IMG/VR virus record: IMGVR_UViG_3300045993_000257
Span: 1-36,970 of that record
DNA: 36,970 bases
From: a virus
Direction: 5' to 3' (one strand)
Part shown: one piece after another, positions 1-36,970 of the stretch
Position numbering within the stretch: position 1 is the first letter of the stretch
How the letters are laid out: every line of letters starts with the position of its first letter
Translations under genes and position numbers: made by a program
The notes under the pieces: model-generated
The model's database searches: none
Told to the model about the DNA's origin: nothing
Seen by the model: only the letters and a program-made list of their open reading frames with translations

Positions 1-9
1 TGGGGTGGG

Positions 10-2058
10 TCAGGTGCCTTGGAGCACGATCAGGGGCGTCTTCCCTGCGCGGGTGCTGCCGACCGTGATCGTTGACGGCAACGGGAACGCGCTGCCGACG
101 ACCCGAGAGAAGTAGGTACCGTCGAGCATCTTCACCTGGTCCACGGATGACTCGACCATTCCTCGCCACGTCGCGGTGTTGTTGTCTCCGGCGAGGGCAA
201 ACCAGTAGTCGGTGCCCGCTGTCAAGGCAAGGGATGGGGAGACGGTCACGCCTGCCGCGGTGGAGACCGTGGGCCACGCGGTCGAGCCCTTCGACCACAG
301 CAGGGTTCCTCCGCTGCTGTAGACCCCGATGTCATAGTTGCCGGTCGACGTGGCCGCGACGAGGAACCGGACCTCGGTCAGGGTCAGGTCACGGAACGGG
401 CGGAACTTCACGAGGACCGCGTTGTTGGCGGTGCTGAACGTGGTCGATGAGTTGCCGTAGTGCGCTGCGGCCGGGTGGTTGCCGAGCGTCGACATGAACT
501 CGAGCTGGTCCGGGGCGACACCGGGGGGGCTGTCGAGCTGCTTCGTGGAGCCGTTCACACGGGCATACACGCCCGCGATGGTCGTCCACACGTCGCCGTT
601 GCCCGGCGACGTGGGCGCAGTGCCGTGGGGGATGTTCATGCCCGCATTCGTCGTGGTCGACGGCGGGAAGCGCACCTCCCGGTCGATCTGGGTGAGCAGT
701 GTTCCCGCGTAGTGCGTAGCGGGCACGAACTCCTGCCCCGCCGCGTACCAGTTCTTCAGGACGGTGGTGCGCTGCACCGCGGCAGCACCTTGGATCGCAG
801 GCCCGACCGTGCCGGCGAGGTTGAACGTGCACACCTCGATCAGGGTGTCGATCCCGGCGTCGAGCTTGATCGAGAACGCTGCGGCTCCAGAGAAGGTGGC
901 ACCGGAGATCGTCAGCGCGCGAGACTGCACGGTCTGATAGATGTGCCCGGACGTGTTGGCCTCGAAGTAGCAGTCCCGGACCTTCCACCCGTAGGGCGAA
1001 CCTGCCTGGCTGATCCCGTAGCCGCTGTTACCTTCGATGGTGACGCCGTAGAACGTGACGTTTGTCGAGGCGCCCGTGTCGGCGTACACGCCATCCGTGC
1101 AGCCCTTGATCTCGCCGTTCATCACGTAGATGGCGTTGACGTTGGAGCCCGTCAGGCGGATGCCGGTGGTGCAGCTCTGGACCGTCACCCGGGTCAGGGT
1201 GTCGATGTACGTATTGGTCAGGTAGACGCCGGTCTCGCAACCGGTGACCCAGCAGTCCACGACGGACCAGTGGTTCGATGCGGCGGTTGCCGCCAAGCCC
1301 TTACCGCCAACGGTGGCGTCCCCGGTGATCTGCAAGTCGGAGACGACGCAGTTGGTGCCGATGGTCAGGGTGGTGACGGCGCCAATGCCCTTGATGCGAG
1401 AGGCGCGCTGCCCGGCACCGCGCAGTTGCACGTTGTCGGGCAGAGTGATGCCGGTCGTGCGGTATGTGCCCTTGGGCAGGAACACGGTCGCGCCGAGCCC
1501 GCCAGAGGCGGTTACTGCGGCGGCGGTGATCGCGGCCTGGATGGCGGCCGTGTCGGCAGTGGAGTCGTCGCCCGCCGCGCCGTAGTCCTTGACGTTGAAG
1601 ACGAGGGTGCCCTTGTCGACCTTCACAGCCACGTCGCCGGACGTCGGGTATGTGGCGCCGACGATGATGGGCACGTAGGGAGCCTTCGCCCCGAACTGCA
1701 CCACGGCGGCGTCAGTGGTGACGACCTGCACGACCTTTCCGGCGCCGGGAACCTGCCGCCGCGAGCCGCGAGGGCCGCGCTCGGTGAGGTCCCAGCCGAT
1801 CTTCACACCGAACCCGCGGTCGTCGACATGGATCGTCGAGTCGTCCGAGGGAACCACGACGAAGTCGGCGACGCCCAGCGCGTCGAGCGTCACCCGTGGA
1901 GTCGCCATGACCACGACGGTGCCGTCCGTGTACCGGACCTCGCGGGGTGCGCCATTGCCGTCCACGTACTGCGCCCACACCTCGCCGTGGACGCGACCCG
2001 TGGGACCGGCCGGGCCGAGGATGTCAGCGAGAGTGACCCGCAGCGTCTTGGTAGCCAT
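10..2058 (-). CDS. Tailspike / pectate-lyase-fold receptor-binding protein
   Basis: 682 aa protein, last gene of the leftward late operon. Around residues 150-175 it has the signature of tailspike and pectate_lyase_3 proteins (FNVKDYGAAGDDSTADTAAI), followed by about 250 residues rich in short beta strands with regularly spaced G, N, T and V, typical of a right-handed parallel beta-helix. After residue 480 comes a separate beta-rich C-terminal domain that may bind carbohydrate. The likely role is recognition or depolymerisation of host surface glycan; family fold is established, substrate is unknown. A GGGAG element lies upstream of the ATG. It sits after the lysis genes rather than next to the tail-tip genes, so its tail attachment is inferred. 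Confidence 0.85.
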   Translation of the reverse strand: MATKTLRVTLADILGPAGPTGRVHGEVWAQYVDGNGAPREVRYTDGTVVVMATPRVTLDALGVADFVVVPSDDSTIHVDDRGFGVKIGWDLTERGPRGSRRQVPGAGKVVQVVTTDAAVVQFGAKAPYVPIIVGATYPTSGDVAVKVDKGTLVFNVKDYGAAGDDSTADTAAIQAAITAAAVTASGGLGATVFLPKGTYRTTGITLPDNVQLRGAGQRASRIKGIGAVTTLTIGTNCVVSDLQITGDATVGGKGLAATAASNHWSVVDCWVTGCETGVYLTNTYIDTLTRVTVQSCTTGIRLTGSNVNAIYVMNGEIKGCTDGVYADTGASTNVTFYGVTIEGNSGYGISQAGSPYGWKVRDCYFEANTSGHIYQTVQSRALTISGATFSGAAAFSIKLDAGIDTLIEVCTFNLAGTVGPAIQGAAAVQRTTVLKNWYAAGQEFVPATHYAGTLLTQIDREVRFPPSTTTNAGMNIPHGTAPTSPGNGDVWTTIAGVYARVNGSTKQLDSPPGVAPDQLEFMSTLGNHPAAAHYGNSSTTFSTANNAVLVKFRPFRDLTLTEVRFLVAATSTGNYDIGVYSSGGTLLWSKGSTAWPTVSTAAGVTVSPSLALTAGTDYWFALAGDNNTATWRGMVESSVDQVKMLDGTYFSRVVGSAFPLPSTITVGSTRAGKTPLIVLQGT

Positions 2059-2097
2059 GAGATGAGCTCTCCCTTTGTGGGTGGTGCGGTGGGTGGG

Positions 2098-2448
2098 TCA
2101 GACGCCTGAGCCGTAGCCGGTCGGCTCGTCGGGCGGCAGCGGCTTGTCACCAGCGACGAGGACGACCTGCGCCGGGTCCACGACCACGGCGGCAGGGTCA
2201 CCCGCGGGCGGGGTCGCCTTGCCGGTGACGACGGCGCCAGCGGCGTCGACCTTCGCCGCGACCGACACGTTCGGGGTCACCGACTGGCGGGTGACGATGC
2301 CGAGGATGACGATGACGACCGCCGTGATGGCGCCCGTCTGCTCTGTGGTCAGCGACAGCCCGAACGCGGCGCCGAGGGCGAACAGTGCGCCGAGCAGGGC
2401 CAGCAGCACGGCGGGCTCACGCTTGACGTAGGCGACGATGGCGCTCAC
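2098..2448 (-). CDS. Holin-like small membrane protein
   Basis: 116 aa. The GTG start overlaps the stop of the endolysin gene (GTGA), so it is translationally coupled. Residues about 12-50 form two closely spaced hydrophobic segments (AVLLALLGALFALGAAFGL and AITAVVIVILGIV) separated by a short polar turn, followed by an Ala/Val/Pro-rich soluble tail. Two N-terminal membrane segments, small size and coupling to an amidase are the usual picture of an actinophage holin. No sequence-specific holin motif is recognised, so the function rests on topology and position. Confidence 0.75.
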   Translation of the reverse strand: MSAIVAYVKREPAVLLALLGALFALGAAFGLSLTTEQTGAITAVVIVILGIVTRQSVTPNVSVAAKVDAAGAVVTGKATPPAGDPAAVVVDPAQVVLVAGDKPLPPDEPTGYGSGV

Positions 2449-3230
2449 GCCGGCACCGGTCCCACGAGCGGGCCGAAGCCGTCGAGCTCGGCAACCTTGA
2501 CCGAGGTCACGACGCCCTTGCCGCCCTCTGCCCGGATGGCCTTGACGAGCGCGTCGCGCTGGGCGCCGTTCTGGAGCCAGCGGCGACTGATGCCGTCGCT
2601 GACGTACTCGGGCTCGGTGTTCTCGACCTTGACGATGACCACGGCGGGCTCCTTCTGTGCGGCGGGGGCGGGGGTTGGGTGCTTGGCGGGGGTGCTGGTG
2701 GGCTTGGCCGGCGCCTTGGTGAAGTAGTCGTACGCCTTCTGTGCGGCGGCGAGGACGCGACCGTAGACCGAGTCCATGTACGGGCCGGCGCACGCCGTGG
2801 CTCGCCAGTGGGAGTGATAGAACAGGCTGGCCTTGGACGGGCGCGCACCGATGACCCGGGCGTGCAGCCACCCGGCGAGGCGGGCCGCAGCCAGCCAGGT
2901 CACCTCGGCGACGGGCCACTGCCCCCCGGTCGAGGCGTTCGCCATCTCGATGTGGATGGAGGATCGGTTGCCGAAGCCGTTGCCCGCTGCCCATGCGTAG
3001 CCGTTGACCTTGACGTACTGGCAGACGGCGCCGCTGCTGTCGACGTCGAAGTGGGCCGACGCGGGGCGCACCTTCCACACGTTCAGGCAGCCCTCGTGCG
3101 AGAGGCGACCGGCGTTGTGGTGGATGGTCACCGAGGTCTTCTTGTCGGTTCGCAGCGTGACGTGCCCTGTCCTGGTGAGCGCGTCGATGAGGTTCTTGAC
3201 GGGCCGGTCGTAGGCGATGGTGGCGGTCAC
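2445..3230 (-). CDS. Endolysin, N-acetylmuramoyl-L-alanine amidase
   Basis: 261 aa with a GTG start. Residues about 30-150 form an Amidase_2/PGRP-type domain: the first zinc histidines lie in VTIHHNAG (H37/H38), the SIHIEMAN strand carries H93, and the last zinc ligands lie in HSHWRATACAGP (H139 or H141 and C147). The enzyme would cleave the lactyl-amide bond of peptidoglycan at lysis. A Pro/Ala/Lys-rich linker (about 170-195) leads to a C-terminal segment of about 65 residues that probably binds the cell wall. It overlaps the upstream 47 aa gene (GTGA) and the downstream holin candidate (GTGA), forming a compact lysis cassette. Confidence 0.9.
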   Translation of the reverse strand: MTATIAYDRPVKNLIDALTRTGHVTLRTDKKTSVTIHHNAGRLSHEGCLNVWKVRPASAHFDVDSSGAVCQYVKVNGYAWAAGNGFGNRSSIHIEMANASTGGQWPVAEVTWLAAARLAGWLHARVIGARPSKASLFYHSHWRATACAGPYMDSVYGRVLAAAQKAYDYFTKAPAKPTSTPAKHPTPAPAAQKEPAVVIVKVENTEPEYVSDGISRRWLQNGAQRDALVKAIRAEGGKGVVTSVKVAELDGFGPLVGPVPA

Positions 3231-3370
3231 TGCGACTCCTCCTCGACGTCGTCGGTGGCGAAGGACTCGAAGTCGCCCGGGGGCAGCTCGTCCTCGTTGT
3301 CGAAGCCGGGACCGTCGTGGGTCTCGCGGGCGAGTGCTGCCGGCACATCGAGGTCGTCGAAGTCGGGCAT
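3227..3370 (-). CDS. Small acidic protein, 47 aa
   Basis: 47 aa, very acidic, beginning MPDFDDLDVPAALA and ending VEEESQ. It has one of the best ribosome binding sites of the window (AAAGGAG seven bases before ATG) and its TGA overlaps the GTG of the endolysin, so it is probably a genuine leader gene of the lysis cassette. No family is recognised. No membrane segment or cysteine is present. Confidence 0.7.
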   Translation of the reverse strand: MPDFDDLDVPAALARETHDGPGFDNEDELPPGDFESFATDDVEEESQ

Positions 3371-3380
3371 GGGGTCTCCT

Positions 3381-3941
3381 TTATCGAGTTGCGATGTAGA
3401 TGGTGACCCCGATGGCCATGGTGCTGAGGAACCCGGACACGAGGAACGCGAACACGGCGACCCCGAGCCCTAGCCATACAGCCCAGTTGCCAGAGGCAGC
3501 CCGCGTTTCTGTCACCTGATCGCGGCCCCCGGCGATGGTCCACTGAGACTGGCGCAAGTCACCAATGTCCTTGCGGATGGGGTCGGTCTCCGCTTTCAGC
3601 GCGACCAGTTGTGCATCCTTGGCGGCGGCCACTTGCCCAGCCAGCGTCGCGGCGCGGGTCTCTGCCGCCTGGTTCGCCGTAGCGACAGCACCGACGTCGA
3701 CGGCGCGGATGGCGTCGATCCGTTTGGCTTCCGCGGCCCGCATCTCTTTCGTGTGCAGGGCACGCATCTCCATCACCTCGCGCATGTGCGAGGCCTCCAT
3801 CATGCGGAGGTCGTCCTGCCGCCTGACCGCGGCCTCAACGAGCAGCAGAACGTTGGCCGTTGGGTCGATCACGGGCTCGTTGTGCCGGTCCGTCGCAGGG
3901 CCGGACGACTCGCCCCTGCCGCCCGTCTTGTCGTCAGGCAT
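3381..3941 (-). CDS. Coiled-coil protein with C-terminal membrane anchor
   Basis: 186 aa. The start is fixed by AAGGAGG upstream of ATG 3941. A polar N-terminus is followed by a long Ala/Glu/Lys/Arg/Met-rich stretch (about 45-145) with heptad-like spacing, then a strongly hydrophobic C-terminal segment from about residue 153 (WAVWLGLGVAVFAFLVSGFL). This tail-anchored coiled-coil design resembles haemolysin XhlA/holin-accessory proteins in shape only. It lies between the collagen-like membrane protein and the lysis cassette. A role in lysis or in the cell envelope is inferred. Confidence 0.7.
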   Translation of the reverse strand: MPDDKTGGRGESSGPATDRHNEPVIDPTANVLLLVEAAVRRQDDLRMMEASHMREVMEMRALHTKEMRAAEAKRIDAIRAVDVGAVATANQAAETRAATLAGQVAAAKDAQLVALKAETDPIRKDIGDLRQSQWTIAGGRDQVTETRAASGNWAVWLGLGVAVFAFLVSGFLSTMAIGVTIYIATR

Positions 3942-3954
3942 GGCGGTTGCCTCC

Positions 3955-4656
3955 TTACGTGGTGGGGGCGGTGCAGGTTCCGGGGGTGTCCGGTGCGGCG
4001 ACGGTGCACGTGTAGGTGATCTCGCCGCGGTTGCCGCGCTCGTCGGTGGGGATGGTGACGGTGAACGTGAACGGGAACGCGCTGGCCCCGTCCTTGCCGT
4101 CGACTCCGGGGGCACCAGGGGCACCGTCCGCGCCGTTGGCTCCAGGTGGGCCTTCCGGTCCTGCTGGGCCGTCAGCGCCCGTTGAGCCCGCCTCGCCGGC
4201 GGGTCCGGGAACAGTCGAGTCCGCGCCCGTCGCACCGTGATCGCCGGGAGGCCCCGGCACGGTCGATGCCAGCCCCGGCATCCCCGGCAGGCCACGCACA
4301 CCGGGCGGGCCGGGGATCAGCACGGTCGGGGAGTCCGAGGTTTGCAGCGCCGTCAGGGTCCGCTCGATCTCAGCCAGGCGCGCCTTGTCAGCCGGGTCGA
4401 CCGACGCGCTCAACGACCGGAGTTGTAGCTCGAGGGTGGCAACCACCGTTGCGTCCCTCTTGTCGTCCGCGGCCTGCTTGGTGAGCTGGTCAGACTGCGC
4501 GGCCACGGTGCGGTCGGTCTGGTTGTTCTCCGACCCGAGCCACAGCACGGCCGCGGTGAGCAGCGCCAGGAGCAACGCCACCGCCACCCACGCCCACGCC
4601 TCGCCGCGTCGCTGCTTGGCGATCGCGTTGACTGCCGCGGTTCCGTCGATGCTCAT
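3955..4656 (-). CDS. Membrane-anchored collagen-like protein
   Basis: 233 aa. The ATG overlaps the upstream stop (ATGA). A single membrane helix at about residues 21-41 is followed by a coiled-coil-like region (about 45-110), a Gly-X-Y collagen-like repeat block (about 115-195, with GPPG, GPAG and GAPG triplets) and a short beta-rich C-terminal part with two cysteines. Collagen-like repeats are common in phage tail fibres, where they give a trimeric rod. An N-terminal membrane helix in place of a tail-attachment domain is unusual and would place the rod on the cell surface or in the envelope. Function unknown. Confidence 0.75.
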
Positions 4657-4970
4657 GGCTTGGCTTCTTCCTCGGGGCGCCGCGGGTACTGGTCCTTCGG
4701 CGGAAGCGCCTCGAACCCAAGCCGGGATGTAACCGTGTACTCCAGCCGCCCCGCCCACTGCCGCCACCATGCGTGCTGCGCGGCCTCCCACTCGCGCGCG
4801 TCGTCCGCCGTCTTGCGCCACTTCTCGAGGTCCGCCACCGCGGAGTCGTTGCGTCGCCACGTCCCCTCGCGCCACGCCGTGAAGACCTTGGCGCAGGCGT
4901 AGACGAACCCGACCCCGCCCGCGCCGAGGACGATGTTGAGCACGTCCACCGACGAGGCCCCGTCAGCCAT
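4653..4970 (-). CDS. Small protein with N-terminal membrane segment
   Basis: 105 aa. Residues about 8-28 ([20 protein letters not shown]) form one membrane segment. The rest is charged, rich in W, R and E, with a helical region containing several Trp residues ([14 protein letters not shown]). Its stop overlaps the collagen-like gene (ATGA) and its start overlaps the upstream membrane protein by 8 bases. No family is recognised. It belongs to a run of four consecutive membrane or coiled-coil proteins between tail-tip and lysis genes. Confidence 0.65.
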
Positions 4971-5415
4971 CGCCGGACTCCCGCACCGCGGCGTCCTTCT
5001 GCGCCCGCAGCAGCAGGCTCAGGTCGCGCCACCGCCCGTACAGGCCGAGGGTGAACCCGAACACGAGCAGGCCGTTGAAGACCCGGGCCGCACTGGCGCC
5101 GGACTCGTTGAACAGCACGCCGGCGAGCACGGTCATCGCGGAGATGATCAGCGGGTAGCCGGCCTTCTCGACGACGAGGATTCGCAGGAGGTGCCCGCCC
5201 CCGGAGACGAGCCCGCCGACGAACAGGAACACGGAGATCATCAGGTAGGTCAGGCCGAGCACGTTCGCCAGGAACGGGATGTCGATGAACCACAGCGACA
5301 CGCCCGCGCTGGCGATGCACAGGTACATCATTCCGCGGGCTGGGCGGTGGCCGGTGGTCAGGTCCGCCAGCCGGCAGGGTAGGGCAGGGGGTTGGCCCCG
5401 TGGGGTTCGTGCCAT
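4963..5415 (-). CDS. Polytopic membrane protein
   Basis: 150 aa with a start supported by GAGGAG nine bases before ATG 5415. Hydrophobic segments at roughly 28-48, 50-72, 85-103 and 113-127 suggest three or four membrane helices; both ends are polar. It heads the membrane-protein cluster downstream of the twin hairpin region. This could be a second holin, an envelope modifier or a superinfection-exclusion protein; nothing in the sequence decides between these. Confidence 0.65.
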   Translation of the reverse strand: MARTPRGQPPALPCRLADLTTGHRPARGMMYLCIASAGVSLWFIDIPFLANVLGLTYLMISVFLFVGGLVSGGGHLLRILVVEKAGYPLIISAMTVLAGVLFNESGASAARVFNGLLVFGFTLGLYGRWRDLSLLLRAQKDAAVRESGDG

Positions 5416-5505
5416 GTGGGTGACTCCTCGGCGCGACTGCGGGAGGGCCGGATCACATGCTCAACACGTGCTCAAGCGCCCCGTGCTGCGCTTGGATGGT
5501 GGTAG

Positions 5506-5649
5506 CCCCGCACGGTTCGGCCCTAACCAGCCGTGCGGGGTCTCGTGTGCCTCACGTCACATTCTGGCGGGGTATCAGTGCACGCCCGGGGTGTCTCCTT
5601 CTGCACGTGAGACCTCGCACGGGTCGGCCCTAACCGTTTCCGTGCGGGG
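5506..5649. repeat. Twin hairpins with identical loop core in a 246-base gap
   Basis: The gap 5416-5661 has no convincing ORF. It holds two stem-loops. The first is a perfect 10-bp stem (CCCCGCACGG at 5506-5515 with CCGTGCGGGG at 5531-5540). The second has the same arms with one T:G pair (5613-5622 with 5640-5649). Both loops contain the same 12 bases, TCGGCCCTAACC (5517-5528 and 5624-5635). The second hairpin begins 12 bases after the stop of the 5662-6168 gene on the minus strand, so terminator or attenuator function is possible. There is no U-tract, and the conserved loop suggests an extra role such as protein or RNA binding. Confidence 0.8.
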
Positions 5650-5661
5650 TCTTGCGTCGCG

Positions 5662-6168
5662 TCACTCCCAGGAGATGATCGCGATGGGTCCGTGACCCTG
5701 CGAGACCAGCGGGCCCGACGAGTGCACGTTGAAGAACCGCAGCCGCACCGTCGTCGCCGTGATGGTGTCGGTGTTCATGCACGCGCCGAGCGAGACCCCG
5801 GCGACGGTGGACTGCACCTGCACCACCCGCGGCGTGAACGGAGCCCCGTGCGCCTGCGTGATGTACCCGCTCGCGTCGGTGGTGCCTGACGCGACGGTGC
5901 GGATGAACGTGCGCTTGGGGACGGCGACCCACGCCGTGCCATTCCAGCGGGTCAGGTAGCCGCCGTCAGCGTCGACCCACGCGAGCACCCGGTCAGTAGG
6001 CCCCAGCCCGGGGAGCTCGGCGTCACGCGCGATGGTCGTCGAGTAGGAGTAGTCGAGCCGCTTCCACAGCACCGGCCACGTCTGCTCGGAGAAGATGGAG
6101 GCGATGTCCGCGGCCGGGTCGTCGCCGTCCCATGCGGGCACGTTGCCGGGCTGTAGAAGCTGGGTCAC
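5662..6168 (-). CDS. Putative tail-tip / minor tail protein
   Basis: 168 aa with GTG start and AAGGAG six bases upstream; this Shine-Dalgarno overlaps the TAA stop of the previous gene (TAAGGAG). The N-terminal half contains a segment common in actinophage tail-fibre and head-fibre proteins (RVLAWVDADGGYLTRWNGTAW), and the C-terminal half is beta-rich. Its position after the tail-tip genes suggests a small adhesin or fibre-tip protein. No enzymatic motif is seen. Confidence 0.65.
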   Translation of the reverse strand: MTQLLQPGNVPAWDGDDPAADIASIFSEQTWPVLWKRLDYSYSTTIARDAELPGLGPTDRVLAWVDADGGYLTRWNGTAWVAVPKRTFIRTVASGTTDASGYITQAHGAPFTPRVVQVQSTVAGVSLGACMNTDTITATTVRLRFFNVHSSGPLVSQGHGPIAIISWE

Positions 6169-6178
6169 TGGTGGCTCC

Positions 6179-6955
6179 TTATGAGGTGATGCGCTGACGG
6201 AGGGATGCGACGTCCCACGAGACCGAGACGGGGGCCGGGATCGTCGCGTCGGCGACGGCGGACAGGTAGACCCGGGCGTACTTGTGGCCTGCGGGCACCG
6301 TGAACGACCCGGTCATCAGTTGGTATGCCGCGCCAGGGTTCATCACTGCGGCGATGGTGTGCAGCGTGGAGCCAGTGCCGAAGGGGCTGGCGTCGGACTC
6401 CAGTGGGGCCGTGTAGACCCACAGTTCGGCGACCAGCGAGGTATGCGAGGCGGGCGCCTTCATCCACGTCGAGCACTGGTAGTCGATGCCCGCGTCGAGC
6501 CTCACCGCGGCGAGGTTGTAGGTGCGCGCCAGCGGCACGTCGGTACCCGGGCTGAGCGTCGTCACCAGCCGAGCCTCACCCGACACGGACTCGCCCACTG
6601 TGGTGTCGCGTGCGACGTCCCAGTCACCCCCGACCCACGGGTATGCGCCCCAACCGAGGGCGTCGGTGCCGGTGCCGTACTCGAACGACGGGTTCGGCAG
6701 GAGCTCTGGGCCGAGGATCAGGCCGCCGCCACCCGTGGTGCCACTGCGGGTCGAGATCACCTCATACGTGTCCCCGACTGGCAGCAGCGTCACCACCGCA
6801 CCGACCGCGACGGTGTTCCACACGTTGTCGGTCAGGTACGCGGGCACCTCGCCCTCGTTGACGAGCACCATGCACATGGAGTCCACGAGGGCGACGCTGG
6901 TGACCCTGCCGACGCGGGGGCCGCGTGACGCCCTGGCTGCCTGTAGCGGGATCAC
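6179..6955 (-). CDS. Minor tail protein with carbohydrate-binding-like domain
   Basis: 258 aa with a GTG start overlapping the preceding stop (GTGA). The N-terminal 80 residues are compact and beta-rich. From about residue 85 the sequence resembles a galactose-binding/CBM-like jelly roll (NPSFEYGTGTDALGWGAY, later FTVPAGHKYARVYL), the fold often used by phage tail-tip proteins to hold host polysaccharide. Family assignment is by pattern, not by a diagnostic motif. Confidence 0.7.
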   Translation of the reverse strand: MIPLQAARASRGPRVGRVTSVALVDSMCMVLVNEGEVPAYLTDNVWNTVAVGAVVTLLPVGDTYEVISTRSGTTGGGGLILGPELLPNPSFEYGTGTDALGWGAYPWVGGDWDVARDTTVGESVSGEARLVTTLSPGTDVPLARTYNLAAVRLDAGIDYQCSTWMKAPASHTSLVAELWVYTAPLESDASPFGTGSTLHTIAAVMNPGAAYQLMTGSFTVPAGHKYARVYLSAVADATIPAPVSVSWDVASLRQRITS

Positions 6956-8049
6956 TCGGCGCCCTCCGTCACGTCGATGTTGGACGCGAGCCGCGCCTGC
7001 CCCGTCATGGTCGCCGCGAACAGGTCGAGGCTGAACGAGTCCAGGAGCAGCCGGCGCGTCGTGCCGTCCACGACCACGTTGTGCCGGTCGCCGGACTCCA
7101 CGCCCGGGTGAGCCAGGCCCGTGTAGCCCACCGACACCCGGGCACCCTGCGAGCGGTAACGCAGCGCACGGGCAGCCGTGACGCACTGCCCCGACGTGGT
7201 GAACAGGCTCGAGGCATAGAACCCGGTACGGCGACCCATCGGGCCGAACACGTAGGTCGGCGAGACTGGGTCGTTGTCGAAGTCCTCACCGAACAGGGCT
7301 GTGCCGTCCGCGCGCTCCGCGGTGGCAACCCAGTGGTTCCGCACGCTGCTCCAGTCCGTCTCGACCGAGGCGTCGACCAGGGAAACGCCTTCGCGCACCC
7401 GGTGCGCCGCCACGCCGATCACGGACGACACGCGGCGCAGCACCCACACGCCATCAGGGCGCCAGAACGTCTCACAGCCGATGGACGCCGCGAGCTGGGT
7501 CACAGCGTCGTTACGGTCCCGATCCCAGACGACGTCCGCGACAGCAGTCGAGTCACCCGACTGGTCCGCGAACCGAGTCGTGGTGCCCAACGACTCGCGC
7601 ACCAGCGCGCCGATCTGCTGTGCCACGGTGAACCCTCGCGTGGATCTGCGCGGCTTGGTGAACCGGTCCATCGCCACCCGGATCGCCATGTCCTGCGACG
7701 TCAGGGTGATGGTGCGGTCGGGCCACGACCACTTCGGGTTCTCGGCCATGCCCCAGTGCACAGGCAGCAGCAGGTCGCGCCCCTCCACCCGCGCGCCGCT
7801 CCAGGCCCGCACCTCGCAGCCGGGCAGGGCCAGCACCTTCGCCAGCGACTCCAGGCCGTTCGTCGAGTCGTCCGCGAAGGACAGCGACGCCGAGCGGCGC
7901 ACGAAGTTGCTGGCGTCGCCGGCCACTGTGGCCGATATCACCGGAAGGTCGGAAGCGACGCGCCGGCCGCCGATCCACGCCTCGCACTTCACGACTCCGG
8001 CGTGAGTGCCACCGATGGCAGCCTCAAACTCCTCGGACCCGCGGAGCAC
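6952..8049 (-). CDS. Tail-tip (hub-like) minor tail protein, DUF5047-like
   Basis: 365 aa, GTG start one base after the TGA of the upstream gene. Second gene after the tape measure. Its organisation resembles the DUF5047 group of actinophage tail proteins: an N-terminal beta domain, a middle segment (SWPDRTITLTSQDMAIRV) and a C-terminal domain with RTGFYASS and VGYTGLAHPGVESGD motifs. In siphoviruses the gene at this place forms the tail hub or associated baseplate. Hub function is inferred from order and family resemblance. Confidence 0.75.
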   Translation of the reverse strand: MLRGSEEFEAAIGGTHAGVVKCEAWIGGRRVASDLPVISATVAGDASNFVRRSASLSFADDSTNGLESLAKVLALPGCEVRAWSGARVEGRDLLLPVHWGMAENPKWSWPDRTITLTSQDMAIRVAMDRFTKPRRSTRGFTVAQQIGALVRESLGTTTRFADQSGDSTAVADVVWDRDRNDAVTQLAASIGCETFWRPDGVWVLRRVSSVIGVAAHRVREGVSLVDASVETDWSSVRNHWVATAERADGTALFGEDFDNDPVSPTYVFGPMGRRTGFYASSLFTTSGQCVTAARALRYRSQGARVSVGYTGLAHPGVESGDRHNVVVDGTTRRLLLDSFSLDLFAATMTGQARLASNIDVTEGAE

Positions 8050-8050
8050 G

Positions 8051-8731
8051 TCAGGCCCCGAGCTGGTCGATGACGCCGGTCAGTGAGTTGATGGTGCCCA
8101 CGAGGTTGTCGATGGTGAACGTGCGCGACGTGATGGCGGCGGGGCGGGCCACCTCGACGTAGGCCAGCGACACGACGCGCGACTGGTCGCCGACATAGTT
8201 CGTGAACCGCTCCCACGCCACGTCGGTGACCGCGAGGTAGCACGGGCCGAAGCCGACCTCGAAGTGGGTCGACAGGAACAGCGGCGACCCGTCCGCGAGC
8301 AGCGCGCGCAGCGCCGTCTCCTCGTCGCGCTCGTAGGTGTTGAGCGTGAACGTCCCACGAGCAGAGGCCCGCTCCATCGTCACCGCGACGGTGGGGCCGC
8401 CCGGGACGTCGACCACGCTCACCCTCGGCGGCGCATCCCACCCGTCATGGGAGCCGAAGTCGAGCAGCACCGACAGGTCCGGCTGCCCGAGGTGCACGAG
8501 CCAGTCGCCCACGTTCGGGAGCTCCACGACGCTGGTAACGGTGACGCCTGTCGCCGAGTACGTGACGGGTGTCTCCTGCGGGCACTCGTAGTCGTCGATG
8601 ACACCGCCAACGGACACGCCGCGCACCAGCGTGGGCACACCGTTGACCATCCGCGTCACCGGCACGTCGCCGGTGACACCGCTGATCGTGACCCGCGGCG
8701 GTGAGGCGTCGGCGTGAACCGTGGCGATCAC
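8051..8731 (-). CDS. Minor tail protein, distal-tail-like
   Basis: 226 aa with GTG start overlapping the tape-measure stop (GTGA). It immediately follows the tape measure, where siphoviruses encode the distal tail protein (Dit). It is beta-rich without membrane segments. The C-terminal half contains motifs (RGTFTLNTYERDEETALRAL, PCYLAVTDVAWERF) similar to actinophage minor tail proteins. Exact role inferred. Confidence 0.7.
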   Translation of the reverse strand: MIATVHADASPPRVTISGVTGDVPVTRMVNGVPTLVRGVSVGGVIDDYECPQETPVTYSATGVTVTSVVELPNVGDWLVHLGQPDLSVLLDFGSHDGWDAPPRVSVVDVPGGPTVAVTMERASARGTFTLNTYERDEETALRALLADGSPLFLSTHFEVGFGPCYLAVTDVAWERFTNYVGDQSRVVSLAYVEVARPAAITSRTFTIDNLVGTINSLTGVIDQLGA

Positions 8732-11508
8732 AGGGATACCCCGACCGTGCTCGAGCCGCCCATGGCTGATCTCGCTTCCTCAAGGAGGACGCCGCGCACG
8801 ACGCCGGTGAGCCCGTTGCCGAGGTCGAGGACGCCCTCGATGCGGGTCGCGCCGCGTGAGCCTGACGCCGGGGCTGTCGCGGTCGGGCGCCCGCCCTTGT
8901 TCATCCACTCCAGCATCGGAGCCCAGAACGCGGAGTCCTTGGAGTTGACGACGTACTCGCCACCCGCGAGGGGCTGCGTGAGAGTGGTGCCGCCAGTGCT
9001 CAGCGGCCACAGGACGTTGTCGTAACCGGGATCACTACCAGGGACGCGCCCGCCAGCGTTGAGGCCCTTGGTGATGAGCCCGCCCTCGTGTGCGCCGAGG
9101 TGGAAGACACTCCACGAAGAACCAGGTCGGGCGTTGACGGTGACGACGGCGGTACGGTCGCGCGCCGTGTAGGTGATGGCGCGCTCGGCCGCACCCGTGG
9201 AGGCGTTGACCCTGACGTAGGCGCCCGTGCCGGAGACCTGAGACCGGAACACGCTCAGCGACGACCTGCCCGCGGAGGCGTCACCGCCGATGGTGACGTT
9301 GCCCTTGCCCTTCTTGATGAGGGCGATGACCGTGTCGAGCGCGTCCTCGGCCGGCACCTTGTCGCCGTTGATGGTGACGGTGCCGTCCTCGCCGTTGATG
9401 TTCTTCACGATCTCGGCAAGGGCTTCCTCGGCGTTCTTCATGTCGCCGTTGATCTTGACCTCGCCACCCGACTTCTTGACCGTCGCCGAGAATGCGTCCA
9501 TATCGGCAGTCATCGCCATCGTGGCGTCGTGGATGCGCGCCTTCAGCAGCTCAGGGGCGGCCCATGTGTTCACCTTGTCGCGCGTCTCGTTGAGCGCGTC
9601 GGGGATCTCGGTGCGGAGCGTCTCTGCACCGCTGCGGGCGCTGTCACCCAGGCCGTTCAGGGAGTTGACGGCGTCCCCGAGGTCGATGCCGGGGATGTAG
9701 TCCATCGCGTTGAGGATGGAGGCGAGGCCGTCAGCGAGCGCGCCGATCCCATCGAGGGCGCCGGCCGAGAACTCCGCGAACGCGATGCCCGCGTCGAGTG
9801 CCCCATTGATGACGTCGATGAAGAACTGCATCAGGGGGGCGCGGTTCCTCGAGACCCAGTCCGCGGCCCCGCCGATCTCGTCGCCGAACGCCTCCGCGAG
9901 GGCACCCTTGATGCCGTCCATCGCGACCTCGACGTTGCGCTTGGCCTCCTCGATCTTCGTGGATGTGTTGTCGCTCATCGTGGTCAGCGCCTTCTCGGCG
10001 GCGCCCGCAGAACCTGCCACCGAGCCCAGCGCGGCGACCGCCGTGTCGACGTTCAGGGCGAGCATGGCGTCGCCCATGTCCTCCCACTGGGTGCCGAACA
10101 GGGCGACTCCGGCAGCGTTGCGCTTGACCGGGTCCTCCATGGCTCGCAGGCCGTCGAGCACCTGGTCGAGACCCTTCTTCGCGCCCTCGCCGCCTCCGGC
10201 GATCTGCGCCGTCATGTCCTTGGCGCTCAGGCCCACGGCCTTGAACCCATCCGCGGACGTCTTCGACCCGTCCGTGGCGCGGATCTGAAACTCCTTCAGC
10301 GCATCCGCGGCAAGGTCAGAGTTGCGGGCACCGGCCTTCATGCCCTGCACGATCAGGCCCATCGCCTCGTCACCGGACAGGCCCAGCTTGGAGAACAGCG
10401 CGGGGTACTCGGTGAAGGTGTCGATCAGGTCTTCGGAGGCGTTGGCGCCGTTCTGGTAGCCGGAGACGAGGGTGTCGAACGCCTGCCCGGCGTTCTTCGC
10501 CAGTCCGGTGCGGATCATCATGCCCGCGGTGCGTGCCGTCTCGGGAATGTCGGTGCCCATGATCTGGGTCAGGCCCGACAGGGACGCGATGACCTGCTCA
10601 ATCTCGGCGTCCTGCGCGTCGGCGTCGATCAGCCCGAACTGGAGCGCGGCCCGTGCGGTGTCGAGGTTCGCGGCGATGGACTCGCCCCAGGCGTTCGCGT
10701 ATGCCTCGCCCGCGGCGCGCCCGAACTTGCCGGAGGTGGCTTCGTCCAGACCGGTGCGTGCCGAGAACAGGTCGCGCTCAGCCTCGATCGCGAGGCCCTG
10801 CTGGATGCCGACGACCAGCCCGAGCGCGATGGCTGCGCCGATGCCGACAACAGCGCCCGCGATCGGGATCGACTTCAGCGCGTTGAGGATGCCTGAGGCG
10901 ATGCCCATGCCGGCGTCGTCACCGGCAGGCTTGCCCGCGTCGCCGACTTCGGCGATGGCCTCCTTGGCGCCGGAGGTGTCTGCCGTGACGACCATCTTGG
11001 CCTTGGCGCCGTTGAGGTCGCGGATCTCGGCCTTGGCCTCGCGCAGCTTGCGCTGGGTGTCCTTGATGTCGAGTGCGACTGCCGGGGTGACTGTCATCGT
11101 GCGCAGGGTGCCGAGGTCCAACGTCAGGTCGTCGATGCGCTTCTGTGCGTCCTTGACCGACGCCGAGATCTTGACCTCGGCCTTGGTCGCGTTCAGCGTC
11201 CGGATCTCGCCGCGGACGTCCTTGATCGCGGCCTTCGCCTGCTCGATCTGGAAGTCGACCTTGAGCGAGGCCGGCTCCCTCTGAAGGGCGGCCAGGTCGG
11301 ACTTGAGGGTGCCGAGGCGCTTGGTCGCGTCGTCGATCTTGACCTGAACCTCGGGGGCCGTCTTCAGCTTGTCGAGGCCCTTGAGGTCCTTGGTCAGGCT
11401 GTCGACCTTCTTGCCGGCGCCCTCGACGTCGGTGGCGAGGTTCCTCATGCCCTTCTGCGCCCCGGAGACGCGAGCCTCGAAGATGGCGCGGACGGTACGA
11501 TCAGCCAC
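8728..11508 (-). CDS. Tape measure protein
   Basis: 926 aa from GTG 11508. AGGAGG lies directly before ATG 11514 but six bases before GTG 11508, so the GTG is the better start; the ATG would add two residues. Residues 1-180 are helical with three or four degenerate repeats of about 45 residues (KIDDATKRLGTLKSDLAAL, SVKDAQKRIDDLTLDLGTL, DIKDTQRKLREAKAEIRDL). A hydrophobic segment (IPIAGAVVGIGAAIALGLV) follows near residue 215, then a PhageMin_Tail-type domain. The protein sets tail length and is ejected with DNA. At about 0.15 nm per residue the tail would be near 140 nm. Confidence 0.95.
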   Translation of the reverse strand: MADRTVRAIFEARVSGAQKGMRNLATDVEGAGKKVDSLTKDLKGLDKLKTAPEVQVKIDDATKRLGTLKSDLAALQREPASLKVDFQIEQAKAAIKDVRGEIRTLNATKAEVKISASVKDAQKRIDDLTLDLGTLRTMTVTPAVALDIKDTQRKLREAKAEIRDLNGAKAKMVVTADTSGAKEAIAEVGDAGKPAGDDAGMGIASGILNALKSIPIAGAVVGIGAAIALGLVVGIQQGLAIEAERDLFSARTGLDEATSGKFGRAAGEAYANAWGESIAANLDTARAALQFGLIDADAQDAEIEQVIASLSGLTQIMGTDIPETARTAGMMIRTGLAKNAGQAFDTLVSGYQNGANASEDLIDTFTEYPALFSKLGLSGDEAMGLIVQGMKAGARNSDLAADALKEFQIRATDGSKTSADGFKAVGLSAKDMTAQIAGGGEGAKKGLDQVLDGLRAMEDPVKRNAAGVALFGTQWEDMGDAMLALNVDTAVAALGSVAGSAGAAEKALTTMSDNTSTKIEEAKRNVEVAMDGIKGALAEAFGDEIGGAADWVSRNRAPLMQFFIDVINGALDAGIAFAEFSAGALDGIGALADGLASILNAMDYIPGIDLGDAVNSLNGLGDSARSGAETLRTEIPDALNETRDKVNTWAAPELLKARIHDATMAMTADMDAFSATVKKSGGEVKINGDMKNAEEALAEIVKNINGEDGTVTINGDKVPAEDALDTVIALIKKGKGNVTIGGDASAGRSSLSVFRSQVSGTGAYVRVNASTGAAERAITYTARDRTAVVTVNARPGSSWSVFHLGAHEGGLITKGLNAGGRVPGSDPGYDNVLWPLSTGGTTLTQPLAGGEYVVNSKDSAFWAPMLEWMNKGGRPTATAPASGSRGATRIEGVLDLGNGLTGVVRGVLLEEARSAMGGSSTVGVSL

Positions 11509-12390
11509 GGCCATCCTCCTTCGCTCTCGCGGACTTCTTGCGGGTCGGGTCGAACGTGACGACGGTCTGGACGCCGTCCATGTCGCTGCGCGTCCGCTCC
11601 GCCTCGCGCACTGCCCGGGTCCGGTAGCAGCGCCGGAAGGTCACGACGTAGGCGTGCTGGTTGTCTGCGTCCTGGCAGACCGAGGCAGGGCCGCCGCATG
11701 CCTGGCACCGCAGCGCGGCATCCTCGGCCTCTGCGACGTCAGCGCCGAGCGCCCATGCCCGGTCGTGCTCGTCGAGGTCGTCCCACTGGGTCATGGTCAG
11801 GCCCATGTCGCGCGCCGTCCGCGCCTCCACCCGGGCAGAGGCGTCGTCGTGCAGGCGGCGCGCTACCGAGGGAAAACAGGCTCCCCGTCGTTGGTCAGCT
11901 TCAGGCAGGCAGTGAAGAACTCCTCCCACTGCCCGTTGGTCATGTCGTCGGCCCACGTCGCCCACTCGTTGTCGACAGGGTCGCCGTCGAGGTTCTCCGT
12001 GCGGACGATGCACGCCGTGACCAGCGCGTCGCCGAACGTGTCGGAGTTGTATCCGAGGCGCTGGTCGAGGTCGTCGCCGTCACGCGGCGGGTGCGCGGTG
12101 AGCAGCCTGCGGAACTCGCCGCGGGTCAGGCCCTTGATGATGACCCGGACCACGCCGGAGGCGATGGTTGCGCGGCACTCGTCGAGCCGGGCGCGGACCT
12201 TGGCGAGCTCGGCCTCGACGTCCTCGGGCGGCTCGGACATGCGGCGCCGACGAGGCTCGAGCACGTCCTCGGGCTCGCCCTGCCGAGCCAGCATGAGCGT
12301 GAGGCGCTTCTCCTCGACCACGAGGGCGTCGTGTTCGACCTGCGCGTCGGGGTGGAATTGGAAGAAGTGATTGAGGACGCGCGTGCGCAT
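11501..12390 (-). CDS. Tail assembly chaperone long form (gpGT-like) made by -1 frameshift
   Basis: Fusion product: the 175 aa upstream frame is read to the slippery heptamer at 11875-11869, ribosomes slip back one base and continue as SVARRLHDDA to the TGA at 11501. The downstream part has no start of its own with a good ribosome binding site. It contains a CxxC plus downstream Cys (CQACGGPASVC) and a basic C-terminus (DPTRKKSARAKEDG). Two overlapping chaperone products between the major tail protein and the tape measure are the standard siphovirus arrangement, needed for tape-measure folding and tail polymerisation. Confidence 0.85.
11863..12390 (-). CDS. Tail assembly chaperone short form (gpG-like)
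   Basis: 175 aa ending GEPVFPR at the TAG 11865-11863. Mixed alpha/charged composition, with a central heptad-like helix (EDVEAELAKVRARLDE) and the segment VIIKGLTRGEFRRLL typical of actinophage tail chaperones that resemble Phage_TAC proteins. Most ribosomes should stop here; a fraction shift frame four codons before the stop. It follows the major tail protein after a terminator-like hairpin that may reduce its expression relative to the tail tube protein. Confidence 0.85.
   Translation of the reverse strand: MRTRVLNHFFQFHPDAQVEHDALVVEEKRLTLMLARQGEPEDVLEPRRRRMSEPPEDVEAELAKVRARLDECRATIASGVVRVIIKGLTRGEFRRLLTAHPPRDGDDLDQRLGYNSDTFGDALVTACIVRTENLDGDPVDNEWATWADDMTNGQWEEFFTACLKLTNDGEPVFPR
11869..11875 (-). 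promoter_or_regulatory. Programmed -1 ribosomal frameshift site TTTCCCT
   Basis: On the minus strand the heptamer T TTC CCT fits X XXY YYZ with X=T, Y=C, Z=T. The zero-frame codons TTC CCT re-pair as TTT CCC after slippage. It lies one codon before the zero-frame TAG and joins the two tail chaperone reading frames. Slippery site and frames are seen directly; slippage efficiency is not known. Confidence 0.88.
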
Positions 12391-12434
12391 CGGGTGCTCC
12401 TTGGCTGGTGGCGGCCGGTGGTTGTCACGCGAGA

Positions 12435-12468
12435 GGCGGGGCGACTACCAGCCAGGAGCCGCCCCGCC
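12435..12468 (-). terminator. Terminator/attenuator-like hairpin after major tail gene
   Basis: Perfect 9-bp GC stem (GGCGGGGCG 12435-12443 with CGCCCCGCC 12460-12468), 16-base loop, starting 13 bases after the major tail protein stop in the direction of transcription. No U-tract. A partial terminator here would give more tail-tube protein than chaperone. The rest of the 91-base gap shows nothing else. Confidence 0.6.
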
Positions 12469-12481
12469 CGTTCGGGTTCGG

Positions 12482-13033
12482 TCAGGTCGCCGAGATCGTC
12501 ACGTCGGCCCAGTACGCGGACCCGGACAGCGCCGCGGTGAACTTCAGATCCTCGTCGAACGACGTCGGCTGGTTCTTGGTCCGCGTCTGCACGGTCGCCT
12601 TGAACAGGTCCACGATGGTGGTCGTGGTCGGCGTCGCACCGGAGTCCCAGCCGAACGCCTGCGCGATGTAGACGACGGAGCCCTCGGGGAGCGCGGCGTA
12701 CACCTTGTTCACGAGGACGGTCGCGAGCTGCTGCTGGTCGAACACTGCGGCCAGGGTGATGTCGATGGTCTCGCCCGTCGACACGGTCTCGGCGACGATC
12801 TGGCACATGCGCTGCCTTGACTTGGTCGTCGGGGTGCGGGATACCGTCACGTCGCCGATGTCCATGTGGCAGTCGGCCTTGACTGTGGTGACGCCGGTCA
12901 GCGCGGCGATCGGGATCTTCCACGATGCGCCACCGGCGAGCCCGCTGGGGTCGACCGTGATCGACGCGGCGGGGATGATCCAGGTGGGGACGCGGCCAGC
13001 GGCGACGACGCCCGGGACGGCAATAACAGCCAT
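12482..13033 (-). CDS. Major tail (tube) protein
   Basis: 183 aa. AAGGAG, overlapping the TAA of the upstream gene (TAAGGAG), precedes ATG 13033. Size, beta-rich composition and position directly upstream of the frameshifted chaperones identify the tail tube subunit. Motifs include VSRTPTTKSRQRMCQIV and a C-terminal YWADVTISA strand. It polymerises around the tape measure. No Ig-like extension is seen. Confidence 0.88.
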   Translation of the reverse strand: MAVIAVPGVVAAGRVPTWIIPAASITVDPSGLAGGASWKIPIAALTGVTTVKADCHMDIGDVTVSRTPTTKSRQRMCQIVAETVSTGETIDITLAAVFDQQQLATVLVNKVYAALPEGSVVYIAQAFGWDSGATPTTTTIVDLFKATVQTRTKNQPTSFDEDLKFTAALSGSAYWADVTISAT

Positions 13034-13045
13034 GTGCTTGACTCC

Positions 13046-13261
13046 TTAGAGCTCGTCCGAGGCGGGCGCCTCAGACTCGGTGGGGGTGGGGGTCGCCGCG
13101 TCGGGGTCGTCGCGGAGCTTGGGGGGCAGCGGGCGCCCGTCACTGTCGACGGCGTCACGCTTGAGGACGCGCCAGCCGCCAGCTTCGGCAGTCGCAGCCG
13201 GGACGGTGAAGTGCCCGTGCGGCAGGGACACGCGGACGAAGAGTGCGGGGTTCTCTGCCAT
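13046..13261 (-). CDS. Small hypothetical protein in head-tail region
   Basis: 71 aa. N-terminal beta-like part (ALFVRVSLPHGHFTVP), then a Pro/Asp/Glu-rich acidic tail. It lies between the tail terminator candidate and the major tail protein. A weak GAAGGG element precedes the ATG. No family is recognised. Confidence 0.65.
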   Translation of the reverse strand: MAENPALFVRVSLPHGHFTVPAATAEAGGWRVLKRDAVDSDGRPLPPKLRDDPDAATPTPTESEAPASDEL

Positions 13262-13265
13262 TGGT

Positions 13266-13664
13266 CTAGCCCTTCGTGATGGTGGAGTATTCGACGGCGA
13301 GCGAGACGCGCACCGGGTCGGCGTTCGGTTCGGGGGCCGGCGACGTGGCGAGCGTCTGGCGCAGCGTGCCGCCCTTGCTCGACAGCATCAGCCCACCGAT
13401 GGCGGCCTCGACCTTGTCAGCCACGGCCAGCGCGTCGCGGGTGGTGGCCCCGACGCAGGTGATGAGCACCCGGTCAGCGCGGCCCGAGCTGGTGCCCGAT
13501 GCGCGGGTGTACTGGTAGAGCCCAGGCTGGGGCCACAGCACCGCAGCCTGCGCTACAGCGCCCCCAGAGCCCACGGGGAGGTGAGCGGCGGGGCCGTCGA
13601 CCGCGTGGATGCCAGCGGCGGTCAGGGCGGCCTTGATGAGTGCATGAGTGCCGGTGGTGGTCAC
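13266..13664 (-). CDS. Putative tail terminator / tail completion protein
   Basis: 132 aa with GTG start overlapping the preceding stop (GTGA). Alpha/beta composition with an N-terminal helix (THALIKAALTAAGI), central strands and a C-terminal strand (DPVRVSLAVEYSTI), the pattern of gpU/DUF3168-like tail terminators. It follows the HK97 gp10-like gene, the usual place. Function inferred from order and fold pattern. Confidence 0.65.
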   Translation of the reverse strand: MTTTGTHALIKAALTAAGIHAVDGPAAHLPVGSGGAVAQAAVLWPQPGLYQYTRASGTSSGRADRVLITCVGATTRDALAVADKVEAAIGGLMLSSKGGTLRQTLATSPAPEPNADPVRVSLAVEYSTITKG

Positions 13665-14005
13665 AGCCTCCCCACCACCTTGTCGCGGATCTTCTCGACC
13701 TCGAGCACCAGCAGCGACGCCCACAAGTCGAACGTCGGACCGATGAACGGCTCAGGCGCGGTGAGTGATGTTCCGTACTCGATGAACCGGGAGTAGTAGA
13801 CGGTCGACTCGACGATGGCGACCTCGCCGCGGCGGGTCATGCGGATACCGGCGCGCAGCGTGCCAGTCTCGACGGGTGCGTTGGCCTGCGCCGTCTTCAG
13901 CGCGCCATGACCTACAGTCGCGGCCACGACCGCACCAGCACCGGCAAACGACGCGGCGGCACGGGTCAGGTCACGAGCGAACCGGGAGAACTCGGCGCCG
14001 CTCAT
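13661..14005 (-). CDS. HK97 gp10-like head-tail / tail completion protein
   Basis: 114 aa, ATG overlapping the preceding stop (ATGA). It carries the gp10-family signature: an N-terminal helix, APVETGTLRAGIRM, and YYSRFIEYGTSLTAPEPFIGP. The family joins completed heads and tails. Residues and neighbours agree well. Confidence 0.82.
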   Translation of the reverse strand: MSGAEFSRFARDLTRAAASFAGAGAVVAATVGHGALKTAQANAPVETGTLRAGIRMTRRGEVAIVESTVYYSRFIEYGTSLTAPEPFIGPTFDLWASLLVLEVEKIRDKVVGRL

Positions 14006-14376
14006 CGCAGCCGCCGACACTCGATGCGCGTCTGCACCTGGTTCGTGCGGATGGGAACGTGCGTCACCCAGACCACGCCCACGTCGATAACCGTCACGCG
14101 GTCGTCGGGCTCGATGCCGTCGAACCCGACAGGGATTCTCACCTGTGGACTCACTACCGTGACGGCCCCGTCCGTGAGTAGCGAACGGGATGTGGCCGGG
14201 GGCGCAGCGAACGCGCACGGGACGCCGGCATGGACAGACACCCACGTCGTCACCGACTCCTGCAGCGCCTCATCCCATGCCGTCACTTCGCGGTCGATGT
14301 CGCATGAGCCGATCATCAGTGACTCAGCCTGTGCACGCAGCTCGGGGAGCGCCGCGGCGACGTCGTGGCCGATCAT
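14002..14376 (-). CDS. Head-tail connector protein, DUF6093-like
   Basis: 124 aa. The ATG overlaps the upstream TGA by one base (TGATG). Helical N-terminus (DVAAALPELRAQAES), then beta strands ending VTHVPIRTNQVQTRIECRRL. Similar proteins, annotated DUF6093 in actinophages, occupy this stopper-like position between adaptor and gp10-like genes. Confidence 0.7.
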   Translation of the reverse strand: MIGHDVAAALPELRAQAESLMIGSCDIDREVTAWDEALQESVTTWVSVHAGVPCAFAAPPATSRSLLTDGAVTVVSPQVRIPVGFDGIEPDDRVTVIDVGVVWVTHVPIRTNQVQTRIECRRLR

Positions 14377-14870
14377 CAGAACTCGTAGAGGGGGAAGGCG
14401 TCGCCGGTCAGGTCCGCGCCGCACGAGCAGTACGTCGCCCCGAACGCCAGGGAGCACCACGGCTGGTGCGCGCTCGTGCCCATGCCGGACCCGTAGGGCG
14501 TGAACGAGAACGCGCCGGCCCCCGACGTCGTCGCCAGGCCCAGCAGCGCCCACCACTCGTCGAGGATGGTGACGCGGCCCTTGCCCGTCTTGTACGTCTT
14601 CGACACGGACGTGTCATCGGTGGAGACGCTGATCTGCGTGGCGTCCTCCGGCCGCTGCGCGTGAGCCGCGACAGCCTCGCGGATGACGTAGTCGAGGCGC
14701 ACCTGGTCGACGACCAGCGTGTCGTTCCCGATGGCGTCATAGCGGACCTGGACGAGCATCAGCGCGTCGTCGATCCACAACTGCCAGCGTTCCTCGGTGG
14801 TGAAGTCGGGGGCGGCCATGCCCAGCGCGACAGCAATCGTCGCAGGCGTGACCGTGGTCACCAGTGCCAT
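14376..14870 (-). CDS. Head-tail adaptor protein (gp6-like)
   Basis: 164 aa with GAGGAGG eight bases before ATG 14870. N-terminal helices (TEERWQLWIDDALMLVQVRY, VVDQVRLDYVIREAVAAHAQ) match the helical gp6/connector type. A second part, WCSLAFGATYCSC, contains three cysteines of unknown role. It follows the capsid gene, as an adaptor under the portal should. Confidence 0.75.
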   Translation of the reverse strand: MALVTTVTPATIAVALGMAAPDFTTEERWQLWIDDALMLVQVRYDAIGNDTLVVDQVRLDYVIREAVAAHAQRPEDATQISVSTDDTSVSKTYKTGKGRVTILDEWWALLGLATTSGAGAFSFTPYGSGMGTSAHQPWCSLAFGATYCSCGADLTGDAFPLYEF

Positions 14871-14886
14871 AGCCGCCCCCTCCTCG

Positions 14887-15042
14887 TCACTTCTTGGTGG
14901 ACTTCGGTGCGGCGGCCTTCTTGGCCGGCGCCTTGGCGGGCTCCACGTCGGCGGGCTCGTAGCCCACCGCGTAGCGCTCGTCCTTGCTGGCGTCATCCAC
15001 GCTGACGACGACGCCCGTCGCCAGGTTGCGGAAGCGGCCCAT
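14887..15042 (-). CDS. Small basic-tailed protein after capsid gene
   Basis: 51 aa, ATG overlapping the capsid stop by one base (TGATG). The N-terminal half (RFRNLATGVVVSVDDASKD) looks like a small strand-turn domain and the C-terminus is Lys/Ala/Pro-rich (KAPAKKAAAPKSTKK). Similar small proteins follow the capsid gene in many actinophages; a nucleic-acid or capsid surface contact is possible but unproven. Confidence 0.7.
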   Translation of the reverse strand: MGRFRNLATGVVVSVDDASKDERYAVGYEPADVEPAKAPAKKAAAPKSTKK

Positions 15043-15959
15043 CAGACGTTCGCCACCGCATCCTTCACCGTCGCGAAACCGTCCAAGTCCATGACGCCCC
15101 AGCCGTAGACGACCTCCATGCGGAGGGCGAGCTGGTTCTGGCGCTTGAGGTCGCCCTGGCCGTCCGGGTCACCGAACTCGATGACCTCGACCGGCACGTT
15201 GACCTGCACGCCCCAGCGGAGGAGATCCCACTGGCCGACGATGGCCTTGATCTTGCTGTCCGCGGCGATCTCGGGGAGACCCGAGACGGTGCTCGAGGAG
15301 TACGCGCGCAGGCCCTCGAACGAGGTGATGCTCTGGCCGTAGCCGAGCTCGGGGTACTTCTTGCGGCCATCGGCGAAGCGCGACGTCGCCACGGTCCACG
15401 AGTAGGTCGGGTCGAAGGCGATGCCGGTCGGCACGTAGCCGTCCGCGATGACGAGGCCGGCGGCTGCCTCGATGACGGTGTCGGGGGTGGTGAGCGTGGC
15501 GGTGACGATCTCCACGCTGTTGGTCGTGGTGCCGAGACGGTCACCGACGATGATCCCAGCGGCAGCGAGCCCCGTCAGGGGGTTGATCCCGTGGAAGACA
15601 CCGAGGTCGAGCGCACGGGACAGGGCGTCGCCGCCCTCGGCCGCGAGGGTCCGCAGGATGCCGAGCTGGTAGGCGTCGTCGGCCCACTTGACCTCCTGGT
15701 TGAACCGCTGCGTGACCTGGAACTTGTGCGGGGTCACGACCTTGGTGCCGAACGTGGAGGTCGTCGAGCTCTTGGCGACGGCCTCGCCCACGAGCTCGGC
15801 GCGGGGGCGACCGGTGAGGGTCATGTGGGTGACCTCGCCGAACTCCTGCGGCTGTGCACCCGAGAGTGCAACGACGGCCGAGCCGGTCTGGGCCTTGGCG
15901 AACATGCCGGAGGCGATGTTCTTGGGCAGGGTGATGGAGCCAGTTCCGATGACGGCCAT
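15042..15959 (-). CDS. Major capsid protein, HK97 fold
   Basis: 305 aa, AAAGGA eight bases before ATG 15959. Typical actinophage HK97-fold capsid: N-arm, VTHMTLTGRPRAELVGE, KFQVTQRFNQEVKWADD, a central A-domain strand (IAFDPTYSWTVATSR) and a C-terminal VVYGWGVMDLDGFATV motif. It is followed by adaptor genes and preceded by a scaffold. No protease gene is recognisable nearby, so whether the N-arm is cleaved is unclear. Confidence 0.93.
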   Translation of the reverse strand: MAVIGTGSITLPKNIASGMFAKAQTGSAVVALSGAQPQEFGEVTHMTLTGRPRAELVGEAVAKSSTTSTFGTKVVTPHKFQVTQRFNQEVKWADDAYQLGILRTLAAEGGDALSRALDLGVFHGINPLTGLAAAGIIVGDRLGTTTNSVEIVTATLTTPDTVIEAAAGLVIADGYVPTGIAFDPTYSWTVATSRFADGRKKYPELGYGQSITSFEGLRAYSSSTVSGLPEIAADSKIKAIVGQWDLLRWGVQVNVPVEVIEFGDPDGQGDLKRQNQLALRMEVVYGWGVMDLDGFATVKDAVANV

Positions 15960-15977
15960 TGCCGAAATCCTTTCGGG

Positions 15978-16472
15978 TTAGTTGCCGCCGAAGAGGCCGC
16001 GGACTGTTGCCAGTTCGTCGCTCTCGTTGGCGGTGGGGGTGGTGCCCTCACGGGGCACCCTGTTTCCGTTGCTTCTGCGCTTGTCCGACTGGCCCAGTAG
16101 CCGCGTGACCTGCTTGAGCAGCAGTTCAGGCTCGGTGCCGGTCAGGAACAGCTCGGCGTCGTCCTTGTCGATCTCATGGAGAGCGACGAGGTGCTCACGC
16201 AGGGCGAGCGCGACCTTTGCGGGGACGCTCGCCACCTCGGCGTCAGCCTTGGCGATGCGCTCCGCGTTCTTCTCGGCCTCGGTCTTCTGCGCGTCCTCGA
16301 TCTCGGCAAGCCGCTGTGCGGCGGTCGCGTTGTCCTTGGCGCGCTTCTCCTGCTCGCGGGCCTTCTGCTTCCAGAACTCGACCGTTTCGGTCGGCTTGGG
16401 CGCCTCGGGTGCCGGATCTGTCGAGGCCGGCGCGTCCGTTGCGGGTGCGTCGGCGGTGGGGGTGTCGGACAT
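15978..16472 (-). CDS. Capsid scaffolding protein
   Basis: 164 aa, acidic and Pro/Ala-rich at the N-terminus, then a long charged helix (FWKQKAREQEKRAKD to about residue 90) and a C-terminal tail ending ATVRGLFGGN. Composition and position between portal and capsid identify a scaffold. GGGAG precedes the ATG. No serine protease motif is present. Confidence 0.85.
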   Translation of the reverse strand: MSDTPTADAPATDAPASTDPAPEAPKPTETVEFWKQKAREQEKRAKDNATAAQRLAEIEDAQKTEAEKNAERIAKADAEVASVPAKVALALREHLVALHEIDKDDAELFLTGTEPELLLKQVTRLLGQSDKRRSNGNRVPREGTTPTANESDELATVRGLFGGN

Positions 16473-16533
16473 GGCGTGCTCCCGTTGCGGGAATGGTCAG
16501 ACCGTTGCGGTCCGACGGGCTTGTGGTGCGGTC

Positions 16534-17958
16534 TCAGACCGCGGGCGCGTCCCCGGAGGGCACGTCGGAGGGCATGTCGACGACGGCAGGCATGTCGGCG
16601 GGCACCGTGGCTGGCACACGCTCAGCGACGGCGCGGCGAGCCTGCTCGGGGGTGAGGCCCAGCAGTTCGAGGCCGACCGAGGTCTCACCCAGCCACGGCT
16701 GCGAGGACAGGATCTTCTGCCCAGCGTCAGCCTTCGCGGCCGGCGACGACCGCACCGGGTCATCCCAGACCGGGCGCAGCCGCAGACGCGGGAGTTCCTT
16801 GCCGTTGAGCATCTCCAGCGCACGGCGAGGGACGGCCGAGAGGTCGGGATTCCAGTCGCGCTGCGCCTGGAGCGCTTCCATGATGAGGTCGTCACGCGAG
16901 ACGAGCAGCGCCTCGGCGCTCGTCGGGTTGGAGTCGCCGATGATGCCCAGCTCGCCGATGGGGATGCCCGTCTCGCCGGAGAACATCTGCGCGAGCATCC
17001 GAAGGTGGGCGTTCTGCGGCTCGGGAGACTGGCCGTTGAACTGCTTCACATCGGCGCGGGCTAGGGCGTCCGAGGGTGCGTCGGGGTCGTCACCGATCGC
17101 CCACACTGCGTCCCATGCAGCCTGCCACGTCGGCTTCGGGGAGCCGTCAGCGTTGCGGAACGCCTCCTCGGTGGCACCCAGCAGCATGTAGCGCGGCAGG
17201 CTGTACGCCTCGCCGTTGACGTCAGCGCGGATCATCGCCGCGAGGGCCTGCATGTGCAGCGACATCACGGTGCGGTTGATGCGCGACGAGCCGAACGGGC
17301 GACCCAGCCGGGGCCGGTAGCGCAGCATGTCCACAGGGACGCCCCACTTGTGCGGCCGACGCTCGACGACCCAGCGCCCGCGGCGGCGGTCCATGATGAC
17401 GTTCAGGTCGGGCAGGTACATCGTCATACCGACCGGCTCGCCGTCGTCGCCGATGTCGGTGATCGACAGGAACGCGCCCATCACGCGGCGGCGAACGTCC
17501 CACAGGCCCGTCGCCACCTCCGCGGAGCGCGCGTGGATGAGCACGGCAGGCTCGCCCGAGGCGGTGTCGCCCTGAGTGGTCACCACGAACGAGGGACCGT
17601 GCAGCAGCGAGGCGTGGATGCCCTGCGAGAGCTCGGACGTCAGCCGGTTGTCGTCGATGATCTTGTCGAGGCCGAGGTTGCCCAAGTTGCGCCCGTTGAG
17701 GTCGTAGAAGCCGTCGAGGTTGCATCGACGGTTCAGCTTGTCGACCGACGACGAGGACCAGCCGAGGACGAACGAGCGGCGGCGCACGACGATCGGCACC
17801 TGATCCGACATCAGCGCCCGCTCGCTGTTCTTCATGTCGTAGAACGCGGTCCGCAGGTTGTTCCGGGTGCGCTTGTGGCGCCACTGGGTCACCAGTTCGT
17901 CGAGAGTGCCCTGCTCGTCGTGGGTCAGGTCGAGGATGGTGATCCGCTCGAGGCTCAT
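16534..17958 (-). CDS. Portal protein
   Basis: 474 aa, ATG overlapping the large-terminase stop (ATGA). SPP1/HK97-like portal features: N-terminal helix, WSSSSVDKLNRRCNLDGF, VPVDMLRYRPRLGRPFGSSR, IPIGELGIIGDSNPTSAEAL and the following long helix, then a Pro/Val/Asp-rich C-terminal tail. It forms the dodecameric DNA gate of the capsid. No MuF-type head protein gene follows it. Confidence 0.92.
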   Translation of the reverse strand: MSLERITILDLTHDEQGTLDELVTQWRHKRTRNNLRTAFYDMKNSERALMSDQVPIVVRRRSFVLGWSSSSVDKLNRRCNLDGFYDLNGRNLGNLGLDKIIDDNRLTSELSQGIHASLLHGPSFVVTTQGDTASGEPAVLIHARSAEVATGLWDVRRRVMGAFLSITDIGDDGEPVGMTMYLPDLNVIMDRRRGRWVVERRPHKWGVPVDMLRYRPRLGRPFGSSRINRTVMSLHMQALAAMIRADVNGEAYSLPRYMLLGATEEAFRNADGSPKPTWQAAWDAVWAIGDDPDAPSDALARADVKQFNGQSPEPQNAHLRMLAQMFSGETGIPIGELGIIGDSNPTSAEALLVSRDDLIMEALQAQRDWNPDLSAVPRRALEMLNGKELPRLRLRPVWDDPVRSSPAAKADAGQKILSSQPWLGETSVGLELLGLTPEQARRAVAERVPATVPADMPAVVDMPSDVPSGDAPAV

Positions 17959-19472
17959 CTGGACACCACCCTCCGTCCTGTTCCGACACGGCCGGGCCGC
18001 GTTGCCTTCGATGCCTGCGCCCCGTACAGGGCCAGGGTTGCCGCTTGGATGGGCGTGATGTCACTCGTCGCGGTGCGGCGGGACCAGACCCACATGCCGG
18101 TGTCGGCGAGGGCGCGCTTGCCAGCCGAGAGCGCAGCGACGTTGAGCTGGCTCTGGTCGATGTGGCGCACGTCGAGCGTGACGACGCCGGACAGCAGCGC
18201 CGAGCAGGTCGAGCCGAGGTCGTTGACCCGGATCGGCTGAACCCGCACACCAGTGCCGGTGAAGAACCACGGCCCGCGAGGCGGGCGGTGCTGCTCGACC
18301 AGTGCCTTGACCGGGCCGGCGACGTCCACGACGACGGTGCGGATGCCCGGGTTGAGCTCGACGAGTGCGCTGACGTAGGGCACCAGCCACGCCACACCCT
18401 TGCCGTGGCTGTTCTGGTCCGCCTCGAGCGCGACGTGCCACGTCCCGTCTGCACGCTGGCCGGCGATCGACACCGACGCCCACGCCAGGTCCGGGCCGAC
18501 CTCCACGCCGAGCGCGAGCCGGTCGGTCGGTGCTGAGTCTGCGTCCTTCGCGGCCTGCCATGCATCCACCGGGATGACGCCCTTGGTCGTGTTGGCCGCC
18601 CAGATGCCCAGCGCCTCACGTCGCCACGAGTCGTCGTCCGGGATGTTCTCACGCATCCTCAGCATCGACTCGACAGGGGTGCGGCGCGGAAACGATGGGT
18701 TGGCCTTCGCCCACTGGTCCCGGTCGTCGAGGTCCGCGTCAGGGTCGGCACCCATCTCCACGTAGAAGATGTCACGCGCCTCGCCGGACAGCGCCCGCAG
18801 ACGCTTGGACGTGAACGCCTCGCCGTTATCGGTCGGTCTGGGTGGGGTGCCGATGAAGAACACCAGCCCGCCGTGCGGGTTCTGGGCCTGGTTCGTCGCC
18901 GGCACCATGTCCTCGAGCGCCTTGATGTCGAGGATCTGCGCCTCGTCGAACACGAGCACGTCGACCGCGTCCATGCCACGGCCGAAGCCTTGAGCGCGGG
19001 CGCCGAACATGATCAGCGACCCGTTGGCGAATGCGATCTCCTGCTCGCCGTTGGCGATGCGGATGCCACCGCCCGGAGGCATGAACGGCCTGACCGACTT
19101 GTGCTTGACCATGCCCTGCATCGAACGGAACGTATTGGTCGTGGTGCGGCCGTGGTGCGAGGTCCACACGATCCGGATGCCCGGCACCTCAATCGCCAGC
19201 GCGATCAGCAGCTTTCCGACCGTGTACGTCTTGCCGACCTGCCGCGGGATACTCCACACGACACCGCCGACCGTCGCCGCGAACTTGCCGTCGCTGCGAC
19301 ACCCGAGCGCGACCGTCGCCGCCCCGCCCTGCCATGGGTCGAAGCGCACACCCATCGCATCCAGGCGCGGCTTGACCCGGTGGAACACCGACGTGGTGAT
19401 CCCGTCCGGGATGACGAGGTGCCGAGCGACCTCAGATAGCCGAGGCGTCGAAAGCGTCGTCGATGGCGCCAT
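17955..19472 (-). CDS. Terminase large subunit
   Basis: 505 aa from ATG 19472, which has GTGAGG upstream; the frame extends to ATG 19499 but that start has no ribosome binding site. ATPase domain: Walker A SIPRQVGKT at 74-82 and Walker B DVLVFDEAQ at 171-179, with a coupling segment (VFFIGTPPRP). C-terminal RNase-H-like nuclease region with acidic residues in LALGVEVGPDLAW and TVVVDVAG. It cuts and pumps DNA through the portal. It overlaps the small subunit by about 40 bases. Confidence 0.95.
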   Translation of the reverse strand: MAPSTTLSTPRLSEVARHLVIPDGITTSVFHRVKPRLDAMGVRFDPWQGGAATVALGCRSDGKFAATVGGVVWSIPRQVGKTYTVGKLLIALAIEVPGIRIVWTSHHGRTTTNTFRSMQGMVKHKSVRPFMPPGGGIRIANGEQEIAFANGSLIMFGARAQGFGRGMDAVDVLVFDEAQILDIKALEDMVPATNQAQNPHGGLVFFIGTPPRPTDNGEAFTSKRLRALSGEARDIFYVEMGADPDADLDDRDQWAKANPSFPRRTPVESMLRMRENIPDDDSWRREALGIWAANTTKGVIPVDAWQAAKDADSAPTDRLALGVEVGPDLAWASVSIAGQRADGTWHVALEADQNSHGKGVAWLVPYVSALVELNPGIRTVVVDVAGPVKALVEQHRPPRGPWFFTGTGVRVQPIRVNDLGSTCSALLSGVVTLDVRHIDQSQLNVAALSAGKRALADTGMWVWSRRTATSDITPIQAATLALYGAQASKATRPGRVGTGRRVVSR

Positions 19473-19725
19473 GCCTGACCTCACCGCGCTCGGCCTCATG
19501 GTCGGCCATGCGGATCAGCCGGTCGAGCTCGCGCAGCTCCTTGTACGCCGACGCGATCGCGTTCGACGACACCTCGCCGTCGTCCAACTTCCGCGCCAGC
19601 GCACGCCGCATTGCGAACAGGACGTCGCGGCCCGAGCCAGTCAGCGCCTCGCTGATGCTCTTGGGCTCGGACTTCGCCCGTGCACCCTTGGGAGCGACGG
19701 ATAGGTGCCCTTTGGTCACTGACAT
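19432..19725 (-). CDS. Putative terminase small subunit
   Basis: 97 aa from ATG 19725 (AGGAGG eleven bases upstream; a GTG at 19737 is in frame but directly abuts the AGGAGG). Basic N-terminus (KGHLSVAPKGARAKSEPK), then helices (DVLFAMRRALARKLDDGEVS, AYKELRELDRLIRMADH). The DNA-binding small terminase is expected just upstream of the large subunit; assignment is by position and helical composition. Confidence 0.72.
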   Translation of the reverse strand: MSVTKGHLSVAPKGARAKSEPKSISEALTGSGRDVLFAMRRALARKLDDGEVSSNAIASAYKELRELDRLIRMADHEAERGEVRHGAIDDAFDASAI

Positions 19726-19806
19726 GGCCTCAGACACCTCCTGGGGGCTGTTTTTCCGTTCGTGGAGAGAGAAACATCGAACCGTGGCATCGGTCCGCGC
19801 TGCGGG

Positions 19807-19832
19807 GGCCTAGGGGTGTCTCCCCTGGGGCC
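19807..19832 (-). terminator. Terminator-like hairpin between HNH gene and small terminase
   Basis: GGCC/GGCC outer stem and AGGGG/CCCCT inner stem around a five-base loop, directly after the HNH stop at 19834. The rest of this 108-base gap (19726-19833) contains a T5 run and no ORF; a cos site could lie here or in a neighbouring gap but no defining feature is visible. Confidence 0.45.
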
Positions 19833-19833
19833 G

Positions 19834-20514
19834 TTACGCCACCTCGACCATGTAGAGCAGTGGATGATCCGGCGCGACCGCGCCGAGCGCGGCTTCGAGT
19901 TCGGCGATGCGGCTCAGGTATGACTGGCGGGCCAACATCTCGGCGGCGTTGTCTCGATGTGTGACGGGCTGGAGGTGGTCCGGGTTCACGCATGCCGTCA
20001 CCGCACATATGTGGTGGGCTGCCTGACTACCTAGCGGCGATCCATGCTTGACCTCTAGGACGACGCGGTGAAGCTGCTTGTGGCCCTTGCCGAACTTCAT
20101 CCGCGGGTAACCACTCTTCAGGTCGGGCCATATCCAGCAGTCGCCGGTGGTGTCGGCTCTCGCCACTAGCGCAGCGAAGAACAGCTCAGGATCGTGGTCC
20201 TCGTACCCGCGTCGAAGTTCACTCCGCGGGTCGAATGTCGGGCGCATGCGGGTCTCCGTCGGCGGCTTCCGCCGTGCGGCATCCGCGCAGGCGTGTGAGC
20301 AGAACCGGCTCTTCGCCTCGTGAGCGCGGAACTCTGCCCGGCACTGCTCGCATGTCGCGATACGGCGGGTCCGCACGACAGGGGGCGGCTTCGGTGGCCG
20401 GTTCGCTCGCCGGCACGGCTGGCATCGCGCCTGGCCTCGCGGCAGGTTGGCGCCGTCCTTGCGCCACATCATCTGTCCGCAGTCAGCGCACGGCAGGTCG
20501 GGTCGTCTCGGCAT
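19834..20514 (-). CDS. HNH endonuclease with zinc motifs
   Basis: 226 aa, GGGAG before ATG 20514. Residues 1-35 carry CADCGQ and CQPCRR, and residues about 54-80 a second treble-clef-like set (CEQCRAEFRAHEAKSRFCSHAC). Residues about 118-190 form an HNH_3 domain: CWIWPDLKSGYPRM, LHRVVLEVKHG, then AHHICAVTACVNPDHLQPVTHRDN with the HH-N-H pattern. A helical C-terminus follows. It may be a homing-type enzyme or assist packaging as HNH proteins next to terminases do; the HNH_3 type favours a free-standing homing enzyme. Confidence 0.85.
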   Translation of the reverse strand: MPRRPDLPCADCGQMMWRKDGANLPRGQARCQPCRRANRPPKPPPVVRTRRIATCEQCRAEFRAHEAKSRFCSHACADAARRKPPTETRMRPTFDPRSELRRGYEDHDPELFFAALVARADTTGDCWIWPDLKSGYPRMKFGKGHKQLHRVVLEVKHGSPLGSQAAHHICAVTACVNPDHLQPVTHRDNAAEMLARQSYLSRIAELEAALGAVAPDHPLLYMVEVA

Positions 20515-20535
20515 GGTGCTGCTCCCTAGGAATGC

Positions 20536-20567
20536 GGAAGGCCCGCACCTAGGGATGCGGGCCTTCC
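20536..20567. terminator. Strong hairpin between early and late regions
   Basis: Perfect 11-bp stem GGAAGGCCCGC (20536-20546) with GCGGGCCTTCC (20557-20567), loop ACCTAGGGAT. It lies in the 95-base gap between two HNH genes, a likely transcription boundary. The segment CCTAGGAATGCGG upstream is nearly repeated in loop and right arm. No U-tract on either strand. Confidence 0.7.
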
Positions 20568-20609
20568 TACCCTTCGAGGATCAGCCGAAGGGCGATTAGT
20601 TTGTGCTGC

Positions 20610-20885
20610 TTAGCTCGGTCGAAGGATGCCCTTAGTCAGTCGCATCGTGGGGATCTCCAGCCGGTCGGACTTGACCCGGTTGCACTTGATCCCGCACACC
20701 GGGCAGGCGACGTTGTGGTGCGCCGGCTGCAGGTTGGTCGGGTCGTCCTCGAGGTCGGGGCGTAGGGCGTAGGGGATCTTGTGGTCGACGGCGTCAGCTC
20801 CGGGGTGACCGCAGAAGCAGACGTCGGACGCGGCGAGGATGCGCTTGTTGCGTGCCTGCTGTGCCCTGGTGTTGGTGCGTGGCAT
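20610..20885 (-). CDS. HNH endonuclease, terminase-associated type
   Basis: 91 aa from ATG 20885 (AAGGGG five bases upstream). Motifs: VCFCGHPGADAVDHKIPYAL (Cys pair then the D-H of the HNH beta strand), then DPTNLQPAHHNVACPVCG with the N and H of the fold and a second zinc pair. Small HNH proteins near terminase genes are known to support specific terminase cutting and packaging. Here another HNH gene lies between it and the terminase. Confidence 0.85.
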   Translation of the reverse strand: MPRTNTRAQQARNKRILAASDVCFCGHPGADAVDHKIPYALRPDLEDDPTNLQPAHHNVACPVCGIKCNRVKSDRLEIPTMRLTKGILRPS

Positions 20886-20964
20886 CACTGCCCCTTCGCG
20901 CTCTGTGCGTCACAGTCCGCGCCCTCGGGCTGCGCCTGCGTGCATGCGCGCCTACCTTGGGAGG

Positions 20965-21177
20965 ATGGCTGTCAAGGTGTTCCTCGGGGTGTTCTCCGCG
21001 ATGGGTGCGTGTCTCGCGCTGTTCTTCCTGGCGTGGGGTGTGGCGCTGTTCATCGACGACGGGTGGCGCACGGCGGTGGGTGTGCTGCTCGCGCTGGCTG
21101 CGGGTGTGTGCGTGGTGACTGCGGCGATCGTGCTGGGTGTCCGGCACCTCACTGCGGCCCGCGAGGTCAGCCCGTAG
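20965..21177 (+). CDS. Small two-helix membrane protein, possibly leaderless
   Basis: 70 aa on the plus strand inside an otherwise leftward region. Two membrane segments, about 4-28 and 36-60, with a short DDGWRT turn. TACCTT at 20953-20958 fits a TANNNT -10 box six bases before the ATG, so the mRNA may start at the ATG; GGGAGG abuts the start codon and is too close to serve as a ribosome binding site. Function unknown; it might be a lysogenically expressed gene. Confidence 0.5.
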   Translation: MAVKVFLGVFSAMGACLALFFLAWGVALFIDDGWRTAVGVLLALAAGVCVVTAAIVLGVRHLTAAREVSP

Positions 21178-21180
21178 CCA

Positions 21181-21387
21181 TCAGCGTCGCGCCGTGGCTG
21201 GTGTGAGCGCGGTCAGTGGTTCGGTCCACAGCGTCTCGAACCCTTGCGCCTCGAGCGCGTGGACGTGGCGCCGGGCGTGGTGTGAGCACAGGACCAGCTC
21301 CATGCTGAGCCCGGGGTGCCACCACTCGGACGTAGCGAGGGCTTCCTTGCCGGCGTCGCAGAGGTGCATCGTGTCGGGTACTTCCAC
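21181..21387 (-). CDS. Small Cys/His protein, DUF7455-like
   Basis: 68 aa, GTG start with GAGAGGCGG upstream. It carries HLCDAG early and LVLCSHHARRHVHALEAQGFE later: one upstream Cys and a C-x-H-H-x-R-x-H cluster like actinobacterial DUF7455 proteins, which probably bind zinc. It is the last gene before the early/late boundary. Family resemblance only. Confidence 0.6.
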   Translation of the reverse strand: MEVPDTMHLCDAGKEALATSEWWHPGLSMELVLCSHHARRHVHALEAQGFETLWTEPLTALTPATARR

Positions 21388-21494
21388 GGTGGCACCGCCT
21401 CTCGGCCGTACGTGTGCCCCGTCTCGTGCTGCTCGCGGCGTGTGCTGTTGGCGTGGTGTGGCTGCGGCGCCGGGACGGGGTGGCTCATGCCAGA

Positions 21495-21536
21495 ACGCCC
21501 CGAGGTCATGTGCCCATCGGGCAGGTCTCGGGGCGT
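21495..21536 (-). terminator. Nested hairpin in a 215-base gap
   Basis: Gap 21388-21602 has no convincing gene. It contains a 10-bp outer stem ACGCCCCGAG (21495-21504) with CTCGGGGCGT (21527-21536), enclosing a 5-bp hairpin TGCCC/GGGCA (21511-21523). It lies downstream of the long early operon. It may terminate that operon or form a structured leader for the next gene. Confidence 0.6.
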
Positions 21537-21602
21537 CTGGGTTTGGGAACGACGAACGTCCCTCGTGTCACAGAGTACACACATTGCATAGCGCGCGTGC
21601 CG

Positions 21603-22460
21603 CTACCCGCGCAAGGTGTCGCGCCTCTTGTGCATGTCGATGGCGTAGACGACGGCGTCTCGGGCGAACAGTCGCTTGCCGTCGCTGGTCGTCTCGCTCG
21701 AGGGCTGCAGTACCCGGCGCGTGACCCACTGGCGCACGGTCGACTGCGCGATGACCTCGCCGTAGGTGCGGTGCATGAACGTGACGACGTCGGCGTCGGT
21801 GAGCCAGCGCCTCGTCTCGGGGTCGTCGAACATCTTGTCTTCCCACCATGACGCCACGGCAACCTCGCCACAGCGGGAGCATGCGGCCCATGCCTGTCCG
21901 TCGTGCGCGCCGTCGTCGGCTTCCCGTGAGCGCACATCCCCCCCGCACACGGTGAGCACGTCGGCCTCCCCGGGCTGCTCGAGCGGGCACCGTCCGATGC
22001 TGATGGACTCGCGCCGGGTGGGGAACGCGATCAGGTGGCACCTGTGGGCCAGGTCGCGGACCTCGTCGCGGCAGTCGTTGGCTGCCTCGTGGCCGCTCAT
22101 CCAGTCGGCGTGGCGTGAGATGAACGCGGCCATGGCGAGCACGTCGGTGCCGAGCGGCAGGGTTGCGCCGTTGGTGATGGGCCGGTCTTCCATGACGACG
22201 CGGCACCACCCGTTGAGCTGGTCCTGTGCGAACCGGCGCAGGCTGAGGGTGCGGTCGATGCGGCGCATGTCGGCGTCGCTGTGGCTGTGGTCGTCGAGGG
22301 TGACCCCGGAGCGTGACGCCCAGCCGGGGGCTTGGGTCTCGCCGGGGCGCAGCATGTGGCGCCAGTCGCGGCGCAGGTTGGTCATGGCTTGGCGGATGTC
22401 GTCGGCGGTGCGCTGGGTCTCGGTGCGGTGCGGGGCGTCGTAGGTGATGGGCTCGCTCAT
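21603..22460 (-). CDS. DNA-binding protein with zinc motif and C-terminal helix-turn-helix
   Basis: 285 aa; GAGGAG six bases before ATG 22460, which overlaps the upstream stop. N-terminal 160 residues are helical. Cysteines at GRCPLEQ, LTVCGGD and AACSRCGE form a probable zinc ribbon (about 180-220). The C-terminus (DADVVTFMHRTYGEVIAQ, STVRQWVTRRVLQ, KRLFARDAVVYAID) matches a MerR/excisionase-type winged HTH. As last gene of the early operon it could be a late-gene regulator; this is inferred. Confidence 0.75.
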   Translation of the reverse strand: MSEPITYDAPHRTETQRTADDIRQAMTNLRRDWRHMLRPGETQAPGWASRSGVTLDDHSHSDADMRRIDRTLSLRRFAQDQLNGWCRVVMEDRPITNGATLPLGTDVLAMAAFISRHADWMSGHEAANDCRDEVRDLAHRCHLIAFPTRRESISIGRCPLEQPGEADVLTVCGGDVRSREADDGAHDGQAWAACSRCGEVAVASWWEDKMFDDPETRRWLTDADVVTFMHRTYGEVIAQSTVRQWVTRRVLQPSSETTSDGKRLFARDAVVYAIDMHKRRDTLRG

Positions 22461-22612
22461 CGGGGCTCCTCGGTGGTGGTGATGGTCAGCACGAATGGGC
22501 CGAGGTAGATGTGGGTGAGGCGGCGCGGCCATGACGGGTGGTGCGACCATGAGGCGCCGAGAAGGAAGCACTTCGGGCTGTTGCGGTTGAAGCGTGCGCT
22601 GTGGCGGGTCAT
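22457..22612 (-). CDS. Small hypothetical protein, 51 aa
   Basis: 51 aa coupled on both sides by ATGA overlaps. Basic, aromatic-rich, with KCFLLGASWSHHPSWPRRL and a hydrophobic TLGPF-like strand (THIYLGPFVLTITT). Unrecognised; reality is supported by double coupling. Confidence 0.65.
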   Translation of the reverse strand: MTRHSARFNRNSPKCFLLGASWSHHPSWPRRLTHIYLGPFVLTITTTEEPR

Positions 22613-22851
22613 GCGGGTTCCTCGTTGTGGGTCTCGCGCTGCTGTGCGGCTCTGTGCGCCTCGTACGCGGCCCGGGGGTCCGAGAGTTCCCACGGCGGGT
22701 CCGCGTCGTCCTGTGGCCCGCTGACGCTCGCCGTAGCCATGTCTGCGGCCCACTGGCTGAGCGCGTCCGCGATGCGCGCCCACTCGGGGTGGCCGTGGGC
22801 GGCGCGGGCGTCGATGATCGCGGCGGCGGCCCGGAGGGTGTCGGGATTCAT
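22609..22851 (-). CDS. Small helical hypothetical protein, 80 aa
   Basis: 80 aa, ATG overlapping the methyltransferase stop (ATGA). Helical N-terminus (DTLRAAAAIIDARAAHG) and acidic, Pro-rich C-terminal half. No family recognised. Confidence 0.7.
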   Translation of the reverse strand: MNPDTLRAAAAIIDARAAHGHPEWARIADALSQWAADMATASVSGPQDDADPPWELSDPRAAYEAHRAAQQRETHNEEPA

Positions 22852-24821
22852 GCGATCAATCCGTCCATGAGTGAGAGCTGTCCGTCCGTCTGCTCTCGTG
22901 GCGGGACGTACTCGCGCCTCGCGGCCTTGGCCTGTTGCTTCGGGTCGCCCGTGCGCCAGGTGGCGAGTCGGCAGTAGTCGGCGCTCATGTCGACGCTCAC
23001 GGCGTGGCGGCCGAGAGCGTGCGCGACGAGGGCGACGGTTCCGGTGCCGCCGAACGGGTCGAGCACGACGGCGGGCCTAGTCGGCGGGGCAGTCGCCCTT
23101 GCATCGGCACTGGTCGTCGCAGCGGTCAGTGCAGTTGCACGCACAGGCTGCACAGTCGTCGCAGGCGTTCCATCCGTCGACGTCGCCGATGCTGTCGGGG
23201 GTCGGTCCGGTGTAGTGGCGGGAATCCATATCGCTCCTTCTTGGGTGCCACAGGCGCACGATTCGCCCGTGATGGCGTGACGTCCGGCTGAGTAGCCGAG
23301 CGTGGATCGCTTCCATGCGGTGTCGTCTCGGCCCATCCGCGACAACTGCTGTGTGGCTGCAAAGTCTTTCTGCTCGACCTCTGGCGCCTCGACGACCGGC
23401 CGTCGTCCCTCGCCGCACGCGGTGCAGATGCCCGAGGGCGACCACCCTTGGATGATGCGGCGCGGGAAAGCCGTAGGGAACGCCGCGAAGTGGTCTATCC
23501 CGAGGTGCTCGGGAACGTGCAGCGGCTCTGTGGGGATCGTCCAGACCGAGCCGGGCCCGTCAGCCTGCGGCGGCCTTCTTTCGCCAGTAGGCGCGGCGGT
23601 CGCTTGCTCGCATGCAGATGCGGCACATTCGGCTTCCGTCGCTTGGCACGACGTAGGTGTTGACGGCGTCGAACTCGTGCCCGTTTCGACAGTGGGTCTT
23701 GGCGGCGTTGATGGATGCCAGTGTCGTTGGTCCTCGCATGAGGTTTTCGCGGACGGTGACGGGCTCGACGTGCCGGACGCAATGCCGGACGCGGCAGAGG
23801 TGGTCGAGGTGGAGCTCGTCGGGCGCGGCTCCGTGCTCGAGCGCGTAGGCGACACGGTGTGCGAGCACTGTCTTGCCGTTGAGCCAGAACTTGCCGTATC
23901 CCTCGGGGGTTCGGCCGGCAGTCCAGAGCCAGCATTCGCCGGACTTGTCGACCTTGATCCAGAACCGTTCGACCCAGTCCACTGCCGCACTCCTGTCAGG
24001 ATTCGTTCGCCTTCGTCAATGGTAAGACTTCCGGTACTTATTGCCGAGAGGACATGCCGCACAACAGATTCGGAGTCGTGCTTGATCTCCCAAACAGACG
24101 ACGGCAACTTGCCGAGCGGGTTCGACGTGTCAAGCGTGTTCGACGGATTCGCCAGCCGAGCCTCACCTAATGCGGCAAGCCCCTGCCAGCGACCACCGGG
24201 CTTGTCTGGCCCTGACTGCTCGCGGATCTCGTCGACCGCGGAGTAGTAGCGCGGCTCCTTCGTGAAGTGAAACCACGTCTCGTGGGAGCGGCGCACTCGA
24301 TCGGTCACCGACTCGGGCAGCCCGTTCGGCTTCGACCAGATCACCTCGGCGCGCAGGATCAGCCCGAGGTCGTCGATGCACCGGATGGCGTAGCGCCACG
24401 GGATGCCGATGAGGGACTTCTCGCGCAGGGCGCCCGGCTCCCACCCATTGCGGCGCATGGCGAAGGTCTGCGGGCGTTGGGTCGGCGTCCGAGAGTCGAC
24501 CACTCGCTCGGTGCGGCTGTCGAGCCCTGCTGTGCGCTGGGCGTACTTGTCGCCCAAGTTGACCCAGATCGACCCGGACGGCTTGAGCACCCGCACCATC
24601 TCGGCAGTCGCAGCGATCAGGGCATCCACGAACTCGGCCTGCGTCGGCTCGTCACCGATCTGCCCCGAATAGTGCTCGCCTCCGTCCTGGTAGGAGCGCA
24701 GCCCGAAGTACGGCGGGGATGTCACGACGAGGTCCACGCTGTCGTCGGCCAGTGGCAGGGTGAGCGCGTTGCCTCGCAGGATCGCGGCGGCGGCCAGGAG
24801 CGTGGCCGGGTCGGGGGTCAT
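22848..24821 (-). CDS. Beta-class DNA methyltransferase interrupted by nested ORFs
   Basis: 657 aa open frame, ATG overlapping the upstream stop. N-terminal catalytic motif IV TSPPY at 34-38, target-recognition region with IPWRYAIRCIDDLGLILRAE, and C-terminal motif I DPFGGTGT near 588, followed by SVDMSADYC; motif IV before motif I marks beta-class N6-adenine or N4-cytosine enzymes. Two stretches are unlike the family: residues about 245-425 and 531-582 are Ser/Thr/Pro/Ala-rich linker-like sequence. In these places another frame encodes an HNH endonuclease and a cysteine-rich protein. Without them the length would be about 425-470 aa, normal for the family. The frame is open throughout, so a full-length enzyme with two odd loops is possible. 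Confidence 0.85.
   Translation of the reverse strand: MTPDPATLLAAAAILRGNALTLPLADDSVDLVVTSPPYFGLRSYQDGGEHYSGQIGDEPTQAEFVDALIAATAEMVRVLKPSGSIWVNLGDKYAQRTAGLDSRTERVVDSRTPTQRPQTFAMRRNGWEPGALREKSLIGIPWRYAIRCIDDLGLILRAEVIWSKPNGLPESVTDRVRRSHETWFHFTKEPRYYSAVDEIREQSGPDKPGGRWQGLAALGEARLANPSNTLDTSNPLGKLPSSVWEIKHDSESVVRHVLSAISTGSLTIDEGERILTGVRQWTGSNGSGSRSTSPANAGSGLPAEPPRDTASSGSTARQCSHTVSPTRSSTEPRPTSSTSTTSAASGIASGTSSPSPSAKTSCEDQRHWHPSTPPRPTVETGTSSTPSTPTSCQATEAECAASACEQATAAPTGERRPPQADGPGSVWTIPTEPLHVPEHLGIDHFAAFPTAFPRRIIQGWSPSGICTACGEGRRPVVEAPEVEQKDFAATQQLSRMGRDDTAWKRSTLGYSAGRHAITGESCACGTQEGAIWIPATTPDRPPTASATSTDGTPATTVQPVRATALTAATTSADARATAPPTRPAVVLDPFGGTGTVALVAHALGRHAVSVDMSADYCRLATWRTGDPKQQAKAARREYVPPREQTDGQLSLMDGLIA
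23077..23229 (-). CDS. Cysteine-rich miniprotein nested in methyltransferase gene
   Basis: 50 aa in the frame offset by two bases from the methyltransferase. AAGGAG lies four bases before ATG 23229. The C-terminal half has ten cysteines in about 25 residues, in C-x2-C-x2-C-x-C-x-C-x3-C-x3-C-x-C-x3-C spacing (CDDCAACACNC, then CRCKGDC). Such density is hard to get as a shadow and suggests a metal-binding, metallothionein-like protein. The methyltransferase frame here reads as Ala/Thr/Pro linker. Function unknown. Confidence 0.6.
   Translation of the reverse strand: MDSRHYTGPTPDSIGDVDGWNACDDCAACACNCTDRCDDQCRCKGDCPAD
23560..23982 (-). CDS. HNH homing-type endonuclease nested in methyltransferase gene
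   Basis: 140 aa, GTG start with AGGAG seven bases upstream, in a frame offset by two bases from the methyltransferase. HNH_3 architecture: CWLWTAGRTPEGYGKFW, VLAHRVAYALEHG, LHLDHLCRVRHCVRHVEPVT (H-H-N type core with cysteines; the usual N is replaced by R/H) and a C-terminal zinc pair (CRNGHEF, CRICMRASDRRAYW). The clear domain proves this is the coding frame here. It resembles a homing endonuclease inserted in a conserved gene. Motifs SVW occur on both sides in the methyltransferase frame, 549 bases apart. Confidence 0.82.
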   Translation of the reverse strand: MDWVERFWIKVDKSGECWLWTAGRTPEGYGKFWLNGKTVLAHRVAYALEHGAAPDELHLDHLCRVRHCVRHVEPVTVRENLMRGPTTLASINAAKTHCRNGHEFDAVNTYVVPSDGSRMCRICMRASDRRAYWRKKAAAG

Positions 24822-25000
24822 CGCTCGTCACCCGGCATGATTCGCAGGCGGTCGAGGTCGAACCACAGCGGGCACATCCCGCGGCCCATCGCCAGCACGC
24901 GCCCTGCGGCTTGGTCGTACTGGATGACCTCGAGCACGGGCGCAGTGACGGTCGGCTCGGTGCGGAAGGTGAACTCGGCAATCAGGCGAGGGACGTTCAC
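24818..25000 (-). CDS. Small beta-rich hypothetical protein, 60 aa
   Basis: 60 aa with GTG start, coupled by GTGA upstream and ATGA downstream. Sequence (RLIAEFTFRTEPTVTAPV, GMCPLWFDLDRLRI) suggests a small beta barrel or ribbon. No family recognised. Confidence 0.7.
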   Translation of the reverse strand: MNVPRLIAEFTFRTEPTVTAPVLEVIQYDQAAGRVLAMGRGMCPLWFDLDRLRIMPGDER

Positions 25001-25182
25001 GGCCCGACCCCGTTTCGCACGTCCGCGTCGTCCGCGGCCTCGAGCAATTCCTTGGCCGCACCGTCGTCGAGGCCGAGCGCGTAGGCAACCTGTCGGGCGT
25101 CCTCGGCGGTCATGCGCTGCACGACCATGTCCTCGTATCCGACCATCTCCACGGCGACGGAACTCCGATTGCGCGCGCTCAC
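24997..25182 (-). CDS. Small hypothetical protein, 61 aa
   Basis: 61 aa, GTG start overlapping the preceding stop (GTGA). Helical C-terminal half (AEDARQVAYALGLDDGAAKE) resembling a small UBA-like or helix-hairpin motif. Unrecognised. Confidence 0.65.
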   Translation of the reverse strand: MSARNRSSVAVEMVGYEDMVVQRMTAEDARQVAYALGLDDGAAKELLEAADDADVRNGVGP

Positions 25183-25346
25183 GCCTTCACCCGCCCGTCG
25201 TCGTCGAGCTCGACAACCTCGAACGCGGCCGGGTCGCCGAGCGTGGCCCGGAACGCCTCGTACTCGTCGCGGGTCTCGGGTCGGGCGCATTGCCACACGT
25301 CGCCGGCGTAGTCGCCTGTGACGTTGCGGATCGCGTAGGCGGTCAC
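25179..25346 (-). CDS. Small hypothetical protein, 55 aa
   Basis: 55 aa, GTG start, GTGA overlaps at both ends. Begins VTAYAIRNVTGDYAGDVW and ends with an acidic strand and VKA. No family is recognised. Support is the double coupling and a clean reading frame. Confidence 0.65.
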   Translation of the reverse strand: MTAYAIRNVTGDYAGDVWQCARPETRDEYEAFRATLGDPAAFEVVELDDDGRVKA

Positions 25347-25753
25347 GGGGTCGCCTCGCGCATCGACTCAATCCCATCCATGCGTCCGTGGCACCACGCG
25401 TTCGCCATCGCCTTGGCCCAGTGGCGCGGGATGGCTTCGTGGCCGGGGCCACAGAGTCCCGCCTCCCGCTCCGCGTTCTCCTGCGTCGGCGGGTTGACCA
25501 TCCACACCTTGCCGATGCGGGTCTCGTACACCGCCCACGTTGAGTCAGGCAGCACGCCCCGCTCGACGAGTGCGGCGAGCATGACGCTCGTGGGCAGGTT
25601 CGCGGCGAGCGCGGCCTGAGCGTCGGGGTCGGTCGTGGTGAGGAGGTGGTCGGCCATGTCGAGCACGAACCCAACGGGCATGAACTCGGGAACGCCCATC
25701 GTCCGCGCCACGGCGTCGATGTGTGCGGCGGTAGGCGTGGGCTCGGCGGTCAT
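25343..25753 (-). CDS. Hypothetical early protein, 136 aa
   Basis: 136 aa. Mostly helical (IDAVARTMG, FVLDMADHLLTTTDPDAQAA) with a C-terminal GPGHEAIPRHWAKAMANAW segment. Two Cys and several His but no clear metal motif. ATGA/GTGA coupling. Unrecognised. Confidence 0.7.
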   Translation of the reverse strand: MTAEPTPTAAHIDAVARTMGVPEFMPVGFVLDMADHLLTTTDPDAQAALAANLPTSVMLAALVERGVLPDSTWAVYETRIGKVWMVNPPTQENAEREAGLCGPGHEAIPRHWAKAMANAWCHGRMDGIESMREATP

Positions 25754-25965
25754 CGGTTGGCCTCAATCTCGGCCATGACGTCCTCGGGATCAGGCTGCCC
25801 CGCCTCGGTCTCCCACTCGCCGTTCGTCACCATGCTGTCGACCATGTGCGTGCAGGCTGCGAGGTCGTCCCATGCGCCCGACGACCCGAAGCCGATCTCG
25901 GTGAAGTCGTCCTCGGCGTCGGCGCGACGGGTGATCGCGAACTCGATGCGGTACTCGGCGGTCAT
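25750..25965 (-). CDS. Small acidic hypothetical protein, 71 aa
   Basis: 71 aa from ATG 25965, which overlaps the stop of the upstream 28 aa membrane peptide (ATGA); the frame is open further upstream, but coupling favours this start. N-terminal strand (MTAEYRIEFAITRRAD), acidic remainder. Unrecognised. Confidence 0.68.
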   Translation of the reverse strand: MTAEYRIEFAITRRADAEDDFTEIGFGSSGAWDDLAACTHMVDSMVTNGEWETEAGQPDPEDVMAEIEANR

Positions 25966-26048
25966 CGTGCGACCCCCATCACGAGCCAGAACAGCCACAC
26001 GACGACGGCGACGGTGAGGACGAACAGGACGATCCGGGCGAGTCTCAC
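25962..26048 (-). CDS. 28-residue single-helix membrane peptide
   Basis: 28 aa, GTG start. Arg-rich first residues, then one hydrophobic helix (IVLFVLTVAVVVWLFWLVM). The start overlaps the upstream stop (GTGA) and its own stop overlaps the downstream ATG (ATGA), strong evidence for translation despite its size. Function unknown. Confidence 0.6.
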   Translation of the reverse strand: MRLARIVLFVLTVAVVVWLFWLVMGVAR

Positions 26049-26440
26049 GGGGTCACCTCAGCCGGGTCGGCCAGGGCGGCGCGGGTCGGGCATGGGTAGT
26101 CGACACGTTCACCCTCGTCGTCCTTGCACTCATCGCAGACGTAATAGAGCACGTCAAGCCAGTGGACGGGGATGCCCGGTTCGTCACCCTCGGCGCAGTC
26201 GTCCCGGTCGCACCCGTCTGCGGCGCAGGGGGCCAAGATGCGGAACGGGGCGTGCAGCGCCTCGACGCGGGCGACCTTGGCCTCGGCGGCGACCGCACGA
26301 GCCTCGGCGGCCCGCAGCGCATCCTCGGTGTCGGCCAGCGACTCTGTGACCCTCTCGTTGGCGAAACGGAAGTCGGCCACCTCGGCTCGTAGTGCCGCGA
26401 TTGTGGCCGCGTCGTCGGTCGTTCCCTGGTCGCTGGTCAT
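26045..26440 (-). CDS. Coiled-coil protein with cysteine motifs
   Basis: 131 aa; AGGAG seven bases before ATG 26440, which also overlaps the upstream stop. Residues about 15-65 form an Ala/Glu/Arg coiled coil. The C-terminal part has CAADGCDRDDC and YYVCDECKDD plus a final Cys, a likely zinc site. This combination is common in actinophage early genes of unknown function. Confidence 0.7.
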   Translation of the reverse strand: MTSDQGTTDDAATIAALRAEVADFRFANERVTESLADTEDALRAAEARAVAAEAKVARVEALHAPFRILAPCAADGCDRDDCAEGDEPGIPVHWLDVLYYVCDECKDDEGERVDYPCPTRAALADPAEVTP

Positions 26441-26727
26441 GCGCTTCTCCTGAGTGCTGCGAGTAGGTCCGCCCGGTGCCGAGCTGCGTCGGGGTCTGCG
26501 GGGATGGCTGGGAGTGCGGGCGTGCTGGCCGGCGTCCATGCGCTCGGGGCCTGTGCGCGGACCCGCTCGATGTAGCGCAGGTCGTACTCGCGGCGCTTGG
26601 CCTTGCGCTGCTGCTCCTGGCGCTCGAGGTCGGCGACGTGGGCTGCCAGTCCTGCAGCTTCCCTGCGCGCCTGGTCGAGTGCCTTGACGAGATCCGCCCG
26701 GGTGGCCGTGAATGTCGTGGCGGTCAT
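26437..26727 (-). CDS. Coiled-coil hypothetical protein, 96 aa
   Basis: 96 aa, ATGA coupled both ends. Long helix (ADLVKALDQARREAAGLA, DLERQEQQRKAKRREYDL) then a Pro/Ala-rich segment and a basic helix. Unrecognised. Confidence 0.68.
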   Translation of the reverse strand: MTATTFTATRADLVKALDQARREAAGLAAHVADLERQEQQRKAKRREYDLRYIERVRAQAPSAWTPASTPALPAIPADPDAARHRADLLAALRRSA

Positions 26728-27152
26728 CGCGATCCCTGCGCTCGGGCCCGGCGCACTTCGGGCCGGATGTATGGGTTCGTGGCAGCGAGCTCGAGGGCCT
26801 CGGCCTTGAGTTGGGCGATCTGCTCGGGGGTCATGTCCCCGCCGTGCGATGGATGCGGGCAGGGCATGTCGTGGGCGGGGTGGTCGACACACGGCACGTT
26901 CATCGAGACCCGGGGCTGCGCCTTGGCGTTCTTCGGCCAGTGGGCGCGGAACGCGGCGGCGCTCGGCTTCTGGAGCTTCGGGTCGCCGGCTGCGAGACAT
27001 GCTGCTGCGGACACGTCAGCGGGTGCGCCCTCTGTGGCGATGAGTGCGGCGCGGATGCCGCCGTGGTCCCATTCGGGGCAGCCGGTGTGTTGGGCCTGGT
27101 CTGCGCGGATGGAGGCGATGTGGGCGATTGCGGCGCCGAGGTTGAGGGTCAT
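26724..27152 (-). CDS. Hypothetical early protein with His/Cys motif
   Basis: 142 aa from ATG 27152 (ATGA overlap). N-terminal helix (LGAAIAHIASIRADQ), HTGCPEWDHGGIRAALIA, then VDHPAHDMPCPHPSHGGDMT with a cluster of His and Cys that may bind metal, and a helical C-terminus. The pattern is familiar from actinophage early regions, but no function is known. Confidence 0.7.
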   Translation of the reverse strand: MTLNLGAAIAHIASIRADQAQHTGCPEWDHGGIRAALIATEGAPADVSAAACLAAGDPKLQKPSAAAFRAHWPKNAKAQPRVSMNVPCVDHPAHDMPCPHPSHGGDMTPEQIAQLKAEALELAATNPYIRPEVRRARAQGSR

Positions 27153-27328
27153 CGGGCTTTGCTCCGGCGAGCGAGGTTGCGCGCCCACTCACACGCTGCG
27201 TTGATCGCCTCGGGGAATGTCGAGTAGCAGACGCCGCCCACGAATCGGCCGTTCTCATAGCGCGAGACCACCCATGGCTCGCGCTCCCGGACGTCCTTGG
27301 CGATGCGGAACTGGCTCACGGGCTTCAT
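27149..27328 (-). CDS. Small hypothetical protein, 59 aa
   Basis: 59 aa from ATG 27328, whose ATGA overlap with the upstream ORF decides the start over ATG 27346. Contains PWVVSRYENGRFVGGVCYST followed by a helix (EAINAACEWARNLARR), the layout of small phage proteins with a WxVxR strand. Unrecognised. Confidence 0.7.
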   Translation of the reverse strand: MKPVSQFRIAKDVREREPWVVSRYENGRFVGGVCYSTFPEAINAACEWARNLARRSKAR

Positions 27329-27534
27329 CGGGATTTCCCCATCCATCCGAGGCGCGCGGTTCGCGGGTACGTAAGTGACGAAATGGATGGAGTCTCCACA
27401 GGCATTCCAAACACCAAAACGCGACGCGCAACTATCTGTCTCTGACTCTGCTTGAGTTTTGCTTGCGCTTTGCTTGGATTTTGCTTGAGCACTTGCTTAA
27501 GCACTTGCTTGCCCTTCCGCGTCGATTCGGGCAT
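27325..27534 (-). CDS. Lys/Gln-rich ORF: frameshifted 3' end of replication-type gene
   Basis: 69 aa open frame from ATG 27534, one frame away from the 27497-27889 gene and overlapping its last 38 bases. It reads KQVLKQVLKQNPSKAQ and then LKQSQRQIVARR, the low-complexity C-terminal tail usually fused to that gene's product in related phages. Its stop overlaps the next ATG (ATGA), so this frame is translated to its end. It may be reached by a frameshift, by reinitiation, or be split by an indel. The ATG has no well-spaced ribosome binding site. The coding region coincides with the iterons. Confidence 0.5.
   Translation of the reverse strand: MPESTRKGKQVLKQVLKQNPSKAQAKLKQSQRQIVARRVLVFGMPVETPSISSLTYPRTARLGWMGKSR
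27449..27511. repeat. Six phased iterons, putative replication origin
   Basis: TGCTTG occurs at 27449, 27460, 27471, 27482 and 27506, with TGCTTA at 27494: spacings 11, 11, 11, 12, 12. Because 11 is not a multiple of three, codon repetition does not explain the period; it is close to one helical turn. An AT-richer stretch (about 27375-27440) adjoins on the left. Iterons inside or next to a replication initiator gene are the classic phage origin layout. The rest is inference. Confidence 0.65.
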
Positions 27535-27889
27535 CCCTGGACCGGGACTCTGCGGACCTCTTGCCACCGAGGGATCCGGCCCGGGACCGCTTCGCGCGCA
27601 GCTCCGCGATCTCGTCCCGGGAGCGCTGGTGCTCGAGGTAGTCGTGCATGTGGACGCCACCGTCCGGGCGGGCCTCGGCGAGGCTGCATAGGAGCTCGGC
27701 GCGCACCTTGGGCGTCTTGCTGCGCTTGAGCCACACAGCCTCTGGCACGTCGCCGTCGGAGGTGCTGCGGGAGCACCAGCACCACAGGTCGATGAGGGCG
27801 CGGAACGCCTTGTCGGACAGCGCCTCGATCTTGTGGTGCTCGGGCATCCCGTCGTGCAGGGTGATGTAGGTGCGGGGGTCACGGGGCAT
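27497..27889 (-). CDS. Replication-type phage protein (N-terminal DNA-binding domain)
   Basis: 130 aa from ATG 27889. Begins PRDPRTYITLHDGMPEHHKI and contains FRALIDLWCWCSRSTSDGDV, VRAELLCSLAEA, VHMHDYLEHQRSRDEIAELR and a basic GGKRSAES tail. This pattern belongs to a common actinophage family with a winged-helix-like N-terminus, usually encoded among replication genes and thought to act at the origin. The frame ends at TAA inside the fifth iteron, whereas the family usually continues with a KQ/SK-rich tail present here in the next frame. Confidence 0.72.
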   Translation of the reverse strand: MPRDPRTYITLHDGMPEHHKIEALSDKAFRALIDLWCWCSRSTSDGDVPEAVWLKRSKTPKVRAELLCSLAEARPDGGVHMHDYLEHQRSRDEIAELRAKRSRAGSLGGKRSAESRSRDARIDAEGQASA

Positions 27890-28418
27890 CGTCACCAGCC
27901 ACGATCTGTTCCGCGATCTCACGCATGGCGCGGATGCGCTTCCAGCAGATGCCGGCGAAGTAGGAGCCGCGGTCCTGAATGCCACGAGCCGAAGTGGCGT
28001 AGAGGGCGGCGTCGACCATGACCGACTCAGGCAAACCCATCTGGTAGAACCGGGCGACCGAATGCTCAAGCGTCGGCGGGAGGTATCGCATCCCCCAGAC
28101 GCTCAGGAACGCACCGAGGTACTGGTCGGACTCGCTGGCCTTTGCCTCGAGGATGGCGGCGGCCTGTTGCATCGCAGACGACCAACGCACAGCATCGTCG
28201 TGAATGTCTGCGACGGTCTCAGCGTCGAGTGTCGAACTCGCCTTGCCGGCGTTGCAGTCCTGGCAGGCGGCGACGAGGTTTCCCGGGTCGTCGGTGCCGC
28301 CGAGCGTGACTGGTGTGACGTGGTCGACGCGAAGGGGGTTGTCCACACTTCGGCAGTAGCGGCAGGTGTAGTTGTCACGCCGCAGAACCTCGAATCGGGT
28401 GCGCTTGCTCACGGCCAT
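27879..28418 (-). CDS. HNH endonuclease with helical C-terminal domain
   Basis: 179 aa; ATG overlaps the upstream TGA by one base. Classic HNH: FEVLRRDNYTCRYCRS, LRVDHVTPVTLGGTDDPGNL, VAACQDCNAGKAS, with both zinc Cys pairs. The rest (about 65-179) is helical with YLGAFLSVWGMRYLPP and SYFAGICWKRIRAM, a fusion seen in actinophage early regions next to the replication-type gene. Not the homing-type HNH_3 class; a role in DNA metabolism is possible. Confidence 0.85.
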   Translation of the reverse strand: MAVSKRTRFEVLRRDNYTCRYCRSVDNPLRVDHVTPVTLGGTDDPGNLVAACQDCNAGKASSTLDAETVADIHDDAVRWSSAMQQAAAILEAKASESDQYLGAFLSVWGMRYLPPTLEHSVARFYQMGLPESVMVDAALYATSARGIQDRGSYFAGICWKRIRAMREIAEQIVAGDDAP

Positions 28419-28765
28419 CACGTCACCTCGACGAGGGTCAGTTGTCCGTGGGTCTGCTCGTGGTCGTGGTGCCGCTCGAACGTGGCCTGACCCGGGAGGC
28501 TCTTGTTCGTCCTCGCGTAGACGATGACGCGGCGTCCCTTGCCGGCCGGGTGGGTCGTGGGGATGGTGAACGTGTGGAAGACGCCCGCGATCTTGCCTCC
28601 CAGCGGGACGAGATAGCCGTCGTCGACTGCGTGCTCGTGGGCGGCGCCACGCTCGGCGCTGGTGAGTTGGGCGAGGTCGGCCTCGGCCCGCCACAGGTCG
28701 ATCGTGACCGTCTCGCCGGGGGTGGTGCGGTAGAGCGCGGCCAGGAGGGTGCCGTAGGCGCTCAC
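28418..28765 (-). CDS. Hypothetical early protein, 115 aa
   Basis: 115 aa from GTG 28765 (GTGA overlap). N-terminal helix-turn-helix-like segment (GTLLAALYRTTPGETVTI, ADLAQLTSAERGAAHEHAVD), then beta strands (RRVIVYARTNKSL) and a His-rich end. It may be a small winged-helix protein. No firm family. Confidence 0.68.
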   Translation of the reverse strand: MSAYGTLLAALYRTTPGETVTIDLWRAEADLAQLTSAERGAAHEHAVDDGYLVPLGGKIAGVFHTFTIPTTHPAGKGRRVIVYARTNKSLPGQATFERHHDHEQTHGQLTLVEVT

Positions 28766-29469
28766 GATGCGTCCTCGGCTGCGCGCTGGGCCTTCCACGC
28801 CTCGAGCGACAGGACAACGTCGCGGCCCTCGGCCTCGGTAAGCTCGGAGCGTGAGGCGATGGTGCGGCCGATGACACCGTTGATGCCCTTGAGCTGCTCG
28901 TCACGGTCCGTGACACCGAGCTCGGTGAAGAGTGCGAAGAGGTGGCCGCGGGTCTTGGCGCTCATCGGGTCGCCGCCGTCCACGTCGCCGGGCTTCTCAG
29001 CCTCGACGGCCTTGGGCTTGGCGCGGCTCATGCGGCGGGTCGGCTGCTCGGCCGGCTGCTCGGCTGGTGCGCTCGTGGTGAGGCTGCCGGCGTTCGCAGC
29101 CTGCGCGAACTCGACCAAGTTCTCCTTGGCCCACAGGTCGAGCGCGACACCGAAGCGCATCGCGGCGTTGCGGATCGCGTCACCGATGGCCTCCTTGGCG
29201 TTCTTGCCGTCGCCGACGCCGAGGCGGGTCACGCCGCAGATGGTGAGGCGAATCCACAGGTTGCCCGACTTGTCGAGCGCGGGCAGGCCCACGTCGTCGA
29301 GGGCCAGGGGCTCCCACGACCACTGCGGGTCGACGGTCAGGAGCCGGTCGGTAACCGCGGCGTGTCCGACGTAGTCGAGCATCGCGCCACCCTTGGGGAG
29401 TTTGCCGATCGACTCCTTGGGGAACGGCTTGCGGAGGGCCGTGGCCTTCTCCGGGGTGAGGTCGCTCAT
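28762..29469 (-). CDS. Single-strand annealing protein, Rad52/Erf-like
   Basis: 235 aa. The core (GGAMLDYVGHAAVTDRLL, DPQWSWEPLA, LWIRLTICGVTRLGVGDG, KEAIGDAIRNAAMRFGVALD) matches the Rad52/Erf/Sak-type recombinase pattern of actinophages, which anneals complementary single strands. A Pro/Glu-rich linker (about 130-165) leads to a helical C-terminal domain. It is encoded beside a Cas4/RecB-like nuclease, as expected for a phage recombination pair. Confidence 0.8.
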   Translation of the reverse strand: MSDLTPEKATALRKPFPKESIGKLPKGGAMLDYVGHAAVTDRLLTVDPQWSWEPLALDDVGLPALDKSGNLWIRLTICGVTRLGVGDGKNAKEAIGDAIRNAAMRFGVALDLWAKENLVEFAQAANAGSLTTSAPAEQPAEQPTRRMSRAKPKAVEAEKPGDVDGGDPMSAKTRGHLFALFTELGVTDRDEQLKGINGVIGRTIASRSELTEAEGRDVVLSLEAWKAQRAAEDAS

Positions 29470-30263
29470 GCTGTCTGCTCCTGGCTGGGTGAGGTGAGTG
29501 CGATGCCGACGTAGCCGCTACCGGCCAATTTCCAGTTGCCTTCGGCGCGCTTGTTGATGTCGAAGGCGTGGCGGATGGTGACGAACTCGGCGAAGACATT
29601 GGGGCCGAACTCAAGCGGGAACACGGCATACCCGGGGGTGTAGGCGGTGGGGTCGATGTGAACGCCGTACGCGGCCTTGACAGTGGGCGGCGGGTGCTCA
29701 TCACAGTTCTCGCCGTAGAACTCTGCGCCCGCGTAGGCGGCGAGCTGGAACGCAGTCGAGGCATAGATCCGCTTCCCGCTTTTCCAGTCCCAGATGGCGT
29801 CGTTGGCGAAGAGGTCGACCTTGCCGGCGTACTGGTGTTCGCGGGAGCCGACGACGACCTCGACGAGGGTGGGGGTGATGTCGTAGTCCTCCATGAAGCG
29901 CAGCGCGGCCTCGACGAGCGGCACCTGAGCCTCGGGCACGTCGACTTCCTCGCCGCGGGCGATGCGCTCGGCGAAGTCGTGGAATGTGGTGCCGCGCAGG
30001 GCGGCGTCGTCGCGCTTCTGCCAGGGGACTTCCTTGAGCGCGCCGACCATCGGGGCGCGGCCCATCTCGCGGAGGTGGTCGACGGCCTCGGGGTTGTCGG
30101 CGACGTACTCGGCGACCTGCGACGCGGCCCACTTCGTCAGGGCGGGCTTGGCGAGGACGCCGAGGATGGTGGTCACTCCGGGCACCCACTCGCCGTCGAG
30201 CTTGTATCGGTGCGAGGCGTCGAAGTACCGGAGCCCGTTGGTCGGGGCTGGTGCGCGGCTCAC
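29466..30263 (-). CDS. Cas4/RecB-like PD-(D/E)XK exonuclease
   Basis: 265 aa from GTG 30263 (GGGAG five to six bases upstream, GTGA overlap). N-terminal SHRYKLDGEWVPGVTTILG and TKWAASQVAEYV, then GTTFHDFAERIARGE, and the catalytic motif GKVDLFANDAIWDWKSGKR with D and D-x-K. Resembles phage exonucleases of the Cas4/AddB type that create single-stranded ends for the annealing protein encoded next. No four-Cys iron-sulfur cluster is evident. Confidence 0.85.
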   Translation of the reverse strand: MSRAPAPTNGLRYFDASHRYKLDGEWVPGVTTILGVLAKPALTKWAASQVAEYVADNPEAVDHLREMGRAPMVGALKEVPWQKRDDAALRGTTFHDFAERIARGEEVDVPEAQVPLVEAALRFMEDYDITPTLVEVVVGSREHQYAGKVDLFANDAIWDWKSGKRIYASTAFQLAAYAGAEFYGENCDEHPPPTVKAAYGVHIDPTAYTPGYAVFPLEFGPNVFAEFVTIRHAFDINKRAEGNWKLAGSGYVGIALTSPSQEQTA

Positions 30264-30406
30264 TGTGTCTCCCTGTCGGTGGTCAGTGCGAGGGTGGCGT
30301 GGACCTGTGCCAGCGCGGCCAGGAGTGTCGCCTCGGGTCGGTTGGTCGTCGCGTCGGCGTCCTCGAGCAGCCGCTCGGCTGCGGCTCGGTGCTCGGCGGG
30401 GGTCAT
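30260..30406 (-). CDS. Small helical protein, 48 aa
   Basis: 48 aa between resolvase and exonuclease, coupled by ATGA and GTGA. Helical (PAEHRAAAERLLEDADA, ATLLAALAQVHATLAL). Similar tiny proteins accompany actinophage exonucleases; function unknown. Confidence 0.7.
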   Translation of the reverse strand: MTPAEHRAAAERLLEDADATTNRPEATLLAALAQVHATLALTTDRETQ

Positions 30407-30744
30407 GCGATGTCCTCGATGTCGTCGGGGGTCCAGGGGGTCCAGTCCTTCGGGCCGGCACCCGTGAGGCGGCGGAACGTCAGCGGCTCGCGTCGTGGGT
30501 GGAGTGCGACGAGCGGCACGCCCACGCCGGGCAGGCTGGCGGCGATGCGGAGCAGGTCGGCGCGTTCGCTGGGGCCGGGCATCGTCGTGCGTTTGCAGTT
30601 GACGAGGAGCACCTGCCCGGGCTTGATGGCGACGACGTCGGCGAGGCCCTTACTGCTGGCGGCGCGGACGGTGTCGTAGCCGTTGGCGCGGAGGTAGTCG
30701 ATCGCTGCGTACTCGACGCGCCTGCCCTCGCTGTAGCCGCTCAC
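30403..30744 (-). CDS. Holliday-junction resolvase-like nuclease (Hjc type)
   Basis: 113 aa, GTG start (GTGA overlap). The N-terminal core has the PD-(D/E)XK arrangement of Hjc-like enzymes: E in GRRVEYAAIDYLRANGYD, the D of SSKGLADVVAIKPGQ, and LLVNCKRT with the catalytic K. Expected to cut branched DNA in recombination or packaging. Together with the Rad52-like and Cas4-like proteins it makes a three-gene recombination module. Confidence 0.82.
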   Translation of the reverse strand: MSGYSEGRRVEYAAIDYLRANGYDTVRAASSKGLADVVAIKPGQVLLVNCKRTTMPGPSERADLLRIAASLPGVGVPLVALHPRREPLTFRRLTGAGPKDWTPWTPDDIEDIA

Positions 30745-30881
30745 TGGTTCCCCCTGCGGTGGCGGCGGTAGCCGATGGTTCGGGCGACGACGATGCCGAG
30801 GGCGGCGGCGAACGCGGCGGCGGTCCAGGCGGCGACGCCGGTGAGCGTGACGACGGCGAGGGTGAACGGGTCGCGGGTCAT
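30741..30881 (-). CDS. Small membrane protein, 46 aa
   Basis: 46 aa, ATGA and GTGA coupling. One or two hydrophobic segments (FTLAVVTLTGVAAWTAAAFA, ALGIVVA) then a basic tail (YRRHRRGNQ). Unrecognised. Confidence 0.65.
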   Translation of the reverse strand: MTRDPFTLAVVTLTGVAAWTAAAFAAALGIVVARTIGYRRHRRGNQ

Positions 30882-31159
30882 GCCGTCACGTCCCCGGGCT
30901 CGCGGGTCGCGGATTCCTCGGCGAGCAGGTCACGGAACTCGGTGGGGTGCAGCCGTGCCAGCCGTGCGAGGGCGCGTGTCCGGGCCGTCTTCTGCTCATA
31001 CTCGGCGCGTCGCACCTCGGCGCGTTGGCGGCGGTTCTTGACGTAGTCGCGGGCCGCCTTCAGGCAGGGTTCGCACTTGTCCTCGCCGCGCCGTGGGTGG
31101 GCCATCGCCCCGGCGTAGGTGCCGCAGCGCGCGTCGGTGGTGGGCGGGTGGCGGGTCAC
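30878..31159 (-). CDS. Small zinc-motif protein, 93 aa
   Basis: 93 aa from GTG 31159 (GTGA). N-terminal CGTYAGAMAHPRRGEDKCEPC resembles a small C-H-C-C zinc knuckle found in many actinophage early proteins (the G-T-x-x-G-x-x-x-H-x-R-x-G-E pattern). A basic helical remainder follows (RRQRAEVRRAEYEQ). Likely nucleic-acid binding; specific role unknown. Confidence 0.72.
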   Translation of the reverse strand: MTRHPPTTDARCGTYAGAMAHPRRGEDKCEPCLKAARDYVKNRRQRAEVRRAEYEQKTARTRALARLARLHPTEFRDLLAEESATREPGDVTA

Positions 31160-31275
31160 TTCTCGCGCCCTTGGATGACCCACACGAGGTAGGCGGCGAC
31201 CAGGCCGAACGCGACGGCGGTGCCGACGCACACGAGGACGGTGCCGACGATGCCCTCAAGGTCGTGGCTGCTCAC
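31156..31275 (-). CDS. 39-residue membrane peptide
   Basis: 39 aa from GTG 31275. One hydrophobic helix (GTVLVCVGTAVAFGLVAAYL) continuing to VWVIQGREK. Start and stop overlap neighbours as GTGA. Function unknown. Confidence 0.62.
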   Translation of the reverse strand: MSSHDLEGIVGTVLVCVGTAVAFGLVAAYLVWVIQGREK

Positions 31276-31502
31276 AGCGCCACGTCCTCGCGGTAGGTGC
31301 CGTGCCCGAGCCCGTGGCCCGTGTACGTGACGACGGTGGGCTCGGCTGCCTTGCGCCGCAACGTGTTCGCGTCGGCCTGCTCGAGCAGCAGGACCACGTC
31401 GGCGACCGCGTTCGGGTCGCGGCGGGTGATGGCTTGACGGGCCAGGTCGAGCAGGCGGCGGCGGGTGTGCGCCGTGGCGGCGGCCCCGGACAGGCGTGCC
31501 AT
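31272..31502 (-). CDS. Small hypothetical protein, 76 aa
   Basis: 76 aa; ATG 31502 overlaps the upstream TGA by one base. Basic helices (RRRLLDLARQAITRR, VADVVLLLEQADANTLRRK), then HGLGHGTY. Unrecognised. Confidence 0.68.
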   Translation of the reverse strand: MARLSGAAATAHTRRRLLDLARQAITRRDPNAVADVVLLLEQADANTLRRKAAEPTVVTYTGHGLGHGTYREDVAL

Positions 31503-31678
31503 CACGCACCGCTCAGGGTGGACAGGCGCAGGAGCTCGGCGAACCCGGCGTCTTCCTTGGCGGCAGCGGCGGCGGCCAGGATGTCGTGCGCCTCGACCCG
31601 GGTCAGCGGCTCCGGGATGTAGATGACGTCGGGGGCATGACTCGGTGCCGGCGCCCGGTGTGCGTAGTTCTCGGTCAT
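31502..31678 (-). CDS. Small hypothetical protein, 58 aa
   Basis: 58 aa from ATG 31678 (ATGA overlap). A flexible N-terminus is followed by DVIYIPEPLTRVEAHDILAA and an Ala-rich helix. Unrecognised; supported by coupling at both ends. Confidence 0.65.
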   Translation of the reverse strand: MTENYAHRAPAPSHAPDVIYIPEPLTRVEAHDILAAAAAAKEDAGFAELLRLSTLSGA

Positions 31679-32013
31679 GGCTGGTCCTCGCGATCGTCGT
31701 AACCGGACCCGGCCGCGCCGGACGCGCAGTCGAGGCAGAACGTGCGCCCGTCACCCATCGGGGCGACCCCGGGCGCATCCGAGCAGGCGGCGCAGGTCGG
31801 CAGCTCGACCAGGCCGAACTCGCGCACGGTGTTGTCGGCGAGGATCAGCACGTCCCGGTCCCAGCGACGACCGCCCCAGCACGCCGTCGCGGCGTCGCGC
31901 ATGACGGCGTCGTAACGCATCCGGGACAGCGCGTGCTGCGGGATCAGGCCGAGGCCGTGGTCGTCCTCGATGACGACGTCGCCCTGGTAGACACCGTGGA
32001 TCATGGCGGTCAT
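31675..32013 (-). CDS. Hypothetical protein with zinc-ribbon-like end
   Basis: 112 aa from ATG 32013 (ATGA). N-terminal beta part (IHGVYQGDVVIEDDHGLGL), middle RWDRDVLILADNTVREFGLV, and a C-terminal TCAACSDAP...FCLDCASG four-Cys ribbon. Unknown role. Confidence 0.7.
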   Translation of the reverse strand: MTAMIHGVYQGDVVIEDDHGLGLIPQHALSRMRYDAVMRDAATACWGGRRWDRDVLILADNTVREFGLVELPTCAACSDAPGVAPMGDGRTFCLDCASGAAGSGYDDREDQP

Positions 32014-32186
32014 GTCGTCTCCTCGAGGTAGTGGCGAAGGGCCGCGAGCACCGGGGCACTGACCCCGGCGAGGTCGGCCGCGTCGGTGGCGTCCATGACT
32101 GCGGCGGTGGGCAGGCACCGCGGGCCGGTGCCGTCGTCGAACCGGATGCACCCGTCGGCGAGGCCGAGGATCTGGAGGATGCTCAT
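32010..32186 (-). CDS. Small hypothetical protein, 58 aa
   Basis: 58 aa, ATG overlapping the upstream stop (ATGA), GAGGTGA upstream. Contains IRFDDGTGPRCLPTAAVMDA and a terminal helix. Unrecognised. Confidence 0.65.
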   Translation of the reverse strand: MSILQILGLADGCIRFDDGTGPRCLPTAAVMDATDAADLAGVSAPVLAALRHYLEETT

Positions 32187-32350
32187 GCCGTCACCTCGTC
32201 GCGGACGAAGCCCGCCTCGGTGAGGAGCAGCTCGAGCGCGGCCTCGGTGATCTCGAAGACGGCCTCGCCTGCGATCATTCGCGTCGGCGTTGCGACGACA
32301 GAGACCGAGCGGCCCTCGTCGTCCGTGCGGGTCCACGTCACGGCGCTCAT
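32183..32350 (-). CDS. Small hypothetical protein, 55 aa
   Basis: 55 aa, ATGA at both ends. A strand-rich N-terminus (VTWTRTDDEGRSVSVVA) is followed by EITEAALELLLTEAGFV helix. Unrecognised. Confidence 0.65.
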   Translation of the reverse strand: MSAVTWTRTDDEGRSVSVVATPTRMIAGEAVFEITEAALELLLTEAGFVRDEVTA

Positions 32351-32553
32351 GCGGACAGCCACCTCGGCTGGGCGCGACGCCTGGACGGGTCAGCGCACGG
32401 CGTGTACGGGGCGGGGCGGATCATGTCCAGCAGCGCCAGCAGGTCCGTCCGGGACGTGGCGTGGCCCGCGATGGTGGCGGTGGCCGCGTTCGCCTGCTCG
32501 AGGGTGATCTCGCGTAGCATCACCCGCTGGTCTGTGTCGGTTAGAGCCTTCAT
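32347..32553 (-). CDS. First gene of the main early operon, 68 aa
   Basis: 68 aa, AAAGG upstream of ATG 32553. Helical (LREITLEQANAATATIAGHA, TDLLALLDMI) with a basic tail. It opens the long coupled run that continues to 21603. A stem-loop lies just upstream. Unrecognised. Confidence 0.68.
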   Translation of the reverse strand: MKALTDTDQRVMLREITLEQANAATATIAGHATSRTDLLALLDMIRPAPYTPCADPSRRRAQPRWLSA

Positions 32554-32576
32554 CGGCTAGCCTTTCGGTAGTAGGT

Positions 32577-32612
32577 GGCACCGTCCGGGCTCGTATCCCG
32601 TTGGGCGGTGCC
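32577..32612 (-). promoter_or_regulatory. Leader stem-loop before early operon
   Basis: GGCACCG (32577-32583) pairs with CGGTGCC (32606-32612), with inner CGGG/CCCG, 24 bases upstream of ATG 32553. In the 143-base gap 32554-32696 this is the only clear structure. It could be a terminator for the excisionase transcript or an antitermination/attenuation site for the early operon. Confidence 0.5.
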
Positions 32613-32696
32613 GCTGCTTTTGTGTGGCTGGAGACCGGGACGGGCGTGGAGCCCGCTGGGGGGAAGCGCTCTACGCGCCCGCCCCGGCGATGGGGG

Positions 32697-32939
32697 TCAG
32701 GCGGCGCCGCGGCTTGGCGCAGCGCCGAGCGACTTGCCCCGGCCCCGCTGGCCCTTGGCGCGTCGGTGCTTGCCGCTGCTGGACTTGCGCTCGACATACG
32801 ACTCGACGTCGGCGCGGGCCACGGTCCACTGCCTGCCGTCGAACACGCCCGGGATGTCGCCCCCGGCGAGGCGGCGGGCGGTGCCGATGCCGCAGCGGAG
32901 GTAGTCGGCCAGTTCGGCGGTGGTCAGGCGGTCGTTCAT
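32697..32939 (-). CDS. Excisionase-like winged helix-turn-helix protein
   Basis: 80 aa, ATG overlapping the upstream stop (ATGA). LTTAELADYLRCGIGTARRL and the following FDGRQWTVARADVESYVERK form the HTH_17/excisionase motif; the C-terminus is Lys/Arg-rich. In temperate actinophages such a protein beside the Cro-like gene usually directs integrase toward excision. Confidence 0.78.
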   Translation of the reverse strand: MNDRLTTAELADYLRCGIGTARRLAGGDIPGVFDGRQWTVARADVESYVERKSSSGKHRRAKGQRGRGKSLGAAPSRGAA

Positions 32940-33166
32940 GACGCCACCTGCTGCTGTTCGGCTCGGGCCATCAGCTCTGACGCGGTGGTGTCGAGGATGC
33001 GGGCGACTGCGGCCAGCTCGTCGACATCGAAGGTGGCGCCTGCGAGGCGGCGGCGCAGCGTCTCCCGGGAGATCCCGGTCAGCAGCGCGGCCTGGTTCTG
33101 GCTGATGCCGGCCCCTGCCAGTGCCTCGGTGATGACGTCCCCGAGGTTGTTCGGTGGGTTGCTCAT
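32936..33166 (-). CDS. Cro-like XRE-family regulator
   Basis: 76 aa from ATG 33166; a GTG at 33175 is in frame but would lie inside the -10 region. HTH_XRE: VITEALAGAGISQNQAALLT, GISRETLRRRLAG, VDELAAVARILDTTASEL. First gene of the leftward transcript, directly facing the repressor-like gene across the operator. Likely represses lysogeny genes during lytic growth. Probably leaderless. Confidence 0.82.
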   Translation of the reverse strand: MSNPPNNLGDVITEALAGAGISQNQAALLTGISRETLRRRLAGATFDVDELAAVARILDTTASELMARAEQQQVAS

Positions 33167-33173
33167 GGGTGCC

Positions 33174-33201
33174 ACCGTATGCCCAAGTGGGCATCAATCA
33201 A
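33174..33201 (-). promoter_or_regulatory. Leftward early promoter with operator in the spacer
   Basis: On the minus strand, -35 TTGATT (33201-33196), 16-base spacer, -10 TACGGT (33179-33174), seven bases, then ATG 33166, so transcription would start at the start codon. A palindrome ATGCCCA-CT-TGGGCAT (33194-33179) fills the spacer, ideal for repression by a HTH dimer. A half-site GGGCAT is at 33211-33216. Confidence 0.7.
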
Positions 33202-33325
33202 CCTTCCAACGGGCATGGCGATAGTAAAGGTTTGTTCAAGAGGAGACATCCAAGCGCGGCCTGATACTTCACACGGATGTGCTGTCCGTCACACCTTCTA
33301 CAGCCATATCCACAGGTCAAACGTG

Positions 33326-33354
33326 TTACGTGTGCGGTCTGTTTGTGTCAAGAT
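33326..33354 (+). promoter_or_regulatory. Candidate repressor promoter
   Basis: TTACGT (33326-33331), 17-base spacer, CAAGAT (33349-33354), seven bases before ATG 33362: geometry fits a leaderless transcript though both boxes are weak. The rest of 33176-33361 has an imperfect inverted repeat ACGGA/TCCGT at 33273-33289, a possible second operator, and no gene. Confidence 0.4.
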
Positions 33355-33361
33355 GCACGAC

Positions 33362-33742
33362 ATGAGCAACAACGCGACCCACGATGCAGGCGCCCTCCTC
33401 GAGGACGCCGTCGCCGCGGTCATCCTCGACGAGATGGACAAGCAGCGGTACACACAGGTCGAGCTCCAGCGCATGTCCGGGGTCAAGTCGCGCACGTTCG
33501 CCAACTACTTCACCGCACGCTCACGGTCGATCCCGACCCCGATCCTCGCCGCCGTCGCCGAGGCTCTCGGGCTGACCGGCTCAGAGATTCTGCGCCGCGC
33601 CGAGCAGCGCATCGCCCTCATCGACGACACCGAGGCCGAGCTGCTGGCGGGGATGTCGGGGCGCCCGAGGATGCTCGCGATGCGCCGCTACGTGCGCGGC
33701 CAGCAGGCCAAGACGGACGGCGTGGAAATGCGCGCGGTCTGA
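33362..33742 (+). CDS. Repressor-like HTH protein (immunity repressor candidate)
   Basis: 126 aa from ATG 33362; ATG 33353 is in frame but overlaps the putative -10. XRE-like HTH: AVAAVILDEMDKQRYTQVEL, QRMSGVKSRTFANYFT, then PTPILAAVAEALGLTGSEIL. The C-terminal 45 residues are charged, ending GQQAKTDGVEMRAV. No S24 autopeptidase domain, so induction would not follow LexA-type cleavage. It is divergent from the Cro-like gene. Confidence 0.8.
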   Translation: MSNNATHDAGALLEDAVAAVILDEMDKQRYTQVELQRMSGVKSRTFANYFTARSRSIPTPILAAVAEALGLTGSEILRRAEQRIALIDDTEAELLAGMSGRPRMLAMRRYVRGQQAKTDGVEMRAV

Positions 33743-33751
33743 ACAGGACAG

Positions 33752-33774
33752 GCGCACCGGATCGGGTTTAGTCT
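33752..33774 (+). promoter_or_regulatory. Candidate promoter downstream of repressor
   Basis: TAGTCT (33769-33774) is a TANNNT -10 box six bases before an ATG at 33781 that opens a nine-codon ORF (MSTTAGVPA). The -35 region would lie near 33746-33752 and matches poorly. The short ORF may be a leader peptide for the downstream membrane protein gene. Tentative. Confidence 0.3.
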
Positions 33775-33876
33775 GTCGAAATGTCCACGACGGCGGGAGT
33801 CCCCGCTTAGTTGGTTCGTCGTTCACACTCGCCGGGCAGCAGGCCGACAGGGGCATCTCACCCCAAGGGGGGGCCA

Positions 33877-34254
33877 GTGTCGCGCGCCCGATCCGTTTCC
33901 CGTACCCGAACCGCTGTCATCCGGACTTCGCTGACCCTCGCCGTGGTCGCCGTGGTCGCGGCCCTGTGGCGATGGCACGACCTCGGGTCGCCGGCCGGGG
34001 GTGACGCCATGTTCATCATGTCGCTGGCCGTGTCGGTGGCTGCTGCGATCATCTGCGCCCAGTCCGTCGTCATGCCCGACCAGGCGCGGCTGTACGCGCT
34101 CGGGTGGCGCGACCGGGACAGGGAGTGCGGCTGCACCACCGAAGCGGCGGTAGAGAGCCCCCCCCCCCCCGATCTTCGCGTGGTCGGCGACGACCTAGCC
34201 GAGGCGCGTGCACGGCACCCGTCCGCCCTCGGCGCGCGGCGCCTGCGAGGCTAG
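33877..34254 (+). CDS. Two-helix membrane protein with poly-C tract
   Basis: 125 aa from GTG 33877 (AAGGGGG four bases upstream). Basic N-terminus, membrane segments at about 16-34 (LTLAVVAVVAALW) and 45-66 (MFIMSLAVSVAAAIICAQSV), then a cytoplasmic tail containing four prolines encoded by a C13 run. Expressed with the repressor and convergent with integrase, a usual place for superinfection-exclusion or immunity genes. Its TAG shares the palindrome CTAG with the integrase stop. Confidence 0.68.
   Translation: MSRARSVSRTRTAVIRTSLTLAVVAVVAALWRWHDLGSPAGGDAMFIMSLAVSVAAAIICAQSVVMPDQARLYALGWRDRDRECGCTTEAAVESPPPPDLRVVGDDLAEARARHPSALGARRLRG
34158..34170 (+). repeat. C13 homopolymer inside a coding sequence
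   Basis: Thirteen consecutive C in the C-terminal part of the membrane protein gene. Such tracts are prone to slippage; gain or loss of one base would replace the last 27 residues. Confidence 0.9.
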
Positions 34255-35510
34255 ACCAGCTCGCCCATCACGACGGGTCCGGCGATCTGCGCTCCCCCGT
34301 CACGGCGCGCGGCGAGGTTGTCGAGCACGTCGTCGGTCACGCCCTCGATCAGCTTGCCGTAGGTTCCGAAGGTCGTCGCGAAGTTCTCGTGCCCTAGGCG
34401 GGTGCGGATCTGCGGCAGGGTCGCCCCGGCACGCAGCAGGTCCGCGACGTGCAGGTGACGCAGCCCGTGCGGCTTCGGTGCCGGGTGCAGGTTCGCCACC
34501 TCGCACGCCTTCACCCACTGCCTGCTGCGCCAGTTGTTGTAGAGCATCGGCCCGCCACGGGGTGCGGTGAACAGGTAGTCACCCGGCCGCATCATCCCGA
34601 GGCGGCGCCGGATCATCGACGTGCACTGCGCGTCGACCTTGACGTTTCGGAACCCCGCCTCGGACTTGGTGTCGGCCACCCGCACCACCTTGGACCCAGC
34701 CTCGCGCCGCATGACGTTCGCGATGATGAGGGTGACCTTGTCGCCACCGCGGTCGTCGACGTCGTAGGTGGTGAGCGCGGTGACCTCGGAGTAGCGCGCC
34801 CCGGTCGAGTAGAGGGTGAGCGCGAGGTCGGCGCCGTCCTGGTCGATCTGCACTAGCGCAGCGTGCAGCGCGGCCCACTCGGCGGGGCGGACGGGCACAG
34901 GCGGGCGCTTGTGCTGGCGGGGCAGCTCGGTGTCGCTGCAGGGGTTGGCGGTGATGTACCGGCGTGGGGGCTTCGCAGCGAACGCCATGATCGTGAACAG
35001 CAGCGCGTGCCGGTCGCCGATGCTCTTGGCGCTGAGCGGCTGGGTGTGCGCGTCAGCCCCGCTGCCGATGACCCGGGCGGCGACGGTGCCGGCGCTCATC
35101 CCGTCGACCCACCGCTGCACCGCGTCGTCGGTGATGGTGTCGACGTGCTCGCGGCCGAAGGTGGGGGCGATCGCCTTGCGGTAGTCGCGCCCGTAGTCCT
35201 CGACGGTGCGGCTCGAGCGGACCCGGCGCGCGGTCCAGGCGGCGAACTCCTCGAACACGGAGTCGAGCCGGGGCGTGGTGGAGGTGGCGTTGGCGGTCTT
35301 GTCGTTGAGACGCCGCTCGGCGTCCAGCGCACCGAAGTCGCGGACGTCGGCGCAGAAGTCGTCGGCGTCGCGGCGGGTGGTGAACGTCTCCGAGGTGTAG
35401 ACCACATCCGTGCCTCGGCCGCGCCGGTAGCGGACCTTCCACGTCACCTCGCCGTTGCGGGATTCGTAGCGTTTCGGGGTGGGCATCGCACGTCTCGGCA
35501 TGGCTCCCAT
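34251..35510 (-). CDS. int: Tyrosine-family integrase
   Basis: 419 aa from ATG 35510, chosen because GAAGGAG lies five bases upstream; the frame is open further but unsupported. N-terminal arm-binding domain (about 10-60), core-binding domain (about 85-185, VFEEFAAWTARRVRSSRTVE), and catalytic domain with R239 (STGARYSEV), K in ADTKSEAG, H348-R351 (HGLRHLH), H374 (LGHENF) and nucleophile Y384 (TYGK). All catalytic positions are present. It is adjacent to attP and reads away from it. Confidence 0.95.
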   Translation of the reverse strand: MGAMPRRAMPTPKRYESRNGEVTWKVRYRRGRGTDVVYTSETFTTRRDADDFCADVRDFGALDAERRLNDKTANATSTTPRLDSVFEEFAAWTARRVRSSRTVEDYGRDYRKAIAPTFGREHVDTITDDAVQRWVDGMSAGTVAARVIGSGADAHTQPLSAKSIGDRHALLFTIMAFAAKPPRRYITANPCSDTELPRQHKRPPVPVRPAEWAALHAALVQIDQDGADLALTLYSTGARYSEVTALTTYDVDDRGGDKVTLIIANVMRREAGSKVVRVADTKSEAGFRNVKVDAQCTSMIRRRLGMMRPGDYLFTAPRGGPMLYNNWRSRQWVKACEVANLHPAPKPHGLRHLHVADLLRAGATLPQIRTRLGHENFATTFGTYGKLIEGVTDDVLDNLAARRDGGAQIAGPVVMGELV

Positions 35511-35525
35511 TGTGCTCCTTCGTAG

Positions 35526-35539
35526 GGGTACACGTACCC
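35526..35539. promoter_or_regulatory. Palindrome upstream of integrase
   Basis: GGGTAC-AC-GTACCC lies six bases from the integrase Shine-Dalgarno, a position suited to an operator or excisionase/integrase site. No clear -10/-35 pair is visible for int. An operator-like half-site TGCCCA is at 35555-35560. Confidence 0.45.
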
Positions 35540-35594
35540 GTAAAACCGAATGTGTGCCCATTTATCCAGATTTGTGAGAGCGGGTAGCACCCCC

Positions 35595-35690
35595 TCTGAC
35601 CTGCACGTATGCCCTCTGACCTGCACTTATGCCCCCAAATCTGTCACGTTCAAGTCCCGTCACTCACCCCACTCTGACCTGCGGTTATAG
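35595..35690. other. attP: attP: tRNA-His-like core with arm-type repeats
   Basis: The core 35648-35671 reads like the 3' end of an actinobacterial tRNA-His: T-loop GTTCAAGTC, then acceptor strand CACTCAC, discriminator C and CCA. The 5' side of the T stem does not pair, so no tRNA is encoded here. Three direct repeats TCTGACCTGC flank it: 35595 and 35615 on the integrase side (both continuing AC-TATG) and 35673 on the other (continuing GGTTATA). Arm sites on both sides indicate an intact attP. The rest of 35511-35847 holds the int upstream palindrome and no convincing gene. Confidence 0.75.
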
Positions 35691-35847
35691 GTCACAAGCA
35701 CAGCCCGCGTACACGCCACGTACACATAAGGAGCGCCCTCCCCCGGTCTCGGGTTGCCTTTGGCGTATGCGTGGCCGATCCTGCTGCCATGTCCATGCGC
35801 GCCGGCCCGCACCCAGACTGCACCGAGCCCCTGAGACGATTCCTGAC

Positions 35848-36252
35848 GTGTCAGCGCTGATCTGTGCGGTCCAAGAATGCGACCGCCCCGAGTACGCCCG
35901 CAACTACTGCCGGATGCACTACAAGCGGTGGCTGAAACACGGCGACACCGCGAAGCGCTACCGAATCAGCGAGCTCGGTCCTTCTGGTCACGGGGCCAAC
36001 TGGGGAGGTGCAGGCATTACCTATCGAGGTGCTCATCGCCGCGTAGAAGGGCAGCGAGGTCTGGCAAGCGAGCACTCGTGTGCGCATTGCGAGGGCCCTG
36101 CTCGGGAGTGGGCCTACAACCACGGCGACCCGAACCAGAAGGTCGGCCTGAACAACGGGGTGGCATGTCCCTACAGCATCGATCCGAACTTCTACATCGC
36201 CCTGTGTGTTCGGTGTCACCGAGCCTTTGACAGGCGGATGTCGCTCGGCTGA
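35848..36252 (+). CDS. HNH endonuclease with N-terminal zinc knuckle
   Basis: 134 aa from GTG 35848. The frame is open from 35629, but the family normally begins at ICAVQECDRPEYARNYCRMH, supporting this start. That zinc knuckle is followed by YKRWLKHGD, then an HNH-type region (SCAHCEGPAREWAYNHGD, then LCVRCHRAFDRRM) with two Cys pairs. It lies right of attP on the plus strand, isolated from the lytic operons. GACGAT seven bases upstream could be a -10 box for a leaderless message. Confidence 0.78.
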   Translation: MSALICAVQECDRPEYARNYCRMHYKRWLKHGDTAKRYRISELGPSGHGANWGGAGITYRGAHRRVEGQRGLASEHSCAHCEGPAREWAYNHGDPNQKVGLNNGVACPYSIDPNFYIALCVRCHRAFDRRMSLG

Positions 36253-36261
36253 CACACGAAG

Positions 36262-36291
36262 GCGCCGCCGCCCTGGTGAGGACGACGGCGC
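36262..36291 (+). terminator. Terminator-like hairpin after HNH gene
   Basis: GCGCCGCCGCCC (36262-36273) pairs with GGACGACGGCGC (36280-36291), two mismatches, six-base loop, ten bases after the stop. No U-tract. Confidence 0.6.
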
Positions 36292-36375
36292 TCGGGTGGT
36301 GCGGGGTCAGGTGATCTAGCAGACACTCTCGGGGTTCGCCATGCGTACATTCGTGCAAAGGCGCATGCTCAAAGT

Positions 36376-36888
36376 ATGAGGACAAGCCGCATCGCAGCCA
36401 GCATCGCCACCGCAGCCGCCGCGCTCGTCCTCGGCGCCGTCGCAGCCCCGGGCCAGGCCATGGCCGAGGGTGCGCCGCGCTGGGAGACCGCCGTGGTGAC
36501 CGTCCGCGTAGCCGACACCGCAGCGTGGGCCGGCACCGACGTGCAGGCCGCGCTCGGCCAGTGGTCGCCCGCGCTGGCGATGACGCTCACCGACTCAGCC
36601 GACGCCGACGTGATCCTCACCAGCGCCACGAGCGCCGGGATCGAGGGTGCCACCGCCTACCGTGACGGCGAAGGCTCCACCATCACCTCGTGCCGCGTGG
36701 AGCTCGCCCCGAAGTATGCGGGCACCGACGAGACCGCGGTCCTCGCCCACGAACTCGGCCACTGCCTCGGCCTGTCCCACAACAACGCGGGCGCCACCTC
36801 GGTCATGTACTGGATCAGCGGTGGCGAGCACTTCTCCCCGACCGTCACCGCCGTCGACCTCGCCGCGGTGCGGGCGCTGTACCGCTGA
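36376..36888 (+). CDS. Secreted metzincin (matrixin-like) metalloprotease
   Basis: 170 aa. Residues 1-30 form a signal peptide (basic start, hydrophobic core ATAAAALVLGAVAAPG, AMA cleavage site). The zinc motif HELGHCLGLSH (H125, E126, H129, H135) and Met-turn SVMYW (M144) define a metzincin of the M10/M57 type with all catalytic residues; Cys 106 and 130 could form a disulfide. Total length is short, about one catalytic domain without a propeptide of usual size. It is not a virion or lysis gene by position: it lies alone between attP and the end of the tail operon with a terminator behind it, as a lysogenic-conversion gene would. TACATT at 36346-36351 may be its -10 box. Target unknown. Confidence 0.88.
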   Translation: MRTSRIAASIATAAAALVLGAVAAPGQAMAEGAPRWETAVVTVRVADTAAWAGTDVQAALGQWSPALAMTLTDSADADVILTSATSAGIEGATAYRDGEGSTITSCRVELAPKYAGTDETAVLAHELGHCLGLSHNNAGATSVMYWISGGEHFSPTVTAVDLAAVRALYR

Positions 36889-36922
36889 GACTTGCGTCTG
36901 CTTTCAGAGGCCGGACGCAGGA

Positions 36923-36957
36923 AACCGCCCCCCTCCCGATGTGGGAGAGGGGCGGTT
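36923..36957. terminator. Bidirectional terminator hairpin
   Basis: AACCGCCCC-C-CTCCC (36923-36937) pairs with GGGAG-A-GGGGCGGTT (36943-36957): 14 pairs, one mismatch, five-base loop, flanked by A's on the left and T's on the right. It ends the protease gene and, if the window is circular, would also stop the leftward late operon ending at base 10. Confidence 0.85.
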
Positions 36958-36970
36958 CTGTGTGTGGGGG

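Follow-up and report, generated by a model that had tools for sequence, protein, structure and literature searches.

A nuclease gene nested out of frame in a phage DNA methyltransferase gene: a probable frame-preserving homing-type element

The window, by which we mean the whole 36,970-nt stretch of viral DNA analyzed here, encodes a DNA methyltransferase (MT) whose frame has no stop where it overlaps an HNH_3 nuclease gene, itself read in another phase of the same strand. The segment that carries the nuclease is lacking from most related MTs, and the relatives that have one preserve the MT frame as well. We are fairly confident that the segment is a frame-preserving homing-type element that makes use of neither an intron nor an intein. 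Such an arrangement was published in 2025 for other phages, as the ShiLan domain, in which mycobacteriophage methylases carry an HNH out of frame (Arsenault, Gosselin, Gogarten, Genes 2025, PMC11855218; earlier PMC9957025). The window represents a second, separate lineage, so the ShiLan arrangement has had more than one origin.

The methyltransferase frame and its nested nuclease

The features of the locus, in the order in which the MT is read, are:

22848..24821, minus strand: host gene, DNA methyltransferase (MT; N6_N4_Mtase, phrog_67), 657 codons
24090..24098, minus strand: target motif SVW, 5' copy, which continues as SVWEIK and is decayed relative to SVWxIPTEP
23982..24074, minus strand: leader, MT residues 250-280, a conserved and predicted two-helix hairpin (SESVVRHVLSAISTGSLTIDEGERIL...) with MT third-position bias, present in six relatives
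23990..23994, minus strand: AGGAG, Shine-Dalgarno-like site of the HNH gene, 7 nt before its GTG
23560..23982, minus strand: HNH_3 nuclease gene of 140 aa nested in the MT at +2, starting with GTG (coordinates include its stop codon)
23541..23549, minus strand: target motif, intact 3' copy (SVWTIPTEPL), from which the MT continues
23077..23229, minus strand: candidate second nested ORF (unproven), 50 aa, Cys-rich, in the +2 frame of the MT, with AAGGAG at 23234-23239

The MT matched N6_N4_Mtase in Pfam (E 4e-34) and phrog_67 among the PHROG families, and its TSPPY and DPFGGTGT motifs are intact. The first-pass annotation, made from the sequence alone, had described a continuous 657-codon MT frame (24821-22848) and, two bases out of frame with it, an HNH_3 gene with its own AGGAG and GTG; both are present as claimed. 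The HNH ORF matched HNH_3 with an E value of 7e-8 (32.4 bits against a cut-off of 24.8) and phrog_826 with an E value of 3e-48, and it retains all of the invariant residues H42, H61, H71, C17, C68, C98, C120 and C123. AlphaFold predicted its fold with a mean pLDDT of 95.7. The best, albeit weak, matches of the predicted fold among solved structures were the homing endonucleases I-PpoI and I-HmuI; a search of PDB chains with the HNH profile by sequence gave no match. By codon position, GC content is highest at MT position 3 on either side of the HNH gene (0.87), but within that gene the maximum moves to MT position 2, equivalent to HNH position 3 (0.82). This movement of the peak identifies the HNH frame as the one that codes there.

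Both edges of the insert carry the SVW motif, and the proposed spacing of 549 nt, or 183 codons, proved exact. The start of the insert thus resembles the MT sequence that follows the site, as is also evident in one relative, L007, where the edge motifs are SVWEIPTEP and SVWVVPTEP. Degraded 5' copies (SVWEIK, SVWTID, SVWDIH) are accompanied by an intact 3' copy, as if the latter rebuilt the enzyme. The GTG of the HNH gene lies ~107 nt into the insert, after the hairpin leader, and the stretch before it is indeed AT-richer than its surroundings (GC of 0.53 compared to 0.68 in the N-terminal part of the MT).

An AlphaFold model of the complete MT frame contains a confident MT core, the helical hairpin and a disordered region where the frame overlaps the HNH gene (pLDDT ~33). 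The proposal that residues W244-W427 are Ser/Thr/Pro-rich filler therefore holds for the MT-frame shadow of the HNH gene, which is Ser/Thr/Pro/Ala-rich and predicted to be disordered, and fails for residues 250-280, which form the conserved hairpin.

The location of the site within a conserved motif, a preferred setting for introns and inteins, and the duplication of an MT motif at the edges would also agree with removal of the segment by an intron or intein of undescribed type. However, no group I or group II intron or other known RNA in the window matched Rfam at the gathering score (an undescribed type is possible), and no intein splicing domain was matched by Pfam in the MT frame, the HNH-overlap region of which is predicted to be disordered. 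Moreover, the MT frame is kept open and is compositionally tuned, as detailed below, and removal of the segment would make this tuning pointless. The authors of the ShiLan study likewise rejected an intron or intein for their case (PMC11855218). We regard this explanation as extremely improbable.

Empty, occupied and apparently decayed sites among relatives

We aligned the MT with related MTs and searched for empty sites. Uninterrupted sites were found in most relatives, ~50 fetched with the N-terminal part of the MT and ~75 fetched with an MT alignment, some contigs being in both sets; they read ...NPLGKLPGSVWxIPTEPLxVPxxLGVDHFAAFP.... Because these relatives read through the site without the segment, residues 245-425 of the window protein do not represent conserved MT sequence. 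A loop between DEIR and SVW that varies naturally in length (7-57 aa, median 39) ends at this site, which helps to explain how the MT protein could tolerate an insert.

Three relatives (L007, L065 and L221) carry an HNH gene at the same site as the window, and a fourth, L046, carries one within this loop, just upstream of SVW, with neither the leader nor a clear target duplication. In 5/5 loci, the window included, the HNH gene is in the +2 frame, the insert length is divisible by three and no stop interrupts the MT frame; as four of the five share one site and the leader and may descend from a single insertion, these cases are not independent. The distribution of nested HNH genes among related MTs is patchy, and none of the relatives examined has an MT of the window's family that is broken out of frame by an HNH gene. 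The HNH proteins of the window and L046 are 66% identical, whereas their MTs are 41-49% identical, which suggests movement between MT genes.

The L065 locus contains a broken HNH gene, with a TAG where its relatives encode Trp, within an MT frame that remains open; the TAG could be a sequence error. Two further loci, L206 and L158, are leader-only forms situated between duplicated target-like motifs. Judged from their sequences, the loci look like stages of gain and loss: empty sites (most relatives), an intact nuclease (window, L007 and L221), a broken nuclease (L065) and the leader alone (L206 and L158). The leader-only forms could also precede the HNH gene instead of being its scars. The central claim of the first-pass annotation, an insert of length divisible by three and free of stops that carries a mobile-type nuclease and, involving no known intron or intein, leaves the MT readable, is thus borne out by the empty sites in most relatives, by the four occupied relatives that keep the frame and by the broken nuclease within an open MT, and further by the avoidance of stops and charge in the nested genes described below.

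A domesticated, vertically inherited insert, that is, a stable part of the MT that serves the phage (for example, against competing phages) and is not mobile, would fit the similar identities of L007 and L065 (~65% for the HNH proteins and 57-65% for the MTs), as would result from common descent. Most relatives, however, have no HNH gene, the window and L046 nucleases resemble each other more than their MTs do while occupying different places, and the broken and leader-only stages fit a cycle of gain and loss. Thus, we deem domestication unlikely and favor a mobile, frame-preserving element.

The leader SESVVRHVLSAISTGSLTIDEGERIL is conserved together with an HNH gene in L007, L065 and L221. 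It is also found in the absence of any HNH gene in L206, at the same site, and in L158 and L063, at another site between HEQWF and HETAF; none of the remaining loci examined contains it. The differences between the L007 and window leaders fall mostly at MT third positions (8/7/21), indicating that the leader is under selection as protein in the MT frame. Among closer pairs, the differences between the HNH genes fall mostly at HNH third positions. AlphaFold placed leader helices at residues 250-262 and 268-280, with block pLDDT values of 73-86. The leader may at best weakly be assigned as a SHOCT-like hairpin, from matches to PF22746 in relatives that stay below the cut-off (best 23.8 bits against 27, in L063, 3e-5); the window's own copy gave no match. 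A search for the leader peptide in phage records returned no match, and 395 genomes of one bacterial class yielded weak matches in unrelated proteins, one of them SHOCT-like and none in an MT. A degenerate DNA pattern for the leader, run against viral contigs, matched only L007 and L063.

A programmed frameshift near the end of the leader, yielding an MT-leader-HNH fusion guided to its target by the DNA binding of the MT, would likewise account for two features: the leader is conserved in the MT phase as far as the HNH start, and the relative frame of the HNH gene is constant. Against this reading, Shine-Dalgarno-like sites are present at the HNH starts in several loci, the leader ends without a visible shared slippery sequence, the start positions differ and L046 has no leader. 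We therefore consider a frameshift very improbable and a separately initiated nuclease the better account.

Two sets of candidate carriers were discarded. The MTs of the Gordonia phages Utz and Vasanti, which match only to residue 207, are 333-352 codons long, too short for the insert. At L075, L134, L139, L142 and other loci where a frame overlapping an HNH gene is open, the long frames could not be read as a single flanking gene, and we took their openness as chance.

Other inserts were seen in the MT family. The contig that bears L065 encodes a second MT of the family (L205, 3001-4511) with an in-frame intein-like start (CVDTDTEMLTSRGWLRWDEVKVGD...) after DHFA; a single genome thus has an intein-like insert and a nested HNH gene in two MT paralogues. 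L016, L026, L053 and L056-L058 contain a different in-frame extra segment in another loop of the MT, between GRRP and the CAC motif, and the family accordingly tolerates inserts at several places. In the Actinokineospora contig L051 (~2206-2359), the MT frame changes between the CAC region and DPFGGTGT, probably marking a broken MT copy.

Nested genes avoid stops and charge in the MT frame

A plain interruption, in which the HNH gene killed or split the MT and the frame is open merely because the genome is GC-rich, is compatible with the GC content of 0.69 and with the third frame, which is also open across the window HNH gene, so that all three frames are open there. For each HNH protein, we computed the chance of a stop-free MT frame under the codon usage of the MT that contains it (for the window, of the window's own genes). 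This chance was 0.05 for the window, <0.001 for L046, the MT of which lies in DNA of 56% GC, and 0.01, 0.01 and 0.008 for the other three loci; with the codon usage of the nested genes themselves, which is very conservative, it was 0.04-0.35 each. Hence, the open frame in the window alone is only mildly unusual (P about 0.05), and the open frames across the relatives are far from chance. In other HNH relatives, the same frame was open in 1/79 and ~6/77.

We also compared the codons of the five nested HNH genes with those of 36 free-standing relatives of similar GC content. G-ending codons were less frequent in the nested genes (0.19 compared to 0.31) and C-ending codons more frequent (0.53 compared to 0.41). 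The MT-frame shadow of the nested genes contained no stops, compared to 3.5 in the free-standing genes, and its Arg+Lys fraction was 0.06 rather than 0.15, its net charge per residue −0.02 rather than +0.12 and its Ser/Thr/Pro/Ala fraction 0.56 rather than 0.46. For stops, charge and G-ending codons, the p-values did not exceed 0.001, although these overstate independence as the five nested genes are partly related. By avoiding G-ending codons, the nested genes thus acquire a shadow without stops and almost without net charge, as would be expected if the MT frame is truly translated and its product must stay soluble.

This avoidance, relative to free-standing HNH genes, argues against a plain interruption, as do the preservation of length and frame in all five loci, including the less GC-rich L046, the selection on the leader in the MT frame and the intact MT motifs downstream. 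We judge a plain interruption to be improbable.

Known systems and a proposed mechanism

In the ShiLan domain, the HNH gene occupies the third frame of a stop-free methylase frame, the first 11 residues of the insert resemble those after the site, and the GTG lies 18 bp into the insert, with no ribosome-binding site detected and leaderless initiation proposed (PMC11855218). Our re-reading of one such case, Mantra gp64, located EPVVVARKP and EPIVVARKP 202 codons apart, with the HNH gene at +2. The two systems share an insert in a phage DNA methylase, a stop-free host frame, a +2 HNH gene, copies of a target motif at the edges, a patchy distribution and no detectable intron or intein. They differ in the methylase (the window MT has weak BLAST similarity to Mantra gp64, both belonging to the broad phrog_67), in the site (SVWxIPTEP in the window, EPVVVARKP in Mantra gp64) and in the nuclease, as the window HNH has no significant match to that of Mantra gp64 and their best PHROG families are different. 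Unlike ShiLan, the window has a conserved hairpin leader and an AGGAG, and the broken-nuclease and leader-only forms are new here. From these sequence comparisons, the window has a ShiLan-type architecture of separate lineage and does not belong to the ShiLan sequence family. Mantra gp64 (L304, 3908-6232) also contains, close to its start, an in-frame LAGLIDADG insertion; the adjoining gp63 is a relative of the window's MT.

The insertion in Pacc40 gp60 similarly places an out-of-frame HNH-like ORF in a phage methylase whose frame has no stops (PMC11855218), but the methylase and the type of nuclease are not those of the window, and no leader was described there. Free-standing HNH_3/phrog_826 nucleases of actinobacteriophages belong to the same protein family as the window HNH; their location is intergenic, and the frames that overlap them are for the most part closed and carry positive charge. 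In phage Aeh1, the homing nuclease gene mobE resides within the coding gene nrdA without an intron, and host function is kept; in Aeh1, two proteins result from the split host gene, whereas here the host gene is one continuous frame.

From the architecture, the empty and occupied sites, the preservation of frame and stop-free reading, the selection on the leader, the nested codon bias and the apparent decay stages, we infer read-through translation, MT activity, target cleavage and homing, in the following way. With the HNH_3 gene in the +2 frame of the MT, between copies of SVWxIPTEP and preceded by a leader that encodes a hairpin in the MT frame, ribosomes would translate the MT straight through into a 657-aa enzyme, the insert being an extension of a naturally variable loop. 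Within this protein, the insert would comprise the hairpin, ~140 charge-poor, disordered S/T/P/A-rich residues and a restored SVW motif. The HNH protein would be produced separately, from the internal Shine-Dalgarno site and GTG, and would presumably cut insert-free MT alleles, repair of which would copy the element in.

Tentatively, such elements may form a distinct class fitted to the host protein. They would combine a portable hairpin adapter at the entry, a nuclease with codon choices that turn its shadow into a disordered linker free of stops and of net charge, and a target copy that rebuilds the host protein; nuclease loss would leave the hairpin behind as a new piece of the enzyme. To the published cases the present loci add a series from the empty site through intact and broken nucleases to the leader-only form, a statistical sign of host-frame read-through in a shadow without stops or net charge, and a candidate adapter domain. 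They provide a concrete, testable model of one DNA stretch selected in two frames and of a selfish gene that extends a host protein without splicing. They also carry a warning for annotation, since nuclease genes may hide within long open host genes.

The Cys-rich ORF (23229-23077) may be a second nested gene, although this is unproven. Similar to the HNH gene, its GC peak is shifted to MT position 2 (0.84). It is placed between CACG and RPAVVLDPFGGTG, a stretch that is short or variable in length in relatives. No relatives of it were found in phages; a single viral match, to an unrelated low-GC phage gene, was set aside as a chance match. Outside the MT, the window contains two more HNH-family genes, at 19834-20514 (minus strand; phrog_1872/826) and 27879-28916 (minus strand; phrog_14314), and an integrase gene at 34251-35561 (minus strand; phrog_1, E 5e-52), from which the phage is probably temperate.

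Follow-up and report, generated by a model that had tools for sequence, protein, structure and literature searches.

Hidden insertions in phage methylases

HNH insertions that lie out of frame and leave the host frame open have been described in the DNA methylases of actinobacteriophages, as exemplified by the ShiLan domain and by a different insertion in Pacc40 (Arsenault, Gosselin, Gogarten 2025, PMC11855218). The in-frame translation of such a hidden insertion is disordered, and the authors found no Shine-Dalgarno site for ShiLan (PMC11855218). Phage Mantra is named as a carrier, and for related phages a methylase that contains a hidden HNH insert is reported to be non-essential (PMC11855218). 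The spread of these published insertions is explained by their own endonuclease products. Overlapping genes of viruses are also known to arise by overprinting (reviewed in PMC8227390).

The stretch analysed here (the window, 36,970 nucleotides of IMG/VR virus record IMGVR_UViG_3300045993_000257) carries a methyltransferase gene with two ORFs nested in it. A preliminary description had proposed that the smaller one is a separate gene accommodated inside the enzyme, and this is supported by its codon phase, by its own ribosome-site sequence and by comparison with about 66 relatives, which identifies it as an insertion. The features are the following:

22848..24821, minus strand: beta-class N4/N6 DNA methyltransferase, 657 codons (Pfam PF01555, 4e-34; PHROG 67; fold)
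23560..23982, minus strand: nested ORF, HNH endonuclease, 140 aa, in the same relative frame as the Cys ORF (Pfam HNH_3, 7e-8; PHROG 826, 3e-48; codon phase)
23094..23243, minus strand: inserted segment of about 150 bp, methyltransferase codons about 527-576, edges within a few codons either way (alignment of relatives)
23234..23239, minus strand: Shine-Dalgarno-like AAGGAG, 4 nt from the ATG, inside the inserted DNA (sequence; missing in relatives)
23077..23229, minus strand: nested ORF of 50 aa with nine Cys, the Cys ORF (ORF reading, codon phase, recoding test)
23077..23079, minus strand: TAG stop of the Cys ORF, made by the host codons ACT AGG

Host methyltransferase and nested HNH

The host enzyme has the motif order of the beta class, with motif IV (SPPY) near the N-terminus and ahead of motif I (DPFGGTG) near the C-terminus. 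It also carries the N6_N4_Mtase profile and a Rossmann fold, and its fold resembles those of the PvuII, RsrI and CcrM methyltransferases. In the structure model (32 sequences) confidence is low at both inserts (pLDDT mostly 39-62 for the Cys insert) and high in the catalytic parts on either side (about 90 or above). As modelled, an extra disordered loop would be compatible with methyltransferase activity, although this is no proof of it. With the C-terminal part including the insert as query, tblastn gave no match at 1e-5, while the last 74 residues alone gave matches at a laxer limit; annotated phages therefore carry only distant versions of this part. The relatives of the terminase, methyltransferase and HNH proteins point to a phage of Actinomycetota.

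The HNH ORF at 23560-23982 belongs to the published hidden (ShiLan-domain) kind. Mantra gp63, the methylase of that phage nearest to the one in the window, carries no insert, and the host methylase of the window probably differs from the published one. Homologous nested HNH ORFs occupy the identical methyltransferase site in two other records, L003 and L004. Neither record has the Cys ORF, so one insert does not have to accompany the other. The L004 copy may be decaying, as a stop interrupts its HNH frame close to the start while its methyltransferase frame remains open. A block shared with L003, DSxVRxVLSA...LTIDEGERIL, lies in methyltransferase codons 245-284 (about 23970-24089, minus strand), shortly before the HNH ORF begins. 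The structure model shows it as a pair of helices with good confidence (pLDDT 81-88), and it may belong to the HNH element.

Coding character of the Cys ORF

The Cys ORF runs from an ATG through 50 codons to a TAG (minus strand, 23077-23229), preceded by AAGGAG as originally reported. Its peptide is MDSRHYTGPTPDSIGDVDGWNACDDCAACACNCTDRCDDQCRCKGDCPAD. Ten cysteines had been claimed; the count is nine, at positions 23, 26, 29, 31, 33, 37, 41, 43 and 47, hence within 25 residues, with the spacing C-x2-C-x2-C-x-C-x-C-x3-C-x3-C-x-C-x3-C. Among open stretches in any frame of the window, the next highest density is 7 Cys in 25. The ORF is entirely contained in methyltransferase codons 531-582 and has the relative frame +2, which it shares, as had been noticed, with the HNH ORF. 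Over this interval the methyltransferase frame is without stops and rich in Thr, Ala and Pro, in agreement with the stop-free, low-complexity stretch first described ahead of motif I (DPFGGTG, from residue 588 on). RNA folding near the start of the ORF is ordinary (z 0.83).

Trusted genes of this phage have a G+C content of 0.66, 0.50 and 0.90 at codon positions 1, 2 and 3. Within the ORF, GC3 is 0.84 in the Cys frame versus 0.58 in the methyltransferase frame, and the synonymous-codon score is +20 bits versus -27 bits. The corresponding differences (frame 2 minus frame 0), 0.26 and 47 bits, compare with maxima of 0.18 and 5 bits in 473 overlapping 50-codon control windows drawn from trusted genes. 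The HNH ORF exhibits a similar reversal. Outside the two nested ORFs, on either side and in the stretch that separates them, the methyltransferase frame has normal codon phase, including in a sliding profile. The maximum-scoring segment for the Cys frame covers 23073-23264 and reaches 51.8 bits; the highest value among 15 trusted genes is 24.3. Its upstream edge falls about 35 bases ahead of the ATG, an offset assumed to be too small for the method to resolve.

Recoding gave the same picture from both sides. With the 52 host residues fixed, 20,000 draws produced no more than six Cys within 25 residues and so never nine, and host GC3 was 0.577 where 0.874 (sd 0.046) was expected. With the Cys peptide fixed, its codon use was ordinary (P 0.16). 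The host frame stayed free of stops in 98% of draws when the Cys peptide was held fixed and in 7% when the HNH was. These tests indicate that the DNA is shaped as a gene for the Cys peptide and that the open host frame follows mostly from composition. The Cys ORF is thus no accident of the methyltransferase sequence. Since nearly all draws are stop-free, the open host frame at the Cys ORF needs little or no selection, and the earlier suggestion that two open nests indicate selection for overprinting finds no support here.

An open host frame expected by chance, far more so for the Cys insert than for the HNH, also suits a different explanation, in which the insert is a passenger or fossil that functioned as a gene elsewhere and has gone out of use here, or the two inserts have disabled a methyltransferase which the phage can spare and which is still readable because high-G+C DNA has few stops. 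That the Cys ORF is a singleton and that the methylase with the hidden HNH is non-essential in related phages (PMC11855218) fit as well. However, the Cys frame is undamaged, as are both catalytic halves of the methyltransferase, each with normal codon phase, and the ribosome-site sequence, the ATG and the stop are all present. We regard this explanation as unlikely, if worth serious consideration.

The TAG of the Cys ORF is contributed by ACT AGG, which encodes a conserved Thr-Arg of the methyltransferase loop. Both codons are rare in this phage (4.9% and 4.6%; product of frequencies about 0.002), and none of the aligned relatives uses AGG for the conserved Arg. Without this TAG the Cys frame would continue into the next gene. 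The use of rare codons for the stop, noticed after the fact, is suggestive of selection for termination. That gene, at 22609-22851 (minus strand), has its first 4 bases in common with the end of the methyltransferase and is read in the frame of the Cys ORF; loss of the TAG would fuse the two ORFs.

Insertion into the loop before motif I

In an alignment with 14 relatives (66 distinct relatives overall) the insert is located between a CxC motif and APTRPAVVLDPFGG. A gap of exactly 50 residues faces the window in the 15 aligned C-terminal regions. The preliminary description had named as a refutation relatives that conserve the methyltransferase frame but not the Cys pattern or an unbroken ORF. 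The relatives, about 66, keep the methyltransferase and none has the Cys ORF or its AAGGAG; the ORF is a singleton, and the comparison gives no sign that it is conserved. No repeats, which would be a sign of the insertion mechanism, occur at the borders of the insert, and an Rfam structure search of 22600-24900 gave no match to a group I or II intron.

The CxC motif is found in 51 of the roughly 66 relatives, usually 13 residues from DPF. Loop length ranges from 9 to 99 residues (19-99 in 12 of the 51), which shows that the loop before motif I tolerates length change. A recurrent native extension, the in-frame long loop CACTPYTDHP...REYHxDxW, is present at the site of the Cys insert in L023, L031, L267, L269, L286, L290 and L295. 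A frame-shifted origin of the insert from this long native loop was considered, and no resemblance was seen by eye.

The 12 longer loops at exactly this site, several of them 66-69 residues long and evidently of methyltransferase-frame sequence, could favour an ordinary expansion of the loop with a chance ORF in the other frame. The reversed codon phase contradicts this reading, recoded host residues yield at most six Cys, and the insert is unlike the long native loops, which leaves it very little chance of being correct. An assembly artefact that joined unrelated DNA in a metagenome contig might be invoked for an insert without known relatives in an IMG/VR virus record. However, the reading frame is maintained on both sides and the composition is that of the phage, and we find an artefact hardly credible. 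The least credible of the explanations considered is true overprinting, as claimed at first, in which point mutations would have created a new gene on existing methyltransferase sequence. Both frames are indeed open, but the alignment contradicts this reading, the stretch of about 150 bp being missing in all relatives. Moreover, overprinting implies an older frame with normal codon use, whereas the frame with abnormal codon use is that of the host and not the Cys frame. The Cys ORF is therefore a small gene put into a loop of variable length.

Relatives and possible function of the peptide

The protein search proposed at the outset turned up no relative of the peptide in the collections covered, namely phages, plasmids, IMG/VR, GTDB genomes, Pfam, PHROGs, NCBIfam and PDB. 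A tblastn search of phages and plasmids yielded nothing at E up to 10, a result in which low-complexity filtering may hide Cys-rich relatives; a 46-residue control query retrieved 190 records, showing that short tblastn queries work. The sole matches in scans of IMG/VR (a tail-sheath-like protein in L002) and GTDB (a spurious frame in L035) were judged to be due to chance. Among the matches listed, degenerate DNA patterns for the Cys spacing recovered mostly simple repeats, and the pattern GDxDGW plus two Cys unrelated proteins alone. A stricter Cys pattern gave 23 stretches. A few of these (L436, L440, L455) have C-x2-C-x2-C-x-C-x-C-x3-C, with nothing convincing past the Cys pattern. The peptide matched no defence-system model, and no metallothionein profile of Pfam or NCBIfam at E up to 10.

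Small Cys-rich ORFs that stand alone and have Shine-Dalgarno-like sites occur close to related methyltransferase genes (L270:4322, L262:939 and L267:3672, all on the plus strand), so that peptides of this type may be common in these phages. Their sequences are unlike that of the peptide.

Nine Cys alone are no proof of metal binding. Taken with the CxxC and CxC spacings and the acidic residues between them, they fit a small metal-binding peptide. To judge from the sequence, the peptide is most likely translated from its own ribosome site and would bind zinc or copper through its Cys.

We consider the following scenario probable. A small phage gene that already existed, together with its Shine-Dalgarno site, would have entered the length-variable loop before motif I. 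The length of the insert is divisible by three and its host frame contains no stop, so that the methyltransferase is still readable, and presumably active, with a disordered loop of 50 residues. Ribosomes initiating at the internal AAGGAG...ATG would produce the 50-residue peptide, which would coordinate zinc or copper through its nine Cys and might benefit the phage. Weighing against this scenario are the single instance, with no relative of the peptide in the databases searched, the short AAGGAG-ATG spacing (4 nt) and the lack of a match between the peptide and any family model.

Comparison with known systems

What is new is that a gene nested out of frame in a phage methylase encodes no nuclease, and so far there is one case. 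The Cys gene is likely a second kind of cargo for gene-inside-gene insertions. If so, nesting in a tolerant loop would be a more general route to the gain of small genes, and gene finders that forbid nested ORFs would overlook such genes. The codon-phase test is applicable to all actinophage methylases in the search for further nested genes. It could also be speculated that methyltransferases invaded by hidden homing endonucleases serve as landing sites and that non-nuclease mini-genes with ribosome sites spread together with the HNH, an idea to which we give only a slim chance.

As with ShiLan-like insertions, the Cys insert is missing in uninvaded homologs and flanked by conserved host residues, and its ORF lies in the other frame with no internal stop in the host frame. 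Unlike them, the Cys ORF is a non-nuclease of only 50 codons with a recognisable Shine-Dalgarno site. It has no Pfam, PHROG or NCBIfam match that would make it an HNH, the HNH matches belonging to the separate ORF. Nor does it show the disjunct distribution that is a sign of homing, as it occurs in the window only, and the HNH also in L003 and L004.

As in overprinted viral genes, two frames occupy one stretch of DNA, but here the second frame arrived with the inserted DNA.

Bacterial metallothioneins (SmtA and MymT types) are very small proteins with many Cys in CxC and CxxC spacings. The peptide of the window likewise is very small and carries many Cys in such spacings, but it differs from metallothioneins in having no sequence match in Pfam, NCBIfam or PDB.
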